Source of the DNA: Alphaproteobacteria bacterium
GTDB lineage: Bacteria > Pseudomonadota > Alphaproteobacteria > Micropepsales > Micropepsaceae
DNA: 64,000 nt
NCBI GenBank assembly: GCA_028871795.1
Contig: JAGWMG010000001.1
Location: forward strand, 186,001 to 250,000
Direction of reading: 5' to 3'
This document shows positions 1-64,000 of this stretch, in pieces. The stretch's first letter is position 1. Every line of letters starts with the position of its first letter. Made by a program: the position numbers and the translations under genes. The notes under the pieces were generated by a model that was not told where the DNA came from, did no database searches, and saw nothing but the letters and a program-made list of their open reading frames with translations.

Positions 1-915
1 GGTGCGCCCCGCAAGACTGTAATTGGCCTGATAGGACTTGGTGTCGCCGTAGGGCGTGGCGCGGAAGGCGCCGTTGAACTTCTCGTCCTGGGGAGGAACG
101 ACGGCGGCCATCCAATACTTGTCGGTGATGCCGGCCCAGCCGCCGGTGGAGTCGAAGGTGTCCGGCGGCGTGCCGTCCTTCTTGAAATCGTCGTAGGTGG
201 GATCCTTCAATTTGTCGTTGGCGACGCCGACGAAGCCTTCATGCAGGTACGACGAGATCGCATGCTTGGGCACGCCGTCGCGCACCACCAGCGCATAGGG
301 ATAAAGCACGGCCTTTGCGCCAGACTTGTTTTCGACGCTGTCGGTGACGCTGAACATGTACTTGTCGTCGACCGCAATGGTTCGCGTGAAGACAAGTCCC
401 TGGCCGTTGTCCCAGACGAGCGTCACGGGCTTGCCGGGAGAGAGCACGGTTCCGCTCTCGATCCGCCACGGCGTCTGGTCGTTGGGCAGCGCCGTCTTAG
501 TGCCGGAAGAACTCCAGCCGAACTCGGCGAAAAACGGATAGGCCGAGCCCGTCGGCGCCAGCAGATCGATCTCGGGGCTCTTGGGATCGACGGTCTCGTG
601 GTATTTCTTGAGACGCAGGTCGTCGAAACGCGCGCCTTCGAGCAGGAACGACCCGTCCACCGTCGGGGTGCGGATGGCGACGCGCGCGCCGCTGCGCTTC
701 AACGCCTCGGCGCGCGGCAATGGCACCGCCGCGTTGGCGGCGGGTTCGGCGGCGGTGGCGGTTGCCGATTCCTGCGGCTTCTTCTGCTGCTGCGCCAGCA
801 CGGCCTGGCGCGCCTGCTCCGCCTTCCATTGCGGCGCGGCGACGAAATACTGCCAGCCGATCAGGATGAGTGCGGAAAGGCCGACGGCAACGATGATATT
901 GCGATTGTCGTTCAT
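1..915 (-). CDS. yidC: YidC membrane protein insertase, N-terminal part (runs off the window)
   Basis: Only the first 305 codons are in the window; the frame is open to base 1. The product inserts and folds inner-membrane proteins, alone or with the Sec translocon. A hydrophobic signal-anchor helix lies at about residues 6-24. An Ala/Gln/Pro-rich linker follows, then the start of the large periplasmic beta-domain typical of Gram-negative YidC. The catalytic five-helix C-terminal domain is outside the window. The ATG at 915 is preceded on the minus strand by an AGGA Shine-Dalgarno sequence and lies 7 bases downstream of the yidD stop. It belongs to the conserved rpmH-rnpA-yidD-yidC operon, which makes the identification secure. 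Confidence 0.93.
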   Translation of the reverse strand, partial: MNDNRNIIVAVGLSALILIGWQYFVAAPQWKAEQARQAVLAQQQKKPQESATATAAEPAANAAVPLPRAEALKRSGARVAIRTPTVDGSFLLEGARFDDLRLKKYHETVDPKSPEIDLLAPTGSAYPFFAEFGWSSSGTKTALPNDQTPWRIESGTVLSPGKPVTLVWDNGQGLVFTRTIAVDDKYMFSVTDSVENKSGAKAVLYPYALVVRDGVPKHAISSYLHEGFVGVANDKLKDPTYDDFKKDGTPPDTFDSTGGWAGITDKYWMAAVVPPQDEKFNGAFRATPYGDTKSYQANYSLAGRT

Positions 916-922
916 CAAATTC

Positions 923-1183
923 CTATCGCGGTGGGACGGGATCGTAACCGTGCGAACCGCCGAGCCAAGTGATGGGATGGCAGCGCGCCAGCCGGCGGAT
1001 TGCCAAGGCCATGCCTTTCAACGCTCCGTGTTTCTCGATCGCCTCGATGGCATATTGCGAACAGGTCGGCGTGAAACGGCAGGACGGCGGCAGCATCGGT
1101 GACACGAAAAAGCGATAAAAGCGGATCGGTGCAATTAGCACGGCGGCGGCGACTTGCCGTAAACGCTTCCCAGGGTCGATCAC
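923..1183 (-). CDS. yidD: YidD membrane protein insertion efficiency factor
   Basis: The protein has 86 residues, the usual family size. It shows the family core: an N-terminal amphipathic or hydrophobic stretch (about residues 8-30), then a Cys-bearing segment with [10 protein letters not shown], then a basic region and a Gly-rich end ([12 protein letters not shown]). YidD is a small membrane-associated protein that assists YidC/Sec-dependent insertion. Its start overlaps the rnpA stop by 4 bases (ATGA), implying translational coupling, and yidC begins 7 bases downstream of its stop. Confidence 0.93.
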
Positions 1184-1587
1184 GAACGGCCTCCCGTCTT
1201 GGTCTCGCTCAGCTTCAGATGGGCCGCAGCAAGCGCGGCGGCAAGGTCTTCGAGAAGACCGTCGAAAGGCCGATTCAGCGTGGCTGCTCTGGCGACTAGA
1301 ACATAGTCGGTACGTTCCCGCCCCGAAAGGGGCAGCACGGCCGCAGCGGCGGCGCGCAGCCGCCGCTTGGCCCGGTTGCGCTCGACCGCGCCGCCGATCT
1401 TGCGGCTGGCGGTGAATCCGACACGGAAATGGCCCTCCAGGGCCGCGCCGTCCGGGGTTCGGCAGGCCTCGAGCGTCAGGCCGGAGGTGATCTTGCGCAC
1501 GCCGCGTTGGGCGCGCAGGAAGTCGGCTCTATGTCCCAAGCGGTCGGCATTTAGCCGTTGCGCCGGTTCGGGCGTGGCGGTGGGCAA
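1180..1587 (-). CDS. rnpA: Ribonuclease P protein component
   Basis: The 135-residue basic protein subunit of RNase P helps the RNA subunit bind and cleave the 5' leader of pre-tRNAs. The family signature is visible: [23 protein letters not shown] (residues about 55-77) corresponds to the conserved RNR helix region, and the C-terminal half has a YVLVAR strand. The frame opens with TTG at 1587, three bases past the rpmH stop, and no in-frame ATG precedes the conserved region. A TTG start is therefore likely but the exact N-terminus is uncertain. It lies between rpmH and yidD, as in most bacteria. Confidence 0.92.
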
Positions 1588-1590
1588 TTG

Positions 1591-1725
1591 TCAGGCCGAC
1601 AATTTTTTGCGGCCGTGGGCGCGTCGGCGCGTCAGGATCCTGCGTCCGCCTTTGGTGGCCATGCGGGTCCTAAAGCCGTGACGGCGCTTGCGCACGATCT
1701 TGCTCGGCTGATAGGGGCGCTTCAT
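1591..1725 (-). CDS. rpmH: 50S ribosomal protein L34
   Basis: The 44-residue very basic protein starts [19 protein letters not shown] and ends with the family's [12 protein letters not shown] tail, matching the full length of bacterial L34. It is part of the large ribosomal subunit. GGAG lies about 9 bases upstream of the ATG on the minus strand. It is the first gene of the rpmH-rnpA-yidD-yidC operon, and a promoter is visible at 1763-1791. Confidence 0.97.
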
Positions 1726-1762
1726 GGCGGATCTCCGGGCGGATTCCTGCAAAAGAGGCGCG

Positions 1763-1791
1763 GTTCTAAGCATTAGGCCCTGGGCTGTCAA
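1763..1791 (-). promoter_or_regulatory. Sigma70-type promoter for rpmH-rnpA-yidD-yidC
   Basis: On the minus strand a perfect -35 box TTGACA (1786-1791) is followed after exactly 17 bases by TAGAAC (1763-1768, four of six matches to TATAAT). Transcription would start about 30 bases upstream of the rpmH ATG. The -35 box overlaps the first base of the most upstream possible start of the divergent histidine kinase gene. Confidence 0.7.
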
Positions 1792-3278
1792 TGCAACGCC
1801 GAAATAGCCCCATGCGCCTTGTTTTCTGCCGCCCGGATAGGGCCTTATGGGCGCGCATGCGGGTGCCATTACGCGCGCTTTTGGACCGAGGCTGGGGGTT
1901 GGTCGCTCACAGCCTTTCCGGCCGTCTGCTTCTTCTGACGGTCCTTTACGCGCTGGCGAGCGAAGTGCTGATCTTCGTGCCGGCCATCGGGCTCTATCAC
2001 CGGGAGTTGCTGACCGACCACGTCCTCTCGGCGCAGTTGGCGATCCAGCCCTTCACCGAACCGGGTGGTCAGGATCTGCCGGGAAGTCTGCGCGACGAGC
2101 TGCTCAAGCACGCCGACGCCGACGCGGTCGTCCTCAGGCGCAATTACCGGCGGGAATTTTTTCCGATCGGCCATGTGCCCACCCGGATCGACCGCACCAT
2201 CGATCTGACGTCGGATACGCTTCTGGCCGACATGAACAACGGCATGGACTGCCTGCTCTATGGCGGCGGGCGCGAACTCCACATCATTGCGCCGACGTAC
2301 ATCCGGGGCGTGCAGTCGATCGGCGTCATGTTGGACGAGCGGCCGCTCAGGAGCGCTTTGCTCGTCTATGCGGGGCGCGCCGTGGTCGCGGCGCTGTTCA
2401 TCTCCTGGGTGACCGCTGCGCTGGTGTTTGCCAGTCTCTACGCCTTCCTGGTGCGGCCGATGCGGCGCATCACGCGTGCGATGGTGGCATTCCGCGAGAA
2501 TCCCGAAGACGCGGATCGGATCATCGCGGCCTCGCAACATGCCGGCGAGATCGGGTTGGCCGAACGCGAATTGGCCGCGATGCAGCGCGACCTTTATGGA
2601 TTCCTGCGGCAAAAGGCGCGGCTGGCCGCTCTGGGCGCCGCGGTCGCGCGCCTCCAGCACGAACTGCGCAACATTCTGGCCAGTGCGCAGCTCGCCTCCG
2701 ATCGCCTGGCGGCAAGCAACGATCCCGCCGTCAAGCGGCTGACCCCTGGCCTGGTGGCGTCCATCGGCCGCGCCGTCGCCCTGGCGACGAATACGCTCAA
2801 ATTCGGCGGCGCCGAAGAGCGCATTCCGCGAAAGGCGCCTGTGGCGCTGCGCGCCTTGGCCGATGAAGCTGCACAATCGGTTCTGGGACCGTCGCCGCAA
2901 ATCGTCTTGGACAATCGCATCGACGCCGGCCTGCTCGCCGATGCCGACCGCGAGCAATTGTTCCGCATGATCCTGAACCTTGTCCGCAATGCTGCCCAGG
3001 CGCTCGCGTCGTGCCAATCCGGCGCGGCGATCACGGTGTCGGCCGTTTATACGAACCGAAGCGTCCAAATCGACGTCGCCGATAACGGACCGGGAGTTCC
3101 CAAAGCCGTTCTCGGAAAACTGTTCGAGCCTTTTGCCTCGGCAGCGGGCGGAGGCGGGACCGGGCTTGGTCTGGCGATCGCCCGCGATCTGGCGCGCGGC
3201 CATGGCGGCGATCTGCGCCTGGTCTCGACCGGCTCCGACGGCACCGTTTTCCGCATCATCGTTCCAAGCCGCGATTAA
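1791..3278 (+). CDS. Membrane-bound sensor histidine kinase (orphan)
   Basis: The 495-residue two-component sensor kinase has two transmembrane helices (about residues 42-62 and 190-215) flanking a periplasmic sensor region, then a HAMP-like linker. The dimerisation H-box is LQHELRN with phospho-acceptor His290. The ATP-binding domain has an N-box ([11 protein letters not shown]), G1 box (DNGPG) and G2 box (GTGLGLA). It would autophosphorylate and pass phosphate to a response regulator, but no regulator gene is adjacent. ATG 1791 is the longest start, yet it touches the rpmH -35 box; ATGs at 1812 or 1857 are alternatives. The stop overlaps the convergent ggt stop by 4 bases. Confidence 0.85.
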
Positions 3279-4960
3279 TCCCCGATCGCGACGCCGTCGC
3301 GCCTGGGGTCCGCGCCTCCGATATAGCCGGTCCTTACCCGCTCGATGATGTGCAGCCCGCTTTTCTCCTGTGTGCCCGGGCGCACATCGTACCCCATTTT
3401 GGCGAGGGCGGGCGCCAATCCGTCGAGCGAGGTGTCCTTTTCGAGGAAGAGCGGTCCGTTCGTGTTGACATGATGGGGAAGCGCCGCCGCCTCCTGGGGC
3501 CGCAGACCGCCGTCGATCATGGCGACAAGCGTTTCCGCCACATAGGGGATGATGGCCGGCCCGCCGGGCGAACCGAGCGCCATGGCGAAGCGCCCGCGCT
3601 TGTCGAACACGATGGTGGGCGACATCGCGCTCATCGGCCGTTTTCCGGGCGCCGGCGCATTGGCCACGGGTTTGCCGTCGACGGTGGGGACGAACGAGAA
3701 ATCCGTCAATTCGTTGTTGAGAATGAAGCCGTCGGCCGTCATCTCCGAACCGAATACGTATTCGACGGTTGTCGTCATCGACACGACTTCCCCGGCATCG
3801 TCGACGATCGACATATGGCTGGTGCCGTGAAGTTCCGGCGATTTCTGCGGCGCGAAGTCGGCCAAATTGCCCGGCGCGGCTTGCCCCATGTCGCGCGCCG
3901 GATCGATCAGACGCGACCGCGCGCGCAGATACGCGGTGCCGAGCAGGCTTTTCACCGGCAGGCGAACGAAGTCGGGGTCGCCCAGATAGCTGGCGCGATC
4001 GGCGAAGGCGAGCCGGCTCGCCTGCGAGAACAGATGAACTTCGCTCAGCGAATTGGGGGCCAGGTCCCGCGATGGAAAGCGTTCCAGCATGTGCAAAATC
4101 TGCAGGACCGCGATGCCGCCCGAGCTTGGCGGGCCCATCGAACAGACGCGGTCGCCGCGATATTCGCCGCAGACCGGCGCGCGTTCCCTGGCGCGGTAAC
4201 GGGCCAGATCGGCGAGCCTCATGCCGCCGGGATTGACGGGCGCGTGCTGCACCTTGTCGACGATGGCGCGCGCGATAGGTCCCGAATAGAACGCTTTGGC
4301 GCCGCCCGTGGCGATCGCCTGCAGCGTGGCGGCGAGCGCCGGGTTCTTCAGGATGTCGCCTTCGTTCAGGAGCGTGCCGTCCGGTTTTGCGAAGGCGCGT
4401 TTGATGTCCGGCATCGCCGAGACCTTTGGAAACTCGCGCAAGGTCGCCGCCAGCTTGTGCCCGACGGGGACGCCGTTGGTCGCCAGCGCGATAGCCGGCG
4501 CGAAAAGTTTTTGCCACGGCAGCTTTCCGTATTTCCGGTGCGCCAGCTCGAGCATGGCGACGACGCCCGGCACGCCCACCGAAAGTCCGCCCGGAATCGC
4601 GTCGAGATGGGCGCGCGGCTTGCCGCCCGCATCCAGGAACATGCCGGGCGTGGCCGAGGCGGGCGCCGTCTCGCGGCCATCAAAGCTGGTGATCTTCTTC
4701 TTCGCAGGGTCCCAGAGCAGCATGAAAGCGCCGCCGCCCAGCCCCGAGGATTCCGGCTCTACCAGCGTCAGCACCATCTGCGCGGCAATGGCGGCGTCCA
4801 CCGCCGATCCGCCCTGGCGCAGCATGTCGAGAGCGGCTTTGGCCGCGTAGGGATTTGCGGCTGCCGCCATGTGATGCTTGGCGAGGATTTCCGCCTGGGA
4901 CGGCTGGCACAAGGGCGCCAGCAGGAGAAGAAGCAGGGCCGGCAATCGCAGGAACGTCAT
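3275..4960 (-). CDS. ggt: Gamma-glutamyltransferase (periplasmic)
   Basis: The 561-residue precursor is of the Ntn-hydrolase type that cleaves glutathione and other gamma-glutamyl compounds in the periplasm. A signal peptide (Leu-rich core, likely cut after PSQA near residue 23) is followed by the large subunit. The autoprocessing site is at HGTSHMSIVD. Thr380 aligns with the N-terminal catalytic threonine of the small subunit (TTHYSVVD in E. coli), and the GSPGGP substrate loop is present near the C-terminus. The ATG at 4960 was chosen because it directly precedes the signal peptide. It is divergent from the P1 peptidase gene with only 40 bases between starts. Confidence 0.92.
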   Translation of the reverse strand: MTFLRLPALLLLLLAPLCQPSQAEILAKHHMAAAANPYAAKAALDMLRQGGSAVDAAIAAQMVLTLVEPESSGLGGGAFMLLWDPAKKKITSFDGRETAPASATPGMFLDAGGKPRAHLDAIPGGLSVGVPGVVAMLELAHRKYGKLPWQKLFAPAIALATNGVPVGHKLAATLREFPKVSAMPDIKRAFAKPDGTLLNEGDILKNPALAATLQAIATGGAKAFYSGPIARAIVDKVQHAPVNPGGMRLADLARYRARERAPVCGEYRGDRVCSMGPPSSGGIAVLQILHMLERFPSRDLAPNSLSEVHLFSQASRLAFADRASYLGDPDFVRLPVKSLLGTAYLRARSRLIDPARDMGQAAPGNLADFAPQKSPELHGTSHMSIVDDAGEVVSMTTTVEYVFGSEMTADGFILNNELTDFSFVPTVDGKPVANAPAPGKRPMSAMSPTIVFDKRGRFAMALGSPGGPAIIPYVAETLVAMIDGGLRPQEAAALPHHVNTNGPLFLEKDTSLDGLAPALAKMGYDVRPGTQEKSGLHIIERVRTGYIGGADPRRDGVAIGD

Positions 4961-5000
4961 CGCAGCTCTCTTTTCGGAAGGGACGCTTAAGGCTAGCGTT

Positions 5001-6017
5001 ATGGGCATGATACGCAAGGGCGCCCGTAACCTCATTACCGATGTTGCCGGCCTTCGCGTTGGGCAGGCGGAAGACGTCGCCGCACGCACCGGCGTCACCG
5101 TGCTGCTATGCGACGAGCCCTCGGTTGCAGCGGCCGATGTGCGCGGCGGGGCTCCGGGAATGCGCGACGTGGTGCTCGATCCCGCCTCGCTGGTGGACAG
5201 CGTCGACGCCATCGCGCTGTCGGGCGGCTCGGCATTCGGGCTGGACGCGCCGTCGGGCGTGCAGGCTTGGTTGCGCGCGCGGGGGCGCGGCTTTCAGATC
5301 GCGCCGGGCGCGCCGCGGGTGCCGATCGTCTCCGGCGCGATTCTCTTCGATCTGGCCAACGGCGGTGATAAGGAGTGGGGTGATGAGCCGCCCTATCGCG
5401 CGCTCGGCATGGCGGCCGTGGAGCGCGCGGCCGAGGAATTCGCGCTGGGCAATGCCGGCGCAGGGTTCGGCGCGGTTGCCGGACACTACAAGGGCGGGAC
5501 CGGCAGCGCTTCGTCGGTCGGCGACGACGGCTTCACGGTCGGCGCCTTGGCCGTGGTGAATTCGGTGGGTTCGCCCATTATTCCCGGAACCAACATGTTC
5601 TGGGCGTTCCCGTTCGAACAGGACAAAGAGTTCGGCGGACGCGCGGCGAAAGGAGCGCTGGGCCCCATCGATCTCGATCTCCCCGGCGACATGAAAGGCG
5701 CGGTGCGGCCGGGCGGCAATACGACCATCGCCATCGTAGCGACCGATGCCGAGCTGACGCGCGTCGAGCTGCAACGGCTTGCCGTCATGGCAGCGGACGG
5801 TTTCGCCCGGGCGCTGCGTCCGGTTCATACGCCCTTCGACGGCGACCTGGTTTTCGCCGTTTCGACGGCCCGGCGCGGATTTTCCGGACTGCGGCCCCGC
5901 GAGGTGATGCGGCTGGGCAATATGGCTGCGGATTGTCTGACGCGGGCCATCGCGCGCGGCGTTTACGCGGCGCAGACGCTCGGCGACGTCAAGAGCTATC
6001 GGGACATCTTTCCATGA
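5001..6017 (+). CDS. P1-family (DmpA-type) aminopeptidase
   Basis: The 338-residue protein belongs to the P1/DmpA family of self-processing N-terminal nucleophile hydrolases (L-aminopeptidase/D-esterase, beta-aminopeptidase). It contains the family's GLRVGQA start, the ALSGGSAFGLDA core, the KGGTGSAS segment and GGNTTIAIVATDA near residues 238-250. Thr241/Thr242 sit where the autocleavage nucleophile (Ser250 in DmpA) is found. No signal peptide is seen, so it should be cytoplasmic. It is divergent from ggt, another self-cleaving peptide-processing enzyme. The next gene begins 15 bases downstream of its stop. ATG 5007 is an alternative start. Confidence 0.85.
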   Translation: MGMIRKGARNLITDVAGLRVGQAEDVAARTGVTVLLCDEPSVAAADVRGGAPGMRDVVLDPASLVDSVDAIALSGGSAFGLDAPSGVQAWLRARGRGFQIAPGAPRVPIVSGAILFDLANGGDKEWGDEPPYRALGMAAVERAAEEFALGNAGAGFGAVAGHYKGGTGSASSVGDDGFTVGALAVVNSVGSPIIPGTNMFWAFPFEQDKEFGGRAAKGALGPIDLDLPGDMKGAVRPGGNTTIAIVATDAELTRVELQRLAVMAADGFARALRPVHTPFDGDLVFAVSTARRGFSGLRPREVMRLGNMAADCLTRAIARGVYAAQTLGDVKSYRDIFP

Positions 6018-6032
6018 ACGAGGAGAAGCATC

Positions 6033-6869
6033 ATGGCTGAAACGGCATCGCGGCGGACGTTCATCACCACTTTGGTGACAGGCTTCACGCTCGCCACCGG
6101 ACCGATCAACGCCGCGGCCATCGTGACGGACTCGAGCGGCCTCGATGCCGGCGAAGTCTCGGTCCCCGTTTCGGACGGACATATTCCCGCATACCGCGCC
6201 CGTCCGAAAAACGGGCGGCATGCCCCGATCATCCTCGTGGTGCAGGAAATCTTCGGCATCCACGAATACATCAAGGACATTTGTCGGCGCTTCGCCAAGC
6301 TCGGTTACTATGCCGTGGCGCCTTCCCTTTACGCGCGCTATGGCGATCCCGGCAAATACGACATGGACCATATCAAGCAGCTCATTTCCGACATCGTAAG
6401 CAAGGTCCCGGACGACGAAGTCATGGGCGATCTGGATTCGGCGGTCGCTTTCGCAAGAAACGAAGGCGCGAATACGGAACGGCTCGGCATTACCGGGTTT
6501 TGCTGGGGCGGGCGAATCGTCTGGCTCTACGCGACGCACAATCCGTCGATCAAGGCGGGTGTGGCGTGGTATGGCCCGTTGCGCGGCGAGCCAAACGCGT
6601 TGCGGCCGCATACCGCCGTCGATGTCGCGCCGCAAATCCGCGCACCGGTTCTGGGTCTTTACGGCGGGCTCGATACCGGCATCACGGCAGCAGACATCGA
6701 GGCGATGCGCACGGCGCTCGATGCCGCGGGAAACACGAAGTCGCGAATCGACGTCTTTGACGACGCACAGCACGGCTTCTTCGCCGATTACCGCCCGTCC
6801 TACAACGGGCCGGACGCCAAGGTTGCCTGGCCGCGTGCGCTGGCCTGGTTCGCGGCCAACGGCGTGTGA
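6033..6869 (+). CDS. Dienelactone hydrolase family protein with Tat-like signal
   Basis: The 278-residue alpha/beta hydrolase carries the catalytic triad of dienelactone hydrolases: Cys157 in GFCWGG, Asp214 in GGLDTG and His247 in AQHGFF. The N-terminus has SRRTFITTLVTGF followed by a small-residue region ending near residue 29. This looks like a twin-arginine export signal and suggests a periplasmic enzyme. The substrate cannot be deduced; family members hydrolyse lactones and esters. It starts 15 bases after the P1 peptidase gene, with AGGAG in the gap, so the two are probably co-transcribed. It converges on the lipoprotein gene, 13 bases away. Confidence 0.87.
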   Translation: MAETASRRTFITTLVTGFTLATGPINAAAIVTDSSGLDAGEVSVPVSDGHIPAYRARPKNGRHAPIILVVQEIFGIHEYIKDICRRFAKLGYYAVAPSLYARYGDPGKYDMDHIKQLISDIVSKVPDDEVMGDLDSAVAFARNEGANTERLGITGFCWGGRIVWLYATHNPSIKAGVAWYGPLRGEPNALRPHTAVDVAPQIRAPVLGLYGGLDTGITAADIEAMRTALDAAGNTKSRIDVFDDAQHGFFADYRPSYNGPDAKVAWPRALAWFAANGV

Positions 6870-6882
6870 TCGCAACCGGGGC

Positions 6883-8058
6883 TTAACGCACGAACACCCG
6901 CACTTCGCTGGATGTCGCCGCCGGGTCGGTTGCGGAGGCGACCGCCAAACGCGCAGCCGGCACGCCCATGTCGGTCATGGAGCGCATGACCTCCTGGGCG
7001 TGATGATGGGCGGCGGTCTGCGCCAGTTGGACGGCTGCCGCGGTTCCGCGCGTCGGCGACACGGCGACGACCGCGAAGGCCGCGCCGGGGCGGGTCTGCA
7101 ACGCCTGGGTCAGGGCGGAATAAAGAATTTGCTGATAGTCCACGTCGCGGTGGTCGAAGCGGATAACGACCAAGGGCATGCCGGAATAGGCGAACATGTT
7201 GCCGGCAGAGGCCGTCGCGGACGCCGCCAGCAGGGGGGCGCCGAGATCGGCGCCGTAAAGCTCGCCATTCTTGATGGCGCCGGCCAGCGTCGTCAGATTG
7301 GCGCGCTCGTTGGCGACGTAGGCCGTCTGGCGCTGCAGGTCGTCGGAGACATCGGTCAGGAGCCGGTCGATCAGGACGATTGTCTGATTAGTCTCGTCTT
7401 CCAGCACCGACAACTGGCGGTGATCTTCGTCGACCGCACCGGACACGTTGAACGTCGCGGCGATCTGGTCCAGCGCATAGTGGGCCGTGGAAGCATCGCC
7501 CGCCACCGCCGCGCCCAGCGCGTTCAGCCCGTTGATGTTGCCCGCGAGATGATCGAGGGCCGTTTGCGCCGTATTCCATTGACTGACGAGTTCCGGGTTG
7601 CCGCGCGTGGTGCCGATCTGAAGCTTGGTGGTGATGCGGGCCTTGGCTTCGTGGTAGGCTCCGACTTCCTCGGCGCCCGAATTGCGCAGATCCGCGAGCC
7701 GCTGGGCATTCTGCGCCAAGGAACCCTGCAGTCCGGAAACCTGGGCGCGCAGGGTGGCGACGGATTTGCTGACGGCCGTGCCCGTATCGCTTCCGGGATC
7801 GATGGAAATTGGCGTGATCGTCGCCACGGGGGCGATGGTGCTGCTGGTTGCCGCGGGCAGACTTGCAGCGACGGGTTGAGCCGGTTCCTGTGCCGTGGCT
7901 GTCTGGCTTTCGCCGTTGTCTGTGCCCGAGTCGCCGAACAGCATCGAGTCGATATCCGAGCAGCCCGCCAGCCCCAGGCCCGCAACGAGCACCAAAGCGC
8001 TGAAAATGCGCGACGAAGCGCCTGAAAACTCCGGCCGATTGGCCATGTCTGCTGTCAT
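6883..8058 (-). CDS. Lipoprotein with OmpA-like C-terminal region
   Basis: The 391-residue protein has a lipoprotein signal with lipobox LAGC (Cys33). A Thr/Ala/Pro-rich linker and long helical central part follow, probably coiled coil (about 105-260, Gln/Ala/Leu-rich). The C-terminal 100 residues resemble an OmpA-like fold (VVIRFDH at its start, helices rich in Ala/Gln, ending SSEVRVFVR). It may tether the outer membrane to peptidoglycan. The assignment is by pattern only; the key Asp/Arg pair of classical OmpA domains is not clear. The ATG at 8058 follows GGAGAG at good spacing; ATG 8046 is an alternative. Confidence 0.6.
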   Translation of the reverse strand: MTADMANRPEFSGASSRIFSALVLVAGLGLAGCSDIDSMLFGDSGTDNGESQTATAQEPAQPVAASLPAATSSTIAPVATITPISIDPGSDTGTAVSKSVATLRAQVSGLQGSLAQNAQRLADLRNSGAEEVGAYHEAKARITTKLQIGTTRGNPELVSQWNTAQTALDHLAGNINGLNALGAAVAGDASTAHYALDQIAATFNVSGAVDEDHRQLSVLEDETNQTIVLIDRLLTDVSDDLQRQTAYVANERANLTTLAGAIKNGELYGADLGAPLLAASATASAGNMFAYSGMPLVVIRFDHRDVDYQQILYSALTQALQTRPGAAFAVVAVSPTRGTAAAVQLAQTAAHHHAQEVMRSMTDMGVPAARLAVASATDPAATSSEVRVFVR

Positions 8059-8461
8059 GTTACCGCTCTCCGCCACCGCCGAAGCTGCCAAAACGGTGCC
8101 CGGCGAGAATCCAGCCCTCTCGCGTGCTTGGGTCGCGAGCGCCCGGTGAAGTCTTAGCCACGCAATCGCGCGGGGACAAGGGTGACGTGCGCCGCTTCCA
8201 GGGGAGTTTTCCGTTGGCTGCATGGGCTTGGTTGCTGATTTCCCGGTCAAGCTTCGACCTTTTCGGGTCCGCCGTGCGGGTTGGGACATCGGTGGACAAA
8301 TTTCATGCGTGGCGGCGATTGGGCGCGCCCGCCGGGGACGCCAATTTATGCCCGGCAGTGTCGACCGGGCGGGCGAATCGGGCTCAGGAGCGGGAAATCC
8401 GGCCGCGGCTGCGGATCGCTTGCCTTTGCCGCGCGCGATGCATAGGTTCTGCCGCCCCAAA
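8059..8461. other. Intergenic stretch between lipoprotein gene and tRNA-Arg
   Basis: These 403 bases hold no open frame with a convincing start or recognisable protein. They contain the presumed promoter of the lipoprotein gene (minus strand) and of the tRNA (plus strand, 8420-8448). I see no repeat or structured RNA motif. Confidence 0.5.
8420..8448 (+). promoter_or_regulatory. Possible promoter of tRNA-Arg
   Basis: TTGCCT (8420-8425) is followed after 17 bases by TAGGTT (8443-8448), placing a start a few bases upstream of the mature tRNA at 8462. The -10 match is weak (three of six). Confidence 0.35.
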
Positions 8462-8538
8462 GCACCGGTAGCTCAGTTGGATAGAGCACCAGACTACGAA
8501 TCTGGGGGCCGCGGGTTCGAATCCTGCCCGGTGCGCCA
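8462..8538 (+). tRNA. tRNA-Arg (anticodon ACG)
   Basis: A 77-base cloverleaf can be folded by eye. The acceptor stem GCACCGG pairs with CCGGTGC. The D-arm contains AGCTCAGTTGGATAGAGC, and the anticodon stem CCAGA/TCTGG carries ACG at 8496-8498. The T-arm has GGTTCGAATCC. A discriminator G is followed by an encoded CCA (8536-8538). ACG, read as ICG after A34 deamination, decodes CGU/CGC/CGA arginine codons. No integrase or displaced 3' fragment is seen nearby. Confidence 0.97.
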
Positions 8539-8720
8539 CTGTTTCCAAGAGCTTAGCCGATTCTCAAATCCGCCTTATCGGCTTGCACGAGATGCCGACT
8601 TCCTTGGCGTTGGCCATCGCTGCTGAGACCATGCACAGTCCTGCCAGAACGATAGTCCTCACCCCGACGTGCCGATAAACCCCGGAAAGCCGGGTTATCG
8701 CGTGCGATGCAGAACGTGGG

Positions 8721-11700
8721 TCACGGAAGGTCCCGGGGCTCGGGCGCCTCCACGCGGCGCATGTCGGCTGCGGTCGCGGCAACCGTCGCTTCTCCGGCAC
8801 GCGCCAGCGCGGCGTTCAGGTCAGCCAGTGGTCCCGCTTTGGTCGCGTCCCAGTCGTGCCGCGCGGCACCGAGCTTCGCCACGGCATCCGTGACCGTCTG
8901 CTGTTGCGCTTCCGTCGGCGGCGCATCGGCGGATTCCAGCGCATTCTCGATATCGGTCAGCATGCCGGCTGCGCTTTCGAAAGTCGGGCTGCCTGCCGCG
9001 GGTTTTTCGCGAAGGCGGTCGGCCAGCGCCCGCACCCCGGCGGCGGATTTGCTTCCACCCTTCGGGAATCGTGCATCCAGCTGTTTGCGGATGGCCGTTT
9101 GCTCGCGATACCCGCTTGCGGCCTGCGTGAGCGCCGCGCCGATCTTCTGCGACAGCGCCAGCGATGCCGCAAGATCGGCAAGGCTCGCCGTGATGCGCGG
9201 GTCCTCGCCGATGTGGAGCGGCGCTGTGTAGCTCTTGCCGCCCGCCCGCAGCGTCACCGTATAGTCTCCCGGCAGCGCAAACGGGCCATCGGGATTGACC
9301 GGTGTGTCGCGACCCCAGACCGCGGCGATGCTGTAGCCGTAGCGGACGGCGTCGGGCCGCTCATAGCGCAGATTCCAAACGAAGCGATGCATGCCCGGCG
9401 TGGCAGCGAGCGCTTCGGGCGGGTGCGTCCAGGCCTCGGCGAAATAATGTTCGGCTCTGGGCACGCTTGGTTGCTGTGCGCTGGAGAAATGCCGCACGGC
9501 ACCCCCTGCCGCATCGCGAATCTCGAGCGTCACAGGGCCTACCGTGCCGAGCCAGTAGTCGATCACCGCGCCCGCGGGCGGATTTTCGCCCGCCGGAGTT
9601 TCCGGCGGCAGGGGAGTGTCCTTGTTGTTGTCGGGATGCACGCGCCAGGCGCTCTCAGGCTTGAAGAGATGAGCGGGTTCTTCGCCCATCCCTCCCGCGA
9701 TCTCGCGCAGCGGCTCCACGTCGTCCAGCACCCAGATGGCGCGACCCTCCGTCGCCGCAATCAAATCATCGCCGTGAACCAGAAGGTCCGTAACCCAGGC
9801 CGTGGGCAAATCCTGTTGCAGCGGCTGCCAGCGGCCGCCGTCGTCGAACGAGACGAAGACGCCTGCGTCGGTTCCGGCGTAGAGCAGCCCCGGCTTGACC
9901 AGATCGGCGCGCACGACGCTGACGAAATGATCGCGCGGCAGGCCGGTGTCCACCTCCTGCCAGGTCTGGCCGTAATCGTGCGTGCGCAGCACGTGCGGCT
10001 CGAAGCCGTCGATGCGGTGCGCGTCGACCGCGGCATAGGCCACGCCGTCCTCGAGCGTCGAAACGTCGATCGCGTAAACCTTCGCCCACAGTGGGATGGC
10101 GGGCGGCGTGACATCGCTCCAGTGCGTGCCGCCGTCGCGCGTCAACTGGATCAGTCCGTCGTCCGTGCCAATCCAGATTTCGTCGGCGTGGCGCGGCGAG
10201 AGTGCGATGGCGGAAATGACTCCGTAGCCGCAGGTCTTGGCCTCGATCGGCGTGACGTCGCCGTCGCAATTCTTGGCATCCGCCGTCTTGCCCGTGAGGT
10301 CGCCGCTGACGGCCTGCCAGCTCTTGCCACGATCCTGCGAGCGGAACAGCACCTGTGCGCCGAGATAAATCGCTGCCGGGCCGGTGCGCGATCCTTCCAG
10401 AGGCGTCATCCACATGAAATGATACTTGGTCAGCGTGGGGCGCTTGCCGTAGTTCTCCTGCGGCCAGGGCGACACATCCTCGACTTGTCCGGTGCGCCCG
10501 TCCCATTTGCTCACGCGCCCGCCGAGCCCCGAGCCGTAGACGATCATGGGATCCGCCGGGTCTGGAATATCGTAGTCGCGTTCGTCGCCTCCCACCGGAT
10601 GCCAGTCGCGGAGAGTGAGTTCGCCGTAGTCGCTGCGGCTGGCGATGGCGACCGTGCCGCTGTCCTGTTGTCCCGAATAGATCCAATATGGAAACCGGTC
10701 GTCCGCCGCGAGGTGATAGAACTGTCCCGTCGGCTGGTTGTACCAACTCGACCAGGTCGCACCGCCGTTCACGCTCACCACCGCGCCTTGGTCCGAACCG
10801 GTGATCATGTGATCGGGGTGAAGCGGATTGATCCAGACTTGATGGTAGTCGTCGCCGCCCGGCGCGCCTTTGATGATTTCGCACGTCTTGCCGCCCTGCG
10901 TGCAGCGGCGGATCGACTGGCCGACGGTATAGACAACGCCGGGGTCGTTCGGCGCCACGGCAAGGCGGCTGAAGTACCAGTTGGCGACGGCCTTGGCGTC
11001 GTTCACATGCAGCCAATGCGCGCCGCCGTCGTCCGAACGGTACAGTCCGCCGGCTTGCCTGGAATCCGCTGACGCGTAGACCCGCGTGCCTTTGGCCGTG
11101 TGGATGACCGCAAGCCCAATCCGCCCCAGCGCGGCTTTGGGCCATCCGCCGCCGGACAGCCTGCGCCAGCGCACACCGCCGTCGGTCGACTTGTAGATCG
11201 CGCTGCCGGGACCGACGATCGGCGAGAAATAGCTGAGCCAAGGATACTGATGGGCCTCCCACGCGGCGGCGAAGACGATCTTCGGATTCTTCGGATCGCT
11301 CGCGATGTCGACGACACCGGTCCAGTCGTTGATCTTCAGCACGTGCGACCATGTCTTGCCGCCGTCGGTGGAGCGGTAGAGGCCGCGGTCGGGACTCGGT
11401 CCGAAGAAATGGCCCTGCGCACCGACCAGCACGACATTCGGATTTTTCGGATCGACCCAGATTCGTCCGATATGGCGCGTGTTGCCGAGACCAAGCGGCA
11501 CCCAATTGGCGCCGCCGTCGGTCGATTTGAACACGCCCAACCCGGTGCCGACGTCATAACGCGGCGCTGCTTGTCCGGTGCCGACATAGATCACGTTTGG
11601 GTTGGACGGCGCGACAGCCAGCGCACCGACTGCAGCGGCCGGGCCATGCTCGAACAAGGGATGCCAGGTACGACCCGCGTCTTCGGTCTTCCACACGCCA

Positions 11701-11906
11701 CCTCCGGCACCGCCAAAGTAGAACGTGTCCGGCTTGCGGGGCACGCCCGCCACCGTGGTCGCCCATCCTCCGCGGAATGGTCCGATCTGGCGCCAGTGCA
11801 GGCCGGCATAAAGCGCGGCGCCCGGAGTTGGTCGCGCATCCGCAAGCGGCGCCGCCAGAAGGAAGAACGCCGCACTGCCGGAAATCACTGCTCTGACCAC
11901 ACCCAC
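8721..11906 (-). CDS. Large secreted BNR/Asp-box (sortilin-like) beta-propeller protein
   Basis: The roughly 1061-residue exported protein is built from repeated Asp-box motifs (S/T-x-D-x-G-x-x-W), for example STDGGANW, STDGGKTW, STDGGVRW, SDDGGAHW, TRDGGTHW and TEDAGRTW. These form two sialidase/VPS10-like propellers over about residues 50-750. A beta-sandwich-like region and a helical Ala-rich tail follow. Proteins of this kind are often annotated as glycosyl hydrolases, but no catalytic residues can be assigned. The GTG at 11906 is preferred because AGGGGAG lies about 6 bases upstream and it starts a signal peptide ending near PLADA. A TTG at 11951 would give a longer, less likely form. 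Confidence 0.8.
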   Translation of the reverse strand: MGVVRAVISGSAAFFLLAAPLADARPTPGAALYAGLHWRQIGPFRGGWATTVAGVPRKPDTFYFGGAGGGVWKTEDAGRTWHPLFEHGPAAAVGALAVAPSNPNVIYVGTGQAAPRYDVGTGLGVFKSTDGGANWVPLGLGNTRHIGRIWVDPKNPNVVLVGAQGHFFGPSPDRGLYRSTDGGKTWSHVLKINDWTGVVDIASDPKNPKIVFAAAWEAHQYPWLSYFSPIVGPGSAIYKSTDGGVRWRRLSGGGWPKAALGRIGLAVIHTAKGTRVYASADSRQAGGLYRSDDGGAHWLHVNDAKAVANWYFSRLAVAPNDPGVVYTVGQSIRRCTQGGKTCEIIKGAPGGDDYHQVWINPLHPDHMITGSDQGAVVSVNGGATWSSWYNQPTGQFYHLAADDRFPYWIYSGQQDSGTVAIASRSDYGELTLRDWHPVGGDERDYDIPDPADPMIVYGSGLGGRVSKWDGRTGQVEDVSPWPQENYGKRPTLTKYHFMWMTPLEGSRTGPAAIYLGAQVLFRSQDRGKSWQAVSGDLTGKTADAKNCDGDVTPIEAKTCGYGVISAIALSPRHADEIWIGTDDGLIQLTRDGGTHWSDVTPPAIPLWAKVYAIDVSTLEDGVAYAAVDAHRIDGFEPHVLRTHDYGQTWQEVDTGLPRDHFVSVVRADLVKPGLLYAGTDAGVFVSFDDGGRWQPLQQDLPTAWVTDLLVHGDDLIAATEGRAIWVLDDVEPLREIAGGMGEEPAHLFKPESAWRVHPDNNKDTPLPPETPAGENPPAGAVIDYWLGTVGPVTLEIRDAAGGAVRHFSSAQQPSVPRAEHYFAEAWTHPPEALAATPGMHRFVWNLRYERPDAVRYGYSIAAVWGRDTPVNPDGPFALPGDYTVTLRAGGKSYTAPLHIGEDPRITASLADLAASLALSQKIGAALTQAASGYREQTAIRKQLDARFPKGGSKSAAGVRALADRLREKPAAGSPTFESAAGMLTDIENALESADAPPTEAQQQTVTDAVAKLGAARHDWDATKAGPLADLNAALARAGEATVAATAADMRRVEAPEPRDLP

Positions 11907-12127
11907 ATCCGACTCCCCTGTTGAAGGCGCGCACGCTAATCCATTCGGCAACGCTGCGCCAAGCTGCCTTACTCCTCAAAGATTCAAGGCCGCGGCGGGC
12001 GCGAGATGCAAGAATAGGGCGATTCCAAGAAGCGTCAGCATCGCCGCGAGCGCAGAAACAAAGTCCGCCCGATCGAAGCAGACTGATCGTCAACTCGGGG
12101 CCTCCCACGAGTGCGGCCGCCTTGCTT

Positions 12128-12979
12128 TCATGGTTGCGCGGCCGCCGTCTGCGCATAGGCGTCGTCGAGCAGCCGGGTCATCGCCTCGTCGCGCCGCTCG
12201 CGCGTCAGGCCGCCCATGATCACAGCGATGAGCCGCGTCTTGCCGCGCAGCGCAGTGGTCACGATGTTGTAGCCGGAAGCGTCGACATAGCCCGTCTTCA
12301 TCCCGTCCACGCCGGGGTAGTCGCCGATTAGGGCATCGTGCGTGCTGTATTCGTTGCCGCGCCAAGTCATCGACCGTGTGCTGAAATAGGGGAAGTATTG
12401 CGGGAAGTCACGGATCACACGGCGCGCCAGGATGACAAGGTCGTCCGCCGTCGTGATCTGCTGGTCGTCCGGAAGGCCCGTCGCATTGTGATAGAAGGTG
12501 TGGTTCATGCCGAACGCCCGCGCCTTTGCGTTCATCAGGGCGACGAAACCGGGCTCGCTACCGCCGACGGCCTCGGCCACGGCAACGGTCACGTCGTTGG
12601 CCGACTGGACGATCATCGCCTTGATCGCTGTCTCGACGGTGATGGTCGAACCCGCCCGCAGGCGCAAATGCGCCCGCGGCTGCGACGCGGCATAGGCCGA
12701 CACCAAAAGCTCCGTCTGCAGCGTGAGCTTGTGCGCGCGCAGGGTCTCGAACAGCAGATAAAGCGTCATAAGCTTGGTCAGCGATGCCGGATGACGCGGC
12801 GCGGCGTCGTTGCGGGCGTAAATCACCTTGCCGGAGGCCGCCTCGACGACAAGCGCCGCGTCGAGATCGGGGTCCGTCAGAAGGCGCCGCCGGCGCGCTG
12901 CGGCCGGACCGGCCAAGCCCAGCGAAAAGCCTGCCGCCAGCAGGCCACGCACACACCCTCTGCGATCCATCCCCCGCAT
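12128..12979 (-). CDS. D-alanyl-D-alanine carboxypeptidase (penicillin-binding protein, S11 family)
   Basis: The 283-residue serine peptidase trims the terminal D-Ala from peptidoglycan stem peptides in the periplasm. All three penicillin-binding motifs are present: SLTK (Ser66-Lys69), SAN (126-128) and KTG (228-230). An export signal with an RR-containing basic end and hydrophobic core (about residues 8-28) precedes the domain. The protein stops soon after the KTG domain, so the C-terminal domain of longer DacA-type enzymes is missing. The start at 12979 is favoured; ATG 12970 is possible. Confidence 0.9.
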   Translation of the reverse strand: MRGMDRRGCVRGLLAAGFSLGLAGPAAARRRRLLTDPDLDAALVVEAASGKVIYARNDAAPRHPASLTKLMTLYLLFETLRAHKLTLQTELLVSAYAASQPRAHLRLRAGSTITVETAIKAMIVQSANDVTVAVAEAVGGSEPGFVALMNAKARAFGMNHTFYHNATGLPDDQQITTADDLVILARRVIRDFPQYFPYFSTRSMTWRGNEYSTHDALIGDYPGVDGMKTGYVDASGYNIVTTALRGKTRLIAVIMGGLTRERRDEAMTRLLDDAYAQTAAAQP

Positions 12980-13177
12980 GCAGCGCCACCCCCGCTGGAA
13001 GCATACAGCACGCCCGCACGGTATTCCAAGACGTTGCCGGCACAGCGAACCTGACGGGACAAACGGCGGGCGTGGCCGCGGGCTCACTCCGAAAACGGTG
13101 CGGCGGCGAGGCGCTTTCCGTCTGGAAACACGATGCACACATTTCCGCGCCAACACCGAACCTGTCGCGCATCCCGG

Positions 13178-14566
13178 TTACAGTTCGAACGCTTGGTTCA
13201 ATTCAGGCATGTCGACACGGCAGTCGCTCAAGCAGGCTGCGAAGCTACGCATTGTCTTTTCTTCGCCATGAACCAGAAAGGTGCGGTCTGCGCCGGTTTC
13301 CTTATGCCAATTCAGCAATTGGACCTGGTCCGCGTGGGCGGAGAACCCGTTGATCGTCCATATGCGGGCCCGTACCGGGACCTTTTCGCCAAAGATGTCC
13401 ACCTCCTTGGCGCCGTCGATGATGCGGCGCGCGAGAGTGCCGTTGGCGGCGTATCCGACGAACACGACGCTCGATTCCGGACGCCAAAGGTTGTGCTTCA
13501 AATGGTGCCGCACGCGGCCGCCGGTGCACATGCCGGAACCGGCCATGATGATCGCGCCGGACCGGATGTTGTTCAGCGTCATGGACTCGGCGTGCTCGCG
13601 CGTAAACTGCAATCCCGGAAAATGAAACGGATCATGCCCGTTCCGGATGCGATCTGCGATGTCCGGCTGCAAATCGTCGAGATTGCGCTCCATGACCTCG
13701 GTGGCGGAGATCGCCATCGGCGAGTCCACAAAGACCTTGGTCGACGGCAGCAGCCGATTGCTGTCGATACCCTGGCTGATGACATAAAGCAGTTCCTGCG
13801 CCCGCTCCAGCGCGAAGGTCGGCACGACGACGTTGCCGCCGCGCATGAACGTATCCGTGACGGCCTCGTAGAATTCCTCGATCGAAGGCCCCAGGGGTTT
13901 GTGCTGCCGGTCGCCGTAGGTGGTCTCCATCACCACATTGTCCGCGTGCGGCGGCTTTGCAGGACCGGCCAGCAATAGACCGGCAGGCTTGCCGAGATCG
14001 CCCGAGAACAGCACGGTCGATTGCCGCGACTTTTCCGAGAGTTCCAGAAAGACGCTGGCCGAACCCAGGATGTGACCGGCGTTGATGAAGGTCGCACGCA
14101 CGCCGCCGGCGAGATCGACCGGCTGGTTGTAGGTGACCTTTCTTCCGAAGCTGTCAAGGCAGTGCAAGGCATCGGGTACCGTGTAGAGCGGTGCCACGGG
14201 ATGCGCGCTCGCAAGGTGATGTGCGCCTGCGCGCGACCGGTAGCGCGCATCTTCTTCCTGCAGGTTCGCGGCATCGAGCATGACCAGCTTGGCCAGCTCC
14301 GCCGTGGCCGCGGTCGTGATGATCTCGCCGCGGAATCCCCTCTTGGCGAGCAGCGGCAGCCGGCCGCAATGATCCAGATGGGCATGGGTCAGAAGGACAT
14401 AGTCGACACCCGCCGCATCGAATCCGAACGGGTGTGAGTTCTCTTCGTCCAGTTCGCGGCTGCCCTGGTGCAGCCCGCAATCGATCAGAAGACGCTTCCC
14501 GGCACACTCGACCATGTGGCACGAGCCGGTGACGTCGCGGTCGGCGCCGTAAAAGGACAATTTCAA
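13178..14566 (-). CDS. Metallo-beta-lactamase fold beta-CASP RNA nuclease-like protein
   Basis: The 462-residue protein has the dinuclear zinc signature HAHLDH (residues 61-66), a beta-CASP region and the C-terminal RNA-specificity segment with SGMCTGGR and GFSAHADQ. Related proteins (CPSF73-like, KH-less archaeal/bacterial type) cleave RNA. The start is a TTG at 14566 with GGAGG 6 bases upstream; no ATG or GTG fits the conserved N-terminus (LSFYGADRDVTGS). It lies 28 bases downstream of the LOG-family gene on the same strand, so they are probably one transcript. Confidence 0.87.
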   Translation of the reverse strand: MKLSFYGADRDVTGSCHMVECAGKRLLIDCGLHQGSRELDEENSHPFGFDAAGVDYVLLTHAHLDHCGRLPLLAKRGFRGEIITTAATAELAKLVMLDAANLQEEDARYRSRAGAHHLASAHPVAPLYTVPDALHCLDSFGRKVTYNQPVDLAGGVRATFINAGHILGSASVFLELSEKSRQSTVLFSGDLGKPAGLLLAGPAKPPHADNVVMETTYGDRQHKPLGPSIEEFYEAVTDTFMRGGNVVVPTFALERAQELLYVISQGIDSNRLLPSTKVFVDSPMAISATEVMERNLDDLQPDIADRIRNGHDPFHFPGLQFTREHAESMTLNNIRSGAIIMAGSGMCTGGRVRHHLKHNLWRPESSVVFVGYAANGTLARRIIDGAKEVDIFGEKVPVRARIWTINGFSAHADQVQLLNWHKETGADRTFLVHGEEKTMRSFAACLSDCRVDMPELNQAFEL

Positions 14567-14594
14567 GGCAAGCCTCCTGCTGCGTGGCGATTGG

Positions 14595-15563
14595 TTATGC
14601 GCCGGCCAAAGATTCGCCGCTCGCGTCAAACCAACGCAAGATGCTGTCCCATGCCTCCTGGGCTGTTTCGGCGAACCACAACAATTCGCGGTCTTCCGGG
14701 TCAATCACACCTTCGTCGACCAGGAAGTCCAGATCCACGGCGCGACGCCAGTAGTCTTCACCCACTAGGACAATAGGGATCGGTTTCATCTTGCGTGTCT
14801 GGACGAGCGTGAGCGCTTCAAACAGCTCATCGAAGGTGCCGTACCCTCCGGGAAAAGCGACCAGCGCTCTGGCTCTTAGGAGGAAATGAAGCTTGCGTAT
14901 CGCGAAGTAGTGAAAGTTGAAGCAAAGCTCGGGCGTGATGTAGGGATTGGGGTACTGCTCATGCGGCAAGCTGATATTGAAGCCGATGGAATTGTCTTTG
15001 GCGTCGAAGGCGCCGCGATTGGCGGCCTCCATGACCCCCGGCCCGCCGCCCGTCACGATGGTGCAGTGCGGCCCCACGGCGGTCCTGTTCGCCGTGCTCA
15101 CGAGACGGCCGAACTCGCGAGCCACATCGTAATACCGGCTTTTCGCGAGAACGCGCTCGGCGACCGCCAAGCGGCGCACCAGATCCTTGTTATTGGCGTC
15201 ACCCGCCAACGATGCCTTTAATGTGTCTACCTTTCGCTGTGCCGCAGCCGGCTCGGAGATTCGCGTGCTTCCAAAGACCACGATCGTGTGACGGATGCCG
15301 TGCTTTTCCAGCAGGAGCTCAGGTTTCAGATAGTCGATCTGCAGACGGACGCCTCGAATGGGAGCCTCCGCCAGGAATTTGAGATCCATGTCGGCCCTGC
15401 AATAGCCGGGGCTTTCAAGGATTGCCTTGATACGCGCGGGAGCATCAGGGTCTTCGGCGGGAGGCTTGGGATGCTGGGAGGGCAACGGCTCACGTCTGTT
15501 CACCGGATCAGCGGCCGGCGGAATCGGCTTTTTGTCAGAGATTGGCATGGTTTGCTTCACCAT
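14595..15563 (-). CDS. LOG-family (TIGR00730-type) nucleotide-processing protein
   Basis: The 322-residue Rossmann-like protein carries the signature PGGYGTFDELFE and the upstream TGGGPGVMEAANRGA motif. These form the active site of LOG-type phosphoribohydrolases, which release the base from nucleoside 5'-monophosphates. It has an extended N-terminal region of about 110 residues, Pro-rich at its start, which plain LOG proteins lack. Substrate is unknown. ATG 15563 is used; ATG 15548 is an alternative. It is upstream of the beta-CASP gene and downstream of the PPi-phosphofructokinase gene, all on the minus strand. Confidence 0.85.
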   Translation of the reverse strand: MVKQTMPISDKKPIPPAADPVNRREPLPSQHPKPPAEDPDAPARIKAILESPGYCRADMDLKFLAEAPIRGVRLQIDYLKPELLLEKHGIRHTIVVFGSTRISEPAAAQRKVDTLKASLAGDANNKDLVRRLAVAERVLAKSRYYDVAREFGRLVSTANRTAVGPHCTIVTGGGPGVMEAANRGAFDAKDNSIGFNISLPHEQYPNPYITPELCFNFHYFAIRKLHFLLRARALVAFPGGYGTFDELFEALTLVQTRKMKPIPIVLVGEDYWRRAVDLDFLVDEGVIDPEDRELLWFAETAQEAWDSILRWFDASGESLAGA

Positions 15564-15763
15564 CGTGTTGACCCATCCGAGTGCGTCATCTGCACATCAA
15601 CCCGCATCATATTGCCATGGCCTTTGAAGAGATCCGGAGCAAGGTGACTGATCGACTGCGCACTGCGCCGTTTCTGTTGGACGTGGCGCATGTACTCCAT
15701 GCGAAGAGTACCCGGTGAGCTAGGGATTTCAGTATGGGCTAGCGGGCATAGAGCGGGTAATCC

Positions 15764-16987
15764 TCAACTTGCGGTCAGGATCTTCGGAACGGCGTTGCGC
15801 CGCAGACGGTGGGCGTCGGGCATCCCTTTGCCGAGCAGCGGCCGTAGGTACAGGCGGAAGGCGTCGGTCACGTCGGTGCCCGAGGCAGTGATGAACTCAT
15901 CTGGCATCGTCCGGGTCTTGCCGGCCACTTCCTCAAGAGCCGAGAGTTCGTAACTCACCGAATAGAAGCCGGTACGGTGGATGGTGACCGAACCGTCGCG
16001 CTCGCCCCACATAGCGTACTGCACCGCCTTTTCGCCGACCTCACGCGCCTCGCGTTGGTCGACGTCGGAAACGCAGCCGATGAAACTGCGCTGGGCGTAG
16101 CCAAAGGTATCTCCGCGCACCCGATTGTAACGGAGCTTGTCTTTGACGATCTTGCTCAGTAAGTCGGCAAGTGCGCCCCCGCCCAATTCGACGTTACCGT
16201 GAGCGTCCTTCTTGACCTGCGCGACAAGACTGTTGGCGATAGGCCTCTGGTGAATGTCTGAAATGCCTTCGGACACCGCTACCACGCAACGACCGTATCG
16301 CTCCATATTGGCCTTGACGTCGGTGAGGAAGCTATCGAAGTCGAACGGTCGCTCAGGCATGTAGATCAGATGCGGGCCGTCATCCGGGAATGTCTTGCCG
16401 AGCGCCGCGGCGGCGGTCAGGAACCCGGCGTGACGACCCATCACCACGCCAATATACACGCCCGGCAGAGCCCAGTTGTCGAGGTTGGCGCCCATGAACG
16501 TCTGAGCGACGAAACGAGCCGCCGTCGGAAAGCCCGGTGTATGGTCGTTGACCGTCAGGTCGTTGTCGATGGTCTTGGGGATGTGGATGCAGCGCATCGG
16601 GTAGTTGGCGGCGCGCGCCTGCTCGGAGACGATCCGCACGGTATCCGCACTGTCGTTGCCGCCGATGTAGAAGAAGCAACTGATTCCGTGCGCCCGCACG
16701 GCACGGAAAATATCCAGGCAGTACTTGAGGTCCGGTTTGTCGCGGGTCGAGCCGAGCGCCGACGAGGGGGTTTCGGCCACCATCTCCAGATTGTGAGTGG
16801 TTTCCTGGGTTAAGTCGACAAAGTCTTCGTTGACGATCCCGCGAACCCCATGGAACGCACCATAGACCTTCTCGACACAGTGGAACTTGCGGGCTTCGAG
16901 GACCACGCCAACCATCGACTGGTTGATGACTGCGGTAGGCCCACCGCCTTGGGCGACCAGGACCTTGGAGAAACTAGGGTTGGACAC
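15764..16987 (-). CDS. pfp: Pyrophosphate-dependent 6-phosphofructokinase
   Basis: The 407-residue protein phosphorylates fructose 6-phosphate reversibly, using pyrophosphate rather than ATP. The PPi type is read from two positions. Asp112 in IGGNDSADT replaces the Gly of ATP enzymes, and Lys138 in PKTIDND replaces the second specificity Gly. The catalytic TIDND segment, MGRHAG and the PE-R motif (MPERPF) are present. The length fits alphaproteobacterial PPi enzymes. It permits reversible glycolytic flux, which suits the xylose and glycogen genes elsewhere in the window. A 200-base gap separates it from the LOG gene. Confidence 0.9.
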   Translation of the reverse strand: MSNPSFSKVLVAQGGGPTAVINQSMVGVVLEARKFHCVEKVYGAFHGVRGIVNEDFVDLTQETTHNLEMVAETPSSALGSTRDKPDLKYCLDIFRAVRAHGISCFFYIGGNDSADTVRIVSEQARAANYPMRCIHIPKTIDNDLTVNDHTPGFPTAARFVAQTFMGANLDNWALPGVYIGVVMGRHAGFLTAAAALGKTFPDDGPHLIYMPERPFDFDSFLTDVKANMERYGRCVVAVSEGISDIHQRPIANSLVAQVKKDAHGNVELGGGALADLLSKIVKDKLRYNRVRGDTFGYAQRSFIGCVSDVDQREAREVGEKAVQYAMWGERDGSVTIHRTGFYSVSYELSALEEVAGKTRTMPDEFITASGTDVTDAFRLYLRPLLGKGMPDAHRLRRNAVPKILTAS

Positions 16988-17731
16988 GACGGGCCTCTTT
17001 GGATTGTGGATTTGTGCTGAACCTATGGCGGGGTTGGATTATCGCCTTCTCGCCGTAGGGTTTGATGATCTGGTTAGCGCTGCGTCAGATGTCGATGTCT
17101 TCCATGCTGGGAGACTAACGGAACTTTGACCGTAATACATGGCCGCGGGCTAATTCATAGGTTCGCTGGCGCGGGACCGGGCCTTCATTAGCTCTTTTAT
17201 CGCCATGCAATTTGATAAGCAGCCTCGCCATCGTTCGGCTGTCGACGTGTTTCATGTCTCTGAGTCATCAAGTCCCGAGACCCCACTGGCTCACTTCTGC
17301 ACTTGCGACTAATTCGCGCATGGTTCGATTGCGAACTGGCGTGCAGAGACGCCGAAGAGGGAAAGTTCGGCGTCTTCAGCCCGCACGTCTCCGTTTTCCG
17401 GAGATGCGACTCCTGGTTTGGAATCAAAATGGGGATGGCGAGTTTGTACGCGACCGGTCGCGTGCACTCGAATTCTGCTCCCGCGCAAAAACAATAGGGA
17501 AAACGTTGGCAGCGAGTCTCTTCCGGGCTGAGTGCCCGAACGCGCACTGACCTCATGTGGCGGCGGCTTCCGCCAAGCCTGAACGAAATGCCGGAGGCGT
17601 CGCGTCCGCCTGTTGAGCCTGGGTCACAGATTGCGGCAACTTCCATCCGCGAAGTCGACCTCTAAAATGAGCCATATCTCGGCACGCATTGTCCCCAAAG
17701 CGAACAATAGTCTGCGATCTCTTTAGATACC
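16988..17731. other. 744-base region without a convincing gene
   Basis: Short open frames exist on both strands (up to about 150 codons on the minus strand), but none has a recognisable domain or clear ribosome binding site. The stretch is less GC-rich than its surroundings. I see no tRNA-like fold or repeat. It may hold decayed coding sequence plus the promoter of pfp. Confidence 0.45.
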
Positions 17732-20218
17732 TCACTGATTATCGATCTCAAATCCCGCAATGAATTGGTCTACGGCATGCTCGATCGCGTCTTTGCGCGC
17801 GGGTGGCCCATAGACTTTCATGGCGTAATAGTCGGTGTTGGTGCCGCTTCTTCCGCGCGGTAGGATGACGAGAAACTCGATAAGATCCTTCGGCCGCATA
17901 TGCATCTCCATGCAATAGCCAACACGGCTCACCGCGGGGAAAAAGCGCGAATAGCCGGCAAGCATTTCGATATCGGGATTGTTGCGGTTGAGATTTTCCT
18001 GGGTGTGGAAGACCGTGCTGTCCGACTGCGGCGCCGCGTCCGACGCGAGGATAATGTCGAGCTTGATCCCCTCGGCGGCGTTGACGAGCAGAAGCCGGTC
18101 CGTCGTGGTCTCGTCGCGCACCCACTCGGCGGGCATTTTGAGCCGGTAGCCGAGAGTGGCATCGGCATAAGTCTGCGGGCCGGACGCGGACGGCGGCGCG
18201 TTGGATCCCGTCGGCGTCGCATGGCCTGCGACCCGGAAGTTTGTACTTGCCGCCATCTGGTCATTGACGAGAAGATCAATGCGATAACGCCCTTCCGGCC
18301 AAGCCTTTCCTTCGCCGAGAGCGTAGGAGAACTGGCCCCAGTCGGATGGCGGCGTGACAGTGACGTCGCCACGCCCGATCTCGAGTGGCTTGGTGGTTTC
18401 GAGGAAGTACCAGACCGCGGTGATGCGGCTTCCGGTCGGGATGCCCGCATAGTGGAACCACACATAGATCGGCTCAGTGCCGGGCTCGAACGTGTCGGTG
18501 GCGCCGACCGGCCGGCCGAAGGCGACGCGACGCGCTGTCTGGATATCGCTGAGCTGTGCCGTCGCGTGTGGCGCAGCGGTCTGCGGAATAGGTTGCGCCT
18601 TGGTCTGGGGAGTGGCTTGCGCACCCGCCGGCCCGCGCTGGCCTTCTTCGAGGTTCTGCCGTGCGCTCTGCGTGATCGCGATCGGTTGGCTCACGCCGAT
18701 GCCGGGCGCGCTCACCGCGAGCTGACCCGGCGCGACCGTGCGGTGCGCGCCAGTCGATTGCTCGCTCACCTCGGCGGAGCCTGAAAGCACGGCCACCGCC
18801 GCGATGCCGTTGGGCGCGAGATCGATCGCCGCCATCGTACCGGCGCGGATGGTCACCGCGGCGCCGGGAAGCGCAATCATCATGATCTGCGGGGCTGGCG
18901 AGGTGGCAATCGGAATGAGCCTCGGTTCGTCCGATTGCGGCGCAACATAGTCGATGAAATCACCGCCGCCGTTGATGGTGCCGTAGATGGAGCTGTGCTC
19001 CGAAGAGCCCAGCATCATGCAGCTGCTGCCCCCGGCGAAGAGAATTTGGTGCAGGAGCGGCGCGCCCACCCGCCAATCGGTCTTTTGCAGGCCGCCCGCG
19101 GGCCGGAAGTCGATATTGAACTGCGCGTTATAGAGGAAATCCCGGATATAGTTCGGCTCCCCGAGCAGGTAGGATCGTTCGCGGATCGCGGCGGCAATCG
19201 CGGACCCAGATATAGTGACGCCATCGAGCAACGCCGCGACCTCGCTTTCCGAAATGTTGAGGCTGCGCAGCGCTTCGGCGAGGAGCGTTCTGTTCTCGAG
19301 CAGGCGCGCCGGCACTTTCTTGCCGTGATCTGGGAATCTTTGCTTGACGCCGTCATTGTCCGAGCACATCAGGACATCGCTGAGATCATCGCGCTCGACA
19401 ATGAATGCAGGCTTGCCGATGATGCTCTTCTCCGCATCCTCGCGCGTCGGTAGTGCACTCCAGGCCGCGTTCACCGCCGCGCTGAGCTTGCTCATGGCGA
19501 CGGTCTGCGGCGGCATCGGCGCGGCCACGACTTGCGGTGTCGGCGCGGTTGCAGCCTGGCCCGTCCCCTGCGTCTGGTCCAGGATGCGCGTCGGCCCTAA
19601 TCCGGCGAACTGGGAAGCGATGGATTTGACCAACGTTTCATCCGTTGACCAATTGCTATAGATTACCCCCTCCACATCGATGACGGCATTCTCAGAACCG
19701 GGAGGCTCGACGATATATTGGTCCGTCTGTTTCACCTCGTACTGGGGATAGCCTTCCGGCTTCCAAATATCCACCGTGCCGACAACGTTCGCCGCAAGAC
19801 TGACCCGCTCGCAATGATGGTTCGCGAACTTGCTCCCGGCGCAGCCTAAATTGGTTACGCGATCCTTGAAGCCGCTATCGGCATTCTTCTGGTCGCTATG
19901 CCAGTAGATGGAGACGTGGATCGCGTCTTCACCTCTCTGCCCCCGATATCCTTTGTAGACCTTTGAAGTCAGATGATAAGTGAGTTCGGCGCTGTCGCTG
20001 TCGCTTCGGAATGAAATACCATTGATCGTCAGACCTTCGGTTACGACAAAACGCCGTGCATCCGCCGGAATGCGGCTGAGATCATTGCCGCTGTAATGTG
20101 GCGAGGGCTGCGGCCGAGCCCTCGCCTCGCCGCTCCACGCCGCCGCGCAAATCGGCGCGAGAAGCAAGAACGCGAATTTCCGGAAAAGCCTGAGCAAAAC
20201 GGACCCTGAGACAGGCAT
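17732..20218 (-). CDS. Large exported protein with FecR-like central region, function unknown
   Basis: The 828-residue protein has a signal peptide (residues 1-34, hydrophobic FAFLLLAPICAAAW). Its N-terminal domain of about 200 residues has paired Cys and is followed by a Pro/Gln/Ala-rich spacer. Around residues 440-506 an apparent FecR-type segment (PGAAVTIRAGTMAAIDLAPNG ... GQLAVSAPG) appears. A second low-complexity linker (about 517-555) leads to a beta-rich domain and then a C-terminal domain starting near YADATLGYRLKMPAEW, which resembles lipoprotein/PsbP-like folds. No enzyme motif is recognised. The start at 20218 follows GAGGG at suitable spacing; longer alternatives begin upstream without a signal peptide. 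Confidence 0.65.
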   Translation of the reverse strand: MPVSGSVLLRLFRKFAFLLLAPICAAAWSGEARARPQPSPHYSGNDLSRIPADARRFVVTEGLTINGISFRSDSDSAELTYHLTSKVYKGYRGQRGEDAIHVSIYWHSDQKNADSGFKDRVTNLGCAGSKFANHHCERVSLAANVVGTVDIWKPEGYPQYEVKQTDQYIVEPPGSENAVIDVEGVIYSNWSTDETLVKSIASQFAGLGPTRILDQTQGTGQAATAPTPQVVAAPMPPQTVAMSKLSAAVNAAWSALPTREDAEKSIIGKPAFIVERDDLSDVLMCSDNDGVKQRFPDHGKKVPARLLENRTLLAEALRSLNISESEVAALLDGVTISGSAIAAAIRERSYLLGEPNYIRDFLYNAQFNIDFRPAGGLQKTDWRVGAPLLHQILFAGGSSCMMLGSSEHSSIYGTINGGGDFIDYVAPQSDEPRLIPIATSPAPQIMMIALPGAAVTIRAGTMAAIDLAPNGIAAVAVLSGSAEVSEQSTGAHRTVAPGQLAVSAPGIGVSQPIAITQSARQNLEEGQRGPAGAQATPQTKAQPIPQTAAPHATAQLSDIQTARRVAFGRPVGATDTFEPGTEPIYVWFHYAGIPTGSRITAVWYFLETTKPLEIGRGDVTVTPPSDWGQFSYALGEGKAWPEGRYRIDLLVNDQMAASTNFRVAGHATPTGSNAPPSASGPQTYADATLGYRLKMPAEWVRDETTTDRLLLVNAAEGIKLDIILASDAAPQSDSTVFHTQENLNRNNPDIEMLAGYSRFFPAVSRVGYCMEMHMRPKDLIEFLVILPRGRSGTNTDYYAMKVYGPPARKDAIEHAVDQFIAGFEIDNQ

Positions 20219-20764
20219 GACCGCAACCCTCGACGCGCATTCATCGTTAACATTGCCGCCAGGGCCCGTCTTTGATCTAAAGCAAGATCGTTCTGCCTCA
20301 GTGGTGACGCCGCGAGGCCTCCGATCACCTCTATGTACCAATAGTCGATCGCTGCCTTCGAGTTGAAGCTGGGAAAATTAGCGTCGTTGGGTGAAAGATG
20401 TTCTCCGCATACTATAGCTTTCTTCTCAGCTTTGAGAGACGTCAAATTTAATATTCTGTATGACGGGCGGGGCATCATCTTTGCCGGGAGCGCATTCGGC
20501 ATGACAGGCTAATATTTCCGGTGAAGGAAAATTGTCTGGCAGACAGGAAGTTCGCCAATTGCCTAAATTAGTGCAAAAAATCAACGCGTTGTCGACAGAG
20601 AGGTACTGCACCCCGCCGACGATGACATAGCTGCCATAACCGTCAGCACCGACTGCTGCTGCGGGCATATTCGGCGTGCTCCGACCCCACTAAGGATGAC
20701 CGGAGCAGAGTGAGGTGCAGACCGTCCCCTGCGCCATCGTTGTGGAATCTCGTTTGCGCGACCT
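20219..20764. other. Intergenic stretch upstream of the FecR-like protein gene
   Basis: About 546 bases, noticeably lower in GC than the flanks. Apart from the doubtful small frame at 20426-20668 I can support no gene. The part near 20219-20420 presumably carries the promoter of the large exported protein (minus strand). Confidence 0.4.
20426..20668 (-). CDS. Possible small Cys-containing protein, unknown function
   Basis: The 80-codon frame has five Cys residues spread over its central part (FCTNLGNW, TSCLPDNF, LACHAECA). GGAG lies 10 bases before its ATG. No domain is recognised and no hydrophobic signal peptide is evident. It stands alone on the minus strand between the FecR-like protein and namZ. 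It could equally be chance; the Cys spacing is the only positive sign. Confidence 0.25.
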   Translation of the reverse strand: MPAAAVGADGYGSYVIVGGVQYLSVDNALIFCTNLGNWRTSCLPDNFPSPEILACHAECAPGKDDAPPVIQNIKFDVSQS

Positions 20765-21967
20765 TCAGTAGCGCAGGTGCGCTTGGCGTTCGTTCAGCCA
20801 GGCCTGCTCGTCCGCTACGGCCAGCGCCTCCAAGTCTTGCGGCGTCGCAGCCGCATCGTCCACCCATTCTCGCAGGGTCGGACCGCCGTTGATGACGTCG
20901 ATGGCGAGCTTGCCCTGTTCGTATTCGTAGGGGAAATCGCGCCACAGCGGATAGTCCGGATACAGGCGCCGAATCGCTTTGAAGGCGAGCGCTTGGAGGC
21001 GCCAAGGCTTGAACGCCTGGTGATCGTAGCCGGGAGCTTCCGCGTGAATCTGCACGCCGTTGCAGAGCCTGCCCGCGTGCTTGTGAAATGCGGGTTCGAA
21101 CCAGCAATCGCGCAGGCGGCAACCGCGCAGCCATTGCGGCGCCAGGGCGTGCATTTCCCCCATAACACACCGGGCATCGATGTCGGGAGCGCCAAACAAT
21201 TCGAGCGGCCGTGTAGTGCCGCGGCCCTCCGAGAGCGTCGTGCCTTCGAGCATCACCGTGCCGGCATAGGCGCGTGCCATCCACAAATTCGGTGCGTTGG
21301 GACTGGGATTGATCCATATGCGCTCGCCAAGCGGCCAGCCGAATCCCGGCGCGGCATCGGGCCGCCAACCCCGCATCTCGATGATGCGATACTCGACATC
21401 GAGTTTGAGCGTTTCGATGAACCACAGACCCAACTCGCCGAGCGTAAGCCCGTGACGCATCGGCAGCGGTCCGGCGCCGACAAAACTCTCCCAGCCGGTT
21501 TGCAACCTCAGGCCTTCCACCGGCCGGCCGGCCGGATTGGGGCGGTCCAGCACCCACACGGTTTTGCGATGTTTCGCCGCCGCTTCCAGGACGTAAAGCA
21601 GCGTCGTGACGAAGGTATAAATACGGCAGCCCAAATCCTGCAGATCGACGAGGACGACATCAAAGGTATCCATCATCGCATCCGTAGGCTTTCGTACGTC
21701 TCCATACAAACTGAAGACCTGGACGCCATGGACGGGATCGTTGAAATCGGGCGACTCGACCATGTTATCCTGCTTGTCGCCGCGCAAACCATGCTGTGGA
21801 CCAAAAGCGGTGGCGAGTATTATGTCGCTGCATGCAGAGAGCGCATCGAGCGAGTGCGTCAGGTCCTCGGTGACCGATGCGGGATGCGCGAGCAATGCCA
21901 CACGCCTGCCTTTCAGCGGCGTGCGCAATTGGGGCTCGGCGAGAAGGCAGTCGATGCCGAATTTCAT
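20765..21967 (-). CDS. namZ: NamZ-type exo-beta-N-acetylmuramidase (DUF1343)
   Basis: The 400-residue protein matches the DUF1343 family, whose characterised member NamZ removes terminal N-acetylmuramic acid from peptidoglycan fragments. Visible family features include GIDCLLAEP at the N-terminus, FGPQHGLRGDKQDNM, FSLYGDVRKP, DLQDLGCRIYTFVTT, LDRPNPAG and GTTLSEGRGTTRPLELFGAP. No signal peptide is seen from ATG 21967, so a cytoplasmic recycling role is plausible. Its start overlaps the stop of the upstream DOMON-like gene by 4 bases (ATGA), so the two are translationally coupled. Confidence 0.88.
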   Translation of the reverse strand: MKFGIDCLLAEPQLRTPLKGRRVALLAHPASVTEDLTHSLDALSACSDIILATAFGPQHGLRGDKQDNMVESPDFNDPVHGVQVFSLYGDVRKPTDAMMDTFDVVLVDLQDLGCRIYTFVTTLLYVLEAAAKHRKTVWVLDRPNPAGRPVEGLRLQTGWESFVGAGPLPMRHGLTLGELGLWFIETLKLDVEYRIIEMRGWRPDAAPGFGWPLGERIWINPSPNAPNLWMARAYAGTVMLEGTTLSEGRGTTRPLELFGAPDIDARCVMGEMHALAPQWLRGCRLRDCWFEPAFHKHAGRLCNGVQIHAEAPGYDHQAFKPWRLQALAFKAIRRLYPDYPLWRDFPYEYEQGKLAIDVINGGPTLREWVDDAAATPQDLEALAVADEQAWLNERQAHLRY

Positions 21968-22506
21968 GGCCGCGACGGTGCTGGAAGTTCGAGCGCAAAG
22001 CAATCGGCATGATGGAAATCCACCTTGCCCGGCGGATGCGCCAGTGCCCAATATGAGATGCGGCCGTTTGTTTCTTCGATCACCGCCGAGAGGCCGAGAC
22101 GCCAAGCTTCACCACTCGGCAAGCCGTCCAACTTCAGATGGGCCCGCAATTCGAACGACTCGACGCTGGACTTCAACTCAATCGATGGCGTGCCGATCTC
22201 GCTCGCAACGGCCATTCCACGGCGATAGTTGCTGAAGCGATAAGCCGCCCATTGCGTCGAGGGGGCAAAGTTGAATTCATAGTAATCCTCGGTCGGTGGC
22301 GCACCGACGAAGGCCTCGAAGCAGGTGTGCCGCCAAAGCTCGTCAGCGCGCGTGCGAGACCAGCCGCGCGGGACGAGAACATCGCCGATGCCGGTCAGAT
22401 AATAGTGCAGCAGCAAATTGCCCGTGCGGCCGCGCGAGACATACGCTTCGATGCGGGTCGCAGCACTGCAACACGAGTCCGGATGAGGTTTCAACGCCTG
22501 GCGCAT
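21964..22506 (-). CDS. DOMON-like domain protein
   Basis: The 180-residue all-beta protein resembles the DOMON-like family found next to DUF1343 genes in alphaproteobacteria. Conserved-looking parts are LLLHYYLTG, WRHTCFEAFVG, YYEFNFAPSTQWAAYRFSNYR and a final HHADCFALEL. DOMON domains usually bind sugars or haem; here coupling to namZ (ATGA overlap) suggests carbohydrate binding in muropeptide metabolism. No signal peptide is present from ATG 22506. A longer upstream frame exists but lacks a good start. Confidence 0.75.
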   Translation of the reverse strand: MRQALKPHPDSCCSAATRIEAYVSRGRTGNLLLHYYLTGIGDVLVPRGWSRTRADELWRHTCFEAFVGAPPTEDYYEFNFAPSTQWAAYRFSNYRRGMAVASEIGTPSIELKSSVESFELRAHLKLDGLPSGEAWRLGLSAVIEETNGRISYWALAHPPGKVDFHHADCFALELPAPSRP

Positions 22507-22598
22507 ACTGATGTTATGGCATCTGTGGCGATCGCGCGCGAGCGATGGAGGTCGCGATCTTTGGGCCGGCGCTGCTTTGCATGGCACAGAGAGCTCCT

Positions 22599-23120
22599 CT
22601 ATCTTCCCCGCACAGTGGCCCACAACTGTTGGGTCAGGGTCGCGAGATCGACTTTGACCGTGACCGATCCGCTCGCATAGGTGCCGCCAGTTCCGTACTC
22701 AACGCCATCGACGTAGGTGGCGTCCGGAAAGCAGGCCGTGACCTCGTGCTTGAGCCAATCAAGACGCGCGGGCGAGCCGTTGTCCCACAGGCACTCGTAA
22801 TGAATGTCGTCTTTTCCCGTGGGCTGGAAGTTAGCGTCGAACTCGTCGTCGTGGCGGACGATGCATTGCGATGTGCCAGGTATCGCGACGGTGCCGACGA
22901 AATCGGCGGCGTTGAACGGCTCGCCCTCGAGCGACTTGAAGTCGGGAGCCTGAGCGGAGATGGCCGTGAGCGCGTCGCAGAAAGAGTCGGCGGCCGCGAC
23001 ATCTGGAACCAGCGTGCACGCCGCGAGAGCAAGCGCGAGCGTGCGAACGGAGCGGCGGTGGGCATTCTCGCGGCTGATATGGCCGGGCGCACCTGGCGTG
23101 CGATCGTGAAATTCCAACAT
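22599..23120 (-). CDS. Small exported protein, unknown function
   Basis: The 173-residue protein has a basic N-terminus, hydrophobic core and Ala-rich cleavage region (LALALAACTLVPDVAAA, about residues 24-42), so it should be exported. The mature part carries four Cys (FCDAL, QCIV, ECLW, ACFP) that could form two disulfides, and acidic/aromatic stretches such as HYECLWDNG. I do not recognise a family. ATG 23120 follows a GGGGGG run at normal spacing. It is transcribed away from the TIR gene. Confidence 0.6.
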   Translation of the reverse strand: MLEFHDRTPGAPGHISRENAHRRSVRTLALALAACTLVPDVAAADSFCDALTAISAQAPDFKSLEGEPFNAADFVGTVAIPGTSQCIVRHDDEFDANFQPTGKDDIHYECLWDNGSPARLDWLKHEVTACFPDATYVDGVEYGTGGTYASGSVTVKVDLATLTQQLWATVRGR

Positions 23121-23341
23121 GGCAACGCCCCCCTTCAAGACGGACGAATCGTAGGCGCGAAGCCACCGAGCCGCAACGGCCACTTTCACCGCCACGCCAC
23201 GCTGTGCATCGGCGCGCATTAGCCTTACCAAATGTCGCGATTAGGTAATAAGATATTCGCAGTAGCATACTTGCGAGGACGGGTCATACGGAACCCTGGC
23301 GAATCAGGTGAGCAGCACACAATGAGGCTTCTGCAACGACC

Positions 23342-26188
23342 GTGACCGATCCCGCTCGGCTAGATCATCCCGACAATTTCAAATACTGGGCCTTTATCAG
23401 CTACAGCCATGCTGACGAAGTCTGGGCCAAGTGGCTTCATCGCACGCTGGAGACCTATCGCGTTCCTCTGGCGCTGGTCGGACGGCCTTCGCGCAACGGC
23501 GCCGTGCCTCGCCGCATTTTTCCCCTGTTCCGCGACCGCGAGGAATTGCCCACATCCGCCAGTCTGTCGGACAACATCGGCGACGCCTTGGCAAGATCGC
23601 GCTATCTCATCGTGATCTGTTCGGCCCGTGCGGCGGTGTCGCGCTGGGTCAACGAAGAAGTGAAGGCTTTTAAGGCGCTCGGACGTTCCGACCGCATCCT
23701 TTGTCTGATCGTGGACGGGGAACCAAACGCGTCCGACGATCCGCACAGCGGCCTGCTCGAATGCTTCCCTGCGGCCGTGCGCCACGACGTTTCGCCGACG
23801 GGCGAGATTCTGGATAGCCGCACCGAGCCCATCGCCGCCGACGTGCGCGCCGGCAAGGACGGCAAATCCAACGCCCGCCTGAAGCTGCTGGCCGGAATCC
23901 TCGGCGTCAATTTCGATGCTCTGCGTCAGCGCGAAAGGCGGCGCCGGATTTGGCGGCGCATTATGATCGGGGTCGGCGCAGGCGCCGTTGCGGCGCTCAT
24001 CGGCGCCGTCTGGTATCGCGGCCATCTCGAAGCGCGCCAGATTCAGAGAGCGCAAGATTTGCGTCTGGCGCAGCTGATGATTCAAAAAACAAAAGAGGCG
24101 CTTGCCCACGGCGACGATGCGAGCGCCATGTTCTATGGCGCCAACGCCATCGAATACAGCCTGCTGGCCGGCGTCCGGCCGCTGGAAAGCGATCTGCTGC
24201 AATCGCTGACGTTGAGCGCGTTCACCCGGGGGCGGGTCAACGATGCGAAATTCAGCGGCGGACTTGCAGTCTCGCCGGGTGGCAAACGCATGGTCTGGGG
24301 CCGCAAGGACGGGACACTGGTCTTGTGGGATATTGCCGCAAAACGGCCGCTCCGCATTTTTGCGGGTCACAAGGGGCCCGTCTCCGCGGCCGTCTTCACG
24401 CCGGACGGCGCCTGGCTGGCGACGGCGGGCAGCGACGGGACCGTCCGGCTTTGGAGTGTCGCCGGCAAAAGCGTCTATCTGTTAGCCGCGAAGGGCCCCG
24501 CGGTACGATCGCTTGCCGTCAGCGGCGACGGCGCGCTGCTTGCCGCCGCGGGGGCCGACTGGAAGATCCATTTATGGAGCATCGCGCGCCGACAGGAATT
24601 GCGCGCGTTGACGGGCCACAGCGATCAAATCAATTCCATAGCCTTCTCGCCCGACGGCATCCATCTCGCATCGGCCGCGCAGGATCGCCAAATCGCGCTA
24701 TGGAAGCTTGCGAGCGGACGCATGGAAAAGCGGTTCCGCTATCGCATCGTGCCCCGGGCGGTCGCGTTCGGTTCGACGGGCGAGCTGGCGGCAAGCCTGT
24801 TCGACGGAACGATCAGACTATGGGATACCGCCCGTTGGCGCGAAACGGGTGTCCTGCAAGGCCATTTCCGAATGGTCGATACGCTGGCTTTCAGTCCTGA
24901 CGGCCAGATTCTCGCTTCCGGAAGCGACGATTGGACGGTCGCCCTGTGGGACGTCAGCGCGCGGCAAAAGATTACGACACTTTCGGAGCATTCGCGGCCG
25001 ATCAAAGCCGTCGCCTTCGCCGACAACGGTGCGACGCTTGTGGCCGGCAGCGAGGATGAAACCATCAGTCTGTGGCACATCGTTCCGCAGCTGTATGTTT
25101 CCTCGTTCGAGGCCCATGAAGGCGCCGTGCGATCGTTGGCATTTGCTCCCGGCGGGCAAGCCTTGGTATCCGCCGGCGAGGACGGCATGATCCGCGTGTG
25201 GGACGTGGGCACGCACCGGCAGCTCTATGAATTTCCGCATCTGCATGACGACGCCGTTTACGCCGTCGCCTTCACCCCCGGCGGCAGGTATCTGTTGTCC
25301 GCGGGCCGCGATCACCGCATCGTGGTATGGGACTGGGCCACGAAACGCAAAGTCAAGACCGTGATAGGGCACAGCGCCTGGATCTTCGGGCTGGCAGTTT
25401 CACCGGACGGAAAGGCGGTCGCGACGGCCGGCTGGGACGACAAAGTCAAGGTTTGGTCCGTGCCGCAGCTTCGCCCTCTGGCGCCGCCGCTTGCGGAACA
25501 TACAGCGCCCGTCGGCGGCGTGGCCTTTTCGCCCGATGGACGCCTGCTTGCCTCGGCCGGCAACGACACGAAGATCTGGCTGTGGGACGCCCGCACGTTC
25601 AAACCGATCGCACCGCTGACGGGACACACCGAAGTGGTGCGCCCGGTGGTTTTCGATCCCGACAGCGGGCTGCTCGCATCCGGGAGCGGCGATCATCACA
25701 TCAAGCTTTGGGACGTCTCGCCGCCGCGGCGGGATCTGGCCCTCAGAAAGAATCCCCTTGCAACGCTTGAGGGACATCATTCCTACATGGTTTGGGCCCT
25801 CGCCTTCAGTCCCGACGGCCGCCTGCTGGCGTCGGGCTCGCAAAGCGACGACCGGCAGACGGTTCGGCTGTGGGACGTCCGCCGGAGGCGCCTGGTCGCG
25901 AGGCTCCCCGGACATCGCGATTATGCCCTTGCGCTCGCCTTCAGCCCCGACGGAAAACGGCTCGCCTCGGGTGGGTCCGACGGCACCATCCGCTTCTGGC
26001 GGACGAGCGACTTCTGGCCAGCGCCGAAGACGAGAAGCGTGAGCGGCGCGCTTTTGCAGGAGTTCCTCGATTCTCCGCCTTACCGGACCGACCTTGCAGA
26101 AGCGCTTTTGCGAAAAATTGGTGCAATAACGGGTTTGGAACTGGTGGGAACGGACGCACAACCGATCGAACATGCTGCGGGGGAGTAG
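23342..26188 (+). CDS. Membrane-anchored TIR domain protein with 14 WD40 repeats
   Basis: The 948-residue protein has an N-terminal TIR domain (about residues 13-150) with FISYSHAD at 18-25 and a WVNEE motif at 102-106. The Trp-x-x-Glu there is the place of the catalytic glutamate in NAD-cleaving TIR domains. A single transmembrane helix (about 207-224, flanked by Arg-rich RRRRIWRR) and a short helical linker follow. Fourteen WD40 repeats then run from about 300 to 900, each ending in LWD/VWS-type strands, enough for two seven-bladed propellers. Topology would place TIR in the cytoplasm. The start is GTG 23342; the Shine-Dalgarno is weak. First of a three-gene plus-strand set. Confidence 0.9.
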   Translation: MTDPARLDHPDNFKYWAFISYSHADEVWAKWLHRTLETYRVPLALVGRPSRNGAVPRRIFPLFRDREELPTSASLSDNIGDALARSRYLIVICSARAAVSRWVNEEVKAFKALGRSDRILCLIVDGEPNASDDPHSGLLECFPAAVRHDVSPTGEILDSRTEPIAADVRAGKDGKSNARLKLLAGILGVNFDALRQRERRRRIWRRIMIGVGAGAVAALIGAVWYRGHLEARQIQRAQDLRLAQLMIQKTKEALAHGDDASAMFYGANAIEYSLLAGVRPLESDLLQSLTLSAFTRGRVNDAKFSGGLAVSPGGKRMVWGRKDGTLVLWDIAAKRPLRIFAGHKGPVSAAVFTPDGAWLATAGSDGTVRLWSVAGKSVYLLAAKGPAVRSLAVSGDGALLAAAGADWKIHLWSIARRQELRALTGHSDQINSIAFSPDGIHLASAAQDRQIALWKLASGRMEKRFRYRIVPRAVAFGSTGELAASLFDGTIRLWDTARWRETGVLQGHFRMVDTLAFSPDGQILASGSDDWTVALWDVSARQKITTLSEHSRPIKAVAFADNGATLVAGSEDETISLWHIVPQLYVSSFEAHEGAVRSLAFAPGGQALVSAGEDGMIRVWDVGTHRQLYEFPHLHDDAVYAVAFTPGGRYLLSAGRDHRIVVWDWATKRKVKTVIGHSAWIFGLAVSPDGKAVATAGWDDKVKVWSVPQLRPLAPPLAEHTAPVGGVAFSPDGRLLASAGNDTKIWLWDARTFKPIAPLTGHTEVVRPVVFDPDSGLLASGSGDHHIKLWDVSPPRRDLALRKNPLATLEGHHSYMVWALAFSPDGRLLASGSQSDDRQTVRLWDVRRRRLVARLPGHRDYALALAFSPDGKRLASGGSDGTIRFWRTSDFWPAPKTRSVSGALLQEFLDSPPYRTDLAEALLRKIGAITGLELVGTDAQPIEHAAGE

Positions 26189-26193
26189 TCATC

Positions 26194-26511
26194 TTGAGCG
26201 ACGGAACATGGCGCGCGCTCGCTTTCACCGCATTGGCGGCGACCCTCATCGTCCAATTTCAAACGGCGCTGCCCGACCGGGAAGGCGCGATTGAAAACGA
26301 TCCCGCGCTTTCGGGCGCCATCGACACCCAGAATGTTGACCTTGAGGTCCAACTGCATCTGAAAAGCCTGGGTTTCGATCCCGGGCCGATTGACGGGATT
26401 GCCGGTTCGCGCACGCGCAATGCGATCCTGGCCTACCGCAAATGGCTGGGAGTGCCCGGCGGCAATCGCGTGACGCGCGATCTTCTGTTGACGTTTGGCG
26501 AAGGAGGTTGA
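26194..26511 (+). CDS. Small membrane-linked peptidoglycan-binding domain protein
   Basis: The 105-residue protein begins at a TTG (26194) preceded by GGGGGAG at 8 bases. An N-terminal hydrophobic helix (about residues 8-24) is followed by one PG_binding_1-type three-helix domain (about 50-90) with the typical LKSLGFDPGPIDG and FxxxTRNAI-like pattern (AGSRTRNAILAYRKW). It starts 5 bases after the TIR-WD40 stop, so they are co-expressed. It would place a murein-binding module in the periplasm near the TIR anchor. Confidence 0.75.
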   Translation: MSDGTWRALAFTALAATLIVQFQTALPDREGAIENDPALSGAIDTQNVDLEVQLHLKSLGFDPGPIDGIAGSRTRNAILAYRKWLGVPGGNRVTRDLLLTFGEGG

Positions 26512-26513
26512 TC

Positions 26514-28169
26514 TTGTCCGACGGGACGGACGCGCCGCATACGGCATACCGGGCCGCGCTGATCGCGGCGGCGCCCTATATCGCGTTCATGCTGGTCGTG
26601 CCGCTTGCGGCGCATTGGATGTTTTCCAGGCTGGGGTTTAACCCGACCGATGACGGCTTCGTGCTCGCTTATGCGCGGCGCATGCTGGACGGCCAGATTC
26701 CGCACCGCGATTTCATCGCCATTCATCTGGCCGGATCGGGACTGGTGCACATGCCGTTCGTGGCGTTTGGCGGCAATCGAACCTATCTAATCTCGCGCCT
26801 TTTCGTTTGGATCGAGTTGGCCTGGACGGCACTCGCCTGGACTTTGATCGGCCGCACCATGCTGTCCTTGCGCCGCAACGCGGCCGCGGAAATCTGCATT
26901 GCGCTCATCGCGTTCGCGTTTTCCGCGCATTACTTCCCGGTCATGGCGTGGCACACGATCGACGGGCTGTTCTTCGCCGCCTGCGGAATCCTTTTGTGCC
27001 TGCAACCGCGGATCGCGGCCCGGCTGGCCGGGTATTTCCTTATCGGCGTCGCTGTCCTGTGCAAGCAGAGCTATATCTTCATGGCGCCCGCCGCCGTGCT
27101 GCTGCTGGGTCATGGCCGCGAGCGGCGCGCCTGGATAGCCGTCGCGGTTCCCGGCTTCGTCTATGCCGCAGTTGTCACGGCGGGCGGAGGGTTTCGCGAT
27201 GCGGTGCTGCAACTGACGGCGCAGACAGGTCTCGGCGAAACGGGATTTCTCAAATACTACTGGGAGTATGCTACCGGCTGGGGAATGCTGTTCGGCTATC
27301 TGGCAATGCGGCTGCTGAACGGTGCGGGCGACATCGGCAATAACGAAAAATATGCCGCAGTGGGCGGCATCGCGGCGGTTCTTCTGGCGTCGAGTTTTGC
27401 GTTGGCACAAGGGCAGGTCCTGAACGCGACCGCATTCGGACTGTTCGGAATGACGGCCGGCGCGATGCTGTATTTTCCGTTCGAAAAAAGTCGGCGGGAT
27501 GCAGGCGGGCGCTTCGGCGCCTTGAGTGCGCTGGCGATGTGGTGCGCATCGCTGTCCATCGGTTACAACACGCCCGCTCTGGCATGCGGTTTTGCAGCCG
27601 TCTATCTGCTTCTCATGGTGAGCAAGGCACCCGTGGTTTGGCCGCGTCCGCTCATCCGGTTGGCAATTCCCGGACTCGCGCTTGTTTCCGGAATCACTCT
27701 CTTCGAGTTCTATGTCGCGCGCGAGCAATACGTCTATCTCGAACAGCCGGCTTCAAAACTTACGTATTCCCTGGACGGCGTTTTTCCTGGCGCGGACGGC
27801 ATTCTGACCGACAAGAATACGTACGCCTTTCTTGTCGATCTCGATGACGCCGTCCATGAAGCGGGCGGCCGCTACGCGATCCTGCCGGATCTGGCGGGTT
27901 ACTGGGCGGCGGCGCCGCAAGCCAATCCGCTGCCGACGGATTGGGCGCAATGGTTCGAGCTTGCCACCCCCGAACTCCTGGCGCGCGTCACGCAAACCGT
28001 CGTCGCCGACCGCGGCCGCCTCACGGTTATCGTGCAGAAAGTTCGCGCCGCTTCCCTGGCGCGCGGATTTCTTCCGCTTGGCGATAGCGAATATTACGCC
28101 GCTGCCGCCTTCGTCAGACACCATCTGACGAAAGTGGGAGAGACGAAGTTCTTCGAACTTTATCGCTGA
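26514..28169 (+). CDS. Polytopic GT-C-like membrane protein
   Basis: The 551-residue protein starts at a TTG (26514) with GGAGG 6 bases upstream, two bases after the previous stop. It has about ten hydrophobic segments over residues 10-410 and a soluble C-terminal domain (about 415-551). The first loop contains NPTDDGFVLAYARRMLDGQ followed by HRDF, which resembles the acidic first-loop motif of GT-C glycosyltransferases (ArnT/PMT type). This is a fold-level guess; the substrate is unknown. Third gene of the TIR set; it converges on the lipoprotein gene, 45 bases away. Confidence 0.65.
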   Translation: MSDGTDAPHTAYRAALIAAAPYIAFMLVVPLAAHWMFSRLGFNPTDDGFVLAYARRMLDGQIPHRDFIAIHLAGSGLVHMPFVAFGGNRTYLISRLFVWIELAWTALAWTLIGRTMLSLRRNAAAEICIALIAFAFSAHYFPVMAWHTIDGLFFAACGILLCLQPRIAARLAGYFLIGVAVLCKQSYIFMAPAAVLLLGHGRERRAWIAVAVPGFVYAAVVTAGGGFRDAVLQLTAQTGLGETGFLKYYWEYATGWGMLFGYLAMRLLNGAGDIGNNEKYAAVGGIAAVLLASSFALAQGQVLNATAFGLFGMTAGAMLYFPFEKSRRDAGGRFGALSALAMWCASLSIGYNTPALACGFAAVYLLLMVSKAPVVWPRPLIRLAIPGLALVSGITLFEFYVAREQYVYLEQPASKLTYSLDGVFPGADGILTDKNTYAFLVDLDDAVHEAGGRYAILPDLAGYWAAAPQANPLPTDWAQWFELATPELLARVTQTVVADRGRLTVIVQKVRAASLARGFLPLGDSEYYAAAAFVRHHLTKVGETKFFELYR

Positions 28170-28214
28170 GAACAACAGCCGCCAACTCCGGCGTCACCGG
28201 CACCGTTGCCGCGA

Positions 28215-29870
28215 TTATTGCGGGTTGGCCAGGATGACAGGCTGGGCAGGCGGGCCCGTGTACTCTTTCTGAAGTCCCCACACTTGGTTCAACAGCGAGA
28301 GCACGGCGATGCTCTCGTTGTCGGGGTACTCGACCGAGCATCCTCCGCCGTCGGCCTTAAGCGGCGCGAGGCGGATCGAGAGGGGGCATAGCTTCGGCAA
28401 TCTCATCTCTTTGCCGCTGTCCGCTTTGATGGACAGCGCCGCATCTGCCAAATCCAGCGCGCTCGAGGCGTAGAACATGGATTCGGTGTAACCCACTCCC
28501 GTGACCGTGGAATTCCGGCCGTGAACCCTGACAATGGACGCCGGATCGACGCCGCTCTCGTCCGCTCGGACGATTTCGCCGAGGTAATAGATCATTCCCT
28601 CGAAGGAACGTTCGGTAAAAGCGATGTCCTTGGACACGAGGCGGATCGGCTTCGTGTCGTCCGACTGCGCCCCCGGCGCCCGATCCGCTTTTGCAGCGTG
28701 TGCCTTCCTGGCTTCGGGTCGCGGTTTGTCGTTCCTGGCGCAGGCGCCGGAATTGTCGTCGTCCGCGCCCGACTGCCGCGTCGCCTCCAGATCGTCAGTC
28801 AACTTGGAAGCCAGGCCAGCCAGCGCGGTATTCTGCTTGCGATCAAACGCCAGCGTGAAGGCGACCTTGTCCGGCTTCGACCGGCAAAGGACCGCCGATT
28901 TGCCGTCCGGCAGATTCACGATTTTCGTACCCTGCTTGACCATTTCGAGGCGGAAATTGGGGTCGTTGGCGACTTTCGCGGGAACGTGCGCGTCAACGAC
29001 TTCGGACGAAAGATTTCCGCCGGGTGCGATGTCCAGGCCCAGGACGAACAAATCCTGCAGCAGCATTTCGAAACACATTTGGTGGTGAGGAATTTTCGTG
29101 CGGTCGGCGCTGCTTCCGGGCGGCAATATCTCCTGAGCGGGATCGTTGGCAAATTCGACGCTGGTGCCTGCCGTGTTCGTATATGCGCCTCCGTTCGCCG
29201 CGCACTTGACCAACGACCAATGCTCGCGCCAGTCGCCGCCGGCAAAATTAGCTCCGTAGGGGTCACTGCGAATGTACTCGCAGGTGGAGTCCGTGGACGT
29301 ATCGCTGCAGGTGCTGGCGACCGCCGCGTCGATCTTGTTCACGAGGTCGGTATCGAGCCGTACCCGCGCAATGAACATGAGCATGAGGAGATCGCGGGAG
29401 TAGCCTTCGTCGAAATACCCCTTCAACTGGGTGAAATCGAGCGCTTTCATCATCCCCGCTTGATATTTCTGATCGTCCATCGTCTGTAGAGACAGCGTGT
29501 TCGTCTCCGGTGTGGACAGTCCGATGGTGCCGCTGAGCGCGCCGAGGCTGCTGATCGACTTGGTTCCCGTGAGAACGCCGGTTGCCCCCTTGTCGCCTTC
29601 GAAGGTGAAGCCCTTCGTGAAGGGAATGGCCGCGCCGAGTGTCGGCGACATGCCGGCCGAGGCGGTATCGCCTTGAAGCCGCGAATAATAGGTCGGCATG
29701 CGCTCGCTTGCGCGCACGATGTTGCGGAACAACAATTGATTGTTTGAATTCGCGACGGCATCGTTGAAGGCCATGGATCTGTCGGCCATGCCCGGTGAAT
29801 ACTGGCACGCCGACAATCCAAATGCGGCAGCGAGAATGGAAAGCGTGCGAATCGTCACTCGCAATGTCAT
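28215..29870 (-). CDS. Lipoprotein of an uncharacterised family
   Basis: The 551-residue protein has a lipoprotein signal with lipobox LSAC (Cys22). Immediately after it comes FNDAVANSNNQLLFRNIVRASERMPTYYSRL-type sequence, residues about 34-64. I recall this pattern from uncharacterised proteobacterial lipoproteins of unknown role. Paired Cys residues occur around 185-195 and 240-295, and a charged low-complexity linker (about 395-435, Asp/Lys/Ala-rich) separates it from a C-terminal domain. ATG 29870 is used. It lies 121 bases downstream of the RCK-RyR gene on the same strand and may be co-transcribed with it. Confidence 0.65.
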   Translation of the reverse strand: MTLRVTIRTLSILAAAFGLSACQYSPGMADRSMAFNDAVANSNNQLLFRNIVRASERMPTYYSRLQGDTASAGMSPTLGAAIPFTKGFTFEGDKGATGVLTGTKSISSLGALSGTIGLSTPETNTLSLQTMDDQKYQAGMMKALDFTQLKGYFDEGYSRDLLMLMFIARVRLDTDLVNKIDAAVASTCSDTSTDSTCEYIRSDPYGANFAGGDWREHWSLVKCAANGGAYTNTAGTSVEFANDPAQEILPPGSSADRTKIPHHQMCFEMLLQDLFVLGLDIAPGGNLSSEVVDAHVPAKVANDPNFRLEMVKQGTKIVNLPDGKSAVLCRSKPDKVAFTLAFDRKQNTALAGLASKLTDDLEATRQSGADDDNSGACARNDKPRPEARKAHAAKADRAPGAQSDDTKPIRLVSKDIAFTERSFEGMIYYLGEIVRADESGVDPASIVRVHGRNSTVTGVGYTESMFYASSALDLADAALSIKADSGKEMRLPKLCPLSIRLAPLKADGGGCSVEYPDNESIAVLSLLNQVWGLQKEYTGPPAQPVILANPQ

Positions 29871-29991
29871 GGCCACCCCCAGGCCGATACGCGATTCAAG
29901 TATCTCCCAGTGGTGAATTTCCGCAAGTGGGCGCCCGTTTTTTGGGGCACGAAACGGGCGCGTTTCTCGCGTGTGCGTTACAAGAGAATCT

Positions 29992-31713
29992 TCAGGCCGC
30001 GCCGGTAAGCGTACGCTGGAGTTCGAATCCCATGCCGGCCAGCAACTCAGGCAAGGCTTTTGCTTGCTTGCGGCAGGCTTCTTTCGCGTCGAAAGGCAGG
30101 GCAGTCCAGTCCACCAGCAGCGGATTGGCGCGATCGACTTCATTCCGGCTTGGCCTGTAACGCCATCCCGCCAGACTTCTTTCGATATACCAGCGATGAT
30201 GCTCGAGCCGGGCGAGCGTCTCGATTTCGTCGGAGGTCAGCGTGAATTGCCCAGGCGGATACGCCTTGGCCATCCTCAACCCGGCATGGGCGAGCTTGAC
30301 AGGCAGTTGGTCCGCATGGCGACGGCTGGATTGCCTGTATGCCTCGGGCAACTCGTCCCAGGCAGCGTGCGTTTGGCGCCCGGCGGTCGCAGAGGAATGC
30401 TCCCGGTAATAATCGTGGATCGCGCGCGCAAACTTGTCGAGCTCCGCCTCCATGATATTGTTCGGATCGAACAGCTCCTCCAGCGAGCCAAAGGTATGAA
30501 GATGGCTCGCCGCGCCGCGGCGATGCTTCAGGCCCACGACAAATCTTCCAAGCTGGTTGTGACGCTGAAGCCGCATATAGACCGGCACTTCGGCGTGTCC
30601 GAGGCGCTCGAGCCGTCGCGACAGTCCCAGAGCGGCGTAGAGACTCTGATTGTCGTCGGGCAGGCAAACCACGCCGGCAAGCATTTTCTCCGCCCCAAGC
30701 CGCTTTTCGACTGCGGTCCAGGCTTCCGGCGTCTCGGTGCCGAGGTCGGCCGCAACGAACTCGATGTCCGCGAACTGTGGGATCACCGGGAATTGCGCCA
30801 GGATCGCCTGCTGGCGCTGCTCCGCCTCTCGGTCGAATATGATGATGCGCGCCTTTTCGCCCGGCTGCGTCATATCGAGCCGAATGGCGTCCATCAGCAA
30901 TTGCCGCCCCATGGATCCGCAGCCGACCAGAACGAGCGCGCGTCTTTCGCCACCCATGCGGAGCGGGTTGGCGATTTCGCGCATTAGCAGGCGCGATGCG
31001 GTTTCATAAGTGTTGAAAACGCGAAGATCGGCGACCGGCCAGCCCAGAGGCGCAACCTCGTCGACCAGATGGGAATAGAGCCAGTCGTTGCGCAGCTCAA
31101 CGAGGATGTTCAGGCGCGATTCGCGGCGCAGTTTCCGTCCGGACAGCAGCGTTTCCAGACGGAACGCGATGTCCAGGTTCTCCGCATCGTCGCCGGTGCA
31201 GATGACGACCGTAGAAGCGCCGGCAACGCCCGCGAAGCTGAGAACCGGCAGACCTTTGGCATCACCCGTCACGACTGCGATTCCTTCGCGCCGGCTCGAC
31301 ACGGCATGGGGACCGTCAGCCGCGCGCTCGATGGCCACGACTCTGTGGCCGCGTTTGATGGCATTCTGGACGACGTGCATGCCGCAGTCGCCAAGGCCGC
31401 AAACGACGGTGTGGTTCTTCCAGCCTTTTGCCCGTATTCCGCGGATGTCGTAGCGGAGATCGCGAAGCGCGAGCTGCACGGCGCGAAGCACGGCCGCAAC
31501 CGGAACGACCAGCACCCAGGACTTCATGGCGGTCTGGAAGAAAGCCGCCCAGGAAAACGACTCTTTTCCCTGTTGTTCTATCGCGCTCCAGACCAGCGGG
31601 ACGACACAGAGGATGAGAAAGATCGCCACATAGAACAGGGTCTGCGAACTTCGGAACAACTCGCCCGCCGCAACGTTCTTCGCGGCGTGTTCTTGGTGTT
31701 CATCCGATGCCAT
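29992..31713 (-). CDS. Two-TM double TrkA-N (RCK-like) protein with C-terminal RyR domain
   Basis: The 573-residue protein has two transmembrane helices (about residues 25-43 and 62-80). A Rossmann nucleotide-binding domain follows, with GLGDCG at 106-111 as in TrkA-N/RCK domains, then a second Rossmann unit with VGCGSMG in the middle. The last 80 residues (about 495-565) match the RyR domain pattern: LARLEHHRWYIERSLAGWRY, then NPLLVDWTALPFDAKEACR. RCK domains gate ion flux in response to nucleotides. No K-channel selectivity filter (TxGYG) is visible, so it is not a normal potassium channel. AGGGG precedes ATG 31713. Confidence 0.82.
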   Translation of the reverse strand: MASDEHQEHAAKNVAAGELFRSSQTLFYVAIFLILCVVPLVWSAIEQQGKESFSWAAFFQTAMKSWVLVVPVAAVLRAVQLALRDLRYDIRGIRAKGWKNHTVVCGLGDCGMHVVQNAIKRGHRVVAIERAADGPHAVSSRREGIAVVTGDAKGLPVLSFAGVAGASTVVICTGDDAENLDIAFRLETLLSGRKLRRESRLNILVELRNDWLYSHLVDEVAPLGWPVADLRVFNTYETASRLLMREIANPLRMGGERRALVLVGCGSMGRQLLMDAIRLDMTQPGEKARIIIFDREAEQRQQAILAQFPVIPQFADIEFVAADLGTETPEAWTAVEKRLGAEKMLAGVVCLPDDNQSLYAALGLSRRLERLGHAEVPVYMRLQRHNQLGRFVVGLKHRRGAASHLHTFGSLEELFDPNNIMEAELDKFARAIHDYYREHSSATAGRQTHAAWDELPEAYRQSSRRHADQLPVKLAHAGLRMAKAYPPGQFTLTSDEIETLARLEHHRWYIERSLAGWRYRPSRNEVDRANPLLVDWTALPFDAKEACRKQAKALPELLAGMGFELQRTLTGAA

Positions 31714-31716
31714 CGC

Positions 31717-31732
31717 TTATCCCCTGGGATAA
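31717..31732. repeat. Perfect 7-bp inverted repeat at the translation start of the RCK-RyR gene
   Basis: TTATCCC (31717-31723), spacer CT, GGGATAA (31726-31732). It begins 3 bases upstream of the ATG of the 29992-31713 gene and contains its Shine-Dalgarno sequence on the minus strand. A two-base loop is too tight for an RNA hairpin of full length, so a protein-binding operator is more likely than an RNA switch. Confidence 0.45.
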
Positions 31733-31972
31733 CCCAGTATTTGCGGCAGAGGCCGCGTTGCGCAAGCGATACAACGAAAGACGTGATCGGGCCCAACCTT
31801 AACGTGGCGAGATAACGCCTTGAATCACACGCAATAAACACACCGCGCGAGAACGTCCGGCGTTGACGATTTGGCGGGCGCGGCCGCCTGTTTGCGCGGG
31901 CCGGATTGTCTGGATACGCGAATTAAGGGCGCAAATACGGTCGTTTTCCGCGGTCAAGGGCGGAGAGCCTGC

Positions 31973-33706
31973 CTAACTCGGCATCGCGAGGTTGCGGCTT
32001 TCGACGACCAGCCGCCAGCTCGCCACGTCGCCTAGCATGATCTCGGCCGCCTGATGGGCGATGTCCCGCAGGGAGTCGTAGCTGTGCGGACCTTCTTCGA
32101 GGATACTCTGGAGGCCTTCGAGCTGCGCTTGCATGCGGGCCGAACGCCGCGCCGCGCCGTCGAATTCTCCGATCACGCGAATGCCGTAGCTTGCGGCCGC
32201 AAGCGCTGGCAGGCTGGCGGACGCGACGACAACCCAGCGCTTCAACTCCGGCCCCATCAAATCGGGGTGGAATAATTCGACCAGGAAATGCGCCGAAACC
32301 ACGACGAGTGCGGAGATGAAGAGGTATTTCCCGACGGCTTCGAGGCGGTCATGCACTCGCTGGAACCGCCGCGCCGTCGCCTGGTGATAGGCGCGCTGTC
32401 CGGTGACGAAAGCCAGCAGCGGTTTTCGCGCCGTCGACAAGCCGGCGTCGTCCAATGTTGCGCTCCGAACTCCGGCTTCGCGCAATTTCGCCCGGACGTA
32501 CCAGGACGTCCAGGTCGGCGGGTCGCCGAACGGACCGAAGGAACGCGTGCCGACCGCGAGCATCGGCACAGCCACGCGCAGGCGTTCCGCGACCTCGCGA
32601 GCTTCGATCCAGCGATGATGCCAATGGCTACGCTGTCCGACCGCCGTGTTGACGACCAGGGTGAGGACAAACGCGACATCAAATACGCTCCAAGGCGGTT
32701 TGGGCGATATGACGGCTGAGATGATCGCGAACGCCGAGATCACAAAATTCGAGACGAAGGCGCTGCGGAAAGCCTGTGCGAAGTACACAGCAACGGCATC
32801 GGCCCACCCGAAGGATTCGGCGAGCACTCGCGAACCGGATGCGTCGGGGTGCAGCCCGTCGGCCAGTTGGCGAGGCCGCGGCAGCGAGAAGTCGCTCCAG
32901 CGCGGCACACGTACGGCCAAGAGCGCCATGAGAAGGGGGAATTCGAGGCGCAACGAAGTTCGCCTGATCTTCTCGTCGAGATAGCGACGAAAATCCCTTT
33001 GTTCGGCTGCGGAGCGCGGCGGGCGCAGCAACGAATCCACCACCGCCGAAAGCTTGTCGGACAGCTCCGCGAAGGGATGATCGTCCATATGCACCGATGC
33101 CGCCCGGCGATCGTCCAAGCCACGCCAGTAGATGCGTGCCGGAATCTTTCCCTCGGCATCGATGCGGACGATGGGCATCCCGCGGCGTGCCGCTTCATAG
33201 ATAAGCTCGACCGTTCCGCCGCGGCCGGCTCCAGGCTTGCCGTCCCATACGGCGACCAATATGTCGGAAGCGTCAAGCAGGGCGAGGCCCGCGGCCTCAT
33301 ACGCCTTTCCTTCGTCGGCGCGGCTTCCGTTCAGTTCAAGAACCGCGCGCGCTTTCTGCCGAAAATTGGTGAAGGATTTAAGCGCCGGCGCCGGAAAGTC
33401 CTTTTCGTACTCCTTGATCAAGAAGGGCAGAACGGCATCCAGCTGGTATTCCGACGAAGTCGCGGCCTCGGCCGCCATGATGTCCGTTCCGTCGGCGAGG
33501 GCCGTCGTCAGCGTTAGAATCGGCTGGTCTGGCGCGAAGAACTCTGCGTACCGCGCATGCACACCGATTGCCTCGCGCTTGATTGCTTCGAGCGTGTCGA
33601 CGACGGACTGCTCCACGCCGGCGCGCGCCTCTTCCGGCAGCCGGTTGGGCCTATGGCCGGTGACCCCGACGACGAGTGCAAAACGAGGTTTTGGCGGGTT
33701 ATCCAC
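31973..33706 (-). CDS. SLOG-like nucleotide-binding domain fused to four membrane helices (SLATT-like)
   Basis: The 577-residue protein has an N-terminal Rossmann-like domain (about residues 8-195) with GVTGHRP at 14-20 and VAVWDGKPGAGRGGTVE near 151-167. This is the pattern of the SLOG/LOG/DprA superfamily, which senses or processes nucleotides. Two helix pairs follow (about 326-344/350-366 and 471-489/501-518). Each is accompanied by a charged helix with repeated Arg (HRWIEAREVAERLR; RRSARMQAQLE), similar to SLATT/DUF4231 membrane effector regions. GTG 33706 is chosen as start because it overlaps the stop of the small upstream gene by 8 bases. Confidence 0.72.
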   Translation of the reverse strand: MDNPPKPRFALVVGVTGHRPNRLPEEARAGVEQSVVDTLEAIKREAIGVHARYAEFFAPDQPILTLTTALADGTDIMAAEAATSSEYQLDAVLPFLIKEYEKDFPAPALKSFTNFRQKARAVLELNGSRADEGKAYEAAGLALLDASDILVAVWDGKPGAGRGGTVELIYEAARRGMPIVRIDAEGKIPARIYWRGLDDRRAASVHMDDHPFAELSDKLSAVVDSLLRPPRSAAEQRDFRRYLDEKIRRTSLRLEFPLLMALLAVRVPRWSDFSLPRPRQLADGLHPDASGSRVLAESFGWADAVAVYFAQAFRSAFVSNFVISAFAIISAVISPKPPWSVFDVAFVLTLVVNTAVGQRSHWHHRWIEAREVAERLRVAVPMLAVGTRSFGPFGDPPTWTSWYVRAKLREAGVRSATLDDAGLSTARKPLLAFVTGQRAYHQATARRFQRVHDRLEAVGKYLFISALVVVSAHFLVELFHPDLMGPELKRWVVVASASLPALAAASYGIRVIGEFDGAARRSARMQAQLEGLQSILEEGPHSYDSLRDIAHQAAEIMLGDVASWRLVVESRNLAMPS

Positions 33707-33938
33707 GGCAAGGTTCCCGACCCCGCACGAATAATTTCTTTTCCTCGGTGTCGACGGGGCAATCTGTGGCGTGGCAAAACCTGCCGGCCAGTATGTTGCC
33801 GAACTCACCGCAAATTTGGCATTTCATCTCGTAACCTTGACCGCCGTCGTCCGCGGGAACCATAGCGTACAGCAATTCGTATCGTCCTTCGGCAACGGCC
33901 TTGCGAACTATTTCGGATGTTGCGCGGTCGAAGGGCAT
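33699..33938 (-). CDS. Small Cys-rich, zinc-ribbon-like protein upstream of the SLOG gene
   Basis: The 79-residue protein has a strong Shine-Dalgarno (GGAGG) three bases before ATG 33938. It carries CQIC followed by FCHATDC, a Cys/His pattern that could bind zinc. The N-terminal half (ATSEIVRKAVAEGRYELLYAM) looks helical. Its stop lies inside the beginning of the SLOG-like gene (8-base overlap), the usual sign of translational coupling, which supports both genes being real. No family is recognised. It is the first gene of the minus-strand set. Confidence 0.6.
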   Translation of the reverse strand: MPFDRATSEIVRKAVAEGRYELLYAMVPADDGGQGYEMKCQICGEFGNILAGRFCHATDCPVDTEEKKLFVRGREPCRG

Positions 33939-34085
33939 TGTCCTCCGGATTATACTACTGTTCGCTCGAGGCTCGCCGCCACCGAGTTCGGCGTTGTGCC
34001 GAGGTTCGTGCCAATGGCCGTCAGTTCCGTAATGTTACTCAGAATCGATGAGACTACCCAAATACCTATTTGTTCGAGCGAATAT

Positions 34086-34100
34086 TCTGTTCTCAACAGA
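34086..34100. promoter_or_regulatory. Operator-like dyad TCTGTT-CTC-AACAGA
   Basis: A perfect 6-bp inverted repeat with a 3-base spacer lies in the AT-rich part of the divergent region. It could bind a dimeric regulator acting on either direction. No regulator gene is adjacent. Confidence 0.35.
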
Positions 34101-34188
34101 TAATTCCCTGTTCCGCCGAAGGAATTTCCGCCGCTTTTGAATTTCCGGATTCTGGGCCTACACGCAGGAGGCATCTTTAAGGCGCGCC

Positions 34189-34211
34189 AAAACGCGCCGC
34201 GCGGCGTTTTT
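34189..34211 (+). terminator. Hairpin with T-run upstream of hypC
   Basis: AAAACGC (34189-34195) pairs with GCGTTTT (34204-34210) around an 8-base GC loop, followed by a fifth T at 34211. It has the form of an intrinsic terminator for plus-strand transcription. Its place 84 bases before hypC means it could terminate read-through or act as an attenuator in the hypC leader. Confidence 0.4.
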
Positions 34212-34294
34212 GCCCGGCCCCGTCCATCGCGTGTACACAAACTCGATGGAACGGTTATCGTGGCGGTCGGCGCGTCGTCCAAGGAGTAGGTTTC

Positions 34295-34552
34295 GTGTGT
34301 TTGGCAATTCCAGGCCGGGTGGCGAGCGTCTCGGGCGATGATCCAATCATGCGCGTCGGCCGCATCAATTTCGGCGGTATCGTCAAGGAAATCAATCTCG
34401 CCTATGTGCCCGAGGCGCGCGTCGGCGACTATGTGCTTGTGCATGTCGGTTTCGCTCTGGCGGTGATCGACCAGGCGGAAGCCGGCCGGGTGTTCGAATA
34501 CCTGAAGGAAATCGCCGAGATCGATGCCGTGCAGTCGGACACCGCGCCGTGA
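34295..34552 (+). CDS. hypC: [NiFe]-hydrogenase maturation chaperone HypC
   Basis: The 85-residue protein starts MCLAIPG, with the essential Cys2 of HypC/HybG, and shows the family's GDYVLVHVGFALAVID core. HypC binds HypD and carries the Fe(CN)2CO unit to the hydrogenase large subunit in the cytoplasm. The start is GTG 34295 with GGAG 8 bases upstream. Its stop overlaps the hypD start (GTGA-type overlap), so hypC-hypD-hypE are translationally coupled. Confidence 0.95.
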   Translation: MCLAIPGRVASVSGDDPIMRVGRINFGGIVKEINLAYVPEARVGDYVLVHVGFALAVIDQAEAGRVFEYLKEIAEIDAVQSDTAP

Positions 34553-35682
34553 AGCACACCGACGAGTACCGTGACGGACGGCTGGCGCGCGCGGTCGCTG
34601 TGCGCATCACCCGGGAGGCGGACCCCGCCGCCGAATACCACTTCATGGAATTCTGCGGCGGCCATACCCACGCCATTTCGCGGTATGGAATCGCCGATCT
34701 TCTGCCGGGCAACGTGCGGATGATCCATGGTCCGGGCTGTCCCGTCTGCGTGCTGCCGGTCGGGCGCATCGACGCGGCGATTCATCTTGCCGAGCGCCCC
34801 GAAGTCACGCTGTGCACCTATGGCGATCTTATGCGGGTGCCCGGTTCGCACGGGACGTCGCTGCTCAAGGCGAAGGCGGCGGGAGCCGACATCCGCATGG
34901 TCTATTCGACGCTCGATGCGCTGCGCATCGCCGAGGCGGAAGCGGATCGCCAGGTCGTGTTCTTCGCCATCGGCTTCGAGACCACGGCACCGCCCACCGC
35001 ACTCGCCGTCAAGCTGGCGGCCGCGAAGAAGCTTGCGAACTTCACGATCTACTGCAACCATGTTCTGACTCCGCCGGCCATCCGGAACATCCTTGAAAGC
35101 CCCGACGTGCGCGAGCTTGGACGGGTGCGAATCGATGGCTTCATCGGCCCGGCCCATGTCAGCACCGTGATCGGCAGCCAGCCTTACGCCTTCTTCGCCG
35201 AAGAGTTCGAGAAGCCCGTGGTGATCGCTGGCTTCGAGCCGCTCGACGTCATGCAGGCGATCCTGATGCTGGTCCGCCAAGTGAACGACGGGCGATGCCA
35301 AGTCGAGAACCAGTACGCGCGTGCGGTCAAGCCCCAAGGCAACGAGAAAGCCAAGGCCGAGGTCGCGGAAATTTTCGAGCTCCGCAAGAGCTTCGAATGG
35401 CGCGGTTTGGGCCACGTCCCCTACAGCGGATTGCGCCTCAAGGAGGCCTATGCCGCCTTTGACGCCGAACGGCGGTTTCCCATCGCGGCAATTGAGGCGC
35501 ACGACAATCCCGCCTGCGAATGCGGCGCCATCCTGCGTGGGATCAAGAAGCCCACCGGTTGCAAGCTGTTCGGAACCGCATGTACGCCCGAGACGCCGAT
35601 GGGCTCCTGCATGGTCTCGGCCGAAGGCGCCTGTGCTGCGCACTGGTCGTACGGCCGCTTCCGCGATCGCGAGGCGTTATGA
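34549..35682 (+). CDS. hypD: Hydrogenase maturation protein HypD
   Basis: The 377-residue iron-sulfur protein, with HypC, is the scaffold on which the Fe(CN)2CO group is built. The conserved Cys motifs are present: FCGGHTH, GPGCPVC, and near the C-terminus the cluster ligands in PTGCKLFGTACTPETPMGSCMVS followed by GACAAHW. Length and motif order match HypD throughout. The start is a GTG at 34549 inside the hypC stop region; the stop overlaps hypE by 4 bases (ATGA). Confidence 0.95.
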   Translation: MKHTDEYRDGRLARAVAVRITREADPAAEYHFMEFCGGHTHAISRYGIADLLPGNVRMIHGPGCPVCVLPVGRIDAAIHLAERPEVTLCTYGDLMRVPGSHGTSLLKAKAAGADIRMVYSTLDALRIAEAEADRQVVFFAIGFETTAPPTALAVKLAAAKKLANFTIYCNHVLTPPAIRNILESPDVRELGRVRIDGFIGPAHVSTVIGSQPYAFFAEEFEKPVVIAGFEPLDVMQAILMLVRQVNDGRCQVENQYARAVKPQGNEKAKAEVAEIFELRKSFEWRGLGHVPYSGLRLKEAYAAFDAERRFPIAAIEAHDNPACECGAILRGIKKPTGCKLFGTACTPETPMGSCMVSAEGACAAHWSYGRFRDREAL

Positions 35683-36725
35683 CCATCAAGGCTTACAAGC
35701 GCCGGCTCGACATCAAGGACGGCTGCGTCGACCTTTCGCACGGCTCCGGCGGACGGGCTATGTCCCAGCTTATTTCCGGCCTGTTCTACGAGGCCCTCGA
35801 CAACAAATGGCTCAGGCGCGGCAACGACCAATCCGCTTTCGAGGTGTCGGGCGGGCGCCTGGTGATGACGACCGACGGCTATGTCGTCTCGCCGCTTTTC
35901 TTTCCGGGCGGCAACATAGGATCGCTGGCCGTCCACGGCACCATCAACGATGTCGCCATGGCCGGCGCGCGGCCGCTGTTCCTCTCGGCGGGATTCATCC
36001 TCGAGGAAGGCTTCGCGCTCGCCGATCTGAAGCGCATCGCCGACAGCATGGGGGACGCTTCGCGCGCTGCCGGCGTTCCTGTCATCACCGGTGACACCAA
36101 GGTGGTCGAACGCGGCAAGGCCGACGGCGTGTTCATTACCACGACGGGTGTCGGCGTGGTTCCGGACGGCCTCGATCTTTCGGCCGAGAAGGCGCGGCCG
36201 GAAGACAGCGTGATCCTGTCGGGCACCATCGGCGATCACGGCGTTGCCGTGATGTCGAAGCGGCAGAACCTTGCCTTCGAGACGCATATCTTGTCCGACT
36301 CGGCGCCGTTGCACGGTCTCGTCGCGGTGATGGTAGAAAGTGGCGGTCAGGCATTGCGCGTCATGCGCGACCCGACGCGCGGCGGCCTGGCTGCGACCCT
36401 CAACGAGCTGGCACAACAATCGAATGTTGGCTTCCGTATCGCCGAGGAGGCCGTTCCCGTGAAGCCCGAAGTGGCGGCGGCGTGCGATCTGCTCGGGCTC
36501 GATCCGCTTTATGTGGCGAACGAAGGCAAGCTGGTCGCCATCGTCGCGCCCGAAGCCGCGAAGAAGGTGCTTGCGGCGATGCGCGCCCATCCGCTGGGAC
36601 GCGACGCGGCGATCATCGGCAAGGTGATCGCCGACGACCACAATTTCGTACAGATGGCGACGAGCTTCGGCGGCGGCCGAATCGTGGACTGGCTGTCGGG
36701 TGAGCAATTGCCGCGGATCTGCTGA
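35679..36725 (+). CDS. hypE: Hydrogenase maturation protein HypE
   Basis: The 348-residue PurM-like ATPase dehydrates a carbamoylated C-terminal cysteine to thiocyanate, supplying the cyanide ligands of [NiFe] hydrogenase. It has the LSHGSGGRAM N-terminal motif, the NDVAMAGARP nucleotide-binding region, the RDPTRGGLA motif and ends exactly in PRIC, the modified C-terminus. Its partner HypF (carbamoyl transfer) is not in this window. Confidence 0.95.
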   Translation: MTIKAYKRRLDIKDGCVDLSHGSGGRAMSQLISGLFYEALDNKWLRRGNDQSAFEVSGGRLVMTTDGYVVSPLFFPGGNIGSLAVHGTINDVAMAGARPLFLSAGFILEEGFALADLKRIADSMGDASRAAGVPVITGDTKVVERGKADGVFITTTGVGVVPDGLDLSAEKARPEDSVILSGTIGDHGVAVMSKRQNLAFETHILSDSAPLHGLVAVMVESGGQALRVMRDPTRGGLAATLNELAQQSNVGFRIAEEAVPVKPEVAAACDLLGLDPLYVANEGKLVAIVAPEAAKKVLAAMRAHPLGRDAAIIGKVIADDHNFVQMATSFGGGRIVDWLSGEQLPRIC

Positions 36726-36726
36726 C

Positions 36727-38397
36727 ATGCGAGTGCTGCTGCTCGTCCACAGTTTCAACAGCTTGTCGCAGCGGCTCCATGTCGAGCTGCGCGAGCGCGG
36801 CCACGACGTTTCGGTCGAGTTCGACATCAACGACGCGGTGACCCGCGAGGCCGTCGAATTGTTCGATCCGGACGTGATCCTCGCACCGTTTCTTAAGCGC
36901 GCGATTGCCGAGGATATATGGAGTGCGCACCGCTGCCTGATCGTGCATCCCGGCATCGTGGGAGACCGCGGCCCCTCGGCCTTGGACTGGGCGGTCCTCA
37001 ACGCCGAAACCGAGTGGGGTGTCACGGTGTTCGAGGCGGAAGGGGAGATGGACGCCGGTCCGGTGTGGGCGTCGACGGCGTTTCCGATGCGCACGGCGAC
37101 GAAATCAAGCCTCTATCGCCGCGAGGTTACGGACGCGGCGGTGGACGCCGTGATGACGGCGCTGGCCCGCGTGGAAGCGGGCGTATTCGTTCCTCGACGC
37201 CCGAGCCTTTCCGATCCCCAAGTCCGCGGCCGCGCGCGGCCGATTTGCCGCCAAAGCAACCGCGCCATCGATTGGCAAGGCGACTCGACCGACACGGTGC
37301 TCCGCAAGATTCGCAGCGCCGACGGCGCACCAGGCGTACGCGACGTGCTGTTCGAGCGTCCCGTACGGCTTTTCGACGCCCACCGCGCACAAGCGCTTTC
37401 GGGCCGGCCCGGGACGGTCATTGCTCGCTGCAACGGCGCGCTTGCGCGTGCAACTCGCGACGGTGCGGTGTGGATCGGCCACGTGCGGGAAGAGCAGGAC
37501 AAGGCCTTGAAGCTGCCGGCTTCATACGTCTTCGCAGCGGAAAGCGAGTGCCTGCAAAAGGTCGGCGGCTACGCACCGATCCGCTACGAGGAAGAAGGCC
37601 CCGTCGGTTTCCTCCGTTTCGCCTTCTACAACGGGGCGATGAGTACGGCGCAATGCGCGGCGTTGCGGACCGCCTACGCTCAGGCGTTGCAGCGGCCGAC
37701 GCGGGTGCTGATGCTGATGGGCGGTCCCGATACTTGGTCGAACGGCATTCATCTTGGTCTGATCGAGGCGGCCGACAGTCCGGCGGACGAATCCTGGCGC
37801 AATATCAATGCGATCGACGACTTCGCCCGCGACATCATTACGACGACGGACAGGCTTGTTATTTCCGCTCTGTGCGGCAGTGCGGGTGCGGGCGGCGTTT
37901 TCCTGGCGCTGGCGGCCGACGAAGTCTGGGCGCAAGACAACGTGCTGTTCAATCCGCACTACAAGGACATGGGTAATCTCTACGGTTCGGAATACTGGAC
38001 CTATCTGTTGCCGCGCCGCGCAGGTGCGGAGAACGCGCGCCGCGTGACGCAGGCACGCCTGCCCATGGGCGCGGCCGAAGCCCATCGCCTTGGTCTGGTC
38101 GACCGGATTCTGCCGCGACACGGCGAATTGACGGCGATCGCCCGTGCATTCGCGGACGGCGGGGATATTGAGGCGCGCCTCGCCGCGAAACGTCGCCGGC
38201 GCCAAACGGACGAGGCCGCAAAGCCGCTGGAAGCTTATCGTGCCGAAGAACTTTCCCGCATGCGGCTCAACTTCTATGGTTTCGATCCGAGCTACCACGT
38301 CGCCCGCTACAATTTCATCACTAAAGTCCCGAAGTCGCGCACTCCTCTGACGTTGGCCCGGCACCGCTCGCGGCGCGCGATTACTTCCCGAGACTGA
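36727..38397 (+). CDS. hypX: HypX (HoxX) CO-ligand-forming hydrogenase maturation protein
   Basis: The 556-residue two-domain protein combines a formyl-tetrahydrofolate-binding transferase domain (about residues 1-260, with [16 protein letters not shown]) and an enoyl-CoA hydratase/crotonase domain (about 280-520, with [12 protein letters not shown] and LCGSAGAGG). Characterised HypX makes the active-site CO from formyl groups under oxic conditions, via formyl-CoA. ATG 36727 is one base past the hypE stop. Its end overlaps the convergent Mur-ligase gene by 17 bases. It points to an oxygen-tolerant or aerobically made hydrogenase. Confidence 0.93.
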
Positions 38398-39784
38398 TCA
38401 GCAGATCGGCGGCGAATTGCGACAACGTATCGTCGCGCGCGCCCATGATAACGATACGGTCCCGAGGTCTCGCAAGCTCGAGAAGTTTGGCGCCGCAGAC
38501 CGCGCGTTCGGAGAATGCAAAGGCCGAACGTCCTCGCGATTCGACGCCACGCACAATATCGACGCTGGCGACGCTGCGCTCGACTGTGCCGCCGAAGTAA
38601 ACCGGTTCCGGCATGACCAAGACGTCGTCCGGGCACAGATTCTCCACAAAGCTCTCGATGAGCGAATCCTTCATCAAACGCAACGGGCCGTAGCCATGCG
38701 GCTGGAACATGACAAGCAAGCGGCCCGGAAAATCGTGCAGCGTCGCTAAGGTGGCCGCGATCTTGTCGGGATTGTGGGCGAAATCGTCGATCACGGTGAT
38801 GCCGTTCGCCGATCCGACGATTTCAAGTCTGCGCTTCACGCCTGTGAAGCCCTCAAGGGCACGCGCCGCATCGGCGAGATGCACGCCGCACGCGCGCGCG
38901 GCACACAAAGCCGCCAGCGCATTCGCCACATTGTGCCTGCCCGGAACTTTCAGCGACAGCTTCAGCTCGTCGCCGCTCGCCCTGTTCCGCACCGTGAACG
39001 CAATGCCGTCCGGCGCAGGCGCGATCGCACTGGCCAAGATGTTCGCTTCGGGGTTCGATAGGCTGTAAGTGACGGCTTTGTCTGGTGTGAGGCGCGCGGC
39101 CAGTGCCGCCGCTTCCGCGTTGTCCAGATTGACCACCGCCGTTTTTGCCTTGCTCAGAAAATCCGCGAACAGGACGCGCAATTCGTCCATCGATTTATGG
39201 TCGAGCGCGACGTTGTTGAGAACTGCGATGCGGGGAATGAACCGCGCGATGGAGCCGTCGCTTTCGTCCACTTCGCTGACGAAGATGTCGCTCTTGCCCA
39301 CGATGGCGCTCGTGAACAGGGCTTCGGCCGTGGCGAAATTCCTCATCACGGCGCCATTCATCACAGTCGGATCGTGGCCCGTCGCGGAGAGGATCCAACC
39401 GGTCATTCCCGTCGTGGTCGATTTGCCGCTGGTGCCGGCAACGCCGATGCTTACCGGGGCGGCGTTGAATAACTGCGCCAACAGTTCCGCGCGGGTCATC
39501 AGCCGTGCGCCGATCCGCCGCGCGGCTTCGACGTCCGGCACCGTATTCTCGACCGCGGCCGAGATCACCACGACCGTGTCCGGGCTGGTGACGCCGCTGC
39601 CGTCCTGCGGAAAGAGCGCAATGCCGCGCGCCCGCAGGAAGTCGAATTTCTGCGCCGTGCGGCCCTGGTCCAGCGCGCGGTCCGAGCCCGCAACAGCACA
39701 GCCTTTCGCCAGCAGAATGAGGGCGAGCGGCAGCATGCCGCTGCCGCCAAGACCGCAGAAAAAATAATGCCTATTCAGATTCAT
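38381..39784 (-). CDS. Mur ligase family protein (MurC/Mpl-like)
   Basis: The 467-residue ATP-dependent ligase has the MurC-type N-terminal Rossmann motif FCGLGGSGM, a P-loop variant GTSGKSTTT (about 118-126) and the [13 protein letters not shown]-like motif ([19 protein letters not shown]). Its DDFAHNP motif and FQPHGYGP segment differ from canonical MurC (GTHGKTTT, FQPHRYTR). It is therefore probably a paralogue that attaches L-Ala or a peptide to UDP-MurNAc or to a related nucleotide sugar, not necessarily the essential MurC. It is divergent from the LD-carboxypeptidase gene, and a shared role in murein recycling is plausible (Mpl-like). Confidence 0.75.
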
Positions 39785-39844
39785 GGGGGCAGGTTATAAG
39801 GCGGGCAGGGTTGTGACAAGGTATTGGAAAATCTACGAATTCTA

Positions 39845-40690
39845 ATGCGCGGCGACAGGATAAAGATTGGCGTTGTGGCGACGGCTTCGCGCCTGGAACC
39901 TGTCTTTGCGGACAGAGTCCGGGACTTGGCACGGACGCTTTATGCGGATCGCGCGGAGATCATCTTCCATCCACAGTGTTTTTTGTCGTGGGGTCACTTC
40001 GCTGGCGACGATGAGACGCGCGCGCAAGCCTTTCTCGAAGTGGCGAATGACGCGAGCTTCGAGGCGCTTTGGGTCGGGCGCGGCGGCTACGGTACGTGCC
40101 GCATCGCCGATCGCGTGATCGCAGGGCTGAGGGACGCCGCTGGCAGGAAGCTCTACCTTGGCTATAGCGACGATGGCGCTCTGCTGGGTGCTCTGTACAA
40201 GCACGGCTTCGACGGGGTAGCGCACGGCCCAATGCCGGCCGACATCAGCCGCGACGGCGGCGACAAGGCGGTGGCCAGAGCGCTTGCTTATCTGATCGAC
40301 CGTGCTCCAGGCTCGTTGGAGCCGACGGTCACGCCCTCGACAAAGACGGCCGCGTTCAACATGACCGTGCTCAGTCACCTGCTCGGAACGCCGCTCGAGC
40401 CCGACCTGACGGGCCACATTCTGATGCTCGAGGAAGTGTCGGAACACATGTACCGGATCGACCGCACGATGTTTCACCTCACGGCCAACCCCACGATCAG
40501 AAAGGTCGCGGGCATCAAGCTGGGCCGCTGCAGCGACGTTCCGCCGAACGACCCGGATTTCGGTCAGACCGACGAGCAAATTGTCAGGCATTGGTGCGCC
40601 GTGTCGGGGATCTCGTACCTCGGCCGCGCCGACATCGGCCACGACGTCGACAACAAAGTCGTCCCCTTCGGGCGATTGCGGACCGCCTGA
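39845..40690 (+). CDS. LD-carboxypeptidase (S66 family)
   Basis: The roughly 281-residue cytoplasmic serine peptidase is of the LdcA/MccF type, which removes D-Ala from murein tetrapeptides during recycling. The family features are RGGYGTCRIADRV, nucleophile Ser108 in GYSDDGAL followed by HGPM, the Glu in LEEV, and the His in ADIGHDVDNKVVPFG. The N-terminus is uncertain: ATG 39845 is used, but TTG 39824 is in frame upstream, and neither has a good Shine-Dalgarno. It is divergent from the Mur-ligase gene, and its stop abuts that of hutH with no gap. Confidence 0.85.
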   Translation: MRGDRIKIGVVATASRLEPVFADRVRDLARTLYADRAEIIFHPQCFLSWGHFAGDDETRAQAFLEVANDASFEALWVGRGGYGTCRIADRVIAGLRDAAGRKLYLGYSDDGALLGALYKHGFDGVAHGPMPADISRDGGDKAVARALAYLIDRAPGSLEPTVTPSTKTAAFNMTVLSHLLGTPLEPDLTGHILMLEEVSEHMYRIDRTMFHLTANPTIRKVAGIKLGRCSDVPPNDPDFGQTDEQIVRHWCAVSGISYLGRADIGHDVDNKVVPFGRLRTA

Positions 40691-42202
40691 TTACAACAGA
40701 GCATATACCAGCTTTTGAAGCGCGCCGCCGCGGACGTACTGCGTGATCGCGGCGATGTCCGGCGCGAAATAGCGGTCCCGTTCGTACGGACCCACCAGCG
40801 AGCGGATGTCGTGCGCGGCTTGTTCGAGCAGTTTGGAGCTCTTCAGCGGGCGGCGGAAATCCAGACCCTGAGTCGCAGCGAGCAATTCGATGGCAACGAC
40901 GGTCGCGGCATTCTCGGCCATGTCGAGAAGTCTTCGCGCACCGTGCGTGGCCATGGAGACGTGATCTTCCTGATTGGCGCTCGTCGGCACGGTATCGATC
41001 GATGCGGGATGCGCCAGCATGCGGTTCTCCGCCACCAATGCGGCGGCCGTCACCTGGGCGATCATGAATCCGGAATTGAGCCCTGATTCCTTCACCAGGA
41101 ACGCGGGCAGTCCGCTCATCTTGGGATCCACGAGAATAGCAGTGCGCCGCTCCGAGATATTGCCGATCTCGCAAAGCGCCAGCGCCAAAGTGTCGGCTGC
41201 GAAGGCGACGGGCTCGGCGTGGAAATTCCCACCCGAGACGACCTCGCCATTATCGAGCACCAGCGGGTTGTCCGTGACGCCCGACGCTTCGATCTCCAGC
41301 GTGCGGGCCGCCGCGCGCATAACGTCGAGCACCGCGCCCATCACTTGGGGCTGGCAGCGCAGGGAGTAGGGATCCTGCACTTTGTCGTCGGCGCCGGGCG
41401 CGCGGTGGGATTCGCGGATCTCGCTGCCCGCCATCAACACACGAAGGGCGGCGGCGACTGCGATCTGGCCGGGTTGTCCGCGCAGCGCCTGGATGCGCGC
41501 ATCGAACGGCGTGTCGGAGCCCTTCAACGCATCGGTGGACATGGCCCCCGCGGCGATTCCCGCGGCGAAAGCCTTTTCGGTTTCGAACAAGCCGGCGAGC
41601 GCCAGCGCCGTGGATGCCTGGGTGCCGTTGAGCAGTGCCAAGCCTTCCTTCGGACCCAACACCAGCGGCTTGAGGCCGGCGCGCTCCAACGCCGCCGACG
41701 CCGGAACGGCCGCACCGTTGACGCGCGCCTCGCCGATGCCGAGCAACACGGCGGCGAGGTGCGCCAGCGGTGCGAGATCGCCGGACGCACCCACGGAGCC
41801 TTTCGACGGAATGCACGGATAGATTCCCACCTCGACCAGACGCGCGAGCATCTGCACCGTTCCGCGCCGCACGCCCGAAGCGCCGCGCGACAGAGACGCG
41901 ATCTTCAGAACCAGGATTAGCCGCACGATGGCGTCGGGGATCAGCGGGCCGACGCCGCAGGCATGACTCAGCACCAGATTGCGCTGCAACGCCTCCAGGT
42001 CGCTTCGCGCGATGGTCGTGTTGGCGAGCAGGCCGAATCCCGTATTGACGCCATAAACCGTGGCGCCGCTGTCCACAATGGCCGAGATGGCCCGCGCGCC
42101 CGCATCGATGCGGGTCAATGCCGACGGCGAAAGGTCCGCCCGCAAGGGCGCTTCGTACACGCTGCGCAGATCGGCAAGGGTGAGCGGCTTGTCGAAATTC
42201 AT
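40691..42202 (-). CDS. hutH: Histidine ammonia-lyase
   Basis: The 503-residue enzyme deaminates histidine to urocanate. The MIO prosthetic group would form from Ala139-Ser140-Gly141 in [14 protein letters not shown]. The GVNTGFG loop and QDPYSLRC motif are present. ATG 42202 overlaps the hutU stop (ATGA). It is the last gene of a hutI-hutU-hutH transcription unit on the minus strand, and its stop abuts the convergent LD-carboxypeptidase stop. Confidence 0.97.
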
Positions 42203-43872
42203 CGTCCGTCCCCGATTGAGGGTAGATTGAGGTGTTTGTTGCGCGCGGTTTGCAGTGCCGTGTCGTAACCGGCATCGGCGTGGCGCATGACCCCGGTGGC
42301 GGGATCGTTCCACAACACGCGTTCGAGTTTGGCGCGCGCCTCGCTCGTGCCGTCGGCGACGATCACCACGCCGGCGTGTTGCGAATAGCCCATGCCGACG
42401 CCGCCGCCGTGATGCAGCGACACCCAGCTAGCGCCCGATGCCGTGTTGAGCAGCGCATTGAGCAACGGCCAGTCGGACACCGCGTCCGATCCGTCGCGCA
42501 TCGCTTCGGTTTCGCGGTTCGGACTGGCGACCGAGCCGGAATCGAGATGATCGCGGCCGATGACGATGGGCGCCTTCAATTCGCCGCTGGCGACCATCTC
42601 GTTGAATTTGACGCCCGCGCGGTGGCGCTCGCCCAGCCCGATCCAGCATATGCGCGCCGGCAGTCCCTGGAACGCGATGCGCGATTTCGCCATGTCGAGC
42701 CAGCGGTGCAGGTGCTTGTTTTCAGGAAACAGCTTCTTCACCGCATCGTCGGTTTTGTAGATGTCCTCCGGATCGCCGGACAGCGCCGCCCAGCGGAACG
42801 GTCCGACGCCGCGGCAGAACAGCGGACGGATATAGGCGGGCACGAAACCGGGAAAATCGAAGGCGTTTTCCACGCCTTCGTCCTTGGCGACCTGGCGGAT
42901 GTTGTTGCCGTAATCGAAGGTGGGAATACCCTGTTTGGCGAAGACAAGCATGGCGCGGACATGCTTGGCGATCGACTTTCGCGCGGCGGCGGCGACGGCG
43001 TCGGGATTCGAGGCGCGCTTGGTTTCCCATTCGGCGACGGTCCAACCCTCGGGCAGGTAGCCGTTGACGATGTCGTGGGCGCTCGTCTGATCGGTGACGG
43101 CATCGGGCCTCACGCCGCGGCGCACCAGTTCCGGCAGGATTTCCGCCGCATTGCCGACCAGTCCGACCGACAGCGGCTTGCCGTCCCTCACCGATTTTGC
43201 GATCAGGGCGAGCGCCTCGTCCAGCTTGTCCGTGGCGGTGTCGAGATAGCGCGTCTCCAGTCTCTTCTCGATATGCGAGCGCTGGCATTCGACGGCAAGC
43301 ATCGAGGCGCCCGCCATCGTGGCCGCCAGCGGCTGGGCTCCGCCCATGCCGCCGAGGCCCGCGGTCAGAATCCATTTGCCTGAAAGATCGCCGCCATAGC
43401 TCTGGCGCCCCATCTCGACGAAGGTCTCGTAGGTGCCCTGAACGATGCCCTGGCTGCCGATATAGATCCACGATCCCGCCGTCATCTGGCCGTACATCAT
43501 CAATCCCTTGCGGTCGAGCTCGTGGAAATGTGCCCAGTCGGCCCATTTGGGCACGAGATTGGAATTCGCGATCAGGACGCGAGGGCTCCACGCGTGCGTT
43601 TTGAACACGCCGACGGGCTTGCCGGATTGAATCAGCAGCGTCTCGTCGGCTTCGAGTTTCGTCAGCGTTTCGACGATGCGGTCGAACGCCTGCCAGTTGC
43701 GCGCCGCCTTGCCGATGCCGCCGTAAACGACAAGCTCCTGAGGCCGCTCCGCCACGTCGGGATCGAGATTGTTCATCAGCATGCGCATCGCCGCCTCCGC
43801 GCCCCAGGTTTTGCAGCTTCGTTCGGGACCTCGCGGCGCGCGCACGACGCGCGCGTTTCTGATGTCGTTCAT
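42199..43872 (-). CDS. hutU: Urocanate hydratase
   Basis: The 557-residue NAD-dependent enzyme converts urocanate to imidazolonepropionate. Highly conserved segments are visible: [69 protein letters not shown] and the final [16 protein letters not shown]. Length is standard. Both ends overlap neighbours by 4 bases (hutI upstream, hutH downstream), so the three genes are translationally coupled. Confidence 0.97.
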
Positions 43873-45107
43873 GACGTTCTTCCGTCCTTGTCAAAGCGGC
43901 CGCCGGCACAGCGGTCGCGGAGAAGATCGAGGCCGAGCCAATAGGAAAGTTCGGCGGGGTCCGAAATATTCCACACGGCAAGATCAGCGCACTTGCCGCT
44001 CTCGAGGGTGCCGATTTCGCGCTCAAGGCCCAGGGCCCTGGCGGCGTTGAGGGTCATTCCGGCAAGCGCTTCCGCGGGCGTCAAACCGAAAAGCGTGCAC
44101 GCCATGTTGAGCGCGATCAGCGGCGAAGCGAGCGGCGAGGTGCCCGGGTTGCAGTCGGTGGCGACGGCAATCGGCACGCCCGCGCGGCGCAGCGCCTCCA
44201 CCGGCGGCATCTTGGTCTCGCGCAGGAAATAGTATGCCGCGGGCAACAGGACAGCGACGGTTCCAGCCTTCGCCATCGCGGCAACGCCGACATCGCTCAG
44301 ATACTCCAGATGATCGGCCGAAAGCGCTCCGAATTTCGCGGCCAGCGCCGCCCCGCCGGAATCGGACAACTGCTCGGCATGGAGTTTCACGCGCAAGCCA
44401 TGCGTCTTGGCGGCCGCCAGTACGCGTTCGGTCTCGGCCGGGGTGAACGCGATCTTGTCGCAAAACCCATCCACGGCATCGGCCAGCCTCTCGCGAGCGA
44501 TGGCGGGAATCATCTGCTCACAGACCGATTCGACATAGCTCTCGCGATTGTCCTTGAACTCCGGTGGCAGCGTGTGCGCGCCGAGAAACGTACGCACGAC
44601 GCGAACGTGGGCGCGTTCACCCGCGCGCGCTGCGGCCCGCAGCATTTTTTTCTCGCTTTCGCTCTCCAGGCCATAACCGGATTTAATCTCGATCGTCGTC
44701 ACACCTCGGCGCGCCATTGCCCGCGCCCGCTGCGTGGCAGATTCCACGAGGACGTCTTCGGATGCGGCGCGTGTTGCGCGGACGGTCGAAAGGATACCGC
44801 CGCCGCCGCGTGCGATGTCTTCATAGCTGGCGCCCCGTGCGCGCATCTCCCATTCCGCCGCGCGGTTCCCGGCGAAGACCAGGTGGGTGTGGCAGTCGAT
44901 CAGGCCGGGCGTCACCCACGCCCCGCCGAGTCGCCTCACCGCGCGCGCGCATTTCTCGGGCTTGTCCGGCAACGACCGGCGCGGCCCGACATACACGAGT
45001 TGTCCGCCAGCAATGCCAATCGCCGCGTCGCCGACGGCGCCGTAAGACGCGGGGCCGGGCGAAACCATGGTGGCCGCCCGGCATTCCAGAAGTAAGATGT
45101 CCCACAT
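43869..45107 (-). CDS. hutI: Imidazolonepropionase
   Basis: The 412-residue amidohydrolase opens imidazolone-5-propionate to N-formimidoyl-glutamate. Metal-binding motif [12 protein letters not shown], the KSGYGL motif, [10 protein letters not shown] and TDCNPGTSP near the C-terminal side are all typical. First gene of the hutI-hutU-hutH set. The enzymes for the last step (HutG, or HutF plus HutG) and the HutC repressor are not in the window. Confidence 0.96.
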
Positions 45108-45534
45108 TGCCGTTCACGGGTTTGCCACGGACGTTACGGATTGTACGCCCCGAAACGAGGATAATCTTCCATGCCGAAATTGTCCGCTACGGAAATGTCC
45201 GAAAATTGCGGCTGGCTTTCCATACAATCACTGCCTGGCGCGAATCGTGGCGCGCCCGTAGCGATGGTGGGGACGCCGCTGGGGCTGGAATCGTAGAGCT
45301 CCGGCCGCTCTCGACTCCGGCGCCTGCACGGAAAATAATCCGGGTAACCCTGGAATCGTTCCGGGGCGTTTTGGCGTGTGAGATAAGTGTCACTTTCTGG
45401 CCTCGCGCACTTGTCATTTTGAGATGCCGGACCAATATCCTAATCCGTAATTGGCGGGCTTCGCGCGCGCCGCGCTGGAACATTACCAAAACGCCCCGCG
45501 TTTCTGCGGAGCGATTTTTTTGCGAGTACGAGCG
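45108..45534. other. Divergent intergenic region between hutI and the RND adaptor gene
   Basis: About 427 bases with no supported gene. It should contain the hutI promoter (minus) and the efflux operon promoter (plus). A dyad AAGTG-T-CACTT lies at 45385-45395. A TTGTCA box at 45411-45416 could be a -35 element, but the matching -10 (CAATAT at 45433-45438, or TATCCT at 45436-45441) is poor. Confidence 0.45.
45385..45395. promoter_or_regulatory. Short dyad (AAGTG-T-CACTT) upstream of the efflux operon
   Basis: A perfect 5-bp inverted repeat around one base, about 16 bases upstream of the TTGTCA box. It could be a repressor half-site pair, as is usual before RND pumps, but it is short enough to occur by chance and no regulator gene is adjacent. 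Confidence 0.25.
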
Positions 45535-46749
45535 ATGCCGACAGGACGTCCGGATACTTGGCGGGGGCGCATCGGCGCGGCGGTTGAGGGCAGCCCGCTG
45601 TCCGGGGTGACCCGTTATATCACGCCGCGCATGATCAAGATGCTCGTCATTGTCGGCGGCGTGCTGCTGCTTGTCTTCGGCTACATCATCGGACGTCCGA
45701 TTGCGATGTTTCTGATGATGCCGAAGAACTCTTTTGTTCAGATACAGACGGTGTCCGCCGTTCATGCCCGCCAGACACTGTGGCAATCGCAACTGCGTTC
45801 GGTTGGAACGCTGCACGCCGTCGAGGGCGCGGACTTGGCGTCGGAGATTTCAGGTCTTGTCACCCGGATCGGTTTTCGCGCGGGGGAGGACGTGCGCAAA
45901 GGGATGCTGCTCGTCCAGCTTCGCGACGACAGCGACCGCGCTCAACTGGCGGCATTGCGCGCAGGCGCCGAACTGGCGGCTGCGACCTACGCGCGCGACG
46001 CGGCGTTGATCAAAGTCAATGCCATCAGCAAGACGGAGTACGACACGGCTTTCGCCAACATGAAGAGCGCGCGCGCGCAGGCGAACGCCCAGGCGGCGAC
46101 CGTCGAAAAGAAGGCTATCCGCGCGCCCTATGACGGCCGGGTCGGCATCCGCCAAGTCGATATCGGTCAATATGTGAATGCCGGACAGGTCGTCGTCACC
46201 CTTCAACAACTTGATCCGATCGATGTCGATTTTCAGGTTCCCCAGCAGCAATTGAGCCTTCTTAGAGTGGGAGACAAGGTCACGCTGGCGACGGACGCCG
46301 TCGCTGGCAGGAGTTTCAATGGCATGATCGCCGCCTTCGACCCGAAGGTGGATCCCGCCACGCGCAACGTCCATGTGCGGGCTTCGATCGAAAATCGCCA
46401 GAAGCTGCTGTTGCCCGGCATGTTTGCGACGGTGGTCACCGACATTGGGTCCATGAAGTCTTACATCACGTTGCCGCAGACAGCCGTTGTGTTCAATCCG
46501 TACGGCGACACGGTTTTTGTCGTGGTGAAAGCCAAGGCGGCCGACGGAAGCGAACAGCTTGTCGCGCAGCAGCGCTTCGTGACGACGGGAGAAACGCGCG
46601 GCGACCAGATCGCGATCCTGGGCGGGGTTTCCACCAAGGACATTGTCGTGAGTGCCGGCCAAATCAAGCTGAAGAACGGGACGCTCGTGACCGTCAACAA
46701 CAGCGTTCAGCTGCCCAATAATCCCGCGCCCACTCCGGTCCAGCAATAG
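45535..46749 (+). CDS. RND efflux periplasmic adaptor subunit (membrane fusion protein)
   Basis: The 404-residue protein has a membrane anchor (about residues 33-55), two lipoyl-like halves (ASEISGLVTRIGFRAGEDVRKG and RAPYDGRVGIRQVDIGQYVNAGQ) around a short alpha-hairpin, and a beta-barrel with DPIDVDFQVPQQQLSLL. It bridges the inner-membrane pump to an outer-membrane channel. The hairpin is short. ATG 45535 is the most upstream reasonable start; ATG 45631 would begin just before the anchor. The pump gene starts 10 bases downstream of its stop. Confidence 0.88.
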   Translation: MPTGRPDTWRGRIGAAVEGSPLSGVTRYITPRMIKMLVIVGGVLLLVFGYIIGRPIAMFLMMPKNSFVQIQTVSAVHARQTLWQSQLRSVGTLHAVEGADLASEISGLVTRIGFRAGEDVRKGMLLVQLRDDSDRAQLAALRAGAELAAATYARDAALIKVNAISKTEYDTAFANMKSARAQANAQAATVEKKAIRAPYDGRVGIRQVDIGQYVNAGQVVVTLQQLDPIDVDFQVPQQQLSLLRVGDKVTLATDAVAGRSFNGMIAAFDPKVDPATRNVHVRASIENRQKLLLPGMFATVVTDIGSMKSYITLPQTAVVFNPYGDTVFVVVKAKAADGSEQLVAQQRFVTTGETRGDQIAILGGVSTKDIVVSAGQIKLKNGTLVTVNNSVQLPNNPAPTPVQQ

Positions 46750-46759
46750 GCCGGCCGCG

Positions 46760-49700
46760 ATGAACTTCACTGACATCTTTATCCGGCGGCCGGTTCTTTC
46801 GATCGTGATCAGCCTGGCGATCCTGGTGATCGGGGTCCGCGCGCTCACGGAAATGGCCGTGCGGCAGTACCCCGTCACCCAGAACGCCGTCGTCACGATC
46901 TCAACCGCGTATTTCGGCGCAAGTCCGGAAACTATCGCCGGTTTCATAACGACACCGCTCGAAAACGCGGTGGCCCAGGCAGACGGCATCGATTACATGA
47001 CGTCCAGCAGCACTCAGGGCGTCTCCAGCATCACGGTGAACCTGCGCCTCAACTACGACGCCAACAAAGCGCTGTCGCAAATCATCACGCAGGTCAATTC
47101 GGTCAGGAACCAGATGCCGCCGCAGGCGCAGCAGTCGGTCATCAGCATCGCCGTAGGCACGTCGATCAATGCGATGTACCTGACTTTCAACAGCACGATT
47201 CTGCCGCCCAACAAGATCACGGATTACCTGGTTCGTGTCGTGCAGCCGCAGTTGCAGGCGGTCGAAGGGGTGCAGCAGGCGCAAATTCTCGGCGGCAAGC
47301 TCTTTGCGATTCGCGTCTGGCTGGATCCGCAAAAGCTGGCGGCCTACGGTCTTACCGCAGCGGACGTCTATTCCGTGCTTGGCACGAACGACTATCTGTC
47401 GGCGGTCGGCACCACGCGCGGGCAGATGGTCCAGGTGAATTTGACGGCGTCGACAAATCTCAAATCGGTGGACGAGTTCCGCAACCTCGTTGTCAAGTCT
47501 CAGAATGGCGCCTATGTGCGGCTGTCCGACGTCGCCAACGTCACGCTCGGTTCGTCGGACTACGACTCGCAAGCCAATTTCGACGGCAATCCTGGCGTGG
47601 TGATCGCGATCAGCGTCACGCCGACGGCCAACGTCCTCGACGTCATCAAAGGCGTGCGCGCGGTTTTGCCCGGTATCAACGCGCAGCTTCCCCAGGGCCT
47701 CAGCTCCTTCATCGCCTACGATTCGACGAAGTTCATCCAGAGCGCAATCAACGAGGTCGAGTGGACGCTGGGTGAAGCGATCTTAATCGTCATCTTCGTC
47801 ATTTTTGCTTTTCTCGGATCGCCGCGAGCGGTCGTGATCCCCATCGCGACCATACCCTTGTCGTTGATCGGCGCCGGCATTTTCATGCTGGTGTTCGGAT
47901 TTACCATCAATCTTCTCACGTTGCTCGCACTTGTGCTGGCGATCGGCCTGGTGGTCGATGACGCAATCATCGTGGTGGAGAACGTGGCCCGCCATCTGGA
48001 GGAGGGCCGAACGCCGCTCGACGCCGCCATCCTCGGCGCGCGCGAACTCGCCAACCCGATCATCGCCATGGCGTTGGTGCTGGTCGCGGTTTATGTGCCC
48101 ATCGGTTTCATCGGAGGGTTGACCGGCGCGCTGTTTGTCGAATTCGCTTTCACGTTGGTCGGTGCGGTCATCATTTCCGCGATCGTGGCGCTGACGCTTT
48201 CACCGATGCTGTCGAGCCGGTTTCTGCATTCGCACAAACAGACGCGCTCGGACCTCGAACGCCGTATCGTGACCTTCATCGACGAGAAATTCGATGCCCT
48301 GCACCGCCGTTACCAAAGGGCGCTGCACAGCGCGCTCGACGAGTTGCCGGTGGTCGTAGTTTTCGCCGCCATCATCTTTGGCGCTATTTATTTACTATTC
48401 ACGTTGTCAAAATCCGAGCTTGCACCGTCGGAAGACCAGGGAATTATCATTTCGATGTTAACGCCGCCGCCTACGGCCACGCTGGAACAATCGCTGATCT
48501 GGCAGCATCAGGTCTTCAAGGTGGCGAAATCGTTTCCCGAAACGGACCACACCTTCCAGATTACGGCGCCGGGATTCAACCTCGCGGGCATCGTGCTCAA
48601 GCCGTGGGATGAGCGCAGCCGTTCGGCTGATGACCTGCAGCCGCTGCTCCAAAAGCGATTGGGCACGATTGCCGGCGTGCGCGCCGCCGCGTTCCAAATC
48701 CCGCCATTGCCCGGCCCCAGAGGCCTCGGTGTGCAGTTCGTGATCGAGACAACCCAGCCGTTTCAGCAACTCAACACCGTGGCACAAAACGTCGTGGATG
48801 CGGCGTTGAAATCGGGCGATTTCTTTTATCTCGATTCCGATCTCAAATACGACAAACCGCAAACCCAAATCGTCATCGACCGTGATAAGGTGGCAGGCAT
48901 GGGCCTGACCATGAGCGACGTCGGCAATGCGCTGACGACAATGCTGGGCGGCGGCTATGTCAATTACTTCGACTTGTCGGGCCGGGCCTACCAGGTCATT
49001 CCGCAGGTCCAGCAGGCTTTCCGGCTCAATGCCGATCAGCTCAAGAGCTATTATATCCGCACGTCGTCGGGTTCGAGCGTTCCGCTGTCGACCATCGCCC
49101 GTTTGCAGAGCACGGTTACCCCCGAATCGCTCAATCACTTCCAGCAGCTTAATGCGGCGACGATCACCGCAATTCCCAGACCTGGCCTCACGACGGGCGA
49201 GGCGCTCGCGAAACTTCAGCAGATCAGCGCCGGTCTGATGCCGCAGGGTTATCGCATCGATTATGCCGGAACCAGCCGGCAGTTCGTGCAGGAATCGAGC
49301 GCCCTGCTCGTTACCTTCTTCTTCGCGCTGATCATCATTTTCCTGACGCTGGCGGCACTCTTCGAGAGTTTCCGAGATCCCTTCACGATTCTGGTCAGCG
49401 TGCCGATGTCGGTTTGCGGCGCCCTGATTTTCATTGCCATGGGGGTCGGCGGCGCCAGTCTCAACATCTACACCGAGGTCGGTCTCGTGACGCTGATAGG
49501 CTTGATCAGCAAGCACGGCATTCTGATCGTTCGCTTCGCAAACGATCTTCAATTACAGGGATACGGCAAACGCGAGGCGGTCGAGGAGGCGGCGGCGATT
49601 CGCTTGCGGCCGATTTTGATGACCACAGCCGCCATGGTGCTGGGCGTTCTGCCGCTGATCCTGGCGTTGGGGGCGGGAGCGGCCGCGCGCTTCAATCTCG

Positions 49701-49807
49701 GCATCGTCATCGCGAGCGGCATCGCTATCGGGACATGCTTCACGCTGTTTGTAGTGCCCGCGATCTACGTGCTCATCGCCCGCCCACACGCCGCATCAGC
49801 GTCCTAG
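46760..49807 (+). CDS. RND multidrug efflux permease (AcrB/MexF-like)
   Basis: The 1015-residue inner-membrane proton antiporter has the N-terminal FTDIFIRRPVLSIVISL start and twelve predicted helices with two large periplasmic loops. The conserved helix-4 segment LALVLAIGLVVDDAIIVVENV contains the proton-relay Asp pair. Family motif C-like segments GEAILIVIFVIFAFLGSPRAVVIPI and LISKHGILIV are present. It would expel hydrophobic or amphipathic compounds. No outer-membrane factor gene follows, so a channel from elsewhere must be used. Confidence 0.93.
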   Translation: MNFTDIFIRRPVLSIVISLAILVIGVRALTEMAVRQYPVTQNAVVTISTAYFGASPETIAGFITTPLENAVAQADGIDYMTSSSTQGVSSITVNLRLNYDANKALSQIITQVNSVRNQMPPQAQQSVISIAVGTSINAMYLTFNSTILPPNKITDYLVRVVQPQLQAVEGVQQAQILGGKLFAIRVWLDPQKLAAYGLTAADVYSVLGTNDYLSAVGTTRGQMVQVNLTASTNLKSVDEFRNLVVKSQNGAYVRLSDVANVTLGSSDYDSQANFDGNPGVVIAISVTPTANVLDVIKGVRAVLPGINAQLPQGLSSFIAYDSTKFIQSAINEVEWTLGEAILIVIFVIFAFLGSPRAVVIPIATIPLSLIGAGIFMLVFGFTINLLTLLALVLAIGLVVDDAIIVVENVARHLEEGRTPLDAAILGARELANPIIAMALVLVAVYVPIGFIGGLTGALFVEFAFTLVGAVIISAIVALTLSPMLSSRFLHSHKQTRSDLERRIVTFIDEKFDALHRRYQRALHSALDELPVVVVFAAIIFGAIYLLFTLSKSELAPSEDQGIIISMLTPPPTATLEQSLIWQHQVFKVAKSFPETDHTFQITAPGFNLAGIVLKPWDERSRSADDLQPLLQKRLGTIAGVRAAAFQIPPLPGPRGLGVQFVIETTQPFQQLNTVAQNVVDAALKSGDFFYLDSDLKYDKPQTQIVIDRDKVAGMGLTMSDVGNALTTMLGGGYVNYFDLSGRAYQVIPQVQQAFRLNADQLKSYYIRTSSGSSVPLSTIARLQSTVTPESLNHFQQLNAATITAIPRPGLTTGEALAKLQQISAGLMPQGYRIDYAGTSRQFVQESSALLVTFFFALIIIFLTLAALFESFRDPFTILVSVPMSVCGALIFIAMGVGGASLNIYTEVGLVTLIGLISKHGILIVRFANDLQLQGYGKREAVEEAAAIRLRPILMTTAAMVLGVLPLILALGAGAAARFNLGIVIASGIAIGTCFTLFVVPAIYVLIARPHAASAS

Positions 49808-49884
49808 CACCGGGCGCGCCTTTGTCGCTTAAGGGGTTGATGGAAAATCAGCCTTTCTGCCCTTCTGCGGGGTCGAAAAGTCGG

Positions 49885-49913
49885 TTTACCGCAGCGTTGG
49901 CTGCGAATATGAT
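49885..49913 (+). promoter_or_regulatory. Sigma70-type promoter of xylB-xylA
   Basis: TTTACC (49885-49890, four of six) is followed after 17 bases by TATGAT (49908-49913, five of six). The xylB ATG lies about 88 bases downstream of the -10. The LacI-type operator at 49910-49923 overlaps the -10 box, so a bound repressor would block transcription. Confidence 0.6.
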
Positions 49914-49923
49914 AGCGCTAACA
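49910..49923. promoter_or_regulatory. LacI-family operator-like palindrome before xylB
   Basis: TGATAGCGCTAACA differs by one base from the symmetrical TGTTAGCGCTAACA common for LacI/GalR-family sugar repressors. The central TAGCGCTA is a perfect palindrome. It overlaps the -10 box and the presumed start site. The repressor gene is not in the window. Confidence 0.65.
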
Positions 49924-50001
49924 ATAACGTGACCGGCGGGCCTTCGAGACTGGGATTCCGCCCTGTGGCGAGCTGTTTCAGCTTTGGGGAATGCGAACGC
50001 C

Positions 50002-51462
50002 ATGTTTCTCGGGATCGATGTTGGCACTTCCAGCGTAAAAGCCGTCCTGACCGACGACAATGACCAGACGGTGGCGCAAGCCTCTGCGCCCCTCACAGTG
50101 GAGCGGCCGCAGCCCCTGTGGTCGGAGCAGGACGCGGACGCGTGGTGGCGGGCAACGGTTGAAGCCGTGCGCGGCTTGCCGGAAAAACAGCGTCACGCCG
50201 TCAAAGGCATCGGGCTGAGCGGGCAAATGCACGGCGCCACTCTGCTCGACAAGGCGGATAAGCCGCTGCGCCCTGCCATTTTGTGGAACGACGGGCGTTC
50301 GGAAGAAGAATGCCTCGAACTGGAGCGGTTGGAGCCGCATTCGCGCGAGATTACGGGCAATTTGGCGATGCCGGGGTTCACCGCACCCAAGCTGCTTTGG
50401 GTCCGCCGCCATGAGCCGGACGTATTTCGCCGCACGCAGACGGTCCTTCTTCCCAAGGATTATGTGCGTCTCAAACTCACGGGCGAGAAAGCGAGCGACA
50501 TGTCCGATGCCGCCGGTACGCTATGGCTCGACGTCGGCAAGCGCGACTGGTCGGATGCGATGCTGAAGGCGACGGATCTGAAGCGTTCGAATATGCCGCG
50601 CCTTTTCGAAGGCAATGCGCCGGCCGGAAAGCTTCGCGCCGAAGTGTCCGGCGAATTAGGAATTCCCAGCGTCGTCGTGGCAGGCGGCGGCGGCGACAAC
50701 GCCGCGAGCGCCGCGGGCTTGGGTGTCGTCGCACCCGGCCAGGCGTTCTTGTCGCTCGGGACGTCGGGCGTTCTGTTCGTCGCCACCGATCGCTTCCGGC
50801 CCAATCCGGCCAAGGCGGCACACGCTTTTTGTCATTGCCTGCCGGGGCGCTGGCACCAGATGTCGGTCATCTTGACCGCCGCCGCCGCGCTGGATTGGGT
50901 GACACAGCTTGCAGGCTTCGAGAATGTCGTCGCAGCGGCGGCCGCGGCCGAAGCGCGCGGCATACGCCCGCAATCGCCGATTTATCTGCCTTATCTTTCC
51001 GGCGAGCGGACTCCCCACAACGACCCCTATGCCCGCGGCGTGTTCTTCGGCCTGACGTCGGAAACGACGGGGGCCGACCTGGTGCATGCCGTGCTCGAAG
51101 GCGTCGCACTCGCCTTCGCCGACGGCATGGATGCGCTGCTGGAGAGCGGTGGGAAAATCGGCGACATCAGCGTCACGGGTGGCGGCTCGCGTCTGCCGTA
51201 TTGGGGACGTATCCTGGCTTCTGCGATCGGCCATCCGCTGACGTACCGCGAAGGTGCAGAAGTGGGGGCGGCGTTCGGCGCCGCTCGGCTTGGGCGCTTG
51301 GCGTCGACGGGCGAGAGCCCCGACACGGTGTGTGTCGCCCCGCCGGCTACGCGCGTCGTCGAGCCGGAAGCGGGGTTCAAAGAGCAGATGGCCCGCCGCC
51401 GGCCGCTCTTCGTCAGTTTGTACAAAAACCTCCAAAAAACTTTCAGGGAGTTTGCCAGATGA
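50002..51462 (+). CDS. xylB: Xylulokinase
   Basis: The 486-residue FGGY-family kinase phosphorylates D-xylulose to xylulose 5-phosphate. It shows the N-terminal phosphate loop GIDVGTSSVKAVL, GLSGQMHG, the ILWNDGRS and LPKDYVRLKLTG segments, the catalytic-base region VVAGGGGDNAASAAG and the adenosine motif TGGGSRLPYWGRILA. ATG 50002 fits the conserved start; an in-frame TTG at 49984 is less likely. Its stop overlaps the xylA start (ATGA), so both are made together. Confidence 0.95.
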   Translation: MFLGIDVGTSSVKAVLTDDNDQTVAQASAPLTVERPQPLWSEQDADAWWRATVEAVRGLPEKQRHAVKGIGLSGQMHGATLLDKADKPLRPAILWNDGRSEEECLELERLEPHSREITGNLAMPGFTAPKLLWVRRHEPDVFRRTQTVLLPKDYVRLKLTGEKASDMSDAAGTLWLDVGKRDWSDAMLKATDLKRSNMPRLFEGNAPAGKLRAEVSGELGIPSVVVAGGGGDNAASAAGLGVVAPGQAFLSLGTSGVLFVATDRFRPNPAKAAHAFCHCLPGRWHQMSVILTAAAALDWVTQLAGFENVVAAAAAAEARGIRPQSPIYLPYLSGERTPHNDPYARGVFFGLTSETTGADLVHAVLEGVALAFADGMDALLESGGKIGDISVTGGGSRLPYWGRILASAIGHPLTYREGAEVGAAFGAARLGRLASTGESPDTVCVAPPATRVVEPEAGFKEQMARRRPLFVSLYKNLQKTFREFAR

Positions 51463-52775
51463 GTCTCTTTTCCGACGTCGCTCCGATCCGCTTCGAAGGG
51501 CCGGACAGCAAGAACGATTTTGCCTTCAAGGTGTACGACAAGGATCGTCTGGTGCTCGGCAAGCGTATGGCCGACTGGCTGCGCCTCACGGTCTGCTACT
51601 GGCACTCCTTCAACTGGCCTGGCGCGGATGTCTTCGGCGGGGGAACCTTGCCGCGGCCGTGGCTCGGTGCCCGCGTGACGCAAGCGATGGCGGAACAGAA
51701 GTTGGATGCCGCCTTCGATTTCCTGGCGCGCCTGGGAGTCCCCTATTTCACCTTCCACGATACCGACGTCATGGCGGAAGCCGACACGCTGGAGGAGCAC
51801 GGTGCCAATTTGAAGCGCATCGCGGTTTTGATCGCGGAAAAGATGGCTAAGACAAAGATCAAGCTGCTTTGGGGCACCGCCAATCTGTTCAGCCATCCGC
51901 GGTATGCGGCGGGCGCGGCGACCAATCCCGATCCCGAGGTGTTCGCCTATGCCGCGGCGCAGGTGTGTTTCATCCTCGAGGCCACCCACCGCCTCGGCGG
52001 CGAGAATTATGTTCTGTGGGGTGGCCGCGAAGGTTACGACACGCTCCTCAACACCGAACTGAAAGGCGAACTCGACCGCTTCGGCCGGTTTCTTTCCATG
52101 GTGGTCGATCACAAGCACAAGATCGGCTTCAAAGGTACGATTCTGATCGAGCCCAAGCCCTTCGAGCCGACCAAGCATCAGTACGACCGCGACGTCGCTG
52201 CCGTATTCGCGTTCCTGCAGCATTATGGGCTTACGAAGGAAGTGCGGGTGAACATCGAGGTCAATCACGCCACACTCGCGGGTCTCGATTTCGAACACGA
52301 GATTGCGGCTGCCATCGCCTATGGCATCTTCGGTTCCATCGACGTCAACCGCGGCGACCCGCGCAACGGCTGGGACACTGACCAATTCCCCAACAACGCC
52401 CAGGACTTGACGCCGGCGATGCTGCAGATTGTGCAAGCGGGCGGCCTCGACACCGGCGGCTTCAACTTCGATGCCAAGCTGCGCCGCCAATCCCTGGATC
52501 CGAACGATCTCTATCTCGCCCATATCGCCGGGATCGACACGCTGGCGCGCGCTTTGCTGGCGGCCGAAGCCGTCATCGTGGAAAAACGCTTCGCAAAACT
52601 GCGCGAGGAGCGCTATGCCGGCTGGAACGCAGCGCTCGGCAAAAAGATCATGGCGAACGAATATACGCTCTCCACGCTCGCCGATCACGCCGTGAAGTCG
52701 GGCATTGACCCCAAGCCGCGTTCGGGCAAGCAGGAGTTGTTCGAAAGCATCATCGCCGGTGCTTGCCGGTTTTGA
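51459..52775 (+). CDS. xylA: Xylose isomerase
   Basis: The 438-residue metal-dependent isomerase converts D-xylose to D-xylulose. Conserved segments include YWHSFNWPGADVFG, YFTFHDTDVMAEA (active-site His/Asp), YVLWGGREGYDTLLN, GTILIEPKPFEPTKHQYD, NIEVNHATLAGLDFEHEI, SIDVNRGDPRNGWDTDQFPN and GGFNFDAKLRRQS. The length is that of class II enzymes. It is coupled to xylB. Xylose transport genes are not seen nearby. Confidence 0.97.
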   Translation: MSLFSDVAPIRFEGPDSKNDFAFKVYDKDRLVLGKRMADWLRLTVCYWHSFNWPGADVFGGGTLPRPWLGARVTQAMAEQKLDAAFDFLARLGVPYFTFHDTDVMAEADTLEEHGANLKRIAVLIAEKMAKTKIKLLWGTANLFSHPRYAAGAATNPDPEVFAYAAAQVCFILEATHRLGGENYVLWGGREGYDTLLNTELKGELDRFGRFLSMVVDHKHKIGFKGTILIEPKPFEPTKHQYDRDVAAVFAFLQHYGLTKEVRVNIEVNHATLAGLDFEHEIAAAIAYGIFGSIDVNRGDPRNGWDTDQFPNNAQDLTPAMLQIVQAGGLDTGGFNFDAKLRRQSLDPNDLYLAHIAGIDTLARALLAAEAVIVEKRFAKLREERYAGWNAALGKKIMANEYTLSTLADHAVKSGIDPKPRSGKQELFESIIAGACRF

Positions 52776-53198
52776 GCGACCGGACCGACCGTCCTCGCCT
52801 TTTCGTTTCAGGCGGCGGACAAACCGTTTGATCAGGCGGATGCTCGCGCGCATCGTGTCGCTGGGCTTGCCCCCTTGGTGGATGCGTCCTGGAAAGGATT
52901 GCGCGGTTGGTAATATCGCGGAAACGAAATGCACAATCGCCGGATCGGATATGCGCCGCGCCTTTGCGGCCGCAGTTGCCAGATTTGAATGTGGAGGCTT
53001 TACTGCATGTTCGCTGGCGGCGGAACGCCGCACTTTTGGCAATTTTTCACCAAGAGAACAATGCAACTTCCGCGCTTCCCTTGGGGGAGGAACTTTTTAA
53101 TAAAGATCAATTAATATGCCGACTTACGCGCTGATTCCCTGATCGAAAAATACACGCGGCGGGAGCCGTACCTTCGACAGCACCAACGGACAGAGATC
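52776..53198. other. Intergenic stretch between xylA and the glucan phosphorylase gene
   Basis: About 423 bases without a supported gene. The last 100 bases are AT-rich around 53091-53125 (TTTTTAATAAAGATCAATTA), a likely promoter region for the phosphorylase gene. I cannot assign a definite -35/-10 pair or a terminator for xylA. Confidence 0.45.
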
Positions 53199-55718
53199 AT
53201 GGTAAGTCTTCCTATGCCGCAATTGCCAAGTGAGATCTCCGGGCTGCAGTCGTTGGCGCTCGATCTGCGCTGGACCTGGAGCCATACGGGCGACACTTTA
53301 TGGACCTGCGTCGACGAGCAGCTTTGGGAGCGGACGCACAATCCCTGGACGGTTCTGCAAGGCGCTCCCGCGGAGCGTCTCAAATTGCTGGCTGCCGACC
53401 AGAAATTCCGGGAGAAGCTCGCGGCTTTCGTCACAGAGCGGCAACGCTACCTTCAGACGCCCGGTTGGTTCCGCGGAACGGAGAACGCATCGCAACTGGG
53501 CGGCGTCGCCTATTTCAGCATGGAATTCGGTCTGGGCGCGGCCTTGCCGCTTTATGCCGGCGGGTTGGGCGTCCTCGCCGGGGATTTTCTCAAGACGGCT
53601 AGCGATCTCGACGTGCCGATCGTCGGCATTGGTCTTCTCTATCAGGAAGGCTATTTCCGGCAACTCGTCGACGCGAGCGGTATGCAGCAGGAATTCTACC
53701 CTTACAACGAACCGGCGGCGATGCCCGTTGAGCCGGTCATTCTTCCGGAAGACGGCTGGCTGCGAATCGGGCTCGAATTGCCCGGCCGCACCGTTCAATT
53801 GCGCGTCTGGCAGGCCACGGTGGGCCGCGTGAAGCTGTATTTGCTGGACAGCAACGATGCGCTCAACAGCCCGCTGGACCGCGGCATCACCGCGAAGCTC
53901 TATGGCGGTGGCTCGGAAATGCGCCTGATGCAGGAAATCGTCCTGGGCGTGGGCGGCTGGCGCGTGGTGGAAGCCCTCCATCCCGAGGTTGAGATCTGCC
54001 ACGTCAACGAGGGCCATGCGGCTTTTGCCATCATCGAGCGTGCGCGTCACCTGGCGTTGAAAGCCAATCTGGATTTCTGGGCGGCCTTATGGGCCACCAG
54101 GGCGGGGAATGTATTCACGACCCACACGCCGGTCGCCGCCGGGTTCGACCGGTTTCCCGCCGATCTGCTGCGTAAATACCTGCCGTATGTGGAAGGTGCG
54201 CTCGCCGGCCGCGGGGTCAAGCTGGAGCATGTCCTGGCGCTCGGCCGTTCCAACCAGGACGATCCCAACGAGCCGTTCAACATGGCGTTTCTCGCACAAC
54301 GCGGTTCGGCGATGAGCATCGCCGTCAGCCGGTTGCACGGCGAGGTCAGCCGGCGAATCTTCCAGCCGCTTTTTCCCCGCTGGCCTTCCTGCGAGGTGCC
54401 GATCACGCATGTGACCAACGGCGTGCACATCCCGACCTGGGATTCGGCCGGCTCCGACAGGATCTGGACCCAGTCCTTCGGCAAGGAGCGGTGGCGTTCC
54501 GGTTCCATCGAGCACGCCGAACGGATCGGCGAAGCCTCGGACGAGGAACTGTGGGCCATGCGCGGCGAAGGACGCCAACGCATCGTCCACAACGCGCGGA
54601 TTCATCTGGCCAGACAGATGCGGGAACGCGGTGTCGATCTGGAGGCGATTCAGAGCGCCGACACCGTGCTCGACCCCAATGTGCTGACGCTCGGATTCGC
54701 GCGCCGGTTCACGGAGTACAAACGGCCCAACCTCCTCTTGAAAGACCGCAACCGCCTCGACGACCTGCTTCACAACGACATGCGGCCGGTACAGATTGTC
54801 GTTGCCGGCAAGGCGCATCCCGCGGACACCGTCGGAAAGGAAATGATCCAGGAATGGATCAACCTGACGCGCCAGCCGCGGTACCGGCGCCATGTTGTCT
54901 TTCTGGAAGACTACGACATTTCTCTGGCGCAGGAACTGGTGCAAGGCGTGGACGTTTGGATCAACACGCCGCGCCGGCCATGGGAGGCTTGCGGCACCAG
55001 CGGCATGAAGGTGCTGGCCAACGGCGGACTCAATTGTTCGACGCTCGACGGTTGGTGGGACGAGGCTTACGAGCCGAGCGTCGGTTGGTCGATCGGCGAC
55101 GGCAGCGGCGGCGCGGCGGAAGATGTCGATGCCCGCGACGCAGCAAGTCTTTACGACGTTCTTGAAAACAAGATTATTCCGGAATTCTATGATCGCGATG
55201 CGGAAGGTCTGCCGCGGGCCTGGCTCAATCGAATTCGCGACAGTATGGGCAAGCTGACCCCGATTTTCGGCAGCGCCCGCATGATGCGCGATTACGTGCA
55301 GGGCTACATGCCTCTCGCCAAGGCGGTGCGCGCGCGCATGAAGGACGGCTGTGCTCTCGCCAAATCCATGAACCAGTGGTCCAGGACGCTGCACAGCCGG
55401 TGGCCAAGCCTGCATATCGGAAATGTGATGGTGACCCGGACCGATTCGACGTGGCACTTGGTAGTGCCGGTGTATATGGGAGAGGTTTCGCCGGATTGGG
55501 TACGCGTCGAGCTGTTCGCCGACGCCTCGCCGGAATATGCGCCCGAAGTGATCATGCTCCATCAGGAGCACGCGATTGCCGGTTCGGCGAACGGTTACAT
55601 CTATGCCGGTGCGGTGACCTCGGCTCGCCCGCTAGAGGATTTTACCGTGCGGGTTGTGCCTTATCATCCGAATGCGTTTCTGCCCGCTGAGCTGCCGCTT
55701 ATCGCCTGGCAGCGCTAG
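53199..55718 (+). CDS. glgP: Alpha-glucan (glycogen/maltodextrin) phosphorylase, GT35 family
   Basis: The 839-residue enzyme releases glucose 1-phosphate from alpha-1,4-glucans. It belongs to the alternative alpha-glucan phosphorylase group with an N-terminal DUF3417-like region (about residues 1-110: LALDLRWTWSHTGDTLW). GT35 motifs follow: YFSMEFGLG, LPLYAGGLGVLAGDFLKTASDL, CHVNEGHAAF, FTTHTPVAAGFDRF and ARRFTEYKRP. The pyridoxal-phosphate end of the site is in EACGTSGMKVLANGGLNCSTLDGWW. ATG 53199 lacks an obvious GGAGG. Its 3' end overlaps the convergent DUF2934 gene by 20 bases. Confidence 0.93.
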   Translation: MVSLPMPQLPSEISGLQSLALDLRWTWSHTGDTLWTCVDEQLWERTHNPWTVLQGAPAERLKLLAADQKFREKLAAFVTERQRYLQTPGWFRGTENASQLGGVAYFSMEFGLGAALPLYAGGLGVLAGDFLKTASDLDVPIVGIGLLYQEGYFRQLVDASGMQQEFYPYNEPAAMPVEPVILPEDGWLRIGLELPGRTVQLRVWQATVGRVKLYLLDSNDALNSPLDRGITAKLYGGGSEMRLMQEIVLGVGGWRVVEALHPEVEICHVNEGHAAFAIIERARHLALKANLDFWAALWATRAGNVFTTHTPVAAGFDRFPADLLRKYLPYVEGALAGRGVKLEHVLALGRSNQDDPNEPFNMAFLAQRGSAMSIAVSRLHGEVSRRIFQPLFPRWPSCEVPITHVTNGVHIPTWDSAGSDRIWTQSFGKERWRSGSIEHAERIGEASDEELWAMRGEGRQRIVHNARIHLARQMRERGVDLEAIQSADTVLDPNVLTLGFARRFTEYKRPNLLLKDRNRLDDLLHNDMRPVQIVVAGKAHPADTVGKEMIQEWINLTRQPRYRRHVVFLEDYDISLAQELVQGVDVWINTPRRPWEACGTSGMKVLANGGLNCSTLDGWWDEAYEPSVGWSIGDGSGGAAEDVDARDAASLYDVLENKIIPEFYDRDAEGLPRAWLNRIRDSMGKLTPIFGSARMMRDYVQGYMPLAKAVRARMKDGCALAKSMNQWSRTLHSRWPSLHIGNVMVTRTDSTWHLVVPVYMGEVSPDWVRVELFADASPEYAPEVIMLHQEHAIAGSANGYIYAGAVTSARPLEDFTVRVVPYHPNAFLPAELPLIAWQR

Positions 55719-55989
55719 CCGCGATCGGTTCACTTTCGGCGCCGATCTTGGCGGACACGCTTCGGCTCGGCGGCGACGAGATCGGCAGCAACGGCAGAAC
55801 GAAGGTTGTCGTGTCGCCCTCGAGAGAGGCGGCACGCCAATCGGCTTCGAATTCTGCCTCCAGTTCCGTTTTCGCCCGCAGCCAGTGTTCTTCCGATTTG
55901 CCGTCCGGACACCCTTCGCGTTCCCAGATCAAGTAGCTGCGCACCCGGATTTCGTCTTCTGACGGATTGGTTTGATTGTCGTGGGGCAT
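55699..55989 (-). CDS. DUF2934 domain protein
   Basis: The 96-residue protein contains the short DUF2934 signature (IRVRSYLIWEREGCPDGKSEEHWLRAKTELEAE, residues about 13-45), followed by an Ala/Ser/Pro-rich tail. DUF2934 proteins are small, of unknown function, and often encoded near glycogen and trehalose genes. ATG 55989 has GGGAGA at proper spacing. It is transcribed in the same direction as glgA, which lies 128 bases upstream of it, and its last 20 bases overlap the convergent phosphorylase gene. Confidence 0.82.
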   Translation of the reverse strand: MPHDNQTNPSEDEIRVRSYLIWEREGCPDGKSEEHWLRAKTELEAEFEADWRAASLEGDTTTFVLPLLPISSPPSRSVSAKIGAESEPIAASAARR

Positions 55990-56117
55990 GGCATTCTCCC
56001 GCCCTTCAGCTGGATCGACGGTCATACGTCATCTACATTGGGAAAATGACTCCTTAACTCGTGTTTATCCCAATAATTCATTAAGGCGACTGAGACGCGA
56101 ATCGAGATGATAACGCC

Positions 56118-57632
56118 TCAGCTCGCGGCTTGTATCACCGCTTCTTGCGACGCCGTCTCAACGGGCGCCTCTTCCACATGAGGCACGCCGCTCACCTTGC
56201 TATATAGGAAGGCGTACTTCGCCGCGCTAGCGTCCCAGCTGAAATCTTGCGCCATGGCGTGCAGCTGCAACCGCCGCCATGTGAGGGGTTCGCGATAGAA
56301 CGCCAACGCCCGGGCGGTCGCGGCGATCAGGCCCTCGGTCCCGACGTCCTCGAATACGAACCCCGTTGCGGCCCGGTTGGCGATCGATTCCGCGGTCGAG
56401 TCGACGACGGTATCGGCCAGTCCGCCGGTTCGCCGAACGATGGGCAAGGTCCCGTACCGCAGGGCATAAAGCTGGGTCAGGCCGCAGGGCTCGAACCGTG
56501 CCGGCGCCAACAGAATATCGCATCCGGCCTGGAGCCGGTGGGCCAGCGGTTCGTCGTAGCCGACATGGACCGCCACGCTGCCGCCGTAGCGGGCTCGCGC
56601 CTCCGTGAATGCTTCCTCCAGCACCGGATCGCCTTCGCCCACCAATACGAGTTGTGCTTGCTGCTCGACGATCCACGGCAAGGCCGTCAGGATCGTGTCA
56701 GCCATCTTTTGATGTGTGAGCCGGCTGACGTAACCGATGAGCGGTGCGTCGGGGTTCGCCATCAGACCATGCTCGCGCTGGAGCGCGGTCTTGCAGACCC
56801 TTTTGCCGGAAATGTCGCTTGCCCGATAGGTTTGGGGCAGGTGGGAGTCCGTAGCGGGGTCCCACAAGACATCGTCTATGCCGTTGAGAATTCCCGAGAA
56901 ATCGTCAGCTCGGGAACGCAGGACGCCCTCCATCCCGCAGCCGAACTCGGGCGTAAGGATCTCGCGGGCGTATGTCGGACTGACGGTGGTCACCCGGTCG
57001 GCGTAGCTGAGGCCCGCTTTCAGGAAGGAGACCTGTCGATAAAACTCGATGCCGCCGCTCGCAAAATAGCTTTCCGGGATACCGATGGACGACAGTATGC
57101 TGGACGGGAAATTACCCTGGAATGCCATGTTGTGCGTCGTGAATACCGAACTCGGCTTGGGACCCTTTTCTTGAGCCAAAAGCAGCGGCAAAAGGCCCGC
57201 GTGCCAGTCGTTGGCGTGCACGATGTCGGGCTTCCAGCCGATCCGGATTTCCCCCATCGCCAGTTTCGCGCCGACGTGGGCGAGGAAAGCAAACCGCAAG
57301 GCGTTGTCGGGCCAGTCGCGGCCGTTTTCGTCCTGGTAGAGGCCGCCGCCACGCCGGAAGAGCGTCGGGGAATCGACCAGCCAGACCGGCAGTTCGGTGC
57401 CGGGAAACTTGCCCGAGACCAGCGTAGCATCCGCAATTCCGAGCATGGGATCGAGTTTTGCGACGATGCGCGGCTGTTCGAGGCGCGTATAGGCTCGCGG
57501 ATAGCCGGGCAGCAACAGCCGGACGTCCACACCTCGACGTGCGAGCGCGATCGGCAGAGCCCTGGAAACGTCGGCGAGGCCCCCGGTCTTGGCGAGGGGG
57601 TAGGCTTCTGCCGTTACAAAAAGCACCCGCAT
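56118..57632 (-). CDS. glgA: Glycogen synthase (ADP-glucose type, GT5)
   Basis: The 504-residue enzyme transfers glucose from ADP-glucose to growing alpha-1,4-glucan. The N-terminal KTGGLADV motif (about residues 15-22) binds ADP-glucose. VHANDWHAGLLPLLL, FTTHNMAFQG, NGIDDVLWDPATD, GYVSRLTHQK and the C-terminal ARFEPCGLTQLYALRYGTLPIVRRTGGLADTV segment with the catalytic Glu region are all present. It is divergent from glgB across 190 bases holding an operator-like site. The ADP-glucose-forming GlgC is not in the window. Confidence 0.96.
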   Translation of the reverse strand: MRVLFVTAEAYPLAKTGGLADVSRALPIALARRGVDVRLLLPGYPRAYTRLEQPRIVAKLDPMLGIADATLVSGKFPGTELPVWLVDSPTLFRRGGGLYQDENGRDWPDNALRFAFLAHVGAKLAMGEIRIGWKPDIVHANDWHAGLLPLLLAQEKGPKPSSVFTTHNMAFQGNFPSSILSSIGIPESYFASGGIEFYRQVSFLKAGLSYADRVTTVSPTYAREILTPEFGCGMEGVLRSRADDFSGILNGIDDVLWDPATDSHLPQTYRASDISGKRVCKTALQREHGLMANPDAPLIGYVSRLTHQKMADTILTALPWIVEQQAQLVLVGEGDPVLEEAFTEARARYGGSVAVHVGYDEPLAHRLQAGCDILLAPARFEPCGLTQLYALRYGTLPIVRRTGGLADTVVDSTAESIANRAATGFVFEDVGTEGLIAATARALAFYREPLTWRRLQLHAMAQDFSWDASAAKYAFLYSKVSGVPHVEEAPVETASQEAVIQAAS

Positions 57633-57746
57633 TCAAGACACCTCGCCCGACCCTACGCGGTGCTTGCGCCCAGGCATCGCTTCGTGGGGGGAACGGAATT
57701 CCGTCAACTCTTCACCAAGCATAACATCTTATTTGGGTAAAACTAT

Positions 57747-57764
57747 TGTTACTGCTAACAGTAA
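57747..57764. promoter_or_regulatory. Operator-like double dyad between glgA and glgB
   Basis: TGTTA-CTGC-TAACA (57747-57760) is a LacI-type palindrome, sharing GCTAACA with the site before xylB. It overlaps a second perfect repeat, TTACTG-CTAA-CAGTAA (57749-57764). It lies between the divergent glgA (start 57632) and glgB (start 57822) and could control both. Confidence 0.5.
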
Positions 57765-57821
57765 TGAGCGAGCCTGCGTTCCTCGAAGTCGACATATATT
57801 TTTTTTCAGGTGCTAACGCTT

Positions 57822-60083
57822 ATGGGAGTCCCGGTGCCCTCACCCTTGTCGGAAACAAAAAATCGCATGGGTCCGATGGATCGGATGCACATGGCGGCGT
57901 CACTTGATTGTCATGTGCATCGAATTTCGGCGGTGCTGGCGGGGGACGACCACGACCCGTTCTCGTTTCTCGGCATGCACAAAGATTCTGACACGCTTGT
58001 GGTGCGCGTTTTCCAGCCCGATGCATTGCGTGTCGCGGTGCTCCGTCGTGACACGGGAGATGAGCTCGCCGAGCTCGTGCGTACACATGTCGCAGGGTTT
58101 TTTATCGGCGCCATCCTCGGCGTTAGTGACCCAATTTCCTACAGGTTGCGTCTTTCGACAGGCACAACCGAACTTGTAATTGACGACCCTTATTCGTTCG
58201 GCCCTGTCCTTGGCGAGTTGGACCTCTATCTCCATGCCGAAGGGAGTTTTCTGCGCGCGTTCGAGAAAATGGGCGCGCACCCAATCGTCATGGACGGCGT
58301 GTCGGGAACGAGCTTCGCCGTTTGGGCTCCGAACGCACGCCGTGTCAGCGTGGTGGGAGATTTCAACGCCTGGGACGGACGGCGCAACTCCATGCGACTT
58401 CACCCGGGCGCCGGCATCTGGGAGATATTCCTTCCCGGCGTCGGCGTCGGCGAACGCTACAAATACGAAATCAAGACCCGAAGCGGAGCATTGCTTCTCA
58501 AGGCTGATCCGTATGCTTTCGAAGCCGAATGTCCGCCTCGCACGGCGTCAATCGTATCGGCGGGACCTTCGCGGGGCGCGCCCGCAGAGGAATCCCGACC
58601 TTCTGCCGATCGCCAGGGCCCGGTTTCGATTTACGAAGTGCATCTCGGCTCGTGGCAGCGTGTGCCCGAAGAAGGGCATCGCTCGCTGAACTATCGCGAA
58701 CTCGCCGACAAGCTCGTTCCTTACGCCAAGGACATGGGATTTACCCATGTGGAACTGATGCCAGTCAACGAGCATCCCTTTACCGGGTCCTGGGGCTACC
58801 AGCCGACCTCGCTATTTGCGCCCACCAGCCGCTACGGGGCGCCGGACGATTTCCGCGAATTCGTGAAACGCTGTCACGCGGAAGGCGTGGGCGTGATCCT
58901 GGATTGGGCCGCGGGCCATTTTCCGGACGACCCTCACGGTCTGGCGATGTTCGACGGCACCCATCTTTACGAACATGCGGACCCGAAGGAGGGCTACCAT
59001 CCCGACTGGAAAAGCTACATCTACAATTTTGGCCGCAACGAAGTGCGCGGCCTGCTTTTGTCCAACGCGCTGTTCTGGTTGTCGGAATATGGCGTCGATG
59101 GGCTGCGTGTCGATGCCGTCGCTTCGATGCTTCATCGCAACTACAGCCGCAAGGAAGGCGAGTGGATTCCGAACATCCATGGCGGCGTCGAGAACCTGGA
59201 AGCCATAGACTTCCTTCGCCGCATGAACGAGCTGGTCTATGCGAACTGTCCGAAAGCCGTCACCGTGGCGGAAGAATCGACGGCGTGGCCGATGGTCTCG
59301 CGACCAACCTATCTCGGTGGATTGGGCTTCGGCTACAAGTGGAACATGGGCTGGATGCACGACACGTTGAACTACGTGTCCAAAGAACCGGTCCACCGCA
59401 AATTCCATCACAACGACCTGACCTTCGGCCTTTTGTACGCGTTCACCGAGAATTTCATCCTGCCTCTGTCCCATGACGAGGTCGTTCACGGCAAAGGTTC
59501 CCTGTTCGGCAAGATGCCCGGTGACCGCTGGCAGAAATTCGCCAATCTGCGCGCCTATTACGCTTTCATGTACACCCAGCCCGGCAAGAAACTGTTGTTC
59601 ATGGGCGGGGAGTTCGCCCAAGAGCGCGAATGGAACCACGACGAGAGTCTCGATTGGCATTTGACCGGCGACGGGATGCACGCGGGTATCCAAAGGCTGG
59701 TACGCGATCTGAATTGGCTCTATCGCGGCCGGCGGGCGCTTCACGAACGCGATTGCGAGAGCGAAGGCTTTTCCTGGATCGATTGCAACGACGCCGACTC
59801 CAGCGTGATCTCCTACCTGCGCAAGGCGGCCGATCCGAACGATTTTGTCGTCGCAATCTGCAATTTCACGCCCATCGTACGCCGCGCCTATCGCATCGGC
59901 GTGCCGCGCGCCGGCAAATACCGGGAAATCCTGAACACGGATTCGACATTCTACGGCGGTAGCGACGTCGGCAATTTGGGCGATGTGTGGACTGAGGACC
60001 GTCCTTCCCACGGCATGGCCGCATCTCTGTCGCTGACGCTGCCTCCGCTTGGCGTCCTGGTATTGGCGCCCGAGGAGATGTAG
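57822..60083 (+). CDS. glgB: 1,4-alpha-glucan branching enzyme
   Basis: The 753-residue GH13 enzyme makes alpha-1,6 branches in glycogen. It has an N-terminal CBM48 pair ([35 protein letters not shown]). The (beta/alpha)8 catalytic domain has nucleophile Asp431 in [10 protein letters not shown], acid/base Glu484 in VAEEST and the [13 protein letters not shown] motif; an all-beta C-domain follows. ATG 57822 is used; GTG 57810 or later ATGs are possible since the Shine-Dalgarno is poor. glgX starts 2 bases after its stop, so glgB-glgX-malQ form one unit. Confidence 0.96.
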
Positions 60084-60085
60084 CG

Positions 60086-62191
60086 GTGGGTTCGGAATTT
60101 CGACTCAAGGAAGGGCGGCCATACCCGCTGGGAGCGACGTTCGACGGGCGCGGCGTCAATTTTGCGCTGTTCTCGGCGCATGCGAAAAAGGTGGAGCTCT
60201 GCCTCTTCGAGGGTCCGCGCGAGCGCGCGCGTCTGGCCCTGCCCGAATTCACTGACGATGTCTGGCACGGCTATTTACCGGATGCGCAACCCGGACTGCT
60301 TTACGGCTATCGCGTCCACGGGCCATACGATCCACAGGAGGGTCACCGCTTCAATCCGAACAAGCTCCTGATCGATCCTTACGCGCGCGCGATCAGCGGC
60401 TCGTTGGAATGGAACGAACTTCATTGCGGCTACATCGTCGGCGACCCACGCGGCGATCTCTCCTTCGACACGCGCGACAACGCGGCGCTGATGCCGAAGT
60501 GCCGCGTCGTGGGGCCGGCTCTTGCCTGGAATGGCAAAGACATCCACACGCCGCGCTCGCATAGCGTGATCTACGAATTGCACGTCCGCGGCTACACGAT
60601 ACGCCATCCCGCCGTCGGCGACGACGTTCGGGGGACCATGGCGGGGCTCAGGCATCCGGAAATCATCCGCCACCTGCGCGAGCTTGGAATCACCGCAGTC
60701 GAGCTTCTGCCGATTCATCCCTTCGCCACGACCCGGACCCTGGCGGCAAAAGGGTTGCGGGAATTCTGGGGCTACAATTCGATCAACTTCTTCGCCCTCG
60801 AGCCGCGCTATCTGGCGGGAGGCGACATTGACGATTTCCGCAGAACCGTCCAGGCGCTCCACGAGGCCGGTATCGAGGTCATCTTGGACGTCGTCTTCAA
60901 CCACAGCGGCGAGACCGACGAACTTGGCCCGACCTTGTCGTTCCGCGGCATCGACAACGCCTCCTACTACTGCCTCGCCGAAAACAAACGCCGCTACCGC
61001 GACACCACCGGCTGCGGCAACACGTTGAACGTCGGCCATCCGCGCGTCCAGCAGATGGTCGTGGATTCGCTGCGCTATTGGGCGAAGGACATGCACGTGG
61101 ACGGTTTTCGCTTTGATCTCGCCGTCAGCCTGGCGCGGCCGGAGGGCGAATTCTCGCCGACGGCGCCGTTTTTCGCTTGCATCCTTCAAGAACCCATACT
61201 CGCCCGGACGAAGCTCATCGCCGAACCGTGGGATTTGGGCCCCGCGGGATACCGGCTCGGGGGTTTTCCGCCGCGCTGGAGCGAGTGGAACGACAGATTC
61301 CGCAACGACATGCGCAGGTTCTGGCGCGGCGACGCCGGCCACGTCGGCGATGTCGCTTTCCGCCTTTCGGGCTCCAGTGATGTCTTCGACCTGAGCAAAC
61401 GCAAGCCCACTGCCGGCGTGAATTTCGTGACGGCGCACGACGGTTTCACGCTCGCCGATCTCGTGAACTACAACGCCAAGCACAACGAGACCAACAGGGA
61501 GAACGACCTCGACGGCTCGACGGACAATTTCAGCTGGAACTGCGGGGTGGAAGGGCCGAGCGGCGATCCGGAGATCAACCGGCTGCGCGAGCGTCAGAAG
61601 CGCAATTTCATGGCGACGCTGCTGTTGTCGCTCGGCATCCCGATGATCGTCGCGGGCGACGAATTCGGCCGCACGCAGGGCGGAAACAACAACGCCTATT
61701 GCCAGGACAACGAGACCGGCTGGGTCGACTGGACGGAATTGGAACGCAACCAGGACTTCTTCAAGTTCGTTCGACGCTTGATAAAACTTCGCGCGGACCA
61801 TCCCGTTTTCCGCCGGTCATCGTTCTTCCTGGGTGATCTTGCCGAGGAGAGCGACGTCAAGGACATCGTTTGGCTGTCGCCTGACGGAGAGGAGATGACG
61901 CAGGCGGACTGGTACGGGCCGCACAACCGCTGCCTCGGCGTCCGTTATGCGGCAACCTCCGAAATGGACACGGAAACCTACACAAGACGCCTCGATCCTC
62001 ACGCCTTCCTGCTGCTGATGAACGCCGGCCCGCAGAGTGTGGAGTTCGTGCTTCCCGATACCGGAGCCGACCGGAAATGGGGCAGCGTGATCGATACGGC
62101 GTACGACGACGCGCCGAAGCGGCTATTCGATCCGCGAGCGAAATTCCGTCTCGCAGCCCACGCGCTGGCGTTGTTTATCAGCGAGCTCTGA
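60086..62191 (+). CDS. glgX: Glycogen debranching enzyme
   Basis: The 701-residue isoamylase-type GH13 enzyme hydrolyses alpha-1,6 branches of phosphorylase-limited glycogen. The CBM48 start (PLGATFDGRGVNFALFSAHA) and catalytic motifs DVVFNHSGE, DGFRFDLAVSLAR (nucleophile Asp), KLIAEPWDLG (acid/base Glu) and FVTAHDGFTLADLVNYN are present. The isoamylase marker GGNNNAYCQDNE also appears. The start is a GTG at 60086, directly behind glgB. malQ follows 14 bases after its stop, matching joint use of released maltooligosaccharides. Confidence 0.95.
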   Translation: MGSEFRLKEGRPYPLGATFDGRGVNFALFSAHAKKVELCLFEGPRERARLALPEFTDDVWHGYLPDAQPGLLYGYRVHGPYDPQEGHRFNPNKLLIDPYARAISGSLEWNELHCGYIVGDPRGDLSFDTRDNAALMPKCRVVGPALAWNGKDIHTPRSHSVIYELHVRGYTIRHPAVGDDVRGTMAGLRHPEIIRHLRELGITAVELLPIHPFATTRTLAAKGLREFWGYNSINFFALEPRYLAGGDIDDFRRTVQALHEAGIEVILDVVFNHSGETDELGPTLSFRGIDNASYYCLAENKRRYRDTTGCGNTLNVGHPRVQQMVVDSLRYWAKDMHVDGFRFDLAVSLARPEGEFSPTAPFFACILQEPILARTKLIAEPWDLGPAGYRLGGFPPRWSEWNDRFRNDMRRFWRGDAGHVGDVAFRLSGSSDVFDLSKRKPTAGVNFVTAHDGFTLADLVNYNAKHNETNRENDLDGSTDNFSWNCGVEGPSGDPEINRLRERQKRNFMATLLLSLGIPMIVAGDEFGRTQGGNNNAYCQDNETGWVDWTELERNQDFFKFVRRLIKLRADHPVFRRSSFFLGDLAEESDVKDIVWLSPDGEEMTQADWYGPHNRCLGVRYAATSEMDTETYTRRLDPHAFLLLMNAGPQSVEFVLPDTGADRKWGSVIDTAYDDAPKRLFDPRAKFRLAAHALALFISEL

Positions 62192-62205
62192 GGATTCCGC
62201 CTGCC

Positions 62206-64000
62206 ATGGAAGCAGCCCTCAAGAAGTTGGCGGAGGCGGCAGGTATCGAGGCGTGGTACTGGGACATTCACGGCCGATTGCACGAGACGGCGCCCGATAC
62301 GATGCGCGTCCTGCTTCGCGCCATGGGAATTCCGGCGAACACGGAATCGGATGTTGAAGCGCGTTTGATCTCCTTGGCGGAGGAACCGTGGCGCAGGGCG
62401 TTGCCGTCCGTCATCGTGGCGCGGGAAAACGGCGATGTCGAAGTGCCGCTCCGCCTGCCGGCCGATGGCGGTACGATCCGATGGTCCGTTCGTCTCGAAA
62501 CGGGCGAGATGCAGACGGGGGAATGCGATCTCGGCGCGTTGCACGTCGAAGAGGTCGGGCAGGGTGGGCGAATTGCGCTGCGCAAACTCAGGTTGGGGCC
62601 GCTTCCCATAGGTTATCACGATTTTCACCTCGCCGCGGCGGAGGAAGCGACATCGCGGCTGATCGTGGCACCTCGGCGCTGTTATCTGCCGCCCGAATTC
62701 TCCAGCCGGAAATGCTGGGGGCTGGCGGCTCAACTCTACGCCCTGAAGTCCTCCGGCGATTGGGGCATCGGGGATTTCGGCCATCTGCAAACGCTGATCG
62801 GCCGCTTGGCCGATGCGGGTGCCGATGTGGTGGGCCTCAATCCATTGCATGCGCTTTTCCCCGATGCGCCGGAAAACGCCAGCCCGTATTCGCCAAGCAG
62901 CCGCCTGTTTTGCAACCCTCTTTATCTCGATGTGACGGCGGTACCCGAGTTTGCGGAATCGGAAGAAGCCCGCGTCCTTGCTGCGTCGTCGCAAGTCACA
63001 CGACTTCTCCACCGGGCGCGCGACGCCGAATTCATCGATTATAAGTCGGTGACCGCCGTCAAGCTCGCGGTGTTGGACTGTTTGTTCAACAGCTTCGACG
63101 CAACATCGAACGGTCGCGGCGCGGCCTTTCGCGCGTTCGTGGAGCGCGCCGGACAAACCCTCGATCGTTTCGCAACGTTCCAGATGTTGAGCGAGCATTT
63201 CGCGACGCATGACTGGATGCGCTGGCCTGCCGCCTGCCGCGATCCCGCATCCGGATTTGTCTCGGAGCTGCGCGGCCGTCACGCCGGCCGCGTTTCTTTC
63301 TACAAATACCTGCAATGGCTTTGCGAAGAGCAATTGTCCGCGGCGGCCAATCTGGCGAGCCGGCGTGGAATGGCCATCGGGCTCTACAACGATTTGGCTG
63401 TCAGCGTCGATGCCGCAAGCGCCGACCATTGGTCGCGGCAGGACCTGTTCGTCGGCGACGCGCGCGTCGGCGCGCCGCCAGATCCATTCAACGAAGCGGG
63501 ACAGGAATGGGGTGTGGTGCCGTTGAATCCCTTCCGCCTGCCGGCGTTGGGATATGAGCCGTTCATCGCGCTGTTGCGCGCGAATATGCGTCACACTGGC
63601 GCATTGCGAATCGATCATGTCATGGGTTGGCGGCGCTTGTTCCTGATCCCGCTCGGCGCCAAGCCTGCGGCCGGCGCCTATGTCCGCTACCCGCTCGACG
63701 ATCTTTTGGCGATTGCAGCGCTGGAAAGTCGGCGCCATCGCTGTGCCGTCATCGGCGAGGATTTAGGGACCGTCCCGGCAGGCTTTCGCGAACGCATGGC
63801 GGCGGCCAATGTCCTGTCCTGCCGCGTCCTGGCCTTCGAGCGCGAGCATGGCCGCTTTCGCCGGCCAGCCGAATACCCGCAGCTCGCATCGGTGTCGGCC
63901 GCGACGCACGATCTTGCGACCCTGGGCGGCTTTTGGGGCAGCGAAGACATTGCGGCAAAGGCGAATCTCGGCCTGTTCAAATCCCCCGACGAAGAAGCAC
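62206..64000 (+). CDS. malQ: 4-alpha-glucanotransferase (amylomaltase), truncated by window end
   Basis: 598 codons are in the window with no stop; the C-terminus is beyond 64000. The GH77 enzyme disproportionates maltodextrins. An N-terminal extension of about 160 residues precedes the catalytic domain, as in E. coli-type MalQ. The catalytic barrel shows WGLAAQLYALKSSGDWGIGDFG, NPLHALFPDAPENASPYSPSSR, FNEAGQEWGVVPLNPF, LRIDHVMGWRRLFLIP (nucleophile Asp) and VIGEDLGTVP (acid/base Glu). ATG 62206 lies 14 bases after glgX. Confidence 0.93.
   Translation, partial: MEAALKKLAEAAGIEAWYWDIHGRLHETAPDTMRVLLRAMGIPANTESDVEARLISLAEEPWRRALPSVIVARENGDVEVPLRLPADGGTIRWSVRLETGEMQTGECDLGALHVEEVGQGGRIALRKLRLGPLPIGYHDFHLAAAEEATSRLIVAPRRCYLPPEFSSRKCWGLAAQLYALKSSGDWGIGDFGHLQTLIGRLADAGADVVGLNPLHALFPDAPENASPYSPSSRLFCNPLYLDVTAVPEFAESEEARVLAASSQVTRLLHRARDAEFIDYKSVTAVKLAVLDCLFNSFDATSNGRGAAFRAFVERAGQTLDRFATFQMLSEHFATHDWMRWPAACRDPASGFVSELRGRHAGRVSFYKYLQWLCEEQLSAAANLASRRGMAIGLYNDLAVSVDAASADHWSRQDLFVGDARVGAPPDPFNEAGQEWGVVPLNPFRLPALGYEPFIALLRANMRHTGALRIDHVMGWRRLFLIPLGAKPAAGAYVRYPLDDLLAIAALESRRHRCAVIGEDLGTVPAGFRERMAAANVLSCRVLAFEREHGRFRRPAEYPQLASVSAATHDLATLGGFWGSEDIAAKANLGLFKSPDEEA

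Follow-up and report, generated by a model that had tools for sequence, protein, structure and literature searches.

A bacterial two-helix RCK protein with a tandem RyR module is a candidate ligand-sensing membrane protein in SLOG and TIR gene neighbourhoods

Introduction

Why would a bacterial membrane protein end in the RyR repeat of animal calcium-release channels? The question is raised by one gene in a 64,000-nucleotide stretch of an alphaproteobacterial contig, the whole of which we call the window. A sequence-only reading of that gene had proposed a ligand-sensing membrane protein without a potassium-channel filter, set among SLOG and TIR genes. Our analysis supports this proposal, and a comparison of 56 loci shows that the SLOG/TIR neighbourhood of the protein, here termed RyR-RCK, recurs across phyla.

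Results

The features of the locus are collected in Table 1. The C-terminal RyR domain of the sequence-only reading is recovered by the Pfam profile PF02026 at residues 497-566 (E 2.5e-8, 34.5 bits vs a cut-off of 27.4), and among PDB sequences this part of the protein is nearest to RyR constructs (phmmer; 6uhi, E 9.8e-10; RyR2, E 7.7e-7). The two TrkA-N-like units that had been proposed are also found. The first matches Pfam TrkA_N at residues 103-190 (E 8.5e-14, 52.3 bits vs 23.8) and, by phmmer, TM1088A (E 2.1e-4). The second has no Pfam match, and is identified by the AF2 model, by matches to tandem-RCK folds and by hhalign, which pairs it with the first at 96.5% (E 8.2e-10). Both expected membrane helices appear as hydropathy peaks, which fall within AF2 helices at residues 6-47 and 55-96. 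The absence of a potassium-channel filter likewise holds, as the window sequence contains no TVGYG-type motif and Pfam returns no ion-channel family, Ion_trans_2 included, up to E 10. The TM1-TM2 spacing is 12 residues, compared to 36-59 residues in 28 of the 33 family rows having two hydropathy peaks.

Table 1. Features of the RyR-RCK locus, in window coordinates.
Feature	Position	Strand	Description and evidence
RyR-RCK protein gene	29992..31713	-	intact ATG-started frame, 573 aa; two TM helices, two RCK/TrkA Rossmann domains, tandem RyR repeats
Two TM helices, residues 27-45 and 58-76, short loop between	31486..31635	-	hydropathy; AF2; no K+ filter
RCK/TrkA_N domain 1, residues ~99-250, GLGDCG motif at 106	30964..31419	-	Pfam, motif, CASTOR/TrkA/GsuK fold matches
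RCK-like domain 2, residues ~255-420, GCGSMG motif at 264	30454..30951	-	AF2, hhalign to domain 1, fold matches
Degenerate RyR repeat 1, residues 424-480	30274..30444	-	hhalign to repeat 2; Foldseek to RyR3 Repeat12 chains, 178-192 columns
RyR repeat 2, residues 495-568	30010..30231	-	Pfam, column counts; H505, W508, R512, R523 kept; N530, C547 changed
SLOG-SLATT membrane protein gene, 611 aa	31973..33808	-	directly upstream of RyR gene, same strand; SLATT_1, AF2, YpsA fold match
SLOG domain, residues ~43-223 of the 611-aa protein	33140..33682	-	VIA-align 2
Lipoprotein-like gene, start uncertain	28215..29876	-	downstream of RyR gene; homologues adjoin SLOG-SLATT in L019, L033
TIR-TM-WD40 protein gene, 948 aa	23342..26188	+	TIR_2, ThsB_TIR, WD40 matches; SRWVNEE motif

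In the family alignment, the sequence ahead of the Pfam RyR hit reads HxxYL...PWxELPExxRxxNRxxADHxxxKL and is itself RyR-repeat-like. We took repeat blocks out of the 36-row alignment for hhalign, with the four pairings of either RyR block with the Rossmann blocks as controls. The first repeat block aligns with the second over 60 of 61 columns (Prob 97.0, E 1.2e-10), and all four control pairings have a probability of 0.5% or less. Pfam itself reports two RyR stretches in a Micromonospora member, L061, and one in the window protein. Based on the hhalign match and the two stretches in L061, the RyR module is, at the level of sequence comparison, a tandem pair as in animal R12, the first repeat being degenerate. 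This degenerate repeat is an addition to the single RyR domain described earlier. RyR matches at E 0.001 or better are found in 35 of the 36 rows. Across the 2.98 Mb genome PF02026 matches once, and it finds no match in any of 14 control genomes.

The AF2 model of the protein, built from the 36-row alignment, has a mean pLDDT of 87.7 and a pTM of 0.83. Foldseek against the PDB returns TrkA gating rings, GsuK, the CASTOR gating ring and MthK, with full-length GsuK chains aligned over 506-539 columns. Human RyR3 Repeat12 forms a separate Foldseek group (9ls7_D, E 3.2e-5, prob 1.00, 178 columns; others up to 192), so that the tail is recognized as a RyR-repeat fold as well as by its sequence. For 9ls7_D the rmsd is 7.8 and the target TM-score 0.49, which suggests that the repeats are somewhat differently packed. 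In VIA-align 2, the best matches of the RCK pair are DMI1 (7vm8, Z 21.5, residues 99-471) and CASTOR (6o7c, Z 21.0, residues 99-475). GsuK (4gx5_C) follows with Z 19.2 over residues 21-433, at an rmsd of 8.7, implying that the TM and RCK parts are placed differently in the model than in GsuK. No RyR entry is among the best 50 VIA-align 2 rows because the RCK part fills the list. In the model, an R12-like tail follows a 2TM-RCK-RCK body.

We compared the RyR module with two sets of known ligand contacts. The phage protein RyDEP contacts its ligand through H75, W78, H100 and D117 (PMC13232231). Mapped by spacing, these residues fall at positions 0, 3, 25 and 42 from the first histidine; the D117 mapping is tentative and is based on an aspartate at position 42 in a Bacteroides/human chimera. 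Over the 36 rows, His at position 0 is found in 36, Trp at position 3 in 35 and His at position 25 in 32, and position 42 carries D in 17 rows and N in 14. The window copy keeps H505 and W508 at the H75 and W78 equivalents, and has N530 at the H100 place and C547 at the tentatively mapped D117 place. In phage RyDEP the equivalents of these two residues are linked to recognizing or cleaving cADPR. Their loss, and that of TM1-TM2 loop length, speaks against reading the window copy as an effector.

In human RyR3 R12, Trp880 makes the stacking contact with adenine, and the phosphates are bound by Lys884 and Arg895 (PMC12627627). The corresponding positions are 3, 7 and 18, occupied in the window copy by W508, R512 and R523; 35 of 36 rows have W at the first of these positions, and 35 have R or K at the last. 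We predict from these residues that the window RyR module binds an adenine nucleotide without hydrolysing it. Phage RyR domains bind 2'/3'cADPR, with a complex formed by six of eight homologues (PMC13232231). We set aside naming 2'/3'cADPR as the ligand here. The window copy has a GxGxxG-like motif in both RCK domains. In the family, such motifs occur in 11 of 34 rows for RCK1 and 18 of 36 for RCK2, so nucleotide binding by the RCK pair is not a family-wide rule.

The SLOG and TIR neighbours named in the sequence-only reading are both present (Table 1). The 611-aa SLOG-SLATT protein matches SLATT_1 below the cut-off (E 5.9e-9, 36 bits vs 41), and its split homologue in locus L018 is over the cut-off for SLATT_3 and DUF4231. 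Its AF2 model, from a 12-row alignment, has a pLDDT of 79.5. The SLOG fold matches YpsA (VIA-align 2 Z 17.5, rmsd 2.5, 159 aligned), then DprA (Z 13.7), LOG proteins (~10.8), TRPM2 (~8.6) and the BcThsA SLOG domain with 3'cADPR (Z 8.3). Its sequence match to YpsA is weak (E 0.016), and among 13 SLOG domains the best Pfam match is YpsA at 0.012 in one member; the SLOG assignment therefore rests on the fold. The lipoprotein-like gene on the other side has no Pfam match up to E 10, and the homologues of it that stand beside SLOG-SLATT in L019 and L033 match at phmmer E 2e-5.

The window TIR protein is over the cut-off for both TIR_2 (E 4.2e-14) and ThsB_TIR (E 2.9e-9, 37.7 bits vs 21.2). Its gene lies 3.8 kb from the RyR gene on the opposite strand, with at least two genes between. 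That the window TIR gene is outside the RyR operon, and that TIR is often absent from family loci, are observations against a TIR-linked reading. The genome has one RyR, one SLOG-SLATT and one TIR_2 match, together within 10.3 kb of 2.98 Mb, for which the chance with three independent singletons is, roughly, 4e-5. A promoter and terminator scan found 1 and 5 sites, compared to 1.6 and 6.1 in shuffled sequence. PADLOC models gave no hits for the window RyR protein, and PADLOC-DB 2023 none among the 36 family members.

A contig scan with five family members yielded 49 loci, whereas a scan with the window protein alone gave 15 pattern matches and no relative. The scan loci are from Micromonospora, Verrucosispora, Frankia and other Actinomycetota, Planctomycetota, Alphaproteobacteria, Magnetococcales, several Firmicutes, Campylobacterota and Dehalococcoidia. 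The 56-locus set consists of these 49, eight further loci and the window, minus two duplicates, and was scored with custom HMMs. Excluded were L046, L070, L007, L031 and L035 as duplicates (of L008, L009, L036, L059 and L037, respectively) and L021-L023, L030 and L034 as RyR proteins of non-2TM-RCK type; plasmid loci L112-L114, SLOG-SLATT loci L106-L111 and loci L133-L144 stand outside the count. The set retains L019 and L033, which belong to one genus, and two Hyphomonadaceae loci, L079 and L081; it also includes some other RyR architectures (L076, L077). The gene finder left the RyR frame uncalled in L066 and L084.

SLOG is found in or beside the RyR gene at 38 of the 56 loci, within 1.7 kb where the RyR frame was called and in the same frame in L077. 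A TIR gene is nearby at 10 loci, the nearest TIR being up to 3.9 kb away, and 46 loci have one or the other. Eight of the 10 loci with TIR have no SLOG hit. Other partners are DUF4062 (8 loci), caspase-like (5) and patatin (3) genes; 10 loci have none of the partners sought, four of which (L032, L045, L080, L084) are cut by contig ends. All 27 loci of the Micromonospora group have SLOG and none has TIR in the stretches examined. Because these 27 share descent, the other 29 were counted apart, giving SLOG in 11, TIR in 10 and either in 19. The chance of a TIR gene in an 18-kb stretch is ~0.3%, a figure from one class's background (47 TIR_2 matches in 96 class genomes), with a different model and an assumed 2.9 Mb per genome, that may differ elsewhere.

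Presence of the protein is patchy. At the order level it is found in 5 of 96 genomes, and at the class level RyR occurs in 7 of 385 genomes and SLOG-SLATT in 20 of 385, counting weak partial matches. Four genomes of the class sample carry the 2TM-RCK RyR protein (G000, G164, G210, G288), three of them with an adjoining SLOG-SLATT gene (split in G288), and G210 has a TIR gene. Genome G164 has RyR-patatin-SLOG-SLATT and no TIR_2, which indicates that TIR is not always needed. SLOG-SLATT genes without RyR, TIR or another sought partner were found in stretches L106 and L108-L110.

Some relatives do carry a potassium-channel filter. In locus L075, a 506-aa member with TVGYGD matches both Ion_trans_2 (E 6.3e-12) and RyR (E 6.6e-7), and its gene is flanked by a gene for a filter-less RyR protein and by a TIR gene. 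A homologue is present in 12 of 250 genomes of L075's Oscillospiraceae family, its own included. Across 13 loci (L075 and L133-L144), TVGYGD lies in ten intact frames and, in L143, on a separate frame of an apparently split gene; L142 and L144 are without it. All ten intact filter-bearing members match Ion_trans_2 and eight match RyR at E 0.001. A TIR gene is in the stretch at 7 of the 11 TVGYGD loci. In L075, L133, L134, L135 and L143 it adjoins the channel gene and the two overlap at their ends; it is one gene off in L136 and 2.5 kb off in L137, and was not found in the stretches of L138-L141. A filter-less RyR protein is encoded beside the filter-bearing one in L075 and L133-L138. Since these TVGYGD/Ion_trans_2 relatives exist, the window copy is, judged by sequence, a branch without the filter in a family some of whose members are of K+-channel type.

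Three plasmid loci were opened; each carries a partner, and none has TIR in its stretch. On an Arcobacter plasmid, separate genes encode the NAD-binding and RyR parts of the protein; a DUF4062 gene comes after them, and integrase, transposase and type I restriction genes are found in the same stretch. A role for DUF4062 in phage defence, as a TIR-like NADase, has been reported (PMC13174449). The other two plasmids, both conjugative and from Sinorhizobium, encode a 780-aa member, and their stretches also contain SLOG and patatin genes. Among phage records, the L061 query found 22 by tblastn, and the 20 listed match the RyR part only, over at most 17% of the query; the window RyR module as query found 3.

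Discussion

The channel-like shape, the RyR module and the neighbour genes, whose products probably make or sense NAD-derived alarm signals, together suggest a possible membrane switch operated by a signal of that kind. Our main reading, to which we give a probability of about one half, is that RyR-RCK acts at the membrane as a TIR/SLOG-linked effector or sensor and is gated by an NAD-derived signal of ADP-ribose type, probably in anti-phage defence. In this model, a TIR NADase (elsewhere, TIR-like DUF4062) would make an ADP-ribose-type signal from NAD+. The SLATT protein, through its SLOG domain, and the RyR module would each bind a ligand of adenine-ribose type, and the RCK pair may bind nucleotides of the NAD(H)/ADP/ATP type. 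Ligand binding would then rearrange the RCK ring and change the state of the two TM helices, altering membrane permeability. We infer the ligand type, the gating, the defence role and the continued action of the filter-less window copy. As the filter and two of the ligand residues are missing from it, the window copy may represent a divergent member of the family, one that is non-K+ or depends on a partner.

A housekeeping role is an unlikely alternative in which an RCK membrane protein senses NAD(H)/ADP and regulates ion or NAD status, with no part in conflict and with neighbours that merely share NAD chemistry. The nearest folds are indeed those of K+ channel and transporter regulators, and for GsuK, ADP and NAD+ are activators and Ca2+ is an inhibitor (PMC3510474). 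The patchy presence at order and class level argues against it, as do the partners, which are TIR, SLOG-SLATT, patatin, caspase-like and DUF4062 genes, and the plasmid-borne copies, one of them beside restriction genes.

We consider it distinctly unlikely that the RyR module is instead an off-switch, which would sequester or degrade the TIR signal and keep a SLOG-SLATT effector silent until infection. RyDEP does cleave 2'/3'cADPR and its homologues sequester it (PMC13232231). Position 42 is aspartate in about half of the family, so that some members could be catalytic, although the mapping is tentative, and the putative effector SLOG-SLATT often accompanies RyR. However, C547 and N530 occupy the D117 and H100 places in the window copy, a 2TM-RCK-RCK body would be superfluous for a sink, K+ channel members exist, and most TIR loci have RyR without a SLOG hit.

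The remaining alternative, which we regard as improbable, concerns the window copy itself. On this view it would either have diverged into a regulatory subunit that does not conduct or be decaying as a gene, with the working channel elsewhere or lost. The short TM1-TM2 loop, the missing filter and the two changed RyR residues would fit, as would the loci in which a filter-less RyR protein is paired with a filter-bearing one. Yet the 573-aa frame is intact, both GxGxxG motifs are kept, the AF2 model is confident and no second RyR gene was found in the genome. Simpler explanations are set aside: chance similarity by the agreement of sequence and fold methods, a plain K+ channel by the missing filter, and a plain soluble TrkA/KtrA subunit by the two TM helices and the RyR module.

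The main reading can be extended to a bacterial cADPR-RyR axis. TIR-made cyclic ADP-ribose isomers would bind R12-like tandem RyR repeats and directly gate 2TM-RCK channels as an immune output, with a receptor fold common to phage RyDEP and the bacterial channels; we put this forward as a tentative proposal and think it doubtful as it stands. Within that axis, and with the same hesitation, L075's Oscillospiraceae family would supply K+ channels with a canonical filter, and filter-less channel-like effectors would act elsewhere, including in the window. If the axis is real, the regulation of animal RyRs by adenine nucleotides or cADPR reuses an older bacterial immune receptor module. If the proposal is true, TIR immune signalling gains a channel-type output, and the RyR domain acquires a more ancient function, as a membrane-gating receptor for adenine-ribose ligands. 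The long-standing question of how, and by which ligand, R12 controls a channel would then be testable in a small bacterial protein, and the clusters of K+ channel, RyR and TIR genes are small enough to reconstitute.

Comparison with known systems

TIR/SLOG/SLATT conflict systems were reportedly described by Burroughs et al. in 2015. Two loci from one genus, L107 and L111, have SLOG-SLATT next to TIR but no RyR, as in such systems, whereas the window locus has RyR-RCK as a partner. SLATT is named in PMC9503650, and RyR goes unmentioned in the literature searched on the biology of SLATT with SLOG. The literature searched, in which subscription journals are thinly covered and an earlier mention is possible, contained nothing on a bacterial RyR-RCK protein besides the phage RyDEP preprint, and the accessible parts of PMC7016017 and PMC8195603 make no mention of one.

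By analogy, the RyR-RCK mode of action may be akin to the logic of Thoeris, and we infer this likeness from the window TIR, which is over the ThsB_TIR cut-off, and the SLOG fold, which distantly resembles that of BcThsA. The putative effectors at the window locus differ, being SLATT and RyR-RCK. No ThsA (SIR2-SLOG or Macro-TM) is among the window neighbours scanned, and we set aside membership of Thoeris as defined. RyDEP, a RyR-domain defence evasion protein, is a phage anti-Thoeris homodimer (PMC13232231). It belongs to the same PF02026 family and its H75 and W78 have equivalents in the window copy, but its H100 and (tentatively) D117 do not, and the window module is fused to a 2TM-RCK body.

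The body itself is most like channels and their gating rings. The plant proteins CASTOR and DMI1 give the best VIA-align 2 matches of the RCK pair, the entries being gating rings only. GsuK, a dual-RCK multi-ligand-gated K+ channel (4gx0/4gx2/4gx5), shares the order of two TM helices then tandem RCK domains, whereas in the window copy the TM1-TM2 loop is short, a TVGYG-type filter is missing and tandem RyR repeats form the C-terminus. Animal RyR Repeat12 (RyR3 R12; 9ls7/9l9b/6uhb) likewise consists of tandem RyR repeats, and its W, R/K and R contact positions are kept. In the bacterial protein, however, the full repeat is the second one, and the repeats are carried by an RCK channel-like body rather than by a calcium-release channel.

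Genes near the RyR-RCK genes

Within the window, the 575-aa protein encoded at 26442-28169 has no Pfam match; it and the other neighbours are listed in the table together with the clusters placed in related loci (L-numbers).

Genes and gene clusters discussed here, with coordinates in the window or within each locus stretch
Feature	Location	Strand	Remark
Tail of a short ORF, resembling a peptidoglycan-binding repeat	window 26200-26511	+	directly after the TIR-WD40 gene; by eye
575-aa protein, membrane-like	window 26442-28169	+	in the interval that separates the TIR gene from the RyR cluster; judged membrane-like by eye
HypC-HypD-HypE hydrogenase maturation genes	window 34295-36725	+	adjoin the RyR cluster
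Mla-like and SLOG-SLATT genes	L009 433-6791		
RyR/SLOG reading frame	L077 1102-3312		
RyR/K+ channel cluster	L075 7089-13192		

In L009, the RyR-RCK gene belongs to a gene run that also holds SLOG-SLATT and putative lipid-transport genes, named by eye as MlaD-, MlaE- and MlaF-like. A patatin-like phospholipase gene clusters with RyR-RCK and SLOG genes in L019, L033, L037, L113 and L114, the last two being conjugative Sinorhizobium plasmids on which the RyR-RCK member is 780 aa long and a type IV secretion coupling gene lies close by. In L113, adenylate cyclase genes come after this group.

RyR domains also occur in other arrangements. An additional short RyR-only gene (118-123 aa) lies ~5 kb from the RyR-RCK gene in L071, L079 and L081, and in L071 a Glyco_hydro_108 protein is encoded between the two. 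A single reading frame of a Dehalococcoidia MAG (L077) holds both RyR and SLOG domains, and a weak, below-cut-off match to an HD domain precedes them.

In one Oscillospiraceae family, a filter-less RyR membrane protein is paired with a TVGYGD K+ channel that itself bears a RyR domain. The L075 cluster includes a TIR protein, as do most of those in L133-L138 and L143.
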